A DNA stretch of 56,392 nucleotides from Sedimentisphaerales bacterium (GCA_016926155.1 JAFGPC010000023.1:1-56392), one strand, 5' to 3'. Numbered from the stretch's first letter, positions 1 through 56,392 are shown. Numbers and translations: made by a program. Notes: generated from the letters alone by a model not told the origin.

Positions 1-3000
1 CAGGACCTCGTTGATCACGATGCTGCCGGGAGCCGGCAGGACCCCGCTGTCGTCATAGCCCGGCGAGCCGCCGACCATGGCGCTGGGCCGCCAGCCTTCT
101 TTTGTGGTCCAGGTGTTCGGATCGGTACTGTAGGGATCCCGGAGGGTTAAGGAGAAGCCTTCCCCGTCCGTAATGGGATGCCAGCTGTCTTTGAACGTGA
201 AGTCCTGGATCGGAGTGCCCAGGGCATCGAGCAGCTTGATCCGTTCCCCGGCATTTTCCAAAGCTCCGTTGTATTGTCCACCAATAACCGATCCCGCCCC
301 ATACAGATCAAAGAATTTCATCCGGTTTCTGACCAGAACCATATACTGTCCCGGTTCCAATAGCGTTTGTTGTGGAACAAACATCGAAATTGAAACATCG
401 TCCAGATACACTTCGGTCCATTCATCCCAAGGTGTTGATGAAGCATTGGTATACCCCCCTACGACTAGCGTATGCGAACCGGCTGTTAGAGATACGACAA
501 TAGAGCTTTCTTGCCATCCATAATCTGCATCGACACCACCGTCACCGTCTCCGGCTCTATGAAATAGTGAGTCATCCACATCCTGCCCGTATCGTACCCC
601 ATCCACAGTCAAGACTACCTGACCATATTCATCCACATCGTAGCCGGACCCCATAATCATACGATGCCGTAAATAGACCGTAATTTGGGCATCCTGGGAT
701 AAATCAAATATCCGCGACCATCCGCCCGATGCCGCCTGGGCGGAACTACCAATAACCAGACAATACAGTCCGCCTCCATCGACACCTCCAGCCAGATCGT
801 ATTGTCCTTCCGTTTCATCAGGATAATTTGTCCCGAACGCATCGGCTACAAAGGTAAAATCATCTGAATCAACGTCAAATGATTCTTCCAATAACGGCGC
901 TTCCTGCAACGCAAACGGATCGAATACAAAATCGATCCCGTCGGTAAACCGAACCAGTGATAGATCGATAGTTACTTCGCCAATGTTCTGAAGTTCGATA
1001 AATTCGTTATTGGGATCTCCTGCCGGGTGATACATGACCTCGCTGATTCGCAGGTTGTCGGCAACCGGACCTACGGCGAATGTCGCTTCATTGAGTGCCG
1101 ACCAGGTTTCATCCGAAGCCCTCGCCCGGGCCTTGATTTGCCGGCTGGCCTCCAGAACTATCGGATCACCTGTATATTGGATGGCCGTATCCGAAACTCC
1201 ACTGGGCCGATTTTCACCGGCAATTAATTCAACCCAAATAAGAAAATCACTACTTCCACTACTATAATTCATTCCATGAATAGCAAGGATATTTTCACCC
1301 ACTTTTAATGCATCAAGATATTGACTGATATCAAAATAGACAGTTCCGTAATTCTCATGACTGCTTGCATTTGAGTACCAATTGGGAACACCGATAAATT
1401 GATCTCGTTGCACCTCCTGACCATTAATATATGCAACAAAACCATCATCATATTGCATCGCAAGTGTCAGGGAATTGAATTTCTGTTTTTGTTGCGAAGT
1501 CAGAGTAAAGGGTATTCGTACATAAGCTCCTACGGCCTGAGTATACATCGTAGTAAGCAAATTATAAGTAATGAGAGCCATGTTTCCGCCGGAATTGACA
1601 TCTTCGTACCCGACTCCTCCTGTTCCTGTGGATAAATACACATAATCATTCCAGTCGGAATCGTCATACAGTTCGTCCGCACCGGTCCAATTGCTTCCAA
1701 TATCGTTCAATGGAATAATAACTTTCTTTTCCGCATCCTCCGATACAAGAACCTCGCTGCTTCCGCCGGAACTGGCCGGACTTCTTGGATCGGCACCATC
1801 CAGTGTATACCAGAGAGTATTGCTCCCACTTAAGGTTAAAAGACTGTTCGATAATACATATCCTCCATGTTGAAGTTGGTCATTGATACGGAATTGTGGC
1901 GGATCGAAAGACACCGGCGGGTACCACTGGAGTCCTCGTAGTTTCGAAATTAATCGATCCCGGCATCCCGGTAGATAGGTATTAAGAAGACGTTGACGTT
2001 CTGCCCACCATTCGTTGTTTCGAGTATAGGGATCGCTCGGTCGGCGAAAATCACCCCATCGTGCCGACTCACCTACAATCGCTCGATCAATCTCATCCAC
2101 CAGATTACGATACGCCTTAACAACGTTTTCCGGCGTTAAAATTCCACCGTTATATAGGTGCTTGTAGACACGATCAGCAAAAAGCATTGCATATTCTTGA
2201 TTCACCATCCATTTATCGTGTAATGCTGTCGGTGCTCCATCCGGCGCAACGGGATCTCCGCCCCAATCATCCATTATATGCTCACTGTCCCAGGTATGAA
2301 ACCTCCATTGCCCCTCCGGATCATTCCGATTTTGACTCGCATACCAATTCTTGGTTGGCCAATCCCCATTTTCAAAATAGAAATGTAAAATCAAATAGTC
2401 GATAAAGTTTACAACATCTAATCTCCGCTGTAAATAGGCATAGTCATTCGTTGGGATATTGTACATCTCTTGGAATGACTGAGTCGCCGTTAGAATCCCG
2501 TTGACAACCAGACCAGCGTTGTGTTTAAGGACATTGTAATCCTCCGGTTCACCCCCAAAGTAGGCCGCCGCAAACGATTCGTCCGGACGTTCATGAATCC
2601 AATAAAGGCCCCAGTATAAACCATTAATGTACAGATGTATGGGACGACCACAGGGTGCGCGACCGCCCATGGCGTTCTGCATATCGGCGGCGAATTGATC
2701 TCGCGTATATTGTGCCTTGCGATTCTGGTTGGAATCGGAATGGTACCAGACATTGTTGGCCCTGGCCTCGAGAATAATCTGATCAAACCATGTCGTTGCG
2801 TGCGGCTCTTCAAACATCTCATATCGAAGACGACTTGGACCATATCCACCCCGGAATACCAGTTTCATGGATAGTTTGGGCACTTTCCAGCGATCCAGAC
2901 TTGTACCCCCTCCGATGCCAACACCGCCCTGCATCCGTACACCACAATTGACCTGAAAACCGGACTCGAGACCGGCCGGATCAATCAATTCCACTGAACC

Positions 3001-5265
3001 ACGGCGTTCTGTACCATCCTGGTCTTCATTTATATAAATTCCATTGTCGTCTCCGAACATATCCTCTTTCGGGACCACCAGTGAAACCGTTGGGATCGCC
3101 TTCAGATCATTCTTGATTGTACCTGAATACTCCGTCGCATTGACCACGTCCGGGTCCATCTGATAATCCCCGGTGATTGAAACAGGGGGATTCCGATAGC
3201 TGCCGCCTGGCCATATCTCCGGAAATCCGGAGGGCGTAACCTGTGCTCCGGTTGAAGTATTGGTTGCCTGATGAATGACATCGTTTAAAAAGAGATAGGT
3301 ATGCGTATCCACATTGGTGGATAGATAGTTATCCTTGAAGGCGGCAGCGCGCAGGCAGGTCGTTGTTGAGATCCGAACCGTCTGGCCGGGCAACAGGTCC
3401 TTACCGTTGGTCAATGTCGGCACGCTTTGGTCGGTAGTATAACGAATCCTGGCATCTTCCGTCTCACAAGTAATGGCTACATCGATCGGAGAATCATAAA
3501 AACCGCGATCCACACTGAACTTCGTATCGGCTACCATTCCATCGTAGGCGTCGGTATTGGCTCCGCCTCGAGTTGCAGACATTAAATAACCAATCCTGTC
3601 ATTGCCGCCGATCCCATAGCTGACCAAGCCTCGCTGTTCAGGATAATCATTGTATTCGTGAGCGATTGTCGTGCCATCCGGTCGAACTAGTGCAAGATAT
3701 TCCCCATCTCCGTCCAGATCGAAGTTGGTATGCAGATGCCCATCCTGATCCACATAGGGGTAATTGGCGGGAAATCGCTTCTGGTCCTTGTTGGAGGCAT
3801 AGACTACAAAATACCCGTTGACCGGCACCTCATATCCGTCGGGAAACCGCCACTTGGTCAACCAGTCCGGATCATCCGTCAAATACCATCCATCCAGACT
3901 CTGTACCTGTCCGGTCGTATTGCGAATTTCGATCCAGTCGGGATATTCAAGCTCTCCTTCCACACGTGTATACAGGTTCCATGAGAATGTCGGCCGTAAA
4001 TTGACCATATTGGAATTAATTGCCATAAACTCATTCAGAACCAATTCCGCATTCGGCAATCCGACATACGTTCCCGTTTTTATAACATTCACCCGCCGAT
4101 AAATATAGACTGTCTGGGTTGCCGGCTCATTCCATTGTGAGATCTGCCGAAATTCCACCGTATGGTCCCCTTCACGAAGATCGGTGACCACCTGTTCGCT
4201 CTGTTGCCAGTCGCCTCCATCCACTCGCCACATGGCACCGGCTTCTATGGCTTCGGCTGGTTCAAGAGTTATCTGCAATGTCCCTGTCCAATCGTCCAGC
4301 CAGTTACTCGATATCTGATCCAGATCTCCCAGATTCACGCCATCGTTATCCACAAAGTCCGCTGTCTGTGTATCGTCTCCCAGCCACTGATCCGCAAATA
4401 AAACCAGATCCTCCAAGAGCACTTTGCAGTCATAGGTCAAGTCCCCAACCGGACACTCCGGTGCATCGACAATAACAATAATGTCATCATTCCGTTCCAG
4501 TTCCCCATCCGTCGCATGAAGCCGCAGTACATACAGCCCAACAGCGGAAAAAGTTATCGTCGGTCGAGCGATGGACATATCCGAAAATGCCACTTCCCCC
4601 GTCCCACTGAGTACACTCCATTCGATCTGCAGAAAACCATCCGGATTTCCCTTGCCGTCGTCTTCCACCGTAGCTTCCGGAATGAACCGATTGTCAGGCC
4701 AGACCTGATGCACATCCCCTCCGGCATTGACAAAGGGAGCATGATTGGATAATCCTGTCGGAGAGATATCGATAAAACAGATTTTGGCGTTTGAGCCACC
4801 AAATGCCTGACCGATGGTCAGGCGACTGTCGGTCACCATCACAGTCATCTCATATTCATCGAAATAATCCACTCCATCCGGATCGGTCAGTTTGACTCCT
4901 TCGACCTCGATGGTGTTGACCTGATTGGTGTAAAGAGCGTCTCCGCAAACGATAAATAGTTCGTATTCATCTTCTTCCAGGGCGATTTCCCAAACGCCGG
5001 TGGAATCAAAATACGCATTCGTGTCGTAGCGCTGGTCGGCATGCTCATCCAACCGGTCATAAACCTTGCTGTTCGGGCTCTGCCAGCCATAGGTATACCC
5101 ATTATTCCGATTCCCGAAAGCCTCACCCGAATCGGGAACATAACCCGCGGGAACCTGGGAATCTGAAGGCTGGAAATTCACCATCACACCGGCTGCCGGG
5201 AGGGAACTCCCAATACAAACCAGAGCCGCTATCCACAAGACACAGCGCCATCTCCACATAGACAT
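1..5265 (-). CDS. Giant secreted CotH-kinase / lamin-tail-domain protein, 3' end outside window
   Basis: The frame is open for 1755 codons from ATG 5265 to the window edge, so the C-terminus is missing. A signal peptide covers about residues 1-25. Then come a malectin-like beta domain (26-165), a PKD-like domain (170-267), and a dockerin-like segment with GDLTYDCKV (about 271-327). A lamin-tail domain follows (402-555, LNEFMAINSN), then a chitobiase-C-like strand region (580-615, IRYTTDQSVPT). The CotH kinase domain lies at about 724-1117 (GLYWGLYWIHERPDESF). After it come a second chitobiase-like repeat, a second lamin-tail domain (from 1402, ISEVMYHP) split by a jelly-roll-like insert, and the start of a third (INEVL). 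CotH-type kinases phosphorylate secreted proteins; the substrate here is unknown. A second ATG at 5259 is better spaced from the GAGGT ribosome-binding-like sequence. The domain calls rest on motif recognition. Confidence 0.88.
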   Translation of the reverse strand, partial: MSMWRWRCVLWIAALVCIGSSLPAAGVMVNFQPSDSQVPAGYVPDSGEAFGNRNNGYTYGWQSPNSKVYDRLDEHADQRYDTNAYFDSTGVWEIALEEDEYELFIVCGDALYTNQVNTIEVEGVKLTDPDGVDYFDEYEMTVMVTDSRLTIGQAFGGSNAKICFIDISPTGLSNHAPFVNAGGDVHQVWPDNRFIPEATVEDDGKGNPDGFLQIEWSVLSGTGEVAFSDMSIARPTITFSAVGLYVLRLHATDGELERNDDIIVIVDAPECPVGDLTYDCKVLLEDLVLFADQWLGDDTQTADFVDNDGVNLGDLDQISSNWLDDWTGTLQITLEPAEAIEAGAMWRVDGGDWQQSEQVVTDLREGDHTVEFRQISQWNEPATQTVYIYRRVNVIKTGTYVGLPNAELVLNEFMAINSNMVNLRPTFSWNLYTRVEGELEYPDWIEIRNTTGQVQSLDGWYLTDDPDWLTKWRFPDGYEVPVNGYFVVYASNKDQKRFPANYPYVDQDGHLHTNFDLDGDGEYLALVRPDGTTIAHEYNDYPEQRGLVSYGIGGNDRIGYLMSATRGGANTDAYDGMVADTKFSVDRGFYDSPIDVAITCETEDARIRYTTDQSVPTLTNGKDLLPGQTVRISTTTCLRAAAFKDNYLSTNVDTHTYLFLNDVIHQATNTSTGAQVTPSGFPEIWPGGSYRNPPVSITGDYQMDPDVVNATEYSGTIKNDLKAIPTVSLVVPKEDMFGDDNGIYINEDQDGTERRGSVELIDPAGLESGFQVNCGVRMQGGVGIGGGTSLDRWKVPKLSMKLVFRGGYGPSRLRYEMFEEPHATTWFDQIILEARANNVWYHSDSNQNRKAQYTRDQFAADMQNAMGGRAPCGRPIHLYINGLYWGLYWIHERPDESFAAAYFGGEPEDYNVLKHNAGLVVNGILTATQSFQEMYNIPTNDYAYLQRRLDVVNFIDYLILHFYFENGDWPTKNWYASQNRNDPEGQWRFHTWDSEHIMDDWGGDPVAPDGAPTALHDKWMVNQEYAMLFADRVYKHLYNGGILTPENVVKAYRNLVDEIDRAIVGESARWGDFRRPSDPYTRNNEWWAERQRLLNTYLPGCRDRLISKLRGLQWYPPVSFDPPQFRINDQLQHGGYVLSNSLLTLSGSNTLWYTLDGADPRSPASSGGSSEVLVSEDAEKKVIIPLNDIGSNWTGADELYDDSDWNDYVYLSTGTGGVGYEDVNSGGNMALITYNLLTTMYTQAVGAYVRIPFTLTSQQKQKFNSLTLAMQYDDGFVAYINGQEVQRDQFIGVPNWYSNASSHENYGTVYFDISQYLDALKVGENILAIHGMNYSSGSSDFLIWVELIAGENRPSGVSDTAIQYTGDPIVLEASRQIKARARASDETWSALNEATFAVGPVADNLRISEVMYHPAGDPNNEFIELQNIGEVTIDLSLVRFTDGIDFVFDPFALQEAPLLEESFDVDSDDFTFVADAFGTNYPDETEGQYDLAGGVDGGGLYCLVIGSSAQAASGGWSRIFDLSQDAQITVYLRHRMIMGSGYDVDEYGQVVLTVDGVRYGQDVDDSLFHRAGDGDGGVDADYGWQESSIVVSLTAGSHTLVVGGYTNASSTPWDEWTEVYLDDVSISMFVPQQTLLEPGQYMVLVRNRMKFFDLYGAGSVIGGQYNGALENAGERIKLLDALGTPIQDFTFKDSWHPITDGEGFSLTLRDPYSTDPNTWTTKEGWRPSAMVGGSPGYDDSGVLPAPGSIVINEVL

Positions 5266-5460
5266 GACCTCAATCCTGATGAGAAAGCCATTGTATTCGC
5301 ATGCCGCTTCTTACAAACATCGCCGTTCACACAAACGATCAAGGAAGCGGACTTCTGCCGCCGGTCATTGTCCTCAACCTGCCCCCTATGTCCTTATTAT
5401 ACTCCGACAGCCCTAAAAAGTCAATCTTCCGGACGTTTATACACAAGAATCTTCCCGGAA

Positions 5461-5497
5461 GAAAAAGGCCGGGCTTCGAATCTTCGAAAGCCCGGCC
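5461..5497 (-). terminator. Rho-independent terminator of the LamG/dockerin gene
   Basis: Read on the minus strand, a GC-rich inverted repeat (GGCCGGGCTT pairing with AAGCCCGGCC, continuing through TCGAA/TTCGA with one bulged base) is followed directly by a TTTTTC run. It sits 30 bp past the stop codon at 5529, so it should end that transcript before the CotH gene. The rest of 5266-5528 shows no gene. Confidence 0.85.
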
Positions 5498-5528
5498 CTT
5501 AGATTGTTTACAAACCAAAAAGCACTGT

Positions 5529-7550
5529 TTAGAACGGCCAGTCACAAGCCGGATCGGCCGGGTGATTGCACTTAGCCCAGTTGGCCGCCAGAATCGCAAA
5601 ATCTTCCAGCGTGACACGGCAATCCTTGTTGATATCGCCATCTAGTATCAGACCGGCGTCAATCACATCCTGACAGCTCGGAGGGACTATTTCTATCTCA
5701 ATCTCAACATAGACTTCGGCATTGGCTTCGACATCGATCGCTGTCAATCGCAGTACATAGGTACCAAAATAGATGTTGCCACTTTCCGACTTCGGGAAGC
5801 TGACTGTTGTTGCCGGATCGCTCGGATCGGCAAAGACTGCTTCGACACCTTCTTCCGGCCCCGAAACAGTGGTCCAGAGAATCGTCACATCCGTCAGACC
5901 GCCCTGGCCATAATCTTCCACACTACCCTCCAAGGGGATTTGTTGGTCATCTCGATACACCACCGGATCTTCAAACGGTACAACTGAAACGATAGGAGGC
6001 AGCGGGCCCATAGCCGCTAATGATCGAATGCTTGTATACTGAGAATCTTCCAGCGGCAGGGCATAGTTGTAGATCCGCACATCGTCAATCAGACCGTCCC
6101 ACCCCATTGTATTAGGATCGGTATCCTTGCCGCCGCGACCAATAATGAGTGCTCCAAGGCCGCTTAATACGCCATCGCCGGCACCGCTCTGGGCGGTATA
6201 AGCTTCCTCAGCACCGTTGATATAACCTTTGATTTGTTCACCGGTTTCCCATGTCATTACAACATGCTGCCAGTTGGTGCTCTGCGATTGATTGGATGTT
6301 TCTACCTGCAATATACCGGTAGTGGTTGTAATTCCCAATTTAAGGACTGCATCACCGTCGCCGGTGGCTCCCGCCTCATCATAACGCATATCCATATCGT
6401 CAGCGCCCGCCGGAGGCTGGAAGATAAGGAAGCCATTGTCTGTATCGTATACATTTGACTTTATCCAGCAGGATACCGTTATTCCATACCCGTCATTAAG
6501 AAGATCGCCAAGGGGTATATTCGGATCTGTCTGGATAAAAAAGTCGCCAGCACCATCCAGGGTTGCAGCCTGCCCTAAAGCACCATCTGTATAGTCTGCA
6601 TTACCAACGGCTACCATATCAATATCACCAACAGCATCGAGCCCATCACCATCGAGCGGATAATGAGCCATGAGTACTTCGTCAGCATGGTCGACGACAC
6701 GAACGATCGCCACGTCGTTGGCATCCTTAGTGCCGTCGGTGGCCTGTACAATAATCTCATACAAACCTTTGGCATCGAACTGGGCGGTAACAGCGCTTTC
6801 GTTATCAGACGAAGGAGCAAAGGTTACATCTCCGGGTCCGGATTCTTTAGCCCAGGTCCAGCTCAAAACACCCGGATCGCCTTCTTCCGGATCCTCATCC
6901 GTAACCGTAACGCTCATTGCAGCGGTTCCACCAAGATATATCTTCTGATAATTCGGAGAGACATCAACGACAGGCGCAGGATTAAAGGTCGGATCGTTCC
7001 CAATCGCAGCAATACCATATACGTTTATGCCACCTGAATTTTGTTCCTTGAACGTGTGGAGCCCGGCGGGAAGCAGGGCCTTGTAAATTCGAAAATACTG
7101 GTTGATGCTTCCGTCATTGCCCTCGTCGATATCAAGCTTGTCTCCCGTATCGACAAATCCCATCTCGGCTACCCAGGTCATCACACTGGTAAAGGTCGGA
7201 GGATCGGTGTTACTGTCATCTCCAACCCGGTAATCTATAAACAGATACACATCCGCCCGTGTCGCCAGAACAATATCGATCAGAAGATCCGCCGTAGATC
7301 TATCGTCATTATCGATCCTGACATACTCAGAGATACCCACCAGATAGTCTGGGATGTTTTTGTACACATGTGTACGATCCATCATGGCCAGACTTCCTTC
7401 TTGAAGAATACCGCCCAGCGTAGGCTCAACCTGGGTACTGCCACCTCGCCGGGTCACCGATGTAATCAAATCCTGCGCGATTGCCTGTTCGGCCACGGCA
7501 GAAAGGCACACAACAAATGCCATCAGAAAAAGAATACGTTTTGCTTTCAT
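5529..7550 (-). CDS. Secreted PKD-LamG-PKD protein with C-terminal dockerin-like tail
   Basis: The product has 673 residues. The start is ATG 7550 because GGAGG lies 9 bp upstream and a clean signal peptide follows (about 1-26, ending AEQAIAQ); an in-frame upstream start at 7592 would put 14 odd residues before it. After an uncharacterised beta-rich N-terminal region (28-180) come a PKD domain (about 183-280), a LamG/concanavalin-like domain (286-490, HYPLDGDGLDAVGD and GLIDDVRIYNYAL) and a second PKD-like domain (507-620). The last 48 residues form a dockerin-like EF-hand segment (GDINKDCRVTLEDF, then ILAANWAKCN and a second Cys). Such tails are common on secreted Phycisphaerae proteins and may anchor or sort them. 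No catalytic domain is visible, so a carbohydrate-binding or surface role is inferred. A strong terminator follows the gene. Confidence 0.85.
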   Translation of the reverse strand: MKAKRILFLMAFVVCLSAVAEQAIAQDLITSVTRRGGSTQVEPTLGGILQEGSLAMMDRTHVYKNIPDYLVGISEYVRIDNDDRSTADLLIDIVLATRADVYLFIDYRVGDDSNTDPPTFTSVMTWVAEMGFVDTGDKLDIDEGNDGSINQYFRIYKALLPAGLHTFKEQNSGGINVYGIAAIGNDPTFNPAPVVDVSPNYQKIYLGGTAAMSVTVTDEDPEEGDPGVLSWTWAKESGPGDVTFAPSSDNESAVTAQFDAKGLYEIIVQATDGTKDANDVAIVRVVDHADEVLMAHYPLDGDGLDAVGDIDMVAVGNADYTDGALGQAATLDGAGDFFIQTDPNIPLGDLLNDGYGITVSCWIKSNVYDTDNGFLIFQPPAGADDMDMRYDEAGATGDGDAVLKLGITTTTGILQVETSNQSQSTNWQHVVMTWETGEQIKGYINGAEEAYTAQSGAGDGVLSGLGALIIGRGGKDTDPNTMGWDGLIDDVRIYNYALPLEDSQYTSIRSLAAMGPLPPIVSVVPFEDPVVYRDDQQIPLEGSVEDYGQGGLTDVTILWTTVSGPEEGVEAVFADPSDPATTVSFPKSESGNIYFGTYVLRLTAIDVEANAEVYVEIEIEIVPPSCQDVIDAGLILDGDINKDCRVTLEDFAILAANWAKCNHPADPACDWPF

Positions 7551-8065
7551 TGCATGAGTCCTCCAAAAAAAACATATATCACTACTTTTCAATTTACACT
7601 TACAAACTACCGTTAACAGCTATCAATATCGCTTCTTTCATGAAGAAAACTGCACTATTTTGGCAAAGCCAGCGCACAGAAAAACCCCACATTGTGTAAT
7701 ATTACTGATAACGCCTGTTGACAGATCCCTTCTGCCAAGCATAGACATGCTGTAAAGAAATGGGAAACAATTATACACTCTTGTATCACCCAACCCTATG
7801 TACACCTCCAGAGTCACACAGTCATTTCTTTCACCCCGTATTGTATGATAACCGACCCCCAAAAGCAAGCGATTTTCAGCGTTTAACGAAATTTTTATGG
7901 CTTACGCGCAGCTATTTTCGTTCATTTGCGACAAACTATTGGTAGCATCACCAAAAGAAATTTCCATAAAATCAAGAAAGATAAGAAGTTCGATTCACGG
8001 GTTCGGTTCGATATACCTTGAATTCAGACCAGAAAAATAATACGCTGTAAGCATCCTGCGCTGAA
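7551..8065. other. AT-rich intergenic region, no gene seen
   Basis: These 515 bases lie between two minus-strand genes and should hold the promoter of the LamG gene. I see no convincing -35/-10 pair, no terminator with a T-run and no conserved RNA motif. GTTCGATTC near 7988 resembles a tRNA T-loop, but no acceptor stem or other arm surrounds it. Confidence 0.5.
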
Positions 8066-8617
8066 TTACAGGGTAAACAACATAGCCTTGGCTACTTCTC
8101 TGGCTCTTTGCTCCCCGCAAAGCAACTCAACCAATTTCAATGAAAATACCATCGCTGTCCCTGGCCCCTGGCTTGTAATACAATTGCCGTCCACCACAAC
8201 CGGTTCATCAACAAAATTCCGTCCAAGTTTATCGGATGTTGTGGGATATCCAGTCACCTTCCGATCTTTCAGCAACCTGTGATGAGCCAGCACGACCGCC
8301 GGAGACGCACAAATCGCCGCAAACAACCTTCCTGTTGCGGCCTGGTCTGTAAGCATTTGTGTCAGTTCTGCGCTGTCCCGCAGATGTTCAGCTCCCGGAA
8401 GACCACCGGGTAACGCAATCAGATCGAACACCACATTCAGACAATCACTGATCATACGGTCAGCCACCAAATTGACTCGGCGGGATGCTTGAATTTGCTT
8501 CGCCCCCACTGATGCCACCGTTACCTCCACACCTGCCCGGCGTAGAGTGTCAATCATCGTTACAGCCTCAATTTCCTCCGTCCCATCCGCAATCGGTACT
8601 AATGCTGTTTTGGCCAT
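8066..8617 (-). CDS. yajL: DJ-1/PfpI family protein (YajL-like)
   Basis: The product has 183 residues, the usual length for the DJ-1/YajL branch. The nucleophile-elbow cysteine is Cys103 in AICASP, and the partner acid is Glu14/15 in DGTEEIEAV. LIALPGGLPGAEHLRD is the family glycine loop. Members of this branch act as protein deglycases or glyoxalases, or as redox-responsive chaperones; the exact activity is debated. A ribosome-binding site (AAGGAG) lies 8 bp before ATG 8617. The gene is transcribed away from the plus-strand glyoxalase-II-like gene at 8801. Both families are tied to methylglyoxal or aldehyde stress, so the 183-bp gap may hold back-to-back promoters. Confidence 0.9.
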   Translation of the reverse strand: MAKTALVPIADGTEEIEAVTMIDTLRRAGVEVTVASVGAKQIQASRRVNLVADRMISDCLNVVFDLIALPGGLPGAEHLRDSAELTQMLTDQAATGRLFAAICASPAVVLAHHRLLKDRKVTGYPTTSDKLGRNFVDEPVVVDGNCITSQGPGTAMVFSLKLVELLCGEQRAREVAKAMLFTL

Positions 8618-8800
8618 CGCTATTCTCCTTTCAGTAATGGTCCTTCCCTTAAGCTACTCACATCAGGCCGACAACGCAAGTATGAGCCTCTGCACTTCCC
8701 TTTAAAAGTCTTTCGAAATCTTCAATCAGAGCTTTCCCACCGCCAGTCACATATCTATAATGAACAATGAGAAACAGAGTTGTATGAAATCGGAAGGATT

Positions 8801-9508
8801 ATGGACGGTGTCATCACACTGCGGGCGATGGGAGATAATTATATTTATCTCGTGCTGTATGCAGAGAAAAAAACTCTCATTATTGATCCCGGTATATCCG
8901 ATCCTGTTATCCGATTCTGTGAGCAAAGGGATGTGATACCCACTCACATCTTGCTGACTCATCATCACTCCGATCATACCGGCGGTGTCGCAGAATTGAC
9001 GAAACGACATGATACCAAAGTAATCGAGCCGAACCCGGAAAACGACAGACGACAATTAACAATCGACGGATTGATCGTCCTGACCATTGCCACCCCCGGT
9101 CATACCAGGGATAGTGTTTCATATTTGATCAGCAGTCCTGAAAACACGAATAACCTATTCACGGGTGATACCCTTTTTATCGCCGGCTGTGGAAGGATGC
9201 TCGAAACCGACATGAACACGATGTATGACTCCCTGCAAAAACTAGCGGCCCTTGTCGATGAAACACTTGTTTATCCCGGCCATGACTATACCGAAGAGGA
9301 TTACCGCTTCGCATTGACCGTCGAACCGGACAATCCCTATGTCAAAGAGGCCCTTAACACAATCCGACAACTGCAATGTAGAACTCCCCATGTGCCTTCT
9401 ACGATCCAAAAAGAAAAACGAACCAATCCCTTTCTCCGGGCAGCAGATGTTGAAACTTTTACCCAGCTCCGCCTTCGGAAGGACAACTTTTTATGGCGTA
9501 AAACATGA
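8801..9508 (+). CDS. MBL-fold hydrolase, hydroxyacylglutathione hydrolase (glyoxalase II)-like
   Basis: The product has 235 residues from ATG 8801, which matches the family N-terminus (xxALxDNYIYLV). A TTG at 8780 would extend it by seven residues. The binuclear metal motif is HHHSDH (ligands His54, His56, Asp58, His59). Further ligands sit in the TPGHT segment and in the GDTLF and VYPGHDYT segments typical of glyoxalase II. The C-terminal helical region carries the short family tail (NPFLR). The protein probably hydrolyses a thioester such as S-lactoylglutathione or another thiol adduct in the cytoplasm. The thiol cofactor used by planctomycetes is uncertain, so substrate identity is inference. 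Confidence 0.87.
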   Translation: MDGVITLRAMGDNYIYLVLYAEKKTLIIDPGISDPVIRFCEQRDVIPTHILLTHHHSDHTGGVAELTKRHDTKVIEPNPENDRRQLTIDGLIVLTIATPGHTRDSVSYLISSPENTNNLFTGDTLFIAGCGRMLETDMNTMYDSLQKLAALVDETLVYPGHDYTEEDYRFALTVEPDNPYVKEALNTIRQLQCRTPHVPSTIQKEKRTNPFLRAADVETFTQLRLRKDNFLWRKT

Positions 9509-9732
9509 ATGAATTTTATCGGACGTCATTTTTCTTGCCCGCCATACATTAATCTCCTTTTTGGTAAGAAAACTTTTCTGGTCTGGACTTGCCTTTCGAT
9601 ATATAATAAGCACTATGTTTTATGTTCTTTGATATTGTGCCCATTTTAATCGAAAGCGTTTTACGATCATCAATTTATACTTTGTATCATTAAACTCATT
9701 CTTTCATATATGTTATTAAGGAGATTGGAGTC

Positions 9733-10944
9733 ATGCTTTTATACTTTATTCGTGCTTTGTTTCTGTCCGTTATCATCGCATTTCTATTTGTCAGCATTAA
9801 CTATCATCAAAGCCGTTCCGAGCTTCCGCCGGATTCGGAAACCTACCTCCGGCTTGCTGCAGAAATGGAAAAAAAAGGCGACATGACAGGGGCCCTTGAA
9901 GCCACTCGAAAGGCGGTAGAGGTAAAAAAAGATAGTTCCAGCACAGAAGATTACATGGCCATTTTCATCATAGGCGTTTCCATTGCCGTCCTGGTAATCG
10001 CTGTCGAATGGCTCACACCCAAAAAGTCGCTCAATGCCCTGGCCGGCATTTTTTTCGGTATCCTTGTCGGTGCCCTGATTAGCTGGGCCCTGTCCCCGGT
10101 GATCGAAATGATCAATGACATCTGGAACCTGGGCTGGGCCGAAGACACCGTACGCATCTCCAAATGGCTCATGGCCATCTGCATCTGCTACCTGACCGTC
10201 AGTATGGTCATCCAGACCAAGGACGATGTTCGCTTTGTGATTCCTTACGTGGAATTTTCTCGCCAGACCAAGGGTTTGCGGCCTTTGGTACTGGACACTT
10301 CAGTTATCATTGACGGCCGGATTGCCGATATCGCCCAGACCCGCCTGTTCGACGCTCCCTTGATTGTGCCGCGATTTATCCTGAATGAGTTGCAATTAAT
10401 TGCCGACTCTTCCGACAAAATGAAACGCAACCGGGGCCGTCGCGGTCTGGATATCCTGAACAAACTCCAAACCAGCGCCATAGTGGAAGTGGAGGTCGAT
10501 GATACACCCCCGCCAGGCCTGGACGCCAAGGCCGAGGTCGATCACAAGCTGGTAGCTTTCACGAAAAATTGTGACGGGCGGCTGATTACGAATGACTACA
10601 ACCTCAATAAAGTCGCTCAACTTCGCGGTGTCGATGTAATCAACATCAACGACATGGCCAACGCCTTAAAAACGGTCGTTCTGCCCGGTGAGACGATGCA
10701 GGTTCGTATTATCAAAGCCGGGGAGGAGCCCCGACAGGGGATCGGCTATCTGGATGACGGGACAATGGTCGTCGTTGAAGAAGGCCGCGAACAGATCGGC
10801 GCTACGATCCAGTTGACCGTTACCAGCGCCCTGCAAACCAGCGCAGGCAGAATGATTTTTGGTAAATTCGACAAAGGATCATCCTCCTCCAGAAATGGCG
10901 GCTCCTACCGAAATCGAAATCAGAACGACCGTTCCAACAGCTAA
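9733..10944 (+). CDS. YacL-like membrane protein with PIN and TRAM domains
   Basis: The product has 403 residues, with AAGGAGA upstream of ATG 9733. TM1 spans about residues 5-22. A soluble segment with one TPR-like helix pair follows (about 36-66), then three more TM segments (76-94, 103-122, 144-162). The PIN nuclease domain covers about 184-310, with the acidic set Asp188, Glu219, Asp270 and Asp288. A TRAM RNA-binding domain (about 322-385) and a basic, Ser/Asn-rich tail complete it. This PIN/TRAM architecture matches Bacillus YacL, a probable membrane-tethered ribonuclease. The TPR-like piece is not something I know from YacL. The stop codon overlaps that of the convergent epimerase gene. 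Confidence 0.88.
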   Translation: MLLYFIRALFLSVIIAFLFVSINYHQSRSELPPDSETYLRLAAEMEKKGDMTGALEATRKAVEVKKDSSSTEDYMAIFIIGVSIAVLVIAVEWLTPKKSLNALAGIFFGILVGALISWALSPVIEMINDIWNLGWAEDTVRISKWLMAICICYLTVSMVIQTKDDVRFVIPYVEFSRQTKGLRPLVLDTSVIIDGRIADIAQTRLFDAPLIVPRFILNELQLIADSSDKMKRNRGRRGLDILNKLQTSAIVEVEVDDTPPPGLDAKAEVDHKLVAFTKNCDGRLITNDYNLNKVAQLRGVDVININDMANALKTVVLPGETMQVRIIKAGEEPRQGIGYLDDGTMVVVEEGREQIGATIQLTVTSALQTSAGRMIFGKFDKGSSSSRNGGSYRNRNQNDRSNS

Positions 10945-12194
10945 ATCTGCCCCAGGAAAATCGGCTGGATATGCCTCTCAAAGAGGTTTTCGGTCACGTA
11001 TTCGGCAATAACCGCCTCGTGTTTTTCGAGGGCGCCGGTAAATCGCTGTCCCATTTCGGCGGCAATTTTATAGCTCAGGTGCAACATCTGTCGAAAATGC
11101 AGGTTGTATTTTTCGCAGGTCGGATTATGTCGCAGAGTCAGGGTAAAACCATCCCCGTTCCATTCGCGGACTTGTCCGGCTGTCGGCAGTTTGTTTTGAT
11201 CAATATCAATCACGGTCGAATAAGGACCACACAATTCTTCATATCTGCCCAAAGCTTGTTCATAGATATCTTTGGCAATAGCAAGACCGTCACCACCAAC
11301 TGAGGCTAGCCCAATCAACTCCTCCAGCCATGTAGTTCCGGCTGTCTTGAGATGAACACCCGCATCAAACCGTCGCAAGGCGTTATGGATCGGCCCGTAC
11401 AAACTGAATTTGTCACTACCTGAATGCACACTCAGCTTCAAATCCGTCGGTAATCCAAACTGCTCAACTGCAAATCGAATCACCGCGATATCTTCGTTGA
11501 ATTCCTTCGTGAATTGCTTCACATTTCCTACATAATCCACACCTTTGTTGAACCGGCCGGTAAATTTGGGAGCAATCGTCTGAATCGAAATTCCTTCATG
11601 GGCCAGAGCACACAGGATAAATAGCAATTCCATCGGATTCTGAGGCTCATTCGACTCATCAACACTCACTTCCGTGATAAAGTTGCCTTCCCCTTTACGG
11701 TCCGCAATATGTCGATAAATCTTACCAGCTTCCTGAACCGCCGGCAGAAATTTATTTCCAATGCGCCGAACGTCCTCCAAAGAAACCTGTAAGGATTCAT
11801 TGATTCCTTCGATCTTGATTTCTCCCACGTAGTTTTCGCAGGACCGCACAAACGCATCCAATTCCACTGGATCGGGAGCTTGTCCGATAGAGTCGGCAAC
11901 ATCCAGGGTAAAAAAATCACTGCTTTCAAGGAAACAATCCACAGTATTGAGGTTAATGTGGTCGGCATCTACAAAATACGGTCCATCCCACAATAGTTTT
12001 TTTACTGCTGCATCTGCCTCGGAACGAACTGTATCCGGGCTGGTTCCAATGATTGTATGTTCCCGATAGGATTTATTCCATACCGGTGTGATATTAATGC
12101 CCTGTCTGCGTGCTAGAAACAGTGCCGCAAGTTGCGCTTTCCCCTGATGGGCAAAGCGATCCCCTATTCCCATAGAATATTTACCCAGCTTCAC
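10941..12194 (-). CDS. uxaE: Tagaturonate epimerase (UxaE) family protein
   Basis: The product has 417 residues. Recognisable family blocks include FVDADHINLNTVD, KLSVHSGSDKFSLYGPIHNA and the segment GVHLKTAGTTWLEELIGLA. UxaE of Thermotoga interconverts D-tagaturonate and D-fructuronate, which lets galacturonate enter the glucuronate branch of hexuronate catabolism. It is the last gene of an ABC-importer operon, 24 bp after the permease, which suggests that the importer carries a hexuronate or related acid. No uronate isomerase, mannonate dehydratase or KDG kinase is present here, so the rest of the pathway must be elsewhere. Family assignment is from memory of conserved blocks; activity is inferred. 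Confidence 0.78.
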   Translation of the reverse strand: MKLGKYSMGIGDRFAHQGKAQLAALFLARRQGINITPVWNKSYREHTIIGTSPDTVRSEADAAVKKLLWDGPYFVDADHINLNTVDCFLESSDFFTLDVADSIGQAPDPVELDAFVRSCENYVGEIKIEGINESLQVSLEDVRRIGNKFLPAVQEAGKIYRHIADRKGEGNFITEVSVDESNEPQNPMELLFILCALAHEGISIQTIAPKFTGRFNKGVDYVGNVKQFTKEFNEDIAVIRFAVEQFGLPTDLKLSVHSGSDKFSLYGPIHNALRRFDAGVHLKTAGTTWLEELIGLASVGGDGLAIAKDIYEQALGRYEELCGPYSTVIDIDQNKLPTAGQVREWNGDGFTLTLRHNPTCEKYNLHFRQMLHLSYKIAAEMGQRFTGALEKHEAVIAEYVTENLFERHIQPIFLGQI

Positions 12195-12218
12195 ACGTCC
12201 CTTTCTTATTGATTTTCT

Positions 12219-13214
12219 CTATACCGTTCGACGATGCCGCAGTCGATCCAGGGTTACCGCCAGGATAATAATTCCGCCGGTTACGATCTCCTGCACCCAG
12301 TTATCCAGCTCCATTTTAGTACAGCCGTTGGAAACAATCGTCATAATCAAGGCTCCCACAAGTGATCCCAGAATCGAACCCTGCCCGCCGGAAAGGCTCG
12401 CCCCTCCGATGACGACCGCCGCAATAACGTCCAGTTCCATCCCCGTAGCCGTGGTTGGGTCCCCCATCGTCAGATAGGAAAATTGTAAGAGTCCCGCCAC
12501 CCCGGCAAGGGCGGCGGCCAGCATATAAATTCGAAGTTTTGTCCATTCAACATTGATCCCGCACAGACGCGCTGTCTGTTCATTGGAGCCAATGGCAAAG
12601 ATATGCCGACCGAATCGCGTGTACCGAAGCATCGCAGCGACCAGCACCGCCAGCAACAGCATCATCCATGCTCCCGGTGTCAAAAGCCAGATATGATCCG
12701 GACTAAGAGGGCGTAATAGCTCATTGAGAAATGTTCCAGGCGGATATACCATGGAATTATCGGCAAGCCCTTTGGCCGTGCCCCGTAACGAGCCCCACAT
12801 TCCCAGAGTGATAATAAAAGGGGCCAGTTTCAGCCGCGTGATTAACAGTCCGATCAAACAACCGCACAAAGCCGCTACAATAATCCCTCCCGTTGCCGCC
12901 CCCAAGGCTGGAATCCCTCCTCGCAACAGTAACGCAATCACAACCGTATGCAGAGCGATTGCCGAACCCACTGACAGATCGATCCCGCCGGAGATGATAA
13001 TCAGGGTCATTCCCAAAGCCGCTGTGCCCACCACCGCTGTCTGACGAAGAATCAATTCAAAATTGTTTAATCGTAAAAATTTCTGTGGTTCCAGAATCGA
13101 AAACAGAACCAGAACAAATAGTAAACCAATCAGCGGTCCCAATCGTGTTAGGAGATCACTCCAACCAAAACGGGAAGAAACGGGATTGGCCGAGTCAGAA
13201 GAAACAGTTGTCAT
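12219..13214 (-). CDS. Sugar ABC transporter permease, RbsC/MglC type
   Basis: The product has 331 residues with 8-10 hydrophobic segments. It carries the family block GGIDLSVGSAIALHTVV and the C-terminal GGASLSGGQGSILGSLVGA. This is the membrane-spanning subunit of a CUT2-type (ribose/galactose-like) importer. Its ATG overlaps the stop of the upstream ATPase by 4 bp, so the two are translationally coupled. A homodimer is expected because only one permease gene is present. The name rbsC would be misleading because the downstream epimerase points to a uronate-like cargo. Confidence 0.92.
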   Translation of the reverse strand: MTTVSSDSANPVSSRFGWSDLLTRLGPLIGLLFVLVLFSILEPQKFLRLNNFELILRQTAVVGTAALGMTLIIISGGIDLSVGSAIALHTVVIALLLRGGIPALGAATGGIIVAALCGCLIGLLITRLKLAPFIITLGMWGSLRGTAKGLADNSMVYPPGTFLNELLRPLSPDHIWLLTPGAWMMLLLAVLVAAMLRYTRFGRHIFAIGSNEQTARLCGINVEWTKLRIYMLAAALAGVAGLLQFSYLTMGDPTTATGMELDVIAAVVIGGASLSGGQGSILGSLVGALIMTIVSNGCTKMELDNWVQEIVTGGIIILAVTLDRLRHRRTV

Positions 13215-14737
13215 ACATTCTCTCCGGCGCCGGTAGCCTCCAGCATGATCTGATGTTCATCAATTTCCTCAACCGGTCGCGCCCGGGAAAGCACGCCACG
13301 GCACATCACAGCGATACGGTCACAAATCCCCATCAACTCAGGCAAGTAGCTGCTGACCACAATCACCGCCTTGCCTCGACAGGCCAGGTCGTTAATTACC
13401 TGATAAATCTGGGCCTTGGCCGCCACATCAATTCCCCGCGTGGGCTCATCCAGCAACAACACATCCACATCATGATACAACAGACGGGCAACGGCCACCT
13501 TTTGCTGATTGCCTCCGGACAAATCGCTTACCAATTGCCGTGGACTGCGGCATTTGATCCCCAGCCGATCGATCCATCGATTCGTCTGTTCATCCTGCCA
13601 ACGAGGTGTTAACAGAGCGGGCAAACGGGAAAGAGTCACGTTGTCTGCAATATTCAGAGATAACGCAAGTCCTTCCAGCTTACGGTCTTCGCTGACAATC
13701 CCCATTCCCTGCATCCAGCGGCGACTAGCAGAAGCTGGCCCTACATAGGCGCCAATCCGGATTTTCCCACTTTCAACCGGGGCTAAACCAAAAATGGTAC
13801 GAATCAGCTCTGTCCGTCCTGCTCCCACCAGACCGGCAATACCAAGAACCTCACCTTGATGCAACGTCAGGGATGCAGACCGCGGTTTTTCCGATCCGAC
13901 AAGATCCTGCACCTCCAGCACTGCCTGCCCGGGTTTTCGTGGTGAACGGGGATAAAGTTGCTCCACGGTTCGCCCCACCATCATCGCGATAATCTGACCT
14001 GTCGGCACTTCCGAAGTCACCCCTTGACCTACGCTGTGCCCATCCCGAAGCACCGTAAAACAGTCGCTGATTTCTTTTACCTCTTCCAGAAAATGTGAGA
14101 TATAGACAATCGCATGCCCCTTCGCCTTAAGATGCCTGACCAGATCGAACAGGTGCAGGGTGTCTTTTTTGGTTAAACTGCTCGTGGGCTCGTCTAGGAT
14201 CAGCACCCGACAACCGATAGCTACCGCACGGGCTATTTCCACCATTTGCTGTTCGGCAACCGACAACCGCATGACGGGAGCCTCCAGCGGAATATCCGGA
14301 CGCCCCAATTGCCCCATTGCCTCGGACGCTCGTTGTCGAATGGACGTCCAGTTCATAAAGGGACCAATCGTTGGCTCCATACCAAGAAGAATATTCTCCA
14401 TGACCGACAAATGACGGGCCAGGGACAATTCCTGATAAATCATGCCCACACCTGCTCGACGGGCATCCAGAGGATTACGAGGTTGATATGGCCTGCCATC
14501 CAGCCACATTTGCCCTTCATCGGCAGGATGGGCACCGGATAAAACCTTCATAAGCGTGCTTTTCCCGGCTCCGTTTTCCCCTACCAAAGCCAGCACTTGT
14601 CCCCCTCGAACGGCCAGATCAACCCCATCCAGTGCAATGGTCGCACCAAATCGCTTACAGATCTCCTTCATACGCAAGCGATAGTCTGACATTGCATCAA
14701 CCTTAGGAGATGAGGCGGTATCCGGCAGATCAACCAT
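13211..14737 (-). CDS. Sugar ABC transporter ATP-binding protein, tandem nucleotide-binding domains
   Basis: The product has 508 residues, the usual size of RbsA/MglA proteins with two ATPase halves. The first half has Walker A GENGAGKST, a signature region LSVAEQQMVEIARA and Walker B LILDEPT. The second has a degenerate Walker A (GLVGAGRTEL), signature LSGGNQQKVAVARLL and Walker B LLLDEPTRGID, the normal asymmetry for this family. AGGA sits 7 bp before ATG 14737, 2 bp after the binding-protein stop. It powers import together with the permease that follows. Confidence 0.93.
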   Translation of the reverse strand: MVDLPDTASSPKVDAMSDYRLRMKEICKRFGATIALDGVDLAVRGGQVLALVGENGAGKSTLMKVLSGAHPADEGQMWLDGRPYQPRNPLDARRAGVGMIYQELSLARHLSVMENILLGMEPTIGPFMNWTSIRQRASEAMGQLGRPDIPLEAPVMRLSVAEQQMVEIARAVAIGCRVLILDEPTSSLTKKDTLHLFDLVRHLKAKGHAIVYISHFLEEVKEISDCFTVLRDGHSVGQGVTSEVPTGQIIAMMVGRTVEQLYPRSPRKPGQAVLEVQDLVGSEKPRSASLTLHQGEVLGIAGLVGAGRTELIRTIFGLAPVESGKIRIGAYVGPASASRRWMQGMGIVSEDRKLEGLALSLNIADNVTLSRLPALLTPRWQDEQTNRWIDRLGIKCRSPRQLVSDLSGGNQQKVAVARLLYHDVDVLLLDEPTRGIDVAAKAQIYQVINDLACRGKAVIVVSSYLPELMGICDRIAVMCRGVLSRARPVEEIDEHQIMLEATGAGENV

Positions 14738-14739
14738 GT

Positions 14740-15705
14740 CTATTCCTGTCCCAGAAACTTCTTCATTTCCGGATCATTAAGATTCTCGGGAGTTACCAGA
14801 CGAACTCCTGTATCGACCACAGGCGGGACGGATTGGCCCTTCAGATGAGCAACGACTGTTTTGACGCCTTCATAGCCCATGCGTGTCGGATCTTGTGCTA
14901 CCAAAGCCTTAATGTGCCCCTGGCGAAGAGCCTCGACCAACGGAGGCGTTGCGTCAAATCCCACAAAGGTGGTTTTCCCGGCAAGACCATTATCCCGCAG
15001 CGCTCCCAGCATACCCAACGTGCTTGATTCGTTCGGACAAAATACTCCATCAGCCTCCTTGAGCTGGTCGATCAGTTTCATGGACTCATTTTTGGCCTCG
15101 CCTACAGTCGCTCCTCCATAACGATTATCTACCAGCATAGTAATGTCAGGTTTCTGCTTCATTACTTCCAAAAAACCTGCTTCTCGTTCCTCCGTGCTTG
15201 CCGAACCCACGGCATACCGTAGGAGGACGACTTTGCCCTTTTCGTTGAGCAGTTTGGCCAGTTGCTCGCCAGCCATTTGGCCACCCTTGCGATTATTGGT
15301 AGCCACAAAACTCACAAAATCCCTGCCTGGCTCCCCCCGTAAAGCAGAATCGAACACGACAACCGGAATATTCCGTTCCATCGCACTTTGTACGGGTCTG
15401 GCCAAAGCCTCAAAATCCAGAGGCGCCAGTACGATTCCATCGACTCCCTCAGCAATGAACTGTTCGACCAGCTTGATTTGATCGGCCCGGTCACTCTCTT
15501 TGAGGGGGCCTTTCCAGATAATATTAACATCCAGTTCTGCACCAGCTTTTTTAGCACCCGCTTCTACAGATTTCCAGAATACATGTGTCGTGCCTTTGGG
15601 AATAACCGCGATAGTAAGCTTTTTCGGCCCGGAAGGCTCCTCTTTACCACAGGAAAACAATCCTAATATCGCCCCAATACACGCCAGAACTGCCAGCTTC
15701 CGCAT
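14740..15705 (-). CDS. Sugar ABC transporter substrate-binding lipoprotein, RbsB type
   Basis: The product has 321 residues from ATG 15705, chosen because GAGGAAAGGG lies upstream and a lipoprotein signal follows directly (lipobox LFSC, lipidated Cys19). An in-frame start at 15753 would bury that signal. The body is a type-I periplasmic binding fold: TIAVIPKGTTHVFWKSVEAG, then EGVDGIVLAPLD, FDSALRG, and VFCPNESSTLGML. It captures the sugar outside the membrane and delivers it to the CUT2 importer encoded next. Ligand identity cannot be read directly; the UxaE-like gene in the operon suggests a hexuronate. Confidence 0.92.
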   Translation of the reverse strand: MRKLAVLACIGAILGLFSCGKEEPSGPKKLTIAVIPKGTTHVFWKSVEAGAKKAGAELDVNIIWKGPLKESDRADQIKLVEQFIAEGVDGIVLAPLDFEALARPVQSAMERNIPVVVFDSALRGEPGRDFVSFVATNNRKGGQMAGEQLAKLLNEKGKVVLLRYAVGSASTEEREAGFLEVMKQKPDITMLVDNRYGGATVGEAKNESMKLIDQLKEADGVFCPNESSTLGMLGALRDNGLAGKTTFVGFDATPPLVEALRQGHIKALVAQDPTRMGYEGVKTVVAHLKGQSVPPVVDTGVRLVTPENLNDPEMKKFLGQE

Positions 15706-15880
15706 GATTTTCCCTTTCCTCAAATAGCATGTCCGGTCAATTGTTTCAATCATTAGACCCTCTATGGCCCAGACTGTTGAAAAAGCGACCGTTTATTGTC
15801 CTTCAAGCGGGCATTTTGTAAAGGATTTTTTGAACTTCAGCATCTCCTGATGAGCCGGGAATGCACTTCCAAGAAAGTTT

Positions 15881-15923
15881 TTTTTCTGAGAGTGCCATAC
15901 AGGTGGCACTGCCCTAAGAAAAA
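15881..15923. repeat. Two-step inverted repeat
   Basis: AGTGCC pairs with GGCACT across an 8-base loop, and outside this TTTTTCT pairs with AGAAAAA. There is no T-run after the hairpin on either strand, so it is not a plain terminator. It could be an operator or part of the structured transcript that follows. Confidence 0.5.
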
Positions 15924-15931
15924 TGTTTGAC

Positions 15932-16112
15932 CTCCTGTCAGATCGGAACGATGGTTTAAATAACAGCGACCCGGCGCACAGGAGATATATTTGGAAGGGA
16001 CGAGATTATGTCTCTGGGCGAATTTCCGACGCTCGATAACTTTGGGCGCCCGGGAGGAAGGAAGCCAAACCTTCGTACAGGCGTTTCGGCCACCACCGAA
16101 ACGCCTTTTTTT
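15932..16112 (+). ncRNA. Candidate structured RNA or leader ending in a terminator
   Basis: Local pairings include CTCCTGT (15932-15938) with ACAGGAG (15978-15984), GAGA/TCTC at 16002-16014, GGGCG/CGCTC, GAAGG/CCTTC with an 8-base loop, and finally the terminator hairpin. No known family is recognised: it lacks the core motifs of SRP RNA, tmRNA, RNase P RNA and the common riboswitches. The gene downstream starts 210 bp later, so it may be a stand-alone small RNA rather than a leader. The strand is set by the terminator. The 5' end is a guess. Confidence 0.3.
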
Positions 16113-16169
16113 ATAATGTCCACTCTAAATATGGTAATACTAGATATCTTTTATGTGTTACACTCTTAA
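16008..16169 (+). CDS. Possible 53-residue small ORF spanning the terminator (doubtful)
   Basis: ATG 16008 is preceded by GGAAGGGA, and the frame runs to TAA 16167. The first 35 codons use GC-rich third positions like neighbouring genes and read MSLGEFPTLDNF and so on. The strong terminator lies within the frame, so a full-length product would need readthrough. No homologue is recognised. It may be an accident of a structured RNA. Confidence 0.15.
   Translation: MSLGEFPTLDNFGRPGGRKPNLRTGVSATTETPFFIMSTLNMVILDIFYVLHS
16079..16112 (+). terminator. Strong Rho-independent terminator
   Basis: AGGCGTTTCGG pairs perfectly with CCGAAACGCCT across a CCACCA loop, followed by a run of seven T. It reads on the plus strand, yet no known plus-strand gene precedes it for 5 kb. 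This implies an unannotated short transcript just upstream. Confidence 0.9.
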
Positions 16170-16321
16170 TAAGGTGCCATAGAGCCCCTCACAATCCAAT
16201 CCTGCCGTTATCATAGAGTGAAGTCTGGGATATGAATCATTAAAAAGCTTCAAAAGCAAAGCTGTCATAGGAATTTGTCGATCTAGAGTAGGAAAAGCGA
16301 TTTCCTGATGCAATAAAACCA

Positions 16322-16786
16322 ATGATAAAGAAGCATAAAAGACGTTCTCGATTTGTAAAGCGGTTTAGTCGAATCGCCCGAGGGCGAATTGTAAACGGAC
16401 TGATCTTTTTTGTATGCCTGACGATTCTTCTTGTTGCGACTCTGATCCCAACCGAAAAAATTGCTCAAGACACGCTCGGTATGAGATGGAGATTCTATTG
16501 TTTTCTGGATGATGTGTTTGGAGTTAAATGCGCATCGGCTGGTTTGATGCGATCGTTTTCGGCCATTCGACGAGGTCAAGTATTAGAAGCATTCGAATAT
16601 CATCCTGTCGGTCCTCCGTTATTTTTCTTTCTCGTACTGCAAATTCCCTATCGCATCTGGGCTTTGCTGGCACACCCTCGACCGGTCCCGAGCATATTAC
16701 GATGGATTCATGGGGTAACCGCGTCCGTGGTAATCGTCACGATGATATTCGATTGGCTCTTCCTCATGGGAGGCAGGGTCTTGTAA
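16322..16786 (+). CDS. DUF2752 family small membrane protein
   Basis: The product has 154 residues with a basic N-terminus, TM segments at about 24-43, 98-118 and 131-150, and the DUF2752 core. In most family members this core begins with a Cys-Pro-x-Cys-Gly-x-Thr-Arg motif followed by a region ending in HPLGP. Here it reads VKCASAGLMRSF, so the first Cys remains and the second is replaced by Ala. The HPVGPPLFF block is intact. Function is unknown. It stands at the start of the plus-strand arm of the polysaccharide locus beside a VanZ-like gene. Confidence 0.75.
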   Translation: MIKKHKRRSRFVKRFSRIARGRIVNGLIFFVCLTILLVATLIPTEKIAQDTLGMRWRFYCFLDDVFGVKCASAGLMRSFSAIRRGQVLEAFEYHPVGPPLFFFLVLQIPYRIWALLAHPRPVPSILRWIHGVTASVVIVTMIFDWLFLMGGRVL

Positions 16787-16834
16787 AAAAGATTGATACA
16801 AGGGATGAGCCCGATATACGATCGGTTTGACAGT

Positions 16835-17593
16835 ATGAAAATATTACGACGACATAAGTATATTCTTCTTTGCCTGGCCTTTTACTGGCCGGGTCTCTTT
16901 GTGTTAACACATATCCCTATCCTGGACCTGGCTCGGAGGTCCGGCATGAGCGATAAAGTGATGCATATCCTGGCCTATCTGGGCCTGGTGTTTCTTGTCT
17001 GGCTTGCGATTAATCCCTATGAACGAGTACGATGGAATCAACCCAAAGTCTGGATGGTTTTAGCTGTTATCGTGTTGTATGGGATTATGGATGAAGTACT
17101 TCAGGGGTGGATGGGACGGTCGGCGGATGAGATGGATTTTTTAGCCGATATTTTCGGATCCCTTCTGGGATTGGGGATTCTATCGATCTTTTCTTTCTGG
17201 CCGGCTCTATTGCTAATAGCAGCTATTTTCATCTTCTGTATTTCAAATCTGGCACGGATTGATTTGTTGAATGATCAACCTTTTCTCAATACGGGTTTCC
17301 ACTTCCTGGGATACGCCTTCTTTACTTTAGTGTGGATCCAATATATCGGAAGGACCTCCTATAAGAACACTCGATGGGAAGGTCTGCAATGGATAGGCAT
17401 TGCCATGACCGGTCCTTTTGGACTATTGATCGCAGTGAAACTAACGGAGCTCCTCTTTGATCGTCGAATCTGGGCAATAGATTGTGCACTTGCCTGTTTT
17501 GCTATTGTTTGCAGTATTTTATTTAGCTGGTCTGTTTTTCGCTGCTCAGAAACATATAGATCAATCTTATTTGTTCGTTTACCCACCTCCTAA
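16835..17593 (+). CDS. VanZ-like membrane protein
   Basis: The product has 252 residues from ATG 16835, chosen because it gives a short basic N-terminus before the first TM segment; ATG 16805 and TTG 16793 are in frame. The VanZ core is clear: SDKVMHILAYLGL and, after a TM segment, GIMDEVLQGWMGR with DFLADIFGSLLG. Three further hydrophobic segments form a C-terminal half not needed for the VanZ core. VanZ lowers teicoplanin binding in enterococci, but most homologues, often found near exopolysaccharide genes, have no known role. It follows the DUF2752 gene by 48 bp, so they are probably co-transcribed. No obvious ribosome-binding site supports any start. Confidence 0.8.
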   Translation: MKILRRHKYILLCLAFYWPGLFVLTHIPILDLARRSGMSDKVMHILAYLGLVFLVWLAINPYERVRWNQPKVWMVLAVIVLYGIMDEVLQGWMGRSADEMDFLADIFGSLLGLGILSIFSFWPALLLIAAIFIFCISNLARIDLLNDQPFLNTGFHFLGYAFFTLVWIQYIGRTSYKNTRWEGLQWIGIAMTGPFGLLIAVKLTELLFDRRIWAIDCALACFAIVCSILFSWSVFRCSETYRSILFVRLPTS

Positions 17594-17846
17594 TAAAGCC
17601 CTTCTGAGCACACTTTATCTCATTCAGGGTGACACCAGCAAATCCATGAAGTGAAAATGCACGTTTCAGAAAAACATTTTGAATGAAATGGTACAGACTC
17701 ATCGATAGAGAACCGATAAATCCCTTACATGTTCTTTTTTTATTTTTGGTCTTATCGGACCCGGCAAACTATTCTCGTGCCCTATAGACAGGACCGAATC
17801 AAAATGGTAGCCTAATTTGATTAGACAGTTTTGAAAGAACAATATA

Positions 17847-18845
17847 ATGAAAAAACATCTGACTGTTTTATTTTGTTGCGTAGGCCGCAGAGTTTCTTTA
17901 TGCCAGAGTTTCCGCATGGCAATTAAAAAACTAGGAATGATCCCCCGTCTGATCGGGACAGAAATGAATCCACTAAGTCCGGCCCTCCAACACTGTGATA
18001 AACGATATTTAGTACATCCGGTCCAGCACACAAAATATGTGTCCGATTTACTTTCCATTGTTCATCGCGAGAAAGTAAATCTCATTATCCCAACGGTTGA
18101 CCTGGATCTTCGTAATCTCGCTATCCATCAGCAGGATTTCACTCGATTGGGGTGTCGAGTTCTAATTTCTCAACCAGAAGTAATTGATATTTGCCAAGAT
18201 AAACGAAAAACATGTCGTTTTCTTCAACGACATGGATTTCTAACAGCAAAAACATGGACATTGAGCACTGCGCTGAAAAAACGGCTTCGTTATCCCCTTT
18301 TTTTAAAGCCCTGGGACGGATATGCCAGCCGGGGAAATGCAATTGTGCGAAACAAAGAGGAATTACGTTTTCACGGACGCCGTATCCCAAATTGTATTGT
18401 GCAAGAATATATTAAAGGGACTGAATATACCTGTGATGTCTTTGTAGATTTTTCAATGCACGTGCGATGCATTGTTCCCCGTAAGCGAATCGAAGTCCGC
18501 AGCGGAGAAGTAAGTAAGGCGCAAACGATAAAACAAGAAACTATTATGTCTGAAGTACGGCGTCTGGTGGAAATCCTGGGGGCCGGACCGGGTGTAATCA
18601 CAGTACAATTAATTGAAAAAAAGGGAAAATTGTACTTTATTGAAATCAATCCTCGTTTTGGAGGCGGGGCTCCCTTGAGCATAAAAGCAGGTGCAGATTT
18701 TCCCAAATGGATCATTCATCAATATCTCGGAAAGAAAGCTGTAATTCGATTCGATGGGTGGAAAGAAAATCTCTTCATGCTTCGATATGACAACGAGGTC
18801 TGGTTGACAGATACCGACGTGAGTATGTATCATGATCTTCGATGA
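17847..18845 (+). CDS. ATP-grasp protein, carbamoyl-phosphate-synthase-like type
   Basis: The product has 332 residues. The N-terminal pre-ATP-grasp fold (LFCCVGRRVSLCQSFRMAIK and IIPTVDLDL) precedes an ATP-grasp domain. Lys in FLKPWDGYASRG, the hinge IVQEYIKGTEYTCDVFVD and the metal-binding FIEINPRFGGGAPLSIKAG are visible. The family ligates a carboxylate to an amine through an acyl phosphate. In a polysaccharide locus it may attach an amino acid or amine to a sugar acid, but the substrates are not readable. The gene overlaps the WecA-type gene by 14 bp, which implies coupling. A 253-bp gap upstream suggests its own promoter. It is one of three ATP-grasp genes in this locus. Confidence 0.8.
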   Translation: MKKHLTVLFCCVGRRVSLCQSFRMAIKKLGMIPRLIGTEMNPLSPALQHCDKRYLVHPVQHTKYVSDLLSIVHREKVNLIIPTVDLDLRNLAIHQQDFTRLGCRVLISQPEVIDICQDKRKTCRFLQRHGFLTAKTWTLSTALKKRLRYPLFLKPWDGYASRGNAIVRNKEELRFHGRRIPNCIVQEYIKGTEYTCDVFVDFSMHVRCIVPRKRIEVRSGEVSKAQTIKQETIMSEVRRLVEILGAGPGVITVQLIEKKGKLYFIEINPRFGGGAPLSIKAGADFPKWIIHQYLGKKAVIRFDGWKENLFMLRYDNEVWLTDTDVSMYHDLR

Positions 18846-20001
18846 TTTTATAGGAGATAAGCGCCCATTGACTTGGGTGCTACAATATTGGCCGGTTCTG
18901 GTAACCGCCTTTATCAGCGGACTGGCGGGAACATGGATTTGCAAGAAGATCGCACTGTGCTTTGGGATCGTAGATAAACCAGATCATGTAGTTAAAACTC
19001 ATACTAAACCGGTGGCTTATCTGGGCGGTGCAGGAATCCTAACGGGCCTGCTTTGCGGTCTTGCCGTCGGCATATGGCAAATTCGCGGATTAACGGCTTT
19101 CCAGAAAGCGTCGTATTGGCTGATCGGAACTGGAGGAGGGGCTATCATTGCCTGCATCGTCGGCATTATTGACGATATTTATGACATGAAACCTCATACC
19201 AAAATCCTCGGACAAGCTGTCGCAGGCCTTGTGCTTGTCTTGAGTGGAATTCGACCGGCATTACACTATTTCACAGATGCTCTCAGTTGGACCATGCCTG
19301 AAATCGTAGAAGTCTGGCTTGGGACCGCTGTGGTTTTTCTGTTCGTACTGGGTGCAACCAATTCATTAAATCTTCTGGATGGCCTCGATGGTTTATGTGC
19401 AGGTGTGACAGGTATCATCACAGTTGCTATGCTGATATTGGCTATTCATTTAAGTACGTGGGGCTTTAGTCAGGCCGGCGATCCGGTTCGTGTCATTGTA
19501 TGTCTGGCTCTTGCAGGAGGTGTGTTTGGCTTCTTGCCGTTTAATCGTCATCCCGCCAAAATCTTCATGGGGGACGCTGGCAGCATGTTGCTGGGATTTA
19601 CCGTAGCTGCACTAATGTTGCTTTTTGCAGAAAAAATACCCCGATGGTGGCTGGCTTCCATAGTTGTCTTCGGTTTGCCGATCCTCGATACGGCAACGGC
19701 ACTCGTACGGCGTCTTGTTAATCATCGTCCTTTATTCCTGTCGGATCGAGGACATATTTATGATCAAATGATTGATCGGGGCATTCCCCTGCGGAAAACT
19801 GTTTTTATCTGCTATCTGTTGGCTGGGATATATGCCGCATTGGGTTTGGCCATGAGTCAGATTCGCACTCGATATGCAGTGATTGCTTATATCCTTATCT
19901 TTGCCGTATCAGGACTTTGGGTCTGGAAAAAAGGGTATTTACGAATGAAAGGAGTGCGGGGCGCGATACAAGTTTCGGAAGATCAGGAAAGTACAAGCTG
20001 A
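18832..20001 (+). CDS. WecA/MraY-type polyprenyl-phosphate sugar-1-phosphate transferase
   Basis: The product has 389 residues with about ten TM helices. Family motifs appear in order: VDKPDHVVKTHTKPVAYLGG, GIIDDIYDMKPHTKILGQ, NSLNLLDGLDGL and GFLPFNRHPAKIFMGDAGSM. These enzymes transfer a HexNAc-1-phosphate from UDP-sugar to undecaprenyl phosphate and so start the lipid-linked repeat unit. The HIYDQ segment and cluster context favour a WecA-like role over peptidoglycan MraY. ATG 18832 overlaps the previous gene. An internal AGGAG upstream of TTG 18868 leaves the exact start open. It is the only initiating transferase seen in the locus. Confidence 0.9.
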   Translation: MIFDDFIGDKRPLTWVLQYWPVLVTAFISGLAGTWICKKIALCFGIVDKPDHVVKTHTKPVAYLGGAGILTGLLCGLAVGIWQIRGLTAFQKASYWLIGTGGGAIIACIVGIIDDIYDMKPHTKILGQAVAGLVLVLSGIRPALHYFTDALSWTMPEIVEVWLGTAVVFLFVLGATNSLNLLDGLDGLCAGVTGIITVAMLILAIHLSTWGFSQAGDPVRVIVCLALAGGVFGFLPFNRHPAKIFMGDAGSMLLGFTVAALMLLFAEKIPRWWLASIVVFGLPILDTATALVRRLVNHRPLFLSDRGHIYDQMIDRGIPLRKTVFICYLLAGIYAALGLAMSQIRTRYAVIAYILIFAVSGLWVWKKGYLRMKGVRGAIQVSEDQESTS

Positions 20002-20153
20002 TGCGTATTATATACAGGAATTGATTTGTTTATCAGCCCAATAGGCATATAAAGCCTGGTAATCATTAACTCTTGGAGTATTTTATTGTCCGCTATCAGA
20101 ATAAGAAAAGGGATATCTGTCGTTCGTACGGGTGCCGTGATCCAAATGAAATA

Positions 20154-21095
20154 TCAACCAGCAGACTCTTCATCAAAATTCCCTTTCAAGCGTTGAAGTT
20201 GTTCTGGATTGATCAATCGAAGCAAGAAGTCAATACCGGGGCGCAACTTAATATAAGCCGGCATGGCCTCCGGAACAAATCCAATACTTTGCTTGAAGGC
20301 CTCCAAACCCTTTAAATTGGATCGAATCGCCGCACTTGCCTGCCGTATTCCGGGAATCCGAGACGCCAAAACCAGAAATGTGAAACGTAAAGCATCATTG
20401 GCATATGTGTTCATCATATCTGTATGAACTGCGATGGTATCTCCATACGCCGTATCTCCAATTACCTTCACAATATAGAAACCCGCTATTCGTCCACATT
20501 GTACATCATGAGCCAGTAAAATCGTTATTCCCGGGCAGGACAGCATCTGCCCCCACTCTCGATCGAATCGTTTTTTTAGCAATGGTTGTTTCCATCCCGT
20601 TCTCCGAGATAAATCCGCCCAGATTTCACGACATTCATCAAATATTTTTTCGTCATATTCTTTTAAGATTGTAATATGTGTCCTATGCATGCCTTTTTTT
20701 ATTTTTTTTCTTCTATTTTTACTGACGGAATGAATCCCATATTGTGTCAGATTACGAAGGGTATTAATTGTCATGCTAGAATTTGAGTATGAAGCATTAT
20801 TTATCGGACACTGATATCCTATAAACGTTTTTCTAAAAGAAAGTGAGATGCTCTGTTTGTCAACAGGAACATAAAGGTCAACCGGCCAACAAAATCCCGG
20901 TTTGACTTGATACCACCAGCGACCTTCTCGATCTTGAAATGGAATTGAGAAGTTTCCCCACGTCTTATTCACACCGATATACCACCAAAAGGATAAATTT
21001 TTAATACGCAACAGCGAGCGACAATGTTCCTCGACGGAACAATACATCAGATCCAATGGAGGTATTTGGATTTCTACTGATTCCCTTTCTGACAT
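20154..21095 (-). CDS. GNAT/FemAB-like acyltransferase of polysaccharide locus
   Basis: The product has 313 residues from ATG 21095; the frame is open further up to 21188 but would overlap the previous gene. The C-terminal half resembles the FemAB/Acetyltransf_6 fold: a basic NRRKKIKKGM segment, CREIWADLSRRTGW, IAGFYIVKVIGDTAYGDTIA and GLEAFKQSIGFVPEAMPAY. Such proteins add acyl or aminoacyl groups to sugars or cell-wall precursors. The N-terminal 100 residues are unlike anything I recognise. It lies 16 bp after a second GNAT-like gene and is the last gene of the minus-strand arm, tail-to-tail with the WecA-type gene. Confidence 0.65.
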   Translation of the reverse strand: MSERESVEIQIPPLDLMYCSVEEHCRSLLRIKNLSFWWYIGVNKTWGNFSIPFQDREGRWWYQVKPGFCWPVDLYVPVDKQSISLSFRKTFIGYQCPINNASYSNSSMTINTLRNLTQYGIHSVSKNRRKKIKKGMHRTHITILKEYDEKIFDECREIWADLSRRTGWKQPLLKKRFDREWGQMLSCPGITILLAHDVQCGRIAGFYIVKVIGDTAYGDTIAVHTDMMNTYANDALRFTFLVLASRIPGIRQASAAIRSNLKGLEAFKQSIGFVPEAMPAYIKLRPGIDFLLRLINPEQLQRLKGNFDEESAG

Positions 21096-21111
21096 GGATG
21101 CACATCGTCTC

Positions 21112-21672
21112 TTAATCGTTTTTATCGAGGAGATGACATGAATAATCGATATGGTTAATCGCCCCCCAAAGCCTTTTTTTTCGCTCACAGAATCCCATCG
21201 GCTTTCCCCCGGATTTCAAGATGCTTCGACGGGAAGAAGAATTTTCTCTACGAGTCCATATCCAACAGACCTGATTGGAAGGAAGATACTGCAGATTGCT
21301 TTGTATTGCTATGGGACAAATGCTTTTGCCACGATAGGATTTCTTGGTTAGGCAAGCGATAATAGCCACTGTATTTTTTTGTACAAACGGATATCTTTGT
21401 CCAATAATAGAAGCCGGAACCTCCCAATGGGCGTAGACAAGTTGCTTCTCATGATAAATCATATGTATCTTTACACCTTTTTTGCCGTATCGCCAGCGAA
21501 GGAAAATGATACGAAATCGGCCATACAATGTTTCCAATTCTTGCCACTGCCTGTTCGACAATTCTCCCACTTCTAGGCAGGTTTGTTCGATTAATATATC
21601 GGAAGGTCGTTCTTTTTCAAGGCAATGTGTCAGGATGTAAAGATCGTATTTTTCAATCGTGGTGCCCCACAT
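21112..21672 (-). CDS. GNAT-like acetyltransferase
   Basis: The product has 186 residues. The middle, VYAHWEVPASIIGQRYPF, and the later IACLTKKSYRGKSICPIAIQ are compatible with GNAT beta4 and the acetyl-CoA-binding loop (R-G-K in place of the usual R/Q-x-x-G-x-G/A). The WIWTRRENSSSRRSILKSGG segment matches the GNAT tail, in which residues stack on a neighbour's Asn. I infer transfer of an acetyl group to a sugar amine in this locus. The N-terminal 60 residues are not diagnostic. It precedes another GNAT-like gene by 16 bp. Confidence 0.6.
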   Translation of the reverse strand: MWGTTIEKYDLYILTHCLEKERPSDILIEQTCLEVGELSNRQWQELETLYGRFRIIFLRWRYGKKGVKIHMIYHEKQLVYAHWEVPASIIGQRYPFVQKNTVAIIACLTKKSYRGKSICPIAIQSNLQYLPSNQVCWIWTRRENSSSRRSILKSGGKPMGFCERKKRLWGAINHIDYSCHLLDKND

Positions 21673-21877
21673 ATAACACCTCTCGTCGTACCTTTAAGGG
21701 GTGTACTTTAGATTATTGGACAATAACGTACATCTCTATTTTTCAGTATAGTCATTGATTACTTTTTTTCTCTTTTCTAGTTTGCCTCTAAACGATGGAG
21801 ATTGCAAGAGTTTCTCAGCCACGCCCTCAACAAAGAAATGGAAGTTGGCTCGATTGCCGTATTCCACATAATCCAGG

Positions 21878-22654
21878 TCACCATAATCTATATCCCCGTT
21901 GCTTAAATTGACGATACGACTGTGCCGTTGGAAAAGAATAATACGAACTTGATCCTTGGCCATATGTGCTTTGTACTGATCCGTTTTCAATTTGCTTTAT
22001 TGCCTTGATTGCGAGTTCAGCACCTTTTATTTTTGTAACCGTCAACATGTGATGGAGTGTTGTAGCAGCCGGAATCTCAACTTCTTCCTGCACAATGATC
22101 TTGCCTGTATCGATCCCTTTTTCTATGTAATGAATCGTTATTCCCATTCTTTTTTCCCCACAGGACATGGCCCAATAGGTCGGATATAAACCTCGATACA
22201 TGGGGAGTTTGGAGGAATGAATGTTGATGCAACCATACCGTGGCAGAGAAATGAGTTTTTCTTTAAATATCTGTGACGGCGATATCGCCACAATCAAATC
22301 GACCCCTTTGGTTCGAAAATCTTGGAGAAAAGGCGTCGCGTTCACATTCTCACAAGTTGAATACGGAACTTTATAGTGGTCACAGAGGTTTTTGATTGAA
22401 AAAAAACGGCCGGTACGATTTAGAGCGGGAAATGTATTCAGTAACTTTGCTCTGGCAATCCGAAAAGCATGTGATATTAGAGGTCTAATCCCAAATGTTC
22501 GATAGAATTTTAAAATTGTGACAAACCAATTTGAATGCCTTAGATTCCGAACACATACAACTTCCATAATCTCAGAACTTATTTTATTTAAAAATACCTC
22601 TATCGATAATGGGAGGTACAGTTCTTCTTCTTCTGTTATAACCATAATCTGCAT
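21878..22654 (-). CDS. Formyltransferase-family protein (Fmt-like sugar N-formyltransferase)
   Basis: The product has 258 residues from ATG 22654, which gives the family-like N-terminus MQIMVITEEEELYLPL. The formyl-transferase core is present: DLIVAISPSQIFKEKLI, then the catalytic block GCINIHSSKLPMYRG with the Asn-x-His pair, and GITIHYIEKGIDTGKIIVQE with the catalytic Asp. The tail SFPTAQSYRQFKQRGYRLW is typical of short formyltransferases in sugar loci. It probably formylates an amino sugar nucleotide using N10-formyl-tetrahydrofolate. No dedicated 4-amino-sugar genes are obvious apart from the WbpE-like aminotransferase. The base composition is more AT-rich than the nucleotide-sugar genes upstream. 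Confidence 0.8.
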   Translation of the reverse strand: MQIMVITEEEELYLPLSIEVFLNKISSEIMEVVCVRNLRHSNWFVTILKFYRTFGIRPLISHAFRIARAKLLNTFPALNRTGRFFSIKNLCDHYKVPYSTCENVNATPFLQDFRTKGVDLIVAISPSQIFKEKLISLPRYGCINIHSSKLPMYRGLYPTYWAMSCGEKRMGITIHYIEKGIDTGKIIVQEEVEIPAATTLHHMLTVTKIKGAELAIKAIKQIENGSVQSTYGQGSSSYYSFPTAQSYRQFKQRGYRLW

Positions 22655-22801
22655 TTTTGTTACTGATCTGTAATTATTTATAAAGAAACTTAGAATTATG
22701 CCCCGAATTGAATTCCCGATTGACTCGTCTGAGAAAGGAACCTCATTGAATCTCAATTTTATTTTTCATACTATCGCTTATAAAGAATATCGATACCTAA
22801 A

Positions 22802-23953
22802 TCAAGGATTGTTATGACATTTGCTTTCATAGAAGTTTACATGCTCGGTTATAAGCCGTTTCATCGAAAACAACTCACAGACTCGTTTTCGACCAGCAAT
22901 ACCCATTCGTTCCCTTAGAGCCGGATCTTCCAAAAGTACTTTCATGGCATATAGTAGTTGTTCTGTGTCATCGATATCGATCAAAAGTCCCGTTTCTCCT
23001 TCCACCACGGCATCAATACAACCTGTTACCCGTGTGGCAATGGATGGTTTTTTCATGGCAGCGGCCTCCAGAAGAACCAAACCAAAACCTTCTCTACGAG
23101 ACGCTAAAATTACAATATCGATAGCCTCATAATACGGCACAGTGTTTGTCACATATCCTGTACAAATGATTCCGGGGTGATTTTCAATTTGTCTGAGAAG
23201 TGTCGGGCTTAACCGTTCACGCGATAAGTCCAGGGTGCCCACGATGAGTAATCGTATATTATCCTGTTGTTCGTACAGACTGGTAAAACTTGTAATCAAC
23301 GTCTCGATACCTTTGTCGGGAGCCAGCCTTCCTATGTATCCAAACACAACGCCATCAGCCGGTATTCTCCATTGTTGACGGAAATCACGCGATTGTTCAG
23401 TAACTTGTCTTGTTGGACAAAATCGTTCAACGTCAATCCCACAGGCTGTTCCATTACCTAAAATCTGCATTTTTTCGGCAGGACAAACTCTTAATGTGAG
23501 GAAGAGTTGGCGCAAGCTGTCACTAACAACGAGAACATGGGTCGCGAGACGACATGCAAGCCAATCCGAAAACCAGAGCAGCTTCCTCTTTAAACCCTTT
23601 GCCGTTTCAAGTGGACAACCATGAATCGTATATATGCGATGGGGAACACTTGCCAGAAAAGACGCCACCATTCCTATGAGTCCCCCCTTGGGAGTATGGG
23701 CATGAACGACATGGGGCTTATATCGACGAAAGTATCCTATCAATCGCAATACAGCCATTAGATCAGTCCATGGTGAAATCTTTCGAGATATCTCTACAGG
23801 AAAGACTTTACAACCCAGTTCTTGAATTTGATACAATTCCGGCAAATTGGAACTCAAAGCATGAACGTCATGACCTTTATCAATGAAATGGCGGAGCAGA
23901 TCACGATAGAAAAACATCGTGATTGGAACAGCTGTAATAAATGCGATTTTCAT
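22802..23953 (-). CDS. Glycosyltransferase family 4
   Basis: The product has 383 residues from ATG 23953 (MKIAFITAVPITMFF). The N-terminal Rossmann half includes HVVHAHTPKGGLIGM and IYTIHG. The C-terminal half has GYIGRLAPDKGIETLI, the nucleotide-binding ASRREGFGLVLLEAAAMKKP (the E-x7-E motif of GT4) and GETGLLIDIDD. It is a cytoplasmic retaining transferase that extends the lipid-linked oligosaccharide. The N-terminal ALSSNLPELYQIQELGCKV segment resembles PglA/WbaZ-like GT4 enzymes, but donor and linkage cannot be told. The gene follows a GT2 gene by 28 bp. Confidence 0.9.
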   Translation of the reverse strand: MKIAFITAVPITMFFYRDLLRHFIDKGHDVHALSSNLPELYQIQELGCKVFPVEISRKISPWTDLMAVLRLIGYFRRYKPHVVHAHTPKGGLIGMVASFLASVPHRIYTIHGCPLETAKGLKRKLLWFSDWLACRLATHVLVVSDSLRQLFLTLRVCPAEKMQILGNGTACGIDVERFCPTRQVTEQSRDFRQQWRIPADGVVFGYIGRLAPDKGIETLITSFTSLYEQQDNIRLLIVGTLDLSRERLSPTLLRQIENHPGIICTGYVTNTVPYYEAIDIVILASRREGFGLVLLEAAAMKKPSIATRVTGCIDAVVEGETGLLIDIDDTEQLLYAMKVLLEDPALRERMGIAGRKRVCELFSMKRLITEHVNFYESKCHNNP

Positions 23954-23981
23954 ACAATATCTGACAAACAGATCAATATTA

Positions 23982-24854
23982 TTAGATCCGTATTGATTTA
24001 ATTTGTTCCAGTTCCATACGATATTTCTCTCTCTCTTCCTTAGATAAAGGAGAATATCGTCTTGATAAAAGATACTCTTTCCGGCCCAATAAACAGAGGC
24101 CCGCCTCGGCAAGAAACTTGAGAGGTGGCACAATTAAACTGCTCAAAACATGGCCATATTGTTTTTCTCGACGATAGTATTGAGAAACATGCCGGGCAAG
24201 GCCCAATCTTGCAGAAAGTTGTTTTGTCAACCGAAATGAGGATGCCAAGCGATAATAGTAAAGCGGTTCCGACACATTAGCATAACAACTCTGTTGATGA
24301 GAACGAAGCAATAATTCATAATCTGAACCACGCCGAAGAGAAGCATCATACAGATGATCTTCAAACCAACGTTTCTTGGCTAAAATCGAACCATGGGATA
24401 TTCCAATTCCTTTCCCCGGATTTGCGCAGATTTTCTTGTGTTGCTCAGAAGGCGATGTAGATCCGATTGGATTTTCATGTTCATCCAAATACACAATGCC
24501 TGTACCGACAAGATCTATCTCCGGATGATTTTGTAGATACGCGAGTTGCTTTTCGATGCGTGTTGGACTGGAAAGGTCGTCTGCATCCATCCGAGCAATA
24601 TAATTCCCCTGTGCCATCTCAGTTATAGCATTAAGCACCGTCGGGATTCCACAATTTTGAGAGCGTCGAACTAATCGGATCCGCGGATCCCTAAATCTTT
24701 CGGCCAATCGATAACTTTCATCCGTTGAACCGTCATCCAATAAAATAAGTTCCCATCGTTCAAAAGTCTGTGTCAGAATAGAACGAATCATGTCCTGAAT
24801 AGCCGGCCCAACGTTATAGAAGGCGGTTCCGATCGTTACTTCAACATCTCCCAT
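23982..24854 (-). CDS. Glycosyltransferase family 2
   Basis: The product has 290 residues. The GT-A fold carries VTIGTAFYNVGPAIQDMIRS, the nucleotide-binding LLDDGSTDES, and the metal-binding ARMDADDLSSPTRIEKQL with the DxD-type Asp-Ala-Asp-Asp. SHGSILAKKRWFED follows. It is an inverting transferase that acts on the cytoplasmic face. There is no membrane anchor; a short hydrophobic stretch near the C-terminus may touch the membrane. Its start overlaps the upstream GT4 stop by one base, so the two glycosyltransferases are probably co-translated. Confidence 0.9.
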   Translation of the reverse strand: MGDVEVTIGTAFYNVGPAIQDMIRSILTQTFERWELILLDDGSTDESYRLAERFRDPRIRLVRRSQNCGIPTVLNAITEMAQGNYIARMDADDLSSPTRIEKQLAYLQNHPEIDLVGTGIVYLDEHENPIGSTSPSEQHKKICANPGKGIGISHGSILAKKRWFEDHLYDASLRRGSDYELLLRSHQQSCYANVSEPLYYYRLASSFRLTKQLSARLGLARHVSQYYRREKQYGHVLSSLIVPPLKFLAEAGLCLLGRKEYLLSRRYSPLSKEEREKYRMELEQIKSIRI

Positions 24855-26050
24855 TACTTCTTTTCACTCCCGCGCATAATTCGAATGCTTTTAAATATAG
24901 CTGAAATACTCTTTGTATTTTGAAGCGAAGAATGATACAGACAAACGCGATCATAAGCGTTTTTTGTCAAATTCATTATAAGGTCCGGCTGCGTATGCAA
25001 CTCCAGAATCGAATGCACCAGCGATGGAGCATCATCGAGATGAATCAGCAATCCCGTAACTCCATGGATTATGGTTTCCGGAATTCCGCCAACCGGTGTA
25101 GTGACAATTGGCTTACCCAGAATCATAGCTTCCAGTATTGCTCTGGGAAATCCTTCCGTATGAGAAGGCAGAATCACAATATCGCAAGCTGCGATCAGGG
25201 CGTTCAAATCCGTTCGCCAACCGAGGAATTGTACATTTTCCGTCAGGTCCCATTCGCAAATCTTCTGCTGAAGACCTTTCAAAAACTCATCGCTGTTTCC
25301 TGTAGCAACGCGTCCGGGCAACCACAATACAGGATCGAATCCTTTTTGTTTCAGAAGATGAATGGCTTGCACTGCTGTATGATGCCCTTTGGCTCTCTCC
25401 GGTCGTGCTGCCGGCAGGAGTAATATAGGGTGCTTATTCATGCGAGGTTGCGGATCATGACAAGGAGTCTTTGCGCTCTCTCGTACTTGATCAAAATCGA
25501 CTGTATTCGGGGTGCAGTATAATTTTTCTTGTGGAACACCTCGTTTGCGCAATTGATCCACGGAGGATTGCGCATGTGTAATGACAGCAGAGACTTTTCG
25601 TTTCATAAGCCAGCATAACAATGGACTTACCTGGTCAGGCGTTGCCCATCCCCGGACATACATCGCAAGAGGGTATTTTCGCAGTTTCCAACTGCTGGCA
25701 GCAAAGGCCATGGCTTTTTCTGTGTTCATCCAGACAACATCCGGATCTATATCGAGGATTGTTTGGATTAGTCGCTTTCGAATCCGAAGAAATTCAGGGA
25801 CTTGCATAGCCATCCGCCATAATCGTTTTAAGGGCTGATTCTTACTGCCTATATAGGTATTCCTGGTTTTCGGATATAAGACATGCAAAGGCAATCCTGT
25901 GGTGCGCACGGCATCACAGTATTCTTTGCATATGCCATAGACATCAACGACATGAACCTCATTCTCGGCGCTTAACCGTTTACAGAGATACAAGCTCCCC
26001 TGCGGTCCACCGCCAAAATTAATCGTAAAATCAAAGAAGAGAAGACGCAT
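24854..26050 (-). CDS. Glycosyltransferase family 4
   Basis: The product has 398 residues. The N-terminal glycine-rich acceptor loop is INFGGGPQGSLYLCKRL. The C-terminal domain has LLPAARPERAKGHHTAVQAI, NVQFLGWRTDLNALIAACD, LPSHTEGFPRAILEAMILGKP (E-x7-E motif) and GVTGLLIHLDD. It is the second GT4 in the locus and probably adds one residue to the repeat unit. It starts 5 bp after the Wzy-like gene ends and overlaps the GT2 start by one base, so polymerase and transferases form one transcription unit. Confidence 0.92.
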   Translation of the reverse strand: MRLLFFDFTINFGGGPQGSLYLCKRLSAENEVHVVDVYGICKEYCDAVRTTGLPLHVLYPKTRNTYIGSKNQPLKRLWRMAMQVPEFLRIRKRLIQTILDIDPDVVWMNTEKAMAFAASSWKLRKYPLAMYVRGWATPDQVSPLLCWLMKRKVSAVITHAQSSVDQLRKRGVPQEKLYCTPNTVDFDQVRESAKTPCHDPQPRMNKHPILLLPAARPERAKGHHTAVQAIHLLKQKGFDPVLWLPGRVATGNSDEFLKGLQQKICEWDLTENVQFLGWRTDLNALIAACDIVILPSHTEGFPRAILEAMILGKPIVTTPVGGIPETIIHGVTGLLIHLDDAPSLVHSILELHTQPDLIMNLTKNAYDRVCLYHSSLQNTKSISAIFKSIRIMRGSEKK

Positions 26051-26055
26051 TGTAT

Positions 26056-27420
26056 TTACATGCTGAATGAACCGACATCGGCATCAGGTATCATAAACAT
26101 CTCATCCGTGCCCACCCAATATCCCATTGATTGATGCTGGACGGCAAAATAGGAAGCTCGATCCAGCAATAGAACACAGAGAAACAGCATCAAACGTGCA
26201 TAGCCGGGCGATAACGTATTGGAAGTGTTGGAAAAAATACCCCATGCAATAAGAAGCCAAATACAACCCCTTCCCACTGCTGCCAGCATGGGATAAAATG
26301 ATCTTACTAGCGGGATCGCTTTTCGGAAAAAATAATATACCGAGAGAAACGCCCATATAACTCCACCTAACCCATACACCGTGACCAGAGCGACATAAGC
26401 GCTATGTGGCTCCATCCCATTTTTTGCTATACCTTGTATCGGGCCCTGTCCAAAAATATAATCCTGAACGGTAGCTGTCTCAAAGTATCCCACCCACGTC
26501 CTAACACGACCCAATACGTTGCCTCCCCATTCTCCCGATGCGGGATTATAAGCCTCCCGAAATCTCTCTATAACTAACTGTGAATAACCCAAAAAAACGA
26601 GGCCCACAATAACACCCATAATCAATATTGACACACCTATCGATCTATCCTGGCTGATAAAAACAATAAAAAGTAAAGTGACCCCAAACATAAGGAAGCC
26701 TGAACGGGATTGGGTATGGATCAAGCCAAGAATAAGAATACCCGCACTTAACCAGAGCAGGATCTTCATTATAGTGTTTTTTTGTATGCGAATCGCAGGT
26801 ATCAGTAATAGCGCCAAACACCCTAAAACATTGGCTGCACCATTAGCGTTCATAAAGGCCCCCGCTCCGCGGGCCTCATAGGTGAGCCCTTGTTCAAACG
26901 TCTTTGGAAGGGCGAATATCTCCAGTTGGTATGGGAAATAACGCTGTAAGATCACCAAAAGGGCCCCAATTACGCCCGCCACGGAAAGCATAGCTAAATG
27001 TTTCGCCAGATCTTGTTCATCATCGATACAATGCAAAATGGCATAGAACATGGCAAAGACTTGAGCGTTTTTTAAAACTCCTTTAATTAAATCCGTCTTT
27101 GCAGTGAGTTGTGCAGATTGCATGAAACCGGAACAATCTGCAATAATTGCAACCATGGTGAATCCGAATAGAACCCAAAAAGCATATCCGAATCGAATTG
27201 GTACTCCCTCAAAAAGATTCCTACGAAAAAAGACTATAATAAACAGATAAATACAGAAAAGATCGTCGAAACCGATGTTCAAAGGCAGGAAACCTTGGTA
27301 GTACCACCATCCATGCGGATAAGTAAATAAAATAAGCCAGACCAAAGATGCGCCCCACTTGGGACGGACCGCTACGAAAAGTAACAATAATAAAATAACA
27401 CCTGCTATAATAACTTGCAT
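26056..27420 (-). CDS. O-antigen ligase/polymerase (Wzy/WaaL-like) membrane protein
   Basis: The product has 454 residues with about 11-12 TM helices, starting MQVIIAGVILLLLLF. The Wzy_C/O-antigen-ligase segment is recognisable from IHTQSRSGFLMFGVTLLF through the large loop after VIERFRE and the PHSAYVALVTVYGLGG segment, where the His in PHS is a family landmark. In this locus it is the best candidate for polymerising repeat units outside the inner membrane; a ligase role is the alternative. The last 20 residues are polar. Confidence 0.85.
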   Translation of the reverse strand: MQVIIAGVILLLLLFVAVRPKWGASLVWLILFTYPHGWWYYQGFLPLNIGFDDLFCIYLFIIVFFRRNLFEGVPIRFGYAFWVLFGFTMVAIIADCSGFMQSAQLTAKTDLIKGVLKNAQVFAMFYAILHCIDDEQDLAKHLAMLSVAGVIGALLVILQRYFPYQLEIFALPKTFEQGLTYEARGAGAFMNANGAANVLGCLALLLIPAIRIQKNTIMKILLWLSAGILILGLIHTQSRSGFLMFGVTLLFIVFISQDRSIGVSILIMGVIVGLVFLGYSQLVIERFREAYNPASGEWGGNVLGRVRTWVGYFETATVQDYIFGQGPIQGIAKNGMEPHSAYVALVTVYGLGGVIWAFLSVYYFFRKAIPLVRSFYPMLAAVGRGCIWLLIAWGIFSNTSNTLSPGYARLMLFLCVLLLDRASYFAVQHQSMGYWVGTDEMFMIPDADVGSFSM

Positions 27421-27468
27421 ATGCTTCTTCCACCAAGGTTGTCATCTAAATGACATTTGTGGTCTCTA

Positions 27469-28827
27469 CTATTCTATTATCGGAATACGATCTCGGTAAG
27501 CGAGCAGGGCATCGGCCACTTCTTGCGCCTTGTCCTCTTTGGGATACATGAAAAGACCCTTTTTCTTTGACCAGAGATCCGATGATTCAAATATATCTTC
27601 CACCAAAAAATATGGCGAACCAGGAAAGTATTCATTTGTTGTTGTCGTATTCAGATATGCTCCAAAAATTTCATAAGGATATTTGATTTGAGGCAAGGAT
27701 GTCGGATTATTATAGTACGTGCTTTCGGCAATCCGATTCTTCCCCAATAAAGCAAGGGTGTTATAAGGATTATAGGGAGACATACTGCCGGCAGGATAGA
27801 CATAATCGACCTTACCAGCCCTCTTTATGACTTCCCAAACAATACCTCGCAACCGTTCTTCATTCCGATCCTGATATGTTCTTTTCCGGGAAATCCATTG
27901 TCTGATCTCCGTGCTGTTGTATGGTTCGAGATCAAATCCGATATAATCCGCATTGATCTGCCGCGCTTCCTGTTTCAAAAGATCTATCTCACGAAGATAA
28001 TGGTTCAGATCAAACACGAGACTTAAGGGCGCCGCCTCGGGTAACGAAGGCCACATATAACGCACCAATGTCAGTTTGATATCAGCCTGTTTCGTGATAG
28101 CAACAGCCTGTTGTACAGTATCATAGTGCTTGTATAACTGATCCGATGTTTCTCGGTTTCCGACAGCCATAATCACATTGGTAATAAATCCCGAATCAAC
28201 AGCTATCTGCATGGATCGGAGGGGGTGTCGCCCAACACCGTAACACCAAATAATTTCCGGTTTTTCAAGAACAGAGCCGCCGCCAGATCCCCCTGAAGGT
28301 GAAGTGTTTTGATCCTCGGAGTCCTTAGGCGAATTGGATGGTTCCGACGACGAGGAATTTCCCCCGGAAACGCCGGATGTTCCTGAGCCTGATCCAGATA
28401 AACCTGAAGCGCTTGCACTTCCACTTGAAATAGAAACAACTGGTGAAGAGGCCGAATCTCCTGTTAGGGAATCCATGGATATCGTAATTGGTTCGGGAGC
28501 TGGTACTTCATTGGAGTACTGTATATCCATAGATTCTAATGAGATAACTTGATATGTCGACGTGTCCAAGCCTTCAAACGATTCGGTATCGTTCTCAAGA
28601 AGTTTTGTGCCTTCTACTCCGGTATTTTTATCCGCAAGTTGTGAGGAAACCGATGTAAGTGAACCATCATAAGACATTAACGGATGTACTTGAGCTTCGA
28701 AAACCGGAACAGACGTATTTTCCTGAGATTCATTATATGGCTGCAGCATCCGGCCAAAGATTAAGCCAAGCTCAACAAATACGAGGAAACCAAAAAAAAC
28801 AAAGCTTTTACGCATAATTGGCGCCAT
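27469..28827 (-). CDS. Exported protein of unknown function with Ser/Gly-rich linker and TIM-barrel-like C-terminus
   Basis: The product has 452 residues. ATG 28827 is chosen because GGAGG lies 6 bp upstream; an in-frame ATG at 28845 lacks this. A single N-terminal TM or signal-anchor segment (about 8-23) is followed by a low-complexity region. Residues 40-125 are rich in acidic and Ser residues, and 125-180 are Ser/Gly-rich. The conserved-looking domain (about 182-452) starts IIWCYGVGRHPLRS and includes YIGFDLEPYNSTEIRQW, a beta-strand with Asp and Glu typical of TIM-barrel glycosidase active sites. GLFMYPKEDKA follows near the end. I do not recognise the family. It lies between the Wzy-like gene and an acetyltransferase, so a polysaccharide-processing hydrolase is possible. 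Confidence 0.7.
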   Translation of the reverse strand: MAPIMRKSFVFFGFLVFVELGLIFGRMLQPYNESQENTSVPVFEAQVHPLMSYDGSLTSVSSQLADKNTGVEGTKLLENDTESFEGLDTSTYQVISLESMDIQYSNEVPAPEPITISMDSLTGDSASSPVVSISSGSASASGLSGSGSGTSGVSGGNSSSSEPSNSPKDSEDQNTSPSGGSGGGSVLEKPEIIWCYGVGRHPLRSMQIAVDSGFITNVIMAVGNRETSDQLYKHYDTVQQAVAITKQADIKLTLVRYMWPSLPEAAPLSLVFDLNHYLREIDLLKQEARQINADYIGFDLEPYNSTEIRQWISRKRTYQDRNEERLRGIVWEVIKRAGKVDYVYPAGSMSPYNPYNTLALLGKNRIAESTYYNNPTSLPQIKYPYEIFGAYLNTTTTNEYFPGSPYFLVEDIFESSDLWSKKKGLFMYPKEDKAQEVADALLAYRDRIPIIE

Positions 28828-28998
28828 AATATCCCTCCGATGCATTCGTCATCATACTACAATATCATATAGTATACGAAATCATAAAGTCCAAAGAGAC
28901 CCGTATATTTCATTTTTCCCGCTTTTCGTCACGTTTGTACTACTGTGCAAGGGGAGATTTTAAGTAGAGTCATTGTATTGTCCCGACAGTACAGTCTT

Positions 28999-29655
28999 TC
29001 ATCCTCCATCGCACTGTCCTCTTGCGCTCTCTAACGTTCTGATCCTTTCGTCTAGTGTACGTAATTCCTCGGCAATTTCTTTTCTTGACAGAGAGAAGGA
29101 GGGGACTGGTTTCTTAAAGGTGTTTCCTTCTATCCGATAGGCTAATATCTCAGCACGAAAGGCGCCAACCACAGAATTCGGCGGAATATCGGTCGTAACA
29201 ACCGCATTGGCTCCGATAACCGTATTGTCACCGATTTCGACCGGGCCCAATACAACGGCGCCGGGGCCGAGCGAAACACTGTTTCCAAGCCTTGGATTTG
29301 TGCGTCCTTTTGCATTGGTCTTACCATAATTCCCCCCTAAAGTAACGTTCTGGCGAATTTCACAGTTCTCTCCTATGATAATGCCGGGTGGAATAATAAT
29401 CCCACAAACATGGGGAATTCTGAAACCAGGACCGATTTCCGCCAAGGTGCTGATCCAACAATGACTTAAATGATGCATGAATCGTTCGGTAATTGGTGCC
29501 AACAATCCCAATTTATGCATACGATACCACCGGCCAAGACGATACAACACGACCGCCCGAAATCCTGCATTGCGGAAAAATTCGAATAGGATCCGACACA
29601 GAGTCGATTTGCCGCTTCTGACAACAAGATAATCCCTTTTGAGTACATCATACAT
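28999..29655 (-). CDS. Serine O-acetyltransferase-like (CysE/WcaB-type) left-handed beta-helix acetyltransferase
   Basis: The product has 218 residues. After an N-terminal helical part (LYRLGRWYRMHKLG) come hexapeptide repeats: IIPPGIIIGENCEIRQNVTL, then NPRLGNSVSLGPGAVVLGPV and IGDNTVIGANAVVTTDIPPN. The order and the GGNYGKTNAKGR loop match the serine-acetyltransferase branch, many of whose members in polysaccharide loci O-acetylate sugars instead. A coiled tail (IAEELRTLDERIRTLE) may aid trimerisation. The C-terminal segment of true CysE (the cysteine feedback region) is not evident. The start lacks a strong ribosome-binding site. Confidence 0.85.
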   Translation of the reverse strand: MYDVLKRDYLVVRSGKSTLCRILFEFFRNAGFRAVVLYRLGRWYRMHKLGLLAPITERFMHHLSHCWISTLAEIGPGFRIPHVCGIIIPPGIIIGENCEIRQNVTLGGNYGKTNAKGRTNPRLGNSVSLGPGAVVLGPVEIGDNTVIGANAVVTTDIPPNSVVGAFRAEILAYRIEGNTFKKPVPSFSLSRKEIAEELRTLDERIRTLESARGQCDGG

Positions 29656-29691
29656 AAGTAAAAAACCACCAATTATATGTACTAGAAAATT

Positions 29692-30843
29692 TTATAATTC
29701 ACGATAAGATAATCCCAAAATATTCAATACATCCTCTACCCTTAGATTGCATAGATAATTATCGCAGAAACTCCCTTCCTCAAATACCCATTGATTCCGT
29801 TCATTAATAATCATTCGTCCCGGTTTTTCATCTACGATACACATTTCATAAGGATTGCCCATCCCGAAAACAGCCTGCAATTCATTGATATAAAATGTCT
29901 GATCTCCCGTTAGAAAAATATCCAGATCCATGGTCCTAAATTGCCCCTTTTCGGTGACTTCCTTGGTTATATTCAAAAGCAATTCGGGAGGGCGTCCATG
30001 TCGCCATGCATGGGATCCGCTATGAAAATCCCCACGCTTCAGTTTTTCATACCCAAAATAGGAATCCCCCACGCGAATCATTCTCCATTCTCTTATGTCC
30101 GGGAGATATTCTTGCAAAAGGACCGAACCCCATTGCCGATCACGAGAGTCCCCATTTTGCCGGATAAACCCTTTCTGAAAACATTTTCTTATGAACCGTT
30201 GCAATTGGTTCCTGTTGCGGAATATCCTCACACCCGACACGGTACCACCAAGATCCGTCTTATATACAATAGGCAGCATCGCCTTTTGGGAAAAACAGAT
30301 CGCCTGATCCATGTCATAAAATATCCATGTTCGGGGGTGGGGGAATCCATTTTTATCCAGCCAATACTTCACCCTCCTTTTACTCTCATAAAGCCAGAGA
30401 GCCTCATAATTGGGATAGATCACATCGCCATAAAGCTCATGAATGATTTTCAATCGCTCATCAAACATTTGTTTCCAGACAGTAATATAGACCGACGGCC
30501 AAACCAAAAAGGCATCGACTCCGGCATTTCGCACCTCATCGAGCCAGTCCGGTCCGGTAATATCCAGCAATCGATAAGGAACTTGCAGATCACGGCATGC
30601 CGCTATATAGTGCTTGTGCTGTTGCGTAATATCCTCAATAATCCCCAGTCTGACGTTTATTGTTGCGGGATAGGAAGATGTTCGTTCGATATCAGCAAAT
30701 TCATTCCCCGCTCGCCACATGCGACGTCGATATGCATCGGTCCCCAATCGTCCACGACAGATTCTTTTGATCGACTCAGGGATCCACCCCCTAATGGTTT
30801 TTGAGTCGGCAATTTTATTCAAGAGAGACTGATATATACCCAC
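29692..30843 (-). CDS. ATP-grasp (RimK-like) protein of polysaccharide locus
   Basis: The product has 383 residues. It starts at GTG 30843, supported by GAGGT upstream. The central and C-terminal parts look like an ATP-grasp domain: a lysine in IVYKTDLGGTVSG, hinge segment VLLQEYLPDIREWRMIRVG, a GYEKLKRGDFHSGSHAW phosphate-loop region and the metal-binding MDLDIFLTGDQTFYINELQA. The final Asn-Glu takes the place of the usual Glu-x-Asn. The N-terminal 130 residues (YRLLDITGPDWL) resemble the pre-ATP-grasp domain of sugar or peptide ligases. Its substrate is unknown. It may join an amino acid or amine to a sugar acid such as the diacetamido-glucuronate made by the WbpBDE genes, but this is only inference. 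Confidence 0.72.
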   Translation of the reverse strand: MGIYQSLLNKIADSKTIRGWIPESIKRICRGRLGTDAYRRRMWRAGNEFADIERTSSYPATINVRLGIIEDITQQHKHYIAACRDLQVPYRLLDITGPDWLDEVRNAGVDAFLVWPSVYITVWKQMFDERLKIIHELYGDVIYPNYEALWLYESKRRVKYWLDKNGFPHPRTWIFYDMDQAICFSQKAMLPIVYKTDLGGTVSGVRIFRNRNQLQRFIRKCFQKGFIRQNGDSRDRQWGSVLLQEYLPDIREWRMIRVGDSYFGYEKLKRGDFHSGSHAWRHGRPPELLLNITKEVTEKGQFRTMDLDIFLTGDQTFYINELQAVFGMGNPYEMCIVDEKPGRMIINERNQWVFEEGSFCDNYLCNLRVEDVLNILGLSYREL

Positions 30844-30999
30844 GATTGTACCTCTTCTATTTTCTGGATAATGGATTCCGGACTACTATAAAATGATATC
30901 CTGAGTTTGAGGTTCTTTTCATGCCTCAGACAAATTAATAGAAACACATTAGCCTCCCTTTACGACATATTCTCCATGTTCAATGGCAAAACGCATCTA

Positions 31000-32190
31000 T
31001 CATGCAATTGCTTCTTCACCGAGTTTGTTTTTGACACAGTAATCAATGACTTCTTCAGTATAACAACCGAAAAGCGGCCCACTATTCATCTGATGGAAAT
31101 TAATTTCAATGCTTCCATTATTTATTTCTATAATCCTAATGGCTTGGTCGGAATCAAGTGTTATGTCAAAGCCAAGCATTCTCGTATACAAATAATCCGT
31201 AGCAATCTTTCTGGCTAACTCAATCATTTCCGCAAACTTTATCAGTTTATATGTGTGTTGTAGATCTATGGTTCCGATACGATAGTACTTGTTTCCCATT
31301 TTATCGATTGCATATTTATTCAGGACTCCTTCATTATCGATACCTACGGAAATTCCACCTGATGCTTGGTTATCCACAACACTGCCCTCTCGCCCAATCC
31401 GTAAAACAGCATGTAGAGCAACAACTTTCTCAGTGACTACGGATCTATATGTAAACACTCTTATTGTGTTGACAGAAGACTGATTAAATCGACTCAGCGA
31501 TTCATGTTGTGTAAGTTTCTCTTGTAGTATGTAGTTCTTCTCAAATATCTGATTCAGATGAGCCAAGCTCAAGACATGTCCTTTATGATTTATATATATG
31601 TCATCATTTCTTACAAATAATTCCACGGATCTCCCCCCCCCTGAATCGATACTCGGTTTGACAATCACTTCGTCACAACCGTTCAGCAGTTGCATGAGTG
31701 GGTCCTTAACCACAATAGGAGCATAGGTACTGTCGTATAAAATTCCATTGATATTTCTCAACAGGGTCTTAGGAAATAGATCGCGATATTGTCCTTTATC
31801 ATAAAGATTCTTGTCAGAGAACGCCTTTTCCATAGGACTGTAATTCAGACATGGTTGAACCATCCCATAGAAGATATCCTCCGGTATATACTTTGCGCTG
31901 TGAATGCCCGAAACATACATATACACCCGAGCCCATTTCGTGTTAACTCTCCGCTTTAAAGCACTCCACATGCGAACATGTTCTCCTATTATGGCCGGAT
32001 CAATCGCCTCGAGGTTTAATTTGTGGTGCGCGTATATATGGGTGATCTTCCTACGGCAGCGTCTTTCTCTTTGTGATTTGGAAATGTACCCAGCAATCCC
32101 CAAAAACAGTTTTCTGATACCAGCTAAAAATACGCCGCAGACACCTAGTTCGGGCAACTGAGATATAACAATACGAATATACCTAATCAT
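31000..32190 (-). CDS. Sugar-transfer-associated ATP-grasp protein
   Basis: The product has 396 residues. It matches my memory of the ATPgrasp_ST family, found in capsule and O-antigen loci. Landmarks are VIVKPSIDSGGGRSVELF (nucleotide-binding Lys and Gly-rich loop), NYILQEKLTQHESLSRF, SSVNTIRVFTYRS, VVDNQASGGISVGID, and the C-terminal GFDITLDSDQAIRIIEINNG with the metal-binding Glu and Asn. The N-terminal 90 residues are basic and partly hydrophobic and may bind the membrane. The reaction is not established for this family; carboxylate-amine ligation is expected from the fold. The gap to the neighbouring ATP-grasp gene is 156 bp and to the flippase gene 30 bp. Confidence 0.82.
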   Translation of the reverse strand: MIRYIRIVISQLPELGVCGVFLAGIRKLFLGIAGYISKSQRERRCRRKITHIYAHHKLNLEAIDPAIIGEHVRMWSALKRRVNTKWARVYMYVSGIHSAKYIPEDIFYGMVQPCLNYSPMEKAFSDKNLYDKGQYRDLFPKTLLRNINGILYDSTYAPIVVKDPLMQLLNGCDEVIVKPSIDSGGGRSVELFVRNDDIYINHKGHVLSLAHLNQIFEKNYILQEKLTQHESLSRFNQSSVNTIRVFTYRSVVTEKVVALHAVLRIGREGSVVDNQASGGISVGIDNEGVLNKYAIDKMGNKYYRIGTIDLQHTYKLIKFAEMIELARKIATDYLYTRMLGFDITLDSDQAIRIIEINNGSIEINFHQMNSGPLFGCYTEEVIDYCVKNKLGEEAIA

Positions 32191-32220
32191 ACGATCTCAC
32201 AATCATTATTCTAGTGTGCT

Positions 32221-33522
32221 TTAACTTTTTAATTGTGTGCATATACTTTTTTCACTTGTCACAAGTAGACTACCGATCCATAGAATCAATAGCATATTCA
32301 AGAGGAAACCAAGCACAGAAAACAGAATAACTGTCTGTAAAGCAGATAAGTAGAAACCGCCTATCACTAAAACGCTCGCCCTGGATACCAAAACGATTAA
32401 TTCAAATATGAATAGATTGCGCTGTTGACGAAGTATTCGTCCACACAAAGATGCAGGTGCATTGCAAAAAAGTACGGCGATCCACGGAATAAGCCACCTG
32501 GCATAGATTCCCGCTGTATGCCATTCCGCCCCAAACATCCATGTAAAAATCTGAGGAGCCCATATAAACAGTATCAACGAAGGAATAGATGCTATTCCAA
32601 ACAATCCCGATGTAATCTTGATGAACAGGGGTAGCAGACGACCGCCCTTGTTATAGGTTTCACTCGCTTTCTGGAAAAGAACCTGCCGCAGTGCGATTAA
32701 CACAAAATTAATCGGTACAGACAGGAGCCTGAGGCCGAATGCATAAGCGCCAGCAACGGCAATACCGTAGAAATGGGCCAACAAGAGAACGGGTAATCCC
32801 TGTGATAAGGCATTCATTGCAGTCTGTGTTGCACTATAAATGGGAAAATCCCGATATTCCTTGGCCTTCTTGCCGATCTGTCTCCAATTGAGGGATTCCT
32901 TCAGGAGCTTCCTATCCGTTACGAAAACCTGGCGAGATAGATTAACGCTGGCAATCCCATTGGCTGTGATGATACTTGTGATTAATCCGCCGCTACCTTG
33001 ATGGAGCAAGCCGGACACAATCTGAAGTGTACCGATAGAGCCAGCCCGGACCATTTGTGAAGAAGCCGTTTTCGCAAATGCCTTCCTCCGAACGCACCAT
33101 GCCTGGAACGATTGATTGATGCCGGCGACGAAGACACCCAGAGGCAGAAACCACAGGAGCCATGCAGACTGCGGCGATTTCAAAAGCTCCAGAAGCCAAT
33201 CCGAGCACAGATACGCTACCAACAGGGCTATCAGGCTGACGATAAAAACAGAAAGAATCGAAGCTGCAAATACATTGGCGGCGTCTTGGTCGCGTTTGGG
33301 CAGCATGATAGCTTGTGCGTATTGCAGCGTTACGAATGCCGCGAGAAATATCAAAACAGAATTAAATGATCCAAGCACACCAAAATCAGAAGGAGTAAAC
33401 AGCCGACTGATCACCGGCGCGATCGCAAATCCAATGCCTTGCGCGACGATTGTGCCGGTCATAACAATCGATATGTTTTTAAAAAACTGGCTGTTGCGAA
33501 GATATCGGATTAGTCTTAACAT
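32221..33522 (-). CDS. Wzx-type oligosaccharide flippase (MOP superfamily)
   Basis: The product has 433 residues with about 12-14 TM helices, starting MLRLIRYLRNSQFFKN; GTG 33615 is in frame but adds 31 unlikely residues. The N-terminal block GTIVAQGIGFAIAPVISRLF followed by TPSDFGVLGSF is typical of polysaccharide_synt/Wzx proteins, as is the mid-protein KEYRDFPIYSATQTAMNAL. It should carry the undecaprenyl-linked repeat unit across the inner membrane for the Wzy-like polymerase. There is no clear ribosome-binding site. The 155-bp gap to the upstream DUF362 gene shows nothing. Confidence 0.9.
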   Translation of the reverse strand: MLRLIRYLRNSQFFKNISIVMTGTIVAQGIGFAIAPVISRLFTPSDFGVLGSFNSVLIFLAAFVTLQYAQAIMLPKRDQDAANVFAASILSVFIVSLIALLVAYLCSDWLLELLKSPQSAWLLWFLPLGVFVAGINQSFQAWCVRRKAFAKTASSQMVRAGSIGTLQIVSGLLHQGSGGLITSIITANGIASVNLSRQVFVTDRKLLKESLNWRQIGKKAKEYRDFPIYSATQTAMNALSQGLPVLLLAHFYGIAVAGAYAFGLRLLSVPINFVLIALRQVLFQKASETYNKGGRLLPLFIKITSGLFGIASIPSLILFIWAPQIFTWMFGAEWHTAGIYARWLIPWIAVLFCNAPASLCGRILRQQRNLFIFELIVLVSRASVLVIGGFYLSALQTVILFSVLGFLLNMLLILWIGSLLVTSEKSICTQLKS

Positions 33523-33677
33523 CTGCAATCCATGTAGTAAAATATGGAAAGCCTGTTTCCCAAAAAGGACCAAATGGAATCTCTCAGTGAAAGAAGTTTG
33601 TTCTTCACGGGGCACACTTACTGTTTGTCGCAGTTTGAGCGGATTCGTTCAATATCTTTTAACGTTCAAGAACAACC

Positions 33678-34766
33678 TTATTCCGAGGCATATGCATCAA
33701 AATGTCTTCCCCACGGACTCTCGGCCAGCCATTCATCGACAATCTTTTTGCCCTTGAAAGGATACCAGAATCGATCATGATAAACGGCTGAAGCAAGAAT
33801 AAACGCGTAAACCAGAGGCGTATGGAACAACAGTTTTTGCATCCACCGAAACGGTCCAAACCAAAAAAGTTTGCCGACATTGGAAGCGGTGTTGTTTCCT
33901 GTGCAAAAACCCCAATTTTCCCGGGCTATATCCACGTTGCCGAGAATCTCGATTTCTCGAATATTTCCAATTCCCAAACCCCGCTCGTGTGCCAAACGAA
34001 TGAAAGCGTGGTCCATGGGTTCAAATCCCATCAATCGGGCTGCAACCGCATCGGCAGCCACACAGTCCGAAGAAGCAATCAGAATATCCTTTTGCACCGG
34101 GAGCATCGTCCTGGGCCCCGGCCCGTTGCCGGCCGTTGTGCCGTCCGTAACCGTAAATATACCGGGGTGAATTTCCTTCTGAATCGCCAACAGATCCACC
34201 AGTGTCTCATGAATTCGGGAATGACAATAATGGCGACGGTTAGACAGTAATCCCCCGAAGGCATTTTTCATCGAACCGGTAATATTCGTGTAAATATGGC
34301 ATTTCACTGTCGGCAGATGTACGATGTTTTTACCATGAAAAAAATCAGGGATATTAATCCCCTCTGGAAAGATCCTGTCAAGCACAAGCATTTCCGCCTT
34401 GGGTTGATATGGAGTCCATTTCATGTCGGATGGTTTGAAATTGTATTTGACGGGGACTTTATGTTTTTCACAAATCAATCGCTGCTTATTCAGACGTTCC
34501 CCTCGGGATGCACTGGTCACGACGGTCTCATTCTCCACACAGACCAGGTCCGGGAAACCCGCCTTTCGCATTGCCAGAATCACCCCTTCCAATTGCCATG
34601 GTGTGGTATTGGCTGCCGGGTACAGCAGATGCCAGGACAGGTTGTTTTTCAAAATGGTTGGACTCTGCTTATCGAGAGTCTCTTCAAAACCCGCTAAATT
34701 CATGGCCTGCTCAATATCCTGCAAAACGGTTTCCGGCGTGGTTCGGATGACAGCCACTTTACTCAT
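33678..34766 (-). CDS. DUF362 domain protein
   Basis: The product has 362 residues. The family pattern is recognisable: VLKNNLS-like PTILKNNLSWHLLYPAANT, then NIVHLPTVKCHIYTNITGSMKN with AFGGLLSNRRHYCH, and the later DCVAADAVAARLMGFEP. Many DUF362 proteins carry ferredoxin-type Cys clusters; none is seen here. A hydrophobic stretch near the C-terminus (LLFHTPLVYAFILASAVY) may be membrane-associated. Function is unknown. The stop of the upstream DUF2723 gene overlaps its ATG by 4 bp, so it probably works in the same step as that membrane glycosyltransferase. Confidence 0.8.
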   Translation of the reverse strand: MSKVAVIRTTPETVLQDIEQAMNLAGFEETLDKQSPTILKNNLSWHLLYPAANTTPWQLEGVILAMRKAGFPDLVCVENETVVTSASRGERLNKQRLICEKHKVPVKYNFKPSDMKWTPYQPKAEMLVLDRIFPEGINIPDFFHGKNIVHLPTVKCHIYTNITGSMKNAFGGLLSNRRHYCHSRIHETLVDLLAIQKEIHPGIFTVTDGTTAGNGPGPRTMLPVQKDILIASSDCVAADAVAARLMGFEPMDHAFIRLAHERGLGIGNIREIEILGNVDIARENWGFCTGNNTASNVGKLFWFGPFRWMQKLLFHTPLVYAFILASAVYHDRFWYPFKGKKIVDEWLAESPWGRHFDAYASE

Positions 34767-36328
34767 AAGACACTCTCCCCTCTAACCATCGATTTTACAG
34801 GCTGTACTTGATACACAGAATCAACAGGGACAAATTCATATGCGCCTGTCAGGATATAACTGGGGCAATAACCCGTAACTGGAGACACGATATATACGGG
34901 CCACAAACGGAGCCATTGTTCAAACTGTTCTTGATCGGGATATGGCAAAGGACTTTGATAGTCTCCATGATGAGAAACGATCCGTACATCCGGCCGAATC
35001 TTGTGCAATTCCTGCTGATACCACAATGCATATACCGTAGTCCCATCGGCCAGAAGGACTGCATCGCGTTCCATTGACGTCAAAGCCTCCCGGGCAAATC
35101 GTCTCGGTCCGTCATTTCCTGTCTGCCATGGACAAAGAAAATAACGATATTCATCCCGATATGGGATCTCACGGCGCGTTCCAAGATCAATCTTCATTTG
35201 GCGGGCCACACGATAGGTAACAGCATAAACCGGTATTGGCAGAAAAGCCAGGCACAACAGAATAAATCCAGCTCTTATAGATAAACCAAATCGTTGGAAA
35301 AGAACTTGCAGGCCAAGCCCCGCATAAACAGCAACCAGGCAGTAAAAAGGCAGAAAAAAAGCATATCGATCAGGTACGGTATAACGAAACGCAAAGAGGA
35401 AAAAAGCACCCAGTAATGCCAACAGCATAAATGACAAAGGGCGTTTCAATGGCCGGCGAATAAGTGTAACAACACCAACGAAACACAAAATGAGGCTCGG
35501 GGTTGGAAAACTCAGCAGGATAAAAAGAAGGTTTTCCACCACGATACGCCAGGACAAAGATGTGTTTAAAACGGCTCTGCTCCAATTATCCCCGAAAAAA
35601 GCTGAACACAGCGTATCAAGAAAATTCCCCGTACTGATCCATCGTTCTATGATTAACCATATATAAGGCAAGGCCCCTAAAATCCAGGCCGGAACCATCA
35701 ATACAACATGAATGGCTCGAAGCTTACGGCGAAAAACCTGAACCATAAAATACGAAATATATACCGCCAAAGGAATCACAGCCCACATATGTGCTGCGAT
35801 TGCCAGACCATTCACAAACGCAAGTAAAATGGCAAACATAGGACGTTTACTTTGAATATATTGCGCCATAAGGAGCAGTTCTATGGTAAACAATGCCGTA
35901 TATAGAGTATACACCTCGGCAATGCACGCATGCTGCCAGAACGTCCAGGAAAGCCCCAGTGTGACACAACCAAAGATTGCCGGAAGTCGGGCTCCAAGCC
36001 AACCGTACAAAAGCAGAAAAACATTCGCTATGGTGAAGGCGGCTGCCAGTGAGGAAATCAGATTGACCCGATATCCATACTCTCCCCATGAAATCAGTTT
36101 GGCGCATTGCCCCAGCAGAATGTACAACGGGTGTGCCAGTGCCAGACCAAGTCCTCCTCTCAGATCTGTCTGCCAGATGCGGTATTGAAACATGCCGCTA
36201 TCCTGCCACAATGCCCCCGGAGCGCAGGTCAGAGTATACAGGAGGATTGCCGTTACCAATACAATAAGATAGTCTCGTACCGGGAACGTTCTCTTGGAAA
36301 CTGGTTCAACCAAGGAATTCTTATTCAC
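34763..36328 (-). CDS. DUF2723 family GT-C-type membrane glycosyltransferase
   Basis: The product has 521 residues if it starts at GTG 36328; a TTG at 36358 is also in frame. It has about 11-13 TM helices. The first outer loop has the family's acidic pattern APGALWQDSGMFQYRIWQ, followed by LALAHPLYILLGQ, matching the Asp-Ser-Gly-Glu/Met and His-Pro-x-Tyr landmarks of DUF2723. Family members transfer sugars from polyprenyl-phosphate donors to proteins or polysaccharides outside the membrane. A soluble domain follows the last helices (about 400-521). Its start overlaps the end of a UbiA-type phosphoribosyltransferase gene, so that enzyme may make its donor. Confidence 0.83.
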   Translation of the reverse strand: MNKNSLVEPVSKRTFPVRDYLIVLVTAILLYTLTCAPGALWQDSGMFQYRIWQTDLRGGLGLALAHPLYILLGQCAKLISWGEYGYRVNLISSLAAAFTIANVFLLLYGWLGARLPAIFGCVTLGLSWTFWQHACIAEVYTLYTALFTIELLLMAQYIQSKRPMFAILLAFVNGLAIAAHMWAVIPLAVYISYFMVQVFRRKLRAIHVVLMVPAWILGALPYIWLIIERWISTGNFLDTLCSAFFGDNWSRAVLNTSLSWRIVVENLLFILLSFPTPSLILCFVGVVTLIRRPLKRPLSFMLLALLGAFFLFAFRYTVPDRYAFFLPFYCLVAVYAGLGLQVLFQRFGLSIRAGFILLCLAFLPIPVYAVTYRVARQMKIDLGTRREIPYRDEYRYFLCPWQTGNDGPRRFAREALTSMERDAVLLADGTTVYALWYQQELHKIRPDVRIVSHHGDYQSPLPYPDQEQFEQWLRLWPVYIVSPVTGYCPSYILTGAYEFVPVDSVYQVQPVKSMVRGESVL

Positions 36329-37232
36329 AATGGAGCCAGTCTTGCAATGCAGGGCCAAATTGAATAATGAAAAAAATCATAAGCATCCAAAGAACGATCG
36401 AAAACTGGAAAAGTCTGTCGTGTAGGATCAAATCCGTTGGGTCTTGGTAGGCTCCGTTCATGGAGAGCATGGCAAATCGAAACACGGCATAAACAACTAA
36501 AGGCAGTGAATAAACAAAATAGGAGGTACCGAATTGCTCTATGGTTCGTACATTGAGACTGTATGCCAGAAACGCCATGATTGCAATCCCCGCCGACAGA
36601 GTAATCAGATGCGTCAACAACTCCGGCGTGTAATCGAGCAACGTAGCCCGGTGATTCCGCGCTGCCTCCACATCAGCAAACATCTTGACCTCACTGTAGC
36701 GTTTGCAAAATCCCATGAACAGGCATAGGGTAAACATGCAGATAAACAGCCACGGACTGATCTCCACACCGATAGCAACCGCCCCACAAACGGCACGCAG
36801 GACAAATCCCAATGCAATACAGATTACATCCAATAAGACCGCGTGTTTGAAAACCGTCGTATACGCTATCTGCAACAAGAGAAAGCCGACTGTTACTATA
36901 AAAACTCCTCGTGACAGAACCAGAGCAATAACCAATGCTGAAATGGTCAGAATAGTCGCCCATCCCCATGCATGACCGACGGTGATATCGCCTGCTGCGA
37001 TGGGCCTCTTTCGTTTGACGGGATGCTGTCGATCATTTTTGCGGTCAAAGATGTCGTTCAGAATGTACATTCCTGACGAAGCAAGACAAAACACCCCGGC
37101 CGCCACAGTGGCCTGCAGCCAGGCTTGAACCGATCCCATCTGCATTCCGAAAATCACCGGCAGAATAACAACGATGTTCTTGATCCAATGATGGGGCCGG
37201 ATCAGTTTGAAAAGGTTGTAAGAGATAGGCAT
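36321..37232 (-). CDS. UbiA-family polyprenyl-phosphate phosphoribosyltransferase-like protein
   Basis: The product has 303 residues with about eight TM helices. The first Asp-rich motif is NDIFDRKNDRQHPVKRKRPI, which is characteristic of decaprenyl-phosphate phosphoribosyltransferase (DPPR synthase) rather than of quinone-pathway UbiA. The second conserved region is CKRYSEVKMFADVEAARNHR. N-terminal RPHHWIKNIVVILPVIFG is also typical. DPPR synthase joins phosphoribose from PRPP to a polyprenyl phosphate; in mycobacteria this leads to arabinofuranose donors. The 5-phosphate phosphatase and DprE1/DprE2 epimerase are not here, so the final sugar could be ribofuranose. It is coupled to DUF2723 downstream and sits 2 bp after the WbpE-like gene. 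Confidence 0.85.
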   Translation of the reverse strand: MPISYNLFKLIRPHHWIKNIVVILPVIFGMQMGSVQAWLQATVAAGVFCLASSGMYILNDIFDRKNDRQHPVKRKRPIAAGDITVGHAWGWATILTISALVIALVLSRGVFIVTVGFLLLQIAYTTVFKHAVLLDVICIALGFVLRAVCGAVAIGVEISPWLFICMFTLCLFMGFCKRYSEVKMFADVEAARNHRATLLDYTPELLTHLITLSAGIAIMAFLAYSLNVRTIEQFGTSYFVYSLPLVVYAVFRFAMLSMNGAYQDPTDLILHDRLFQFSIVLWMLMIFFIIQFGPALQDWLHCE

Positions 37233-37234
37233 TC

Positions 37235-38335
37235 CTACCCTAAAAATTCCAGTACTGCTTGAACCACCGTATCTTTCATTTCATCGGTCAGTTCCGGATA
37301 GACCGGCAGGGCCAGCACTTCTTTGGTTGCTTTTTCCGATTCCGGGAAGTCACCTTCTTTGTATCTCAGCGAGGAAAAACATTCCTGCAGATGCATCGGC
37401 ACAGGATAATAAATCTCGCAGCCGATTTCCCTGCTGCGGAGATACTCTACCATCTCATCACGACGCGGCACGCGGATGACGTACTGATTATAGATCGACT
37501 CGCAATCCTCACGCACAAATGGCGTCTGGACCGGTGTGTTCTTGAACTTTTTATTGTAATAAGCCGCATTCTTTCGCCGCGCCTTGGACCAGGCCTTCAG
37601 ATGCGGCAGCTTGACCAGCAGTGTTGCCGCCTGAATCGGATCCAGACGGAAATTGCCACCCACATATGTATGATAGTACTTTGGCTCCATGCCGTGATTA
37701 CGCATGATAAACAAGCGATGATACAGACTCTCATCGTTGGTCACGACCATTCCGCCGTCGCCGATTCCACCCAGATTCTTGCTGGGAAAGAAGCTGAAAC
37801 AGCCGCAGGTTCCGATGGAACCGGCTTTCTTGTCTTTGTAGGTGCTGGTGATCGACTGGGCGGCATCCTCAATAACAGCCAGGCTGTTTCGCCCTGCGAC
37901 CGCCATAATCGGGTCCATATCGGCCATCTGTCCGAACAGATGCACCGGCATAATCGCCTTGGTCTTCTTGGTAATCGCCGGTTCGATCAGTTCCGGATTG
38001 AGATTGAACGTCTTGGGATCGATATCCACAAACACTGGTTTGGCCCCCACCCGCCAGATGCTCCCTACCGTGGCAAAAAAGGTAAACGGAGTCGTGATTA
38101 CTTCATCCCCCGACTTGATCTCCAGGCTCATCAGGCTGTTGAGAAGAGCGTCGGTCCCGCTGGAGACACCCACGGCATACTTACAGCCGGATGCCTTAGC
38201 GACAGCCTCTTCCAACTCTTCCACCTTCGGACCGCCGATGCAACGCTGCGTATCCAGCACTTCGTTAACCTGCGCCAGCACTTCTTCCTTGATCGTCGCA
38301 TACTGCGATATTAAATCCAATAACGGCACTTTCAT
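37235..38335 (-). CDS. wbpE: DegT/DnrJ/EryC1 sugar aminotransferase, WbpE-like
   Basis: The product has 366 residues, the standard length. PLP-enzyme landmarks are GVSSGTDALLNSLMSLEI, the Asp in VIEDAAQSITS and the PLP-binding Lys in FSFFPSKNLGGIGDGGM. The substrate region is NFRLDPIQAATLLVKL. The gene lies next to WbpD- and WbpB-like genes, so it probably makes UDP-GlcNAc(3NH2)A, the 3-amino intermediate of UDP-2,3-diacetamido-2,3-dideoxy-glucuronate, from the 3-keto sugar. An AGGAG lies 12 bp upstream. Other DegT enzymes share the fold, so substrate assignment rests on neighbours. Confidence 0.85.
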   Translation of the reverse strand: MKVPLLDLISQYATIKEEVLAQVNEVLDTQRCIGGPKVEELEEAVAKASGCKYAVGVSSGTDALLNSLMSLEIKSGDEVITTPFTFFATVGSIWRVGAKPVFVDIDPKTFNLNPELIEPAITKKTKAIMPVHLFGQMADMDPIMAVAGRNSLAVIEDAAQSITSTYKDKKAGSIGTCGCFSFFPSKNLGGIGDGGMVVTNDESLYHRLFIMRNHGMEPKYYHTYVGGNFRLDPIQAATLLVKLPHLKAWSKARRKNAAYYNKKFKNTPVQTPFVREDCESIYNQYVIRVPRRDEMVEYLRSREIGCEIYYPVPMHLQECFSSLRYKEGDFPESEKATKEVLALPVYPELTDEMKDTVVQAVLEFLG

Positions 38336-38383
38336 GAATTCCGTTTCTCCTGCATTTTCATCCCTTCTCGAATCTGAGAGAGA

Positions 38384-39055
38384 TTATTGATCTTTATATT
38401 CATCGTACGTCTTTGTTCCGACGGCCTTATCGGGCGGCAGCGGCTGCTCCTCATCCAGATCCAGGCACTGCACCATGCCCGGCTCTACCTCCTTGTACAG
38501 ATAGCCGCTTTCCGGGCACCGCATAATACCGTCGGAATCCGGCCTGGGCAAGATAATCCCATGTCGACTCATCCATCCTTTTTGCCGGGCCGGCACGCCC
38601 GCCATCAGTGCATAGTCGGGCACATCCTTAGACACAACCGCCCCGGCTCCGACAAACGCATATCGCCCGATCGTAATCCCGCACACAATTGTCGCATTGG
38701 CCCCGATCGTCGCCCCACGGCGGATCAATGTGGTTTCATAGATCCCCCTCCTAACCACCTGGGCCCGTGGGTTGGTAACATTGGTCAGCACGCAACTCGG
38801 TCCCAGGAATACATCATCCTCAATCGTAATCCCGGCATACACCGAGACATTGTTTTGAATCTTGACTCGGCTGCCGATCACCGCCCCGCCGGCGACAAAT
38901 ACATTCTGGCCCAGATTGCACTGTGAGCCGATTATTGCTCCCTCACAAACATGGCAAAAATGCCATATCTTTGTGTCGGCCCCAATCCTGCATGGTAAAT
39001 CCACACGGGCCGTCGGATGCACAAAATAATTCGTTTTGCCCTGCGACTTGGTCAT
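38384..39055 (-). CDS. wbpD: UDP-sugar 3-N-acetyltransferase, WbpD-like
   Basis: The product has 223 residues. It has the left-handed beta-helix repeats and a close match to WbpD from memory: FVHPTARVDLPCRIGADTKI, then CNLGQNVFVAGGAVIGSRVK and IQNNVSVYAGITIEDDVFLG. The catalytic His region is WHFCHV. A C-terminal 45-residue tail contains two Cys (MRCPESGYLYKE and QCLDLDEE), unlike the short WbpD end. It should acetylate the 3-amine made by the WbpE-like enzyme. It starts 5 bp after the WbpB-like gene and ends 48 bp before wbpE. Confidence 0.88.
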   Translation of the reverse strand: MTKSQGKTNYFVHPTARVDLPCRIGADTKIWHFCHVCEGAIIGSQCNLGQNVFVAGGAVIGSRVKIQNNVSVYAGITIEDDVFLGPSCVLTNVTNPRAQVVRRGIYETTLIRRGATIGANATIVCGITIGRYAFVGAGAVVSKDVPDYALMAGVPARQKGWMSRHGIILPRPDSDGIMRCPESGYLYKEVEPGMVQCLDLDEEQPLPPDKAVGTKTYDEYKDQ

Positions 39056-39060
39056 TTACT

Positions 39061-41998
<2,938 letters not shown>

Positions 41999-42024
41999 GA
42001 ATCTATTCCATTTCTCCCCGCCGC

Positions 42025-42999
42025 TTAAACTGACTCTTGCCTCGAAGTGGCCGCCTGATCCGATCGAAGCCACTGTACAAACCGCTTTAGCCCCTCTGAA
42101 ATTTCAGTCTGCGGATTATAACCCAGTTCCCGAACCGCCTTGCTCACATCGGCATACGTCTGGTTCACATCTCCCGGCTGCATCGGACGGCGATCCAGAA
42201 TCGCCTTCTTGCCCAGAGCCGTTTCGATCTGACCAATCAACTCATCCAGCCGCACCGGTCGTGATTCACCCAGGTTATAAATGTTATATCCTTCACATTT
42301 CTCTATAGCTGCCACAACACCATCGATGATATCGTCGATATATGTAAAATCCCGCCGCATGGAACCATCGCCAAACACAGGGATAGGCTTGCCCTTCTCA
42401 ATCAAGCGGGCAAACTTGTGAATCGCCAGGTCCGGCCGTTGTCGGGGTCCGTAGACCGTAAAAAAGCGAAGACAGGTCATTCCGATACCATACAGATAGC
42501 TGTAGGTATAACACAGCAGTTCCCCCGCCTTTTTGGTGGCGGCATAGGGACTGATCGGAAAATCCACATTGTCCGACTCATGGAAGGGGACCTTCTTGTT
42601 ATTACCATACACACTGGAACTGGATGCAAAGATGAATTTGGGAATGCGGTGTTTTTTAGCTGCTTCGAGCAGAACCACGGTACCGTTGATATTGACATCC
42701 TGATACCCGACCGGATCCTCAATGGATGGCCGTACCCCCGCCTTGGCTGCCAGATGTATAATACAATCAAAACCGCCGTCAGCCATAATCGAAGCGACGG
42801 CATGTTCATCCCGAATATCCCCCTGCATCAGTTCGAACTGACTGCTCTTGATAAGATCGGTAATGTTGTTCCATTTCACATCGCTGCTGTAAAACGGGTC
42901 AAAATTGTCCAGCCCGATCACCTTCCATCCATTACAGACAAGACGCTTAGATAGATGTGAACCGATAAATCCTGCCGCTCCTGTTACCAATGCCTTCAA
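42025..42999 (-). CDS. UDP-glucuronate 4-epimerase-like NAD-dependent epimerase
   Basis: The product has 324 residues. The SDR landmarks are [25 protein letters not shown] and the catalytic [29 protein letters not shown] and [19 protein letters not shown] are typical of the CapI/LspL/GAE branch, which interconverts UDP-GlcA and UDP-GalA, rather than of GalE. The block [20 protein letters not shown] also fits. It lies immediately downstream of a GalU-like enzyme and a glucuronokinase-like kinase, which would supply UDP-GlcA. The gap to GalU is 54 bp. A UDP-GlcNAcA epimerase role is possible but less likely. Confidence 0.85.
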
Positions 43000-43053
43000 T
43001 CATTTCTCCCATTATATCGTAAGTTTCACATTACAAAGGATAACATCTTTCAA

Positions 43054-43920
43054 TCAGAGTCGTTTGGCCAGATCTCGAATGAACTTCTTCATCTCCCGGG
43101 ACATGTCCGGCCGCTTGAGGGCAAATTCAATATTCGTGCGAACAAATCCTTCTTTATTACCGATATCACAACGGCGTCCTTTGAGTTTTTTACCGTACAT
43201 TGCCCGCTCACGGACCATCAGCCGCATGGCATCGGTAATCTGGATCTCACCGCCCTTGCCTGGGCGGGTCTTTTCAAGATAATCGAAAATACCCGGTGTA
43301 AAAATGTAGCGGCTTGCAATGACCAAATTGGAAGGTGCTTTATCAACAGCAGGTTTTTCAACAAAATCATTTACAAGATACAGACCCGAACGTATCTCTT
43401 CCCCACTGATGACACCATAACGACTGACACGCTGACGGTCCACTTCTTCCAGCAAGACAACCGGATCCTGATAACGCTGATACACATTGATCAACTGTTG
43501 AATCGCCGGGATTTTGGATTCAATGACCGTATCTCCGAGCAAAACCGCGAACGGTTCATCATTCACATGATGACGGGCACAATAAATCGCATCCCCCAAT
43601 CCCTTCATCTCCTTCTGCCAGACGAAATGAATGTCCGCCAATTCTGAAATATGGCGCAGGTTTTTCAGTTCCTGTTTTCGTCCTTTTTCCTGGAGTTGAG
43701 CTTCCAGTTGAAAGCTCCGGTCGAAGTGTTCCTCGATAGCCCGCTTGCCTTTTCCGATGATCATCAGGATATCGGTAATCCCCGCCGCCACGGCTTCTTC
43801 CACAACATACTGGATGACCGGCGTATCAACAATCGGCAGCATCTCTTTGGGCTGCGATTTTGTAGCGGGCAGAAAACGCGTGCCGAAACCCGCCGCAGGA
43901 ATCACCGCTTTTCGTATCAT
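43054..43920 (-). CDS. galU: UTP-sugar-1-phosphate uridylyltransferase, GalU family
   Basis: The product has 288 residues, the normal GalU length. It has the nucleotidyltransferase signature AAGFGTRFLPATKSQPKEML, PVIQYVVEEAVAAGITDI and GLGDAIYCARHHVNDEPFA. The metal site is LLGDTVIESK and the C-terminal part has VEKPAV and GEIQITDAM. GalU normally makes UDP-glucose; its coupling here to a glucuronokinase-like gene (4-bp overlap) raises the possibility that it or a relative uses GlcA-1-phosphate. The RRCDIGNKEGFV region differs slightly from the usual KRYDCG(S/N)K in the C-terminal part. Canonical UDP-glucose activity remains the simplest call. Confidence 0.9.
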   Translation of the reverse strand: MIRKAVIPAAGFGTRFLPATKSQPKEMLPIVDTPVIQYVVEEAVAAGITDILMIIGKGKRAIEEHFDRSFQLEAQLQEKGRKQELKNLRHISELADIHFVWQKEMKGLGDAIYCARHHVNDEPFAVLLGDTVIESKIPAIQQLINVYQRYQDPVVLLEEVDRQRVSRYGVISGEEIRSGLYLVNDFVEKPAVDKAPSNLVIASRYIFTPGIFDYLEKTRPGKGGEIQITDAMRLMVRERAMYGKKLKGRRCDIGNKEGFVRTNIEFALKRPDMSREMKKFIRDLAKRL

Positions 43921-44936
43921 AGTACATTCCCTTGAGTTGGTTTGGCGATCTTCGGCTTGATCACAATGATGTCCAGTTTTCCCAATTCCTTGCGCAGGGT
44001 CTGATACATCCTCTCATCTTTATACATCCCGACAATCGCCCCTCCGGACCCGGTGAATTTCGCGCTGGCTCCCACGGAACGTGCGGTTTCGACCATCTGA
44101 AGGTTGGCCTCGCTGATTCGATAGATTTTCATCCGTCGGTCAAAGTTGGCGTTGAGCATTCCACCCAATTTCTCTGTTTGCTTTTCTTCCAGGCAACGCC
44201 GGGCTTTCATCGTCAGATTGGCCCAGAACTTCATTGCCGCATGGATCATTTTATCGCCCAGATCAAATCGCGCACGAATATTGTTATGAAACACTTCCGT
44301 GGGTTCGCTGAGGTCATCCCGATACGCCACATACAATTTGGGCAACAAAGCGGGATTCATTTCCTCATAACGCCCGTGTCCCTGAGTTTCCATCAGTTTC
44401 TGATCGAAGTCCATAAAAACCAGGCCTTCGTATACCTGAATTACACGATCCTGTAAACCCGCAGAAATATATAATTCATCCTTTTCCGCTGAGAGAACCA
44501 GACTGGCTTGCATCGGCTTGGGAATCGCCACACCATAAAAAGTCATTAAAGCACGCAGGCAGGCCGTGATGATCGCACTGGATCCGGCCAGGCCTACACC
44601 ATGAGGGATATCCGAAGAATATCGAATCGTGAAGTTCTTGTTATGCAGAACGATTTGATTCTGCCGACAGTAATCGTAGAATCGTCTGACGGTCGCCTTC
44701 AGCAGACGGATACCCCCATAATACCCATGCAATTCGACATCGCGGACCAATTGTTGAATACTCCCAAACACGCTCTGATCCTTTTGGCTGGGCATGATTT
44801 CCAATTCGGGACTTTCATACAATATCACTTCTGCTGCAAAGTTGGTAAATGCAAATGATATCGTCTTACCATAATATCCATCGGAAGGATTACCGATCAG
44901 GCCGACACGTGGATATGCTTTCGTGCGAATTATCAT
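43917..44936 (-). CDS. GHMP kinase resembling plant glucuronokinase
   Basis: The product has 339 residues. The GHMP motif 2 is PHGVGLAGSSA (111-121) and motif 3 is KFTGSGGA (293-300). Beyond these it matches plant glucuronokinase closely in memory: GNPSDGYYGKTIS (15-27), GYYGGIRLLKA (71-81), the AEKDELYISAGLQDRVIQVY segment (150-169), then GLVFMDFD and LGDKMI. Plant enzymes convert D-glucuronate plus ATP to glucuronate-1-phosphate, and a uridylyltransferase then makes UDP-GlcA. The gene sits directly before a GalU-like gene with a 4-bp overlap, the pair that such a salvage route needs. Galacturonate, arabinose or another sugar remain possible substrates. Confidence 0.85.
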   Translation of the reverse strand: MIIRTKAYPRVGLIGNPSDGYYGKTISFAFTNFAAEVILYESPELEIMPSQKDQSVFGSIQQLVRDVELHGYYGGIRLLKATVRRFYDYCRQNQIVLHNKNFTIRYSSDIPHGVGLAGSSAIITACLRALMTFYGVAIPKPMQASLVLSAEKDELYISAGLQDRVIQVYEGLVFMDFDQKLMETQGHGRYEEMNPALLPKLYVAYRDDLSEPTEVFHNNIRARFDLGDKMIHAAMKFWANLTMKARRCLEEKQTEKLGGMLNANFDRRMKIYRISEANLQMVETARSVGASAKFTGSGGAIVGMYKDERMYQTLRKELGKLDIIVIKPKIAKPTQGNVL

Positions 44937-46075
44937 AGATTGTCTCTGTCCTTTTGAAAACGAAGACGCTCGATACTATGGCTGCAACGAGGGGCCAGAA
45001 TGGTGTTAATCATGGCAAAATAATTCTCGTCCGGTACATAGTCCGGAATACTGTTACCTGAGCCGAGAGCATAACCGCCCCGCCCTTTGGTTCGGTCCAG
45101 CATGGCTCGACAGCGAATCTGAATTTCCTCGGGTTTTGAGCGACAGAGAAAATCAAGGTCAATCCCTCCAAGAATCGCAATACGATTCCCCCATCGCTCA
45201 TAGGCCTCTTCAACAGGCTCGACTGTATCCTCAAACGAATGCTTGGCGTCGTACTTCATTGTCTCGATTATATCATTCATGACCTGTTCCATATAACCGC
45301 ACGAATGAAGGATCGCCGGTTTGTCTGCCACATGAATTACCTCCACAATCCGTCGATGCCAGGGGAAAACATACCGCCGAAGATCGTCAGGAGCAAGCAT
45401 TGTCTGGGTTTTAAAACCCCAGTCGTCATTGACGATTAAGGCCCCAACCGATTCATGGACAGCACAAATCTCATAATAACGAAGTAACGAAGCGCCGATC
45501 GAATCGAAAATACATTTGACCAGGTCCGGATCGTCCGCCAGCATCAGGCAAAGACAATCAAACCCAACTAACAACATGGCGTTTTCCAGAACGCCCCCCG
45601 GGCCGTAAACAATCAGTTTCATACCCTCCGGCAGGAGTCCCAGGGCCTGATCGAGACGCGAATAATCAAATGTATCGGCGTTCGGCCAGTTATAATTATC
45701 AAAGCTTTCTCGGTCTCGGATTGCGGAGCCGGCATTGAGCGATATTGTAGCCTGCTGGTCAATCTGACCGGCTGGAAATGTCATATCCGAACCATAACAA
45801 GTCACGTAATCGTATCCCGCATTGGCAAAGGCTGAAATGACTAACGGATTTACACTTCCCCACAGAATTCCCCCAACCTCGGTAACAATATCCGGATTGG
45901 CAAGCTTTTGGCAAAGCGGTTCGTTCAGGAAGAACTCAAAAAGGGTTTCCCTTTCCGGTTCTCTCCGGCCTAGCACGGTAAGGAGATTATCAAATTCAGG
46001 AGTAACGTTCAAAATAGATTCGTTTCCAAAGAGACGAAATGCATTGTAAAAGGGTATATTTGGTAAACATTGCAA
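44933..46075 (-). CDS. Uroporphyrinogen-decarboxylase-family protein (non-haem, methyltransferase-like)
   Basis: The product has 380 residues as drawn from TTG 46075, limited by an in-frame stop just upstream. No in-frame ATG lies near the family start, and TTG 46012 (just before TPEFDNLLTVLGRREPER) is an alternative. The URO-D fold is recognisable: LLTVLGRREPERETLFEFFL, DDPDLVKCIFDSIG, KPAILHSCGYM with the His-x-Cys pair seen in MtaA/CmuA-like corrinoid enzymes, and LGGIDLDFLCRSKPEEI. Planctomycetes encode many such paralogues of unknown function. It overlaps the GHMP kinase by 4 bp, but its link to sugar metabolism is obscure. Confidence 0.75.
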   Translation of the reverse strand: MQCLPNIPFYNAFRLFGNESILNVTPEFDNLLTVLGRREPERETLFEFFLNEPLCQKLANPDIVTEVGGILWGSVNPLVISAFANAGYDYVTCYGSDMTFPAGQIDQQATISLNAGSAIRDRESFDNYNWPNADTFDYSRLDQALGLLPEGMKLIVYGPGGVLENAMLLVGFDCLCLMLADDPDLVKCIFDSIGASLLRYYEICAVHESVGALIVNDDWGFKTQTMLAPDDLRRYVFPWHRRIVEVIHVADKPAILHSCGYMEQVMNDIIETMKYDAKHSFEDTVEPVEEAYERWGNRIAILGGIDLDFLCRSKPEEIQIRCRAMLDRTKGRGGYALGSGNSIPDYVPDENYFAMINTILAPRCSHSIERLRFQKDRDNL

Positions 46076-46354
46076 GTATGACTAGAGTCAAACAAGACAC
46101 ACTCTGTCTCTGTCGGTTGCGCGAATCATGTACTAAAGTCCTTCAATCCATATGTTTGTTGGATTTGGACGTAAGCAAAAAACATCGCCGCAAACACCGA
46201 TTCATTCCGTCATAACTATCGTCATATTAAGAACATAGCATAAGGATGACGGATGTATAAAACGATTCTAATACCTCCTCACTCACCGATACGCCAAACG
46301 AGATCGCTCAGTTCTCTATTGAGATGATTTATATTATCCGACCTGATTGTTAAG

Positions 46355-47167
46355 TTACTTTCTATACGTACAAAATGTTTTATCGGTTTCCCAAATCGTT
46401 ATCTCTTCAAGGGAGGCGTTTGGAAATTTCCCTTCGAGACAACGCCAGGCAAATGCCGCCAGATTTTCCACACTGGGAATCGTCTCTAGGAATTCGGTTA
46501 AATCAACATTAAGGTTCTTATGATCTACCAGGTTCATAAATTCTTCATTTACAACCCTTTGAAATGATGCAATGCTCCATTCGTGTCCCTGGGCCGGACA
46601 GCAAACTTTGACCTCCAGAATGTAGTTATGACCATGGCCGGCCGGATTTGCACACTTCCCAAAGAATTCCAAGTTCTTGTCTTTACTGTACTTATCATTC
46701 CATAGCTTGTGGGTGGCTGCAAATTCAAATTTTTCAGAAAAAAACATCACAGAAGGATCCTCCGGGATAATTTGAAGTGTCCGAAAAGGATTTAATCGAA
46801 GTTTCAGTGAGCTAATCTGCAGTTCATGCAGATATGTTTCCAAAGCTGCATGTGCCTGATGAAGAATTTGATTTACTTCTTCCAGGCCAATGGGCTTTAA
46901 GTAGGTATAACTACTTTGTATTGTCTCTATAAACAATGGCACTACTACTTTATGCACTGCTTTATCGATCTCGATGACATTGATCACAAAGCCAGTCTCC
47001 GGATTAAGGGGTCCTGTCACTTCTACCCACAAAGCCAGGAAAAGACACAAACCCTCCCCGCAGGGACGAGAAGCATATGCGTTATATCCGTCCGAAATCT
47101 CTTCTTGAAAAGGACTTACAGAAAAACGAACCTCACGGGATAATCGATACATCTCGCTAACGCTCAC
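46355..47167 (-). CDS. Tandem 6-pyruvoyl-tetrahydropterin synthase (PTPS/QueD) family protein
   Basis: The product has 270 residues, about twice the usual length. The C-terminal T-fold (about 143-270) is a canonical PTPS: zinc ligands His153, His178 and His180, catalytic Cys172 in [13 protein letters not shown], the VDHKNLN His/Asp region and the substrate Glu in IWETD. The N-terminal T-fold (about 6-130) keeps the shape ([20 protein letters not shown]) but lacks the GHGHNY histidines, so it is probably structural. It starts at GTG 47167, overlapping the folE stop by 4 bp, so folE supplies its dihydroneopterin triphosphate. The product may be a pterin cofactor or the queuosine precursor 6-carboxy-tetrahydropterin. 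The 279-bp gap to the URO-D-like gene downstream shows nothing. Confidence 0.85.
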
Positions 47168-47757
47168 GATAATTCCCGATCACGGTGCATGAGGCTGACC
47201 ACCTCGGCTCGGCTTCGGGGATCTTTCATAAAACCGCCTCGAAGGGCGCTGGTCACCATGACGGTTCCAGGTTTCTTCACGCCACGGATGGTCATACAAC
47301 TGTGAGTTGCCTCTAAAACCACGGCAACCCCAAGCGGTTTGAGGTTGTCCATGAGAAAATCAGCGACCTGGTTTGTCAGACGTTCCTGTACCTGCAAGCG
47401 ATGAGAAAAACAATCGACGATCCGAGCCAACTTGCTGACTCCAAGAACCTTGCCTTTGGGAAGATAAGCGACATGGGCCTTTCCAATAAAAGGCATCAGG
47501 TGATGCTCGCAAACGCTGGAAAATGGAATGTCACGAAGCAGAACGATCTCATTGTAATCCTCATGAAAAACGCTCTTTACGTGCTCAGCGGGATCCTGCT
47601 GCGGTCCGCCCAGAAGTTCGGCGTACATGCGAGCGACACGACCGGGGGTTTTTTTCAAGCCTTCCCGATCCGGATCTTCCCCGACGGCGATCAAAATCTC
47701 ACGAACGGCAGCTTCAATCCGTTCCAAATGAACCGGTTTTTCGTTGGATTCGGTCAT
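47164..47757 (-). CDS. folE: GTP cyclohydrolase I
   Basis: The product has 197 residues from ATG 47757, chosen because GAGAGGA lies upstream and the next upstream start at 47832 would overlap the PepA gene. The family motifs are [35 protein letters not shown] with the zinc Cys and His, [16 protein letters not shown], and [20 protein letters not shown] with the second zinc Cys. It converts GTP to 7,8-dihydroneopterin triphosphate. It lies 49 bp after pepA and overlaps the PTPS gene by 4 bp, so pterin synthesis is the shared role. Confidence 0.95.
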
Positions 47758-47806
47758 CGCAGTCCTCTCTGCCCTTTTTTTGAAATATCGATCCTTCCAT
47801 CCAACT

Positions 47807-49348
47807 TTACTTCCTTGCATGATTACAGACATATTCTGCCAGAAGGCTTACACCATAACCGATCGAGCCAGGGAAGACTCCTTGTTTTTCACCATCCACC
47901 ATGCCAACCCCAGCCATGTCGATATGGGCCCATTTATTTTCACCGGCAAACGTTCCCAGAAAGGCCCCAGCCGTACAGGCCCCCCCCCACTTGCCACCAA
48001 TATTTTTAAGCTCGGCTATCTTACTTTTCATAAGTTCCAAGAACTCCTCACCACATGGTAGATGCCAAACTCGATCCCCGGTCACCTGAGCGGCAGCCTT
48101 GATCTGTTCGACCTGCAAATCGTTATTACTCATCAAACCGGCCATCCCCTCACCCAGGGCGACCACGCAAGCACCGGTAAGAGTAGCGATATCAACAATG
48201 AAATCGCATTTCTGCTGAACGGCATAATGAATAGCATCACAGAGAATCATGCGGCCTTCGGCATCGGTATTCTGGATTTCGACGGTTTTCCCGCTGTACG
48301 TATGGATAATATCCCCGGGACGGTAGCTGCCACCGCCGGGCATGTTTTCAGCCGAAGGGATAATTCCGAAAACCCGGATTTTAGGCTTGAGGTGAGCAAT
48401 TGCCTGCATCGCACCCAAGACCGCAACTCCGCCGGATTTGTCGAACTTCATCTCCTGCATGCCTTCGGATGGTTTGATACTGATACCGCCGGAATCGAAA
48501 GTAATCGCTTTTCCTACAAGACCGATAGTCAGAGTAGATTTTGTTGCTTTGGCTGGGCTGTACTTGAGCACGATAAAACGGGGCTTACTTATGGAACCTT
48601 GCCCGACAGCAAGAATGCCGCCCATCTTTTTAGCGCGAATTTGTTTGTCATCCCAGACCGTACAGGTCAGGCCCGATATTCCTCTCACCATCTTTCTGGC
48701 CTCGTCAGCCAATGCCGACGGATTGACCACATTGGCGGGTCGGTTCATGATGGTCCGGGCAAAGTTGCGGGCATCGCCAAAGATGCTTCCAATACGAACG
48801 CCCCTATCCAGTAAACGAACATGAGCGGCATCTGCATCGACAATCGTCGCTGTCAATTTGGCAGGCCGACTATTATCCTTTTCGTTTACGAACTCATCAT
48901 ATCGATACCCACCCAAAAAAATGCCTTCCGTGATAGCTCTACTCAGTGTTTCAAAATTAAACTTACGCTTGTCCAGATCCTGATGAATGGCCACTGCAAA
49001 GGTGCCGGCTTTAAGATCAACCGCTTTTTTTGCTCCCAGAGCAGCGGCTTTTCGAAGTGTATCCATCTCCGTCTTTTCTTTTTCTCCCAATCCCACAAGC
49101 AGCAGCCGTTTTGCCCCGATCTTGCCTTCCGTATACAACAAAACGGTCCGCTTCGACTCTCCTTTGAAGTCTCCCAGTTTACGGACCTGCTCTACTGCTC
49201 CTTTGAGCTTTATATCCAAGGCTTTGCCCAGCAAACTGACATGATCCTTGAAAACTCCCACGGATAGGAGGTCTGTTTTGATGCTGAACGGATCGGATTT
49301 TGTAGCTTTTACAGTTATATGAATCATTTGTTTCATCATCTTGTTCAC
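47807..49348 (-). CDS. pepA: Leucyl aminopeptidase, M17 family
   Basis: The product has 513 residues. It has the M17 catalytic region [19 protein letters not shown] with the metal-binding Lys and Asp, [12 protein letters not shown], and NTDAEGRM with the metal Asp and Glu plus the bicarbonate-site Arg. [15 protein letters not shown] is also present. The start GTG 49348 overlaps the prfB stop by 4 bp (GTGA), so the two are coupled. It removes N-terminal residues from peptides in the cytoplasm as a hexamer. The NTDAEGRL signature ends in Met here, a mild change. Confidence 0.95.
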
Positions 49349-50464
49349 CCGGCTTGTTTATTTTTCTTCTGGCTACGGTATTTTAAATAGCTCTCAATAA
49401 ACGGTTCAATATCTCCATCAAGAACGGCTGTGACATTGCCTGTCTGGTGGTCGGTACGGTGATCCTTGATCATCTGGTAGGGCTGGAGAACATAACTACG
49501 AATCTGATTGCCCCAGGCGATTTCTCCTTTGTTGCTGTAGAGTTTGGCCAGTTCGGCGTCGCGCTTCTGTTTTTCCAGCATATACAATTTGGCTTTAAGC
49601 ATCTTCATGGCCTCAGCGCGGTTTTTATGCTGACTGCGGTCATTCTGGCACTGGACGACAATACCGGTCGGTTCGTGGGTAATCCGTACCGCCGAGCTGA
49701 CCTTGTTGACATGCTGCCCGCCGGCGCCGCTGGCACGATAAGTGTCAATCCGAAGATCGTCTTCGTCGATTTCGATATCGACATCGTCATATTCGGGGAT
49801 GACATCGACGGCGGCAAAACTGGTATGACGACGTGATTGTGAATCAAAGGGACTGATGCGAACTAAACGGTGTACACCCGTTTCACACGACAGCTTGCCA
49901 AATGCGAACGGACCGGACACACGGAGAGTCACCGAACGGATACCCGCTTCCTCGCCCGGCGTCAGATCCATTTCTTCATACTTGTATTTATTATCTTCGA
50001 AGTACCGAGTGTACATGCGGAAAAGCATATTGGCCCAGTCACAACTCTCGGTCCCCCCAGCCCCGGCATGGATACCGAAAAAGCAGTCGCGCATATCGTC
50101 CGGGCCGTTGAGCATCCCGGAGACTTCGATTTTATCGCAACGGGCCTGGAGCGCACTCAAATCATCTTCGACCGAAGTCAGTGTTTCCGTATCCTGCTCT
50201 TCTGCGGCAAGGTCGAACAATTCGCGCAAATCAGCGATCGCAATGGTTGCTTCCTCGACAGGCTCGATCACGGTTTTCAACGCTGTCAATTGGGAAATGA
50301 GCTTTTGGGCGGTTTCCTGATTGTCCCAAAAGCCGGGCCTGGCCATCTGGTCCTCCAACTGCTGTCGTTTTGCCTTTTTCGCAGACACTTCAAAGCCAGT
50401 CCCGAATGTGTTGCACCCGGGCCTCCATATCCGCAATCGCGGTTTTCAATTCCGATATTTCCAT
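49345..50464 (-). CDS. prfB: Peptide chain release factor 2, programmed +1 frameshift
   Basis: The coding sequence is read as 50464-50393 (24 codons from ATG), then, skipping one base, 50391-49345, to give 372 residues. The frame-0 part ends in CTT-TGA at codon 25 (TGA at 50390-50392), with a CGGGAC stretch just before it that can act as an internal Shine-Dalgarno. This matches the classic RF2 autoregulatory slip. The protein has the SPF codon-recognition motif (204-206 in RISPFDSQ) and GGQ (248-250 in SGAGGQHVN), in near-identical positions to E. coli RF2. GAGGA precedes ATG 50464. The gene is coupled to pepA. Confidence 0.95.
50390..50400 (-). promoter_or_regulatory. RF2 recoding site (CTT TGA slip)
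   Basis: On the minus strand the sequence reads GACTGGCTTTGA. The Leu codon CTT can slip to TTT before TGA, and the frame resumes with GAA. E. coli has CTT TGA C; here the base after TGA is A. Low RF2 would favour slipping and restore RF2 levels. Confidence 0.9.
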
Positions 50465-50556
50465 GCGATTATTCCTCTTGAATCTGTTTTGTAAACTAGC
50501 TTTATAGCCGCAGTGAAACGATTCTGCAAGGATTCATCGCCATAATCGAGATTCTG

Positions 50557-51045
50557 TCATGATTCCCGAAGTCGCTTTTCATAGCTTAGGGGTACGACCA
50601 GAACGGCACATTCGGCCTTTCGGACGATTTTTTCAGTCACATTTCCAAATAAGGCCTTTTCCAGCGAGGTGCGCCCCTGGCGGCCAATCACGATTAAATC
50701 GACCTGTTTTTCGGAAGCAAATCGTAGAATTTCCTGATAGTCCCGCCCAATCCGGAACTCGACGTAAAACGGAATTTTTTCCGGCAATCGGGAGCGATAG
50801 ATACGGTCAATCCGTTCATCGATGTCATGGCGTGCCTTCTCGTCCACGCCCTCCACCTCATAGATATAGGTCTTCCAGAATTGTGCCTCGGATTCCGGAA
50901 CCACGTGCAGCAGATACAGTTCACAGCCAGGCCTGCGTTGGGCGGCATCGATTGCAAACGTAAAGGCGAAGTCGGCATTTTCGGAAAAATCCGTACAAAA
51001 CAGAATCCGTTGAAAAACCGTGATTGAATCCCGGGATTTGTTCAT
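50557..51045 (-). CDS. Universal stress protein (UspA family)
   Basis: The product has 162 residues. The fold starts ITVFQRILFCTDFSENADFA. The ATP-binding tail is VIGRQGRTSLEKALFGNVTE, matching the family G-x2-G-x9-G-(S/T/N) pattern with the final residue Asn. An AAGGTG lies 5 bp upstream of ATG 51045. It is a single-domain cytoplasmic protein of stress adaptation, with its own promoter and a palindrome near the start site. Its exact role is unknown. It ends 92 bp before prfB. Confidence 0.92.
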   Translation of the reverse strand: MNKSRDSITVFQRILFCTDFSENADFAFTFAIDAAQRRPGCELYLLHVVPESEAQFWKTYIYEVEGVDEKARHDIDERIDRIYRSRLPEKIPFYVEFRIGRDYQEILRFASEKQVDLIVIGRQGRTSLEKALFGNVTEKIVRKAECAVLVVPLSYEKRLRES

Positions 51046-51090
51046 ATTTCACCTTGTCTGAGTTATTGTATCGCAAACGTACACGGATCT

Positions 51091-51106
51091 TGATCCCTAT
51101 GGATCA
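51091..51106. promoter_or_regulatory. Palindrome near usp transcription start, possible operator
   Basis: TGATCC-CTAT-GGATCA is a 6-bp inverted repeat around a 4-base spacer. It lies about 5-20 bp downstream of the -10 box of the usp promoter. This spot suits a repressor, but a hairpin in the mRNA leader is equally possible. Confidence 0.35.
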
Positions 51107-51111
51107 TCAGG

Positions 51112-51139
51112 ATTATACCCCTTTTCTATCCATTTACAA
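51112..51139 (-). promoter_or_regulatory. Probable sigma-70 promoter of usp
   Basis: On the minus strand a perfect -10 TATAAT (51112-51117) is preceded, with a 16-bp spacer, by TTGTAA (51134-51139). The predicted start near 51105 gives a leader of about 60 bases. Confidence 0.6.
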
Positions 51140-51262
51140 CAAGGCCTAACGAAGTGAAATAAAGGAAGCAATCCAGGATGTGGTCGCGTATGATGTTTGT
51201 ATAGTGGCACCGCATTGTGTCGGAGAAATCCTACATCCAGCCACACCATCAGTAAAAGTAGA

Positions 51263-53476
<2,214 letters not shown>

Positions 53477-53504
53477 TTATATGTAATTTGACGCAAATCA
53501 AGTT

Positions 53505-55132
<1,628 letters not shown>

Positions 55133-55152
55133 TATATCCTCCTGCAAACTGG

Positions 55153-55164
55153 TACGTATACGTA
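55153..55164. promoter_or_regulatory. Probable MarR operator
   Basis: TACGTATACGTA is a perfect 12-bp palindrome abutting the -10 box of the marR promoter and covering the predicted start site. Binding here would block transcription, the classic MarR autorepression layout. Confidence 0.6.
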
Positions 55165-55191
55165 TTATATGTTCGAGCATACAGATGTCAA
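55164..55191 (-). promoter_or_regulatory. Near-consensus sigma-70 promoter of marR-esterase operon
   Basis: On the minus strand TTGACA (55186-55191) and TATAAT (55164-55169) are separated by 16 bp. Both hexamers are perfect, which suggests strong transcription that needs repression. Confidence 0.8.
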
Positions 55192-55621
55192 ATAAAACTT
55201 CGATGTACAGAACTTTTTGTCTTTTTTTTGTGATGCTTTTCTATTCGGATCAACCCCAAAAAGTTGGTGTGTTGGATTAAATCTATGGGTTTAAGCTATA
55301 TAATAAGATGGGTTTGTTGTATGTTGGACGCCTGGAATGGCATCGAGTTTTCAAAATAACGCAAATTATAATGCGGCCTATTGGTGCAAACTGCCCCCCG
55401 GCTAAACGCCTCTCCAGCAATCTTTTCCCACGGCAGAAAACCTGCCTTGGAAATCATTGTTGCCGTAGTACATCTTAAAAATTATTAATGATTTAATGCC
55501 ATTACATCGACATGCAATACCCATCCGGATTTTATCAGACTCATATAAAAAATGTTACTTGGTCCTAACAAATTTGTTTCCTATAGTTTACTGGGCAAGT
55601 TGCCTTTTTGGGAGGAATATA
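55192..55621. other. Intergenic region between marR operon and pseudopilin gene
   Basis: This 430-bp stretch separates divergent genes. It holds the probable pseudopilin promoter near its right end. I see no gene, terminator or repeat in the rest. Confidence 0.5.
55559..55587 (+). promoter_or_regulatory. Possible promoter of the pseudopilin gene
   Basis: TTGGTC (55559-55564) and TATAGT (55582-55587) are 17 bp apart, about 35 bp before the GTG start. Both are imperfect. Confidence 0.4.
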
Positions 55622-56104
55622 GTGAGTACAAATTCGATGCCAGCATGTCGATCCGGCTTTACCCTCATCGAGATACTCGTCGTTGTGGTAATTATGGGTA
55701 TTCTGGCAATGATTGTCATCCCCACTTTTGGGGATGTAACGAGTGATTCCCTGCAGTCAGCCTTTGTCACGGATATTAAAACCTTTGCCAGTGCCGAAGC
55801 CATCTATCGATGTAAAACCATGTCTTTCCTTGAGGATTCCTCGTCAGGCGTGTGTCCCGCCGGTTTTGAGCCTTATATCGACGAAGATAAGTGGGAAGCC
55901 GGCACTCCTCTGGGGGGCGTATGGGATGCGGAATTGAATTCGTTCGGGATCATCTCTGGTTTGGGGGTGCATTTTCAGGCCGGACCCCGAAAAGATGATG
56001 CTTTCATGATTGAAGTGGATGCCCTTTTGGACGATGGCGACCTGGCAACCGGTATTTTCCGGAAAATTGCAGATGACCGCTATTATTTAATCGTTCATAA
56101 CTGA
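55622..56104 (+). CDS. Type II secretion/type IV pilin-like pseudopilin
   Basis: The product has 160 residues from GTG 55622, supported by GGGAGGA 5 bp upstream; longer in-frame starts would put extra residues before the leader. The prepilin leader ends SGFTLIE, with cleavage after Gly and Glu at mature position 5, and continues into the hydrophobic helix ILVVVVIMGILAMIVIPTF. The rest is a polar C-terminal domain with two Cys (YRCKTMS and SGVCPAGFEPYIDE) that could form a disulphide. Many planctomycetes have large sets of such pseudopilins of unknown role. The downstream partial gene may or may not be related. Confidence 0.9.
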   Translation: MSTNSMPACRSGFTLIEILVVVVIMGILAMIVIPTFGDVTSDSLQSAFVTDIKTFASAEAIYRCKTMSFLEDSSSGVCPAGFEPYIDEDKWEAGTPLGGVWDAELNSFGIISGLGVHFQAGPRKDDAFMIEVDALLDDGDLATGIFRKIADDRYYLIVHN

Positions 56105-56250
56105 ATCCCTATAATTTACGCCCTTTCGATGCTTTTTCGTAAAATCGGCCCAATCCTATCCCTGATACCCTTAGGTATCGCCCACATCCTTTCTATTGAG
56201 CATCTCCAAAACCGATTCACGCTAAAAATGCCGGGATTTGCCAAAATTCC

Positions 56251-56279
56251 TTGACATCCAGACCCAACCCCTTTATTGT
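56251..56279 (+). promoter_or_regulatory. Probable sigma-70 promoter of the right-edge gene
   Basis: A perfect TTGACA (56251-56256) and TATTGT (56274-56279) are separated by 17 bp. The predicted start near 56286 gives a leader of about 70 bases that begins with an inverted repeat. Confidence 0.65.
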
Positions 56280-56285
56280 GGCGGA

Positions 56286-56319
56286 ATTCTCTGCCGGTGG
56301 TCGGCAGGACACAGAGAAT
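56286..56319 (+). promoter_or_regulatory. Alternative hairpins in the leader of the right-edge gene
   Basis: ATTCTCTG (56286-56293) pairs with CAGAGAAT (56312-56319). Inside, CTGCCG (56291-56296) pairs with CGGCAG (56302-56307). The two stems share three bases, so they compete or stack. The structure could be an operator or a 5' RNA stabiliser. Confidence 0.35.
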
Positions 56320-56354
56320 GTATGTAATGATAGAAATTTTGGAGGTTCAATTCT

Positions 56355-56392
56355 GTGGCAAAGGAACTGGCCCGTGAGCTGATCTCAGCGGG
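56355..56392 (+). CDS. Start of an unidentified gene, cut by window edge
   Basis: GTG 56355 is preceded by GGAGG with a 9-bp spacer and a good promoter. Only about 12 residues are visible (MAKELARELISA), too few to name a family. Confidence 0.6.
   Translation, partial: MAKELARELISA

Follow-up and report, generated by a model that had tools for sequence, protein, structure and literature searches.

A glucuronokinase-like kinase paired with a GalU-type enzyme: a candidate glucuronate salvage operon in Planctomycetota and related bacteria

Plants make UDP-glucuronate (UDP-GlcA) from free glucuronate (GlcA) by way of GlcA-1-phosphate (GlcA-1-P), using a glucuronokinase and a UDP-sugar pyrophosphorylase (USP) in the myo-inositol oxygenation pathway. 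A stretch of 56,392 nucleotides from a Sedimentisphaerales bacterium (JAFGPC010000023.1:1-56392; hereafter the window) encodes a GHMP kinase, a GalU-type uridylyltransferase, and a nucleotide-sugar epimerase in series, and raises the question of whether a bacterial operon could follow the same route. The window is contig C67 of assembly G000 (5.0 Mb, 95.9% complete), whose nearest named relatives are Phycisphaerae/Phycisphaerales of the Planctomycetota. The three ORFs are co-directional on the minus strand (Table 1); the kinase stop and GalU start overlap by 4 bp (ATGA), confirming the overlap described in the initial annotation, while 54 bp separate GalU from the epimerase, and gmd and fcl are the next genes downstream.

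Table 1. Features of the window discussed in the text, with the evidence for each assignment
Feature	Position	Strand	Evidence or remark
Glucuronokinase-like GHMP kinase, 339 aa	43917-44936	minus	ORF, profile, structure prediction, residue comparison
GalU-type sugar-1-phosphate uridylyltransferase, kinase-linked subfamily, 288 aa	43054-43920	minus	ORF, TIGR01099
UDP-glucuronate 4-epimerase-type SDR enzyme, 324 aa	42025-42999	minus	ORF, PDB matches, motifs
URO-D/MtaA-like protein	44933-46075	minus	Models; no conserved neighbour of the kinase
GDP-mannose 4,6-dehydratase gmd, polysaccharide precursor gene downstream	40985-42073	minus	ORF and model; likelier start is a later ATG near 41998
GDP-L-fucose synthase-like fcl	40026-40988	minus	Score below equivalog cut-off
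Sugar ABC importer of the ribose type (permease, double ATPase, and periplasmic binding protein), which may import uronate	12219-15753	minus	
UxaE-like tagaturonate epimerase, uronate catabolism	10941-12194	minus	PF16257, 166 bits

At its start, the kinase ORF also overlaps by 4 bp the stop of a URO-D-family gene that is absent from the initial annotation. In none of the other loci examined is URO-D next to the kinase, and one relative (L016) has the order pepA-folE-ptps-kinase with URO-D missing; the gene therefore looks like an insertion in the window's lineage, and its missing conservation rules it out as a component of the system. The overlap, together with the uronate catabolic gene and importer on the same contig, would accord with an operon serving uronate catabolism or a URO-D-linked process rather than polysaccharide synthesis; however, with URO-D not beside the kinase elsewhere and with nucleotide-sugar genes downstream, we give this reading scarcely any weight. 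Further along the window (46355-47167) is a 6-pyruvoyl-tetrahydropterin synthase-like protein with ~140 additional N-terminal residues, beside folE and a leucyl aminopeptidase-like gene, a block that is syntenic in L016. At 37235-40071, an oxidoreductase, a hexapeptide acetyltransferase, and an aminotransferase in series form a WlbA/B/E-like set, which may convert UDP-GlcNAcA into a 3-acetamido uronic acid.

Curated models label the kinase only as "GHMP kinase": it scores 45 bits against PF00288, reaches no equivalog, and falls below the HddA model NF049969 (42.9 bits; cut-off 600). As a single sequence, its best PDB matches are weak (mevalonate kinase, E 2e-8). The kinase aligns over 306 aa, at 45% identity, with a plant sequence that we take to be Arabidopsis glucuronokinase 1 (AtGlcAK1). 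As a check on this reference sequence, the 194 aligned positions at which it differs from the window kinase were compared with other bacterial members; its residue was present among them at 136/194 positions, as compared with 80 +/- 6 after shuffling, and the reference sequence is therefore a genuine homologue rather than an altered version of the window kinase. A family profile of 55 bacterial relatives gives the putative AtGlcAK1 sequence 367 bits, as compared with 92 bits for the best PDB GHMP kinase (heptose kinase 3k85). In the kinase tree, the heptose kinases are separate and the plant row falls inside the main bacterial group, with the deep forks weakly supported.

The general GHMP motifs are present (GLxGSS loop, catalytic Asp, and GSGG loop), with S119, E151, D163, and G298 invariant. 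The protein additionally contains the blocks GNPSDGYYGKTIS, GYYGGIRLLKA, and SAGLQDRVIQVY, which the initial annotation had associated with plant glucuronokinase and which are indeed not generic GHMP motifs. All 55 bacterial relatives have N16-P17, R164 (which adjoins the catalytic-type D163), H217, R268, R286, and S297, and so does the plant reference sequence, whereas heptose kinase 3k85 and mevalonate kinase 1kkh have other residues at these positions. Full-length similarity and these family-wide invariant residues rule out a chance likeness of motifs. A grouping with other sugar kinases would, by the initial annotation, have refuted its reading; profile scores instead place the kinase with glucuronokinase, and a heptose, mevalonate, or galactokinase identity is rejected on its far lower scores.

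Structure prediction from 55 diverse sequences returned a GHMP fold at a pLDDT of 91 (with eight similar sequences, pLDDT was only 40). The nearest solved folds are galactokinases, the heptokinase WcbL, and mevalonate kinases, and archaeal galactokinases are top in Foldseek by E-value, as expected from the common fold. This ranking, along with the tendency of GHMP kinases to switch substrate during evolution, could be read as favoring a kinase for another sugar (galactose, galacturonate, L-iduronate, or arabinose), with the trio making the matching UDP-sugar. Such a reading seems to us quite improbable: the full-length likeness to glucuronokinase is far above that to any PDB kinase, the family-specific R164, H217, R268, and R286 are retained, the kinase's neighbours include ugd and a uronate-type epimerase, and plant galacturonokinase is reported to be very diverse from glucuronokinase in sequence (PMC3938481). 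Judged by its sequence, the kinase is a member of the glucuronokinase family, and it is very probably a glucuronokinase itself.

In a single scan across bacterial and archaeal genomes, at least 551 relatives of the kinase were confirmed, the best 80 of which are from Planctomycetota, Verrucomicrobiota, Lentisphaerota, and Kiritimatiellota, with a few from Fibrobacterota and Bacteroidota. Gene neighbourhoods were compared at 97 kinase loci, 93 with enough flanking DNA, and GalU neighbours were found by translated search, as length-based ORF picking masks GalU by antisense ORFs in GC-rich genomes. By hand count, a same-strand GalU lies within 1 kb of the kinase in 75 of the 93 loci, a sample in which near relatives are over-represented because it was ranked by likeness to the window kinase. 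The order is reversed in L105-L108, where GalU is upstream of the kinase, and the epimerase is the next gene in most planctomycete loci. In seven loci (L019, L023, L027, L039, L041, L042, and L043), a canonical ugd is directly upstream, giving the order ugd-kinase-galU-epimerase and thereby tying the kinase to UDP-GlcA. Far from being a one-off cassette, the kinase-GalU pair is widespread among PVC bacteria.

Other arrangements occur as well. In L060, L054, and L081 (Kiritimatiellae/Lentisphaerae), where no GalU adjoins the kinase, a hexokinase-like gene lies upstream of it. In L115-L118, whose kinases are distant relatives (32-39% to the window kinase), another nucleotidyltransferase of 250 aa, unlike GalU, stands in GalU's place; this pair is possibly the bacterial counterpart of the zebrafish fusion protein discussed below.

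The window GalU passes the TIGR01099 cut-off (369 bits; cut-off 326.8), and a search of the genome gave no other close GalU. Relative to YngB, VWQ replaces VRQ and GLGDA replaces GLGHA in about nine of ten linked GalUs; the reference GalU chains of Burkholderia and H. pylori have VRQ and GLGHA, like YngB. Nearly all 71 linked GalUs additionally have LGD[TS] (or LAD[TS]) following the metal-binding-type Asp and, close to the C-terminus, an Asn, a signature also found in the reversed-order group. Close homologues of the window GalU were absent from 30 kinase-free genomes drawn from the window's own family, order, and class, three of which contain distant homologues (32-37% identity), and GalU was present in 8/8 kinase-bearing relatives; kinase and GalU therefore come and go together in this lineage. 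This co-occurrence would fit a dedicated GlcA-1-P uridylyltransferase, though it is no proof of one.

The TIGR01099 score and the lack of a second close GalU would also suit a genuine glucuronokinase whose linked GalU makes mainly UDP-glucose, with GlcA-1-P used weakly or by an enzyme elsewhere. Several characterised UDP-glucose pyrophosphorylases have a strong preference for Glc-1-P, with <10% activity on GlcA-1-P (PMC12203929), and in the seven relatives with ugd in the cluster, UDP-glucose would be the substrate of ugd. However, the kinase-free relatives that have ugd contain no close GalU, which is thus not their UDP-glucose enzyme, and the linked GalUs have substitutions in common at positions conserved in the reference GalUs compared; we consider a UDP-glucose-forming partner unlikely.

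The initial annotation placed a CapI/GAE-type epimerase after GalU, and its type is upheld by the closest PDB matches, 5u4q (297 bits) and BcUGAepi 6zl6 (219 bits), as compared with about 133 bits for the E. coli-type GalE 1lrk; the score is also below the galE model cut-off. BcUGAepi is the proven UDP-GlcA 4-epimerase of B. cereus, in which Thr126-Ser127-Ser128 bind the carboxylate (PMC7984243). The runs SSSSVYG and FFTVYG of the window enzyme align with these residues and with Thr178, respectively; Thr126 is Ser here, and the decarboxylase-type Glu is absent from the third place of the T/S-S-S run. Motif and score argue against GalE or dTDP-glucose dehydratase, despite the dehydratase label of 5u4q in the PDB. 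The title of that entry is dTDP-glucose 4,6-dehydratase, and its aligned sequence carries the epimerase SSSSVYG run; because of this run, 5u4q is probably a UDP-uronate epimerase.

UDP-glucose dehydrogenase (ugd), which the initial annotation reported as absent, is missing in its canonical form from the whole assembly as well: the motif G[FY]GGSC[FL]PKD has 0 matches in the 95.9% complete G000, and a search with PF03721 and PF00984 returned two relevant proteins. One (L001) has the motif GGHCIPIDP and is nearest to UDP-HexNAc dehydrogenases; the other (L002/L137; C97:99050-100012; 547 aa) has GGYCLPKD, and its nearest solved relative is an NDP-GalNAcA dehydrogenase. By these affinities, both were rejected as canonical ugd. 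The GGYCLPKD protein, also present in three other ugd-less kinase genomes (L132, L138, and L139), could be a hidden source of uronic acid.

The kinase and ugd are anti-correlated more broadly, by Fisher tests that ignore phylogeny and shared ancestry and a motif search that can miss an unusual ugd. Among 294 Planctomycetota, the motif is missing from 13/17 genomes whose kinase match is strong (E below 1e-100) vs 56/277 others (odds ratio 12.8, p=2.7e-6); among those at least 90% complete, the counts are 6/9 vs 16/146 (p 3e-4). Among 194 Verrucomicrobiota, it is missing from 53/57 kinase genomes vs 99/137 others (odds ratio 5.1, p=0.001), and 28 of another 43 kinase genomes, most of these 43 from classes other than that of the window, also lack it. 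In family f34, three kinase genomes of one genus have no ugd and the kinase-free genomes have it; in family f1, four kinase genomes have none and nearly all kinase-free genomes do. From these two patterns, the anti-correlation seems to have arisen more than once. Where dehydrogenase motifs were inspected, in 16 ugd-negative Planctomycetota, most were of the HexNAc type; two genomes gave no match to PF00984, and two dehydrogenase proteins show no motif. Among the remainder, the G171 protein is GDP-mannose-dehydrogenase-like (GFAFGGSCLPKD), and that of G013, with a GGPCFPRD variant, could be an unusual ugd.

The gene pairing, the kinase-linked GalU subfamily, the upstream ugd, and the ugd anti-correlation point to uronate salvage. 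In the route that we infer, as to substrates, direction of flux, and glucuronate source, the kinase would use ATP to phosphorylate C1 of free D-glucuronate, yielding GlcA-1-P; the linked GalU-subfamily enzyme would convert this with UTP to UDP-GlcA; the epimerase would turn part of the UDP-GlcA into UDP-galacturonate (UDP-GalA); and both would feed the polysaccharide of the neighbouring gmd/fcl/glycosyltransferase/flippase genes. This route would replace UDP-glucose dehydrogenase in G000 and in many related genomes. Sequence and comparative genomics both lend support to the proposal, made in the initial annotation, that the trio could make UDP-GlcA and UDP-GalA without that enzyme, and we think it likely that the whole route, from free glucuronate to polysaccharide, works as predicted.

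The cell would take up free uronate from its surroundings, and the sugar ABC importer beside the tagaturonate epimerase 30 kb away is a plausible entry route. The uronate-type importer noted there in the initial annotation proved to be a ribose-type system, and its uptake of uronate is plausible because it and the UxaE-like epimerase lie together on the same contig (10941-15753). A search of the genome for MIOX gave no match; control genomes were likewise without a match, so this is no proof of absence.

The enzyme families and the pathway logic are already known from plants and fish. Zebrafish glucuronokinase accepts D-glucuronate and none of eight other sugars, with ATP the sole nucleotide used among those tested; a bacterial-type nucleotidyltransferase of 260 aa is fused to it, and the pyrophosphorylase domain is nearly inactive in vitro (PMC3938481). 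The authors report the same nucleotidyltransferase domain on its own in bacteria and archaea, and homologues of the kinase in plants and lower animals (PMC3938481). At least one profile of a gut metagenome uses the orthology label K16190 (PMC10687571), and a database-level bacterial prediction therefore already exists. The papers found place glucuronokinase in plants and some animals only; our literature searches, with subscription journals mostly outside their scope and thus no proof of absence, returned no paper on a bacterial glucuronokinase. One mention of an Aeromonas "UDP-GlcA pyrophosphorylase" was set aside, the A being a footnote letter and not glucuronate. Within the literature searched, the bacterial operon form, the GalU-type partner signature, and the ugd trade-off across two phyla appear undescribed.

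If the proposed route is correct, the widespread bacterial kinase and its GalU-type partner would constitute a second bacterial route to UDP-GlcA, by which PVC bacteria without the usual UDP-glucose dehydrogenase may assemble acidic polysaccharides out of sugar acids that they have salvaged. Predictions of metabolism in PVC bacteria would change, and bacterial enzymes would be offered for UDP-GlcA production; in particular, the linked GalUs are a testable source of the strong pyrophosphorylase activity that the zebrafish study could not find. The finding would also bear on the origin of eukaryotic glucuronokinase. It is possible, if still short of probable, that many PVC lineages gave up UDP-glucose dehydrogenase and instead scavenge uronic acids as the starting material for UDP-GlcA and UDP-GalA, using GalUs of a subfamily adapted to GlcA-1-P; plants and animals may then have acquired their glucuronokinase from this bacterial pool.

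Of the known systems, Arabidopsis GlcAK1 (EC 2.7.1.43) is homologous to the window kinase over its full length (about 45%), and the two-step logic from GlcA through GlcA-1-P to UDP-GlcA is alike. However, the Arabidopsis partner is USP, while the bacterial partner is a GalU-type enzyme with its gene paired to that of the kinase; additionally, plants keep ugd, which is often missing in bacteria with the kinase. Zebrafish DrGKUP joins glucuronokinase to a bacterial-type nucleotidyltransferase, much as the bacterial kinase is linked to one, but as a fusion; the bacterial genes are separate and adjacent, with mostly GalU-type partners, and a 250-aa partner, which may or may not be akin to that of DrGKUP, occurs solely in the distant members L115-L118. 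The HddA heptose-7-phosphate kinases have the GHMP fold in common with the window kinase, 3k85 being the best PDB sequence relative of its profile, yet differ from it at the glucuronokinase family-specific positions. Bacterial clusters of Ugd with CapI/GAE have the same end products, UDP-GlcA and UDP-GalA, and seven relatives have ugd within the cluster itself; the uronate there arises by an oxidation step, whereas the window operon would salvage it ready-made.
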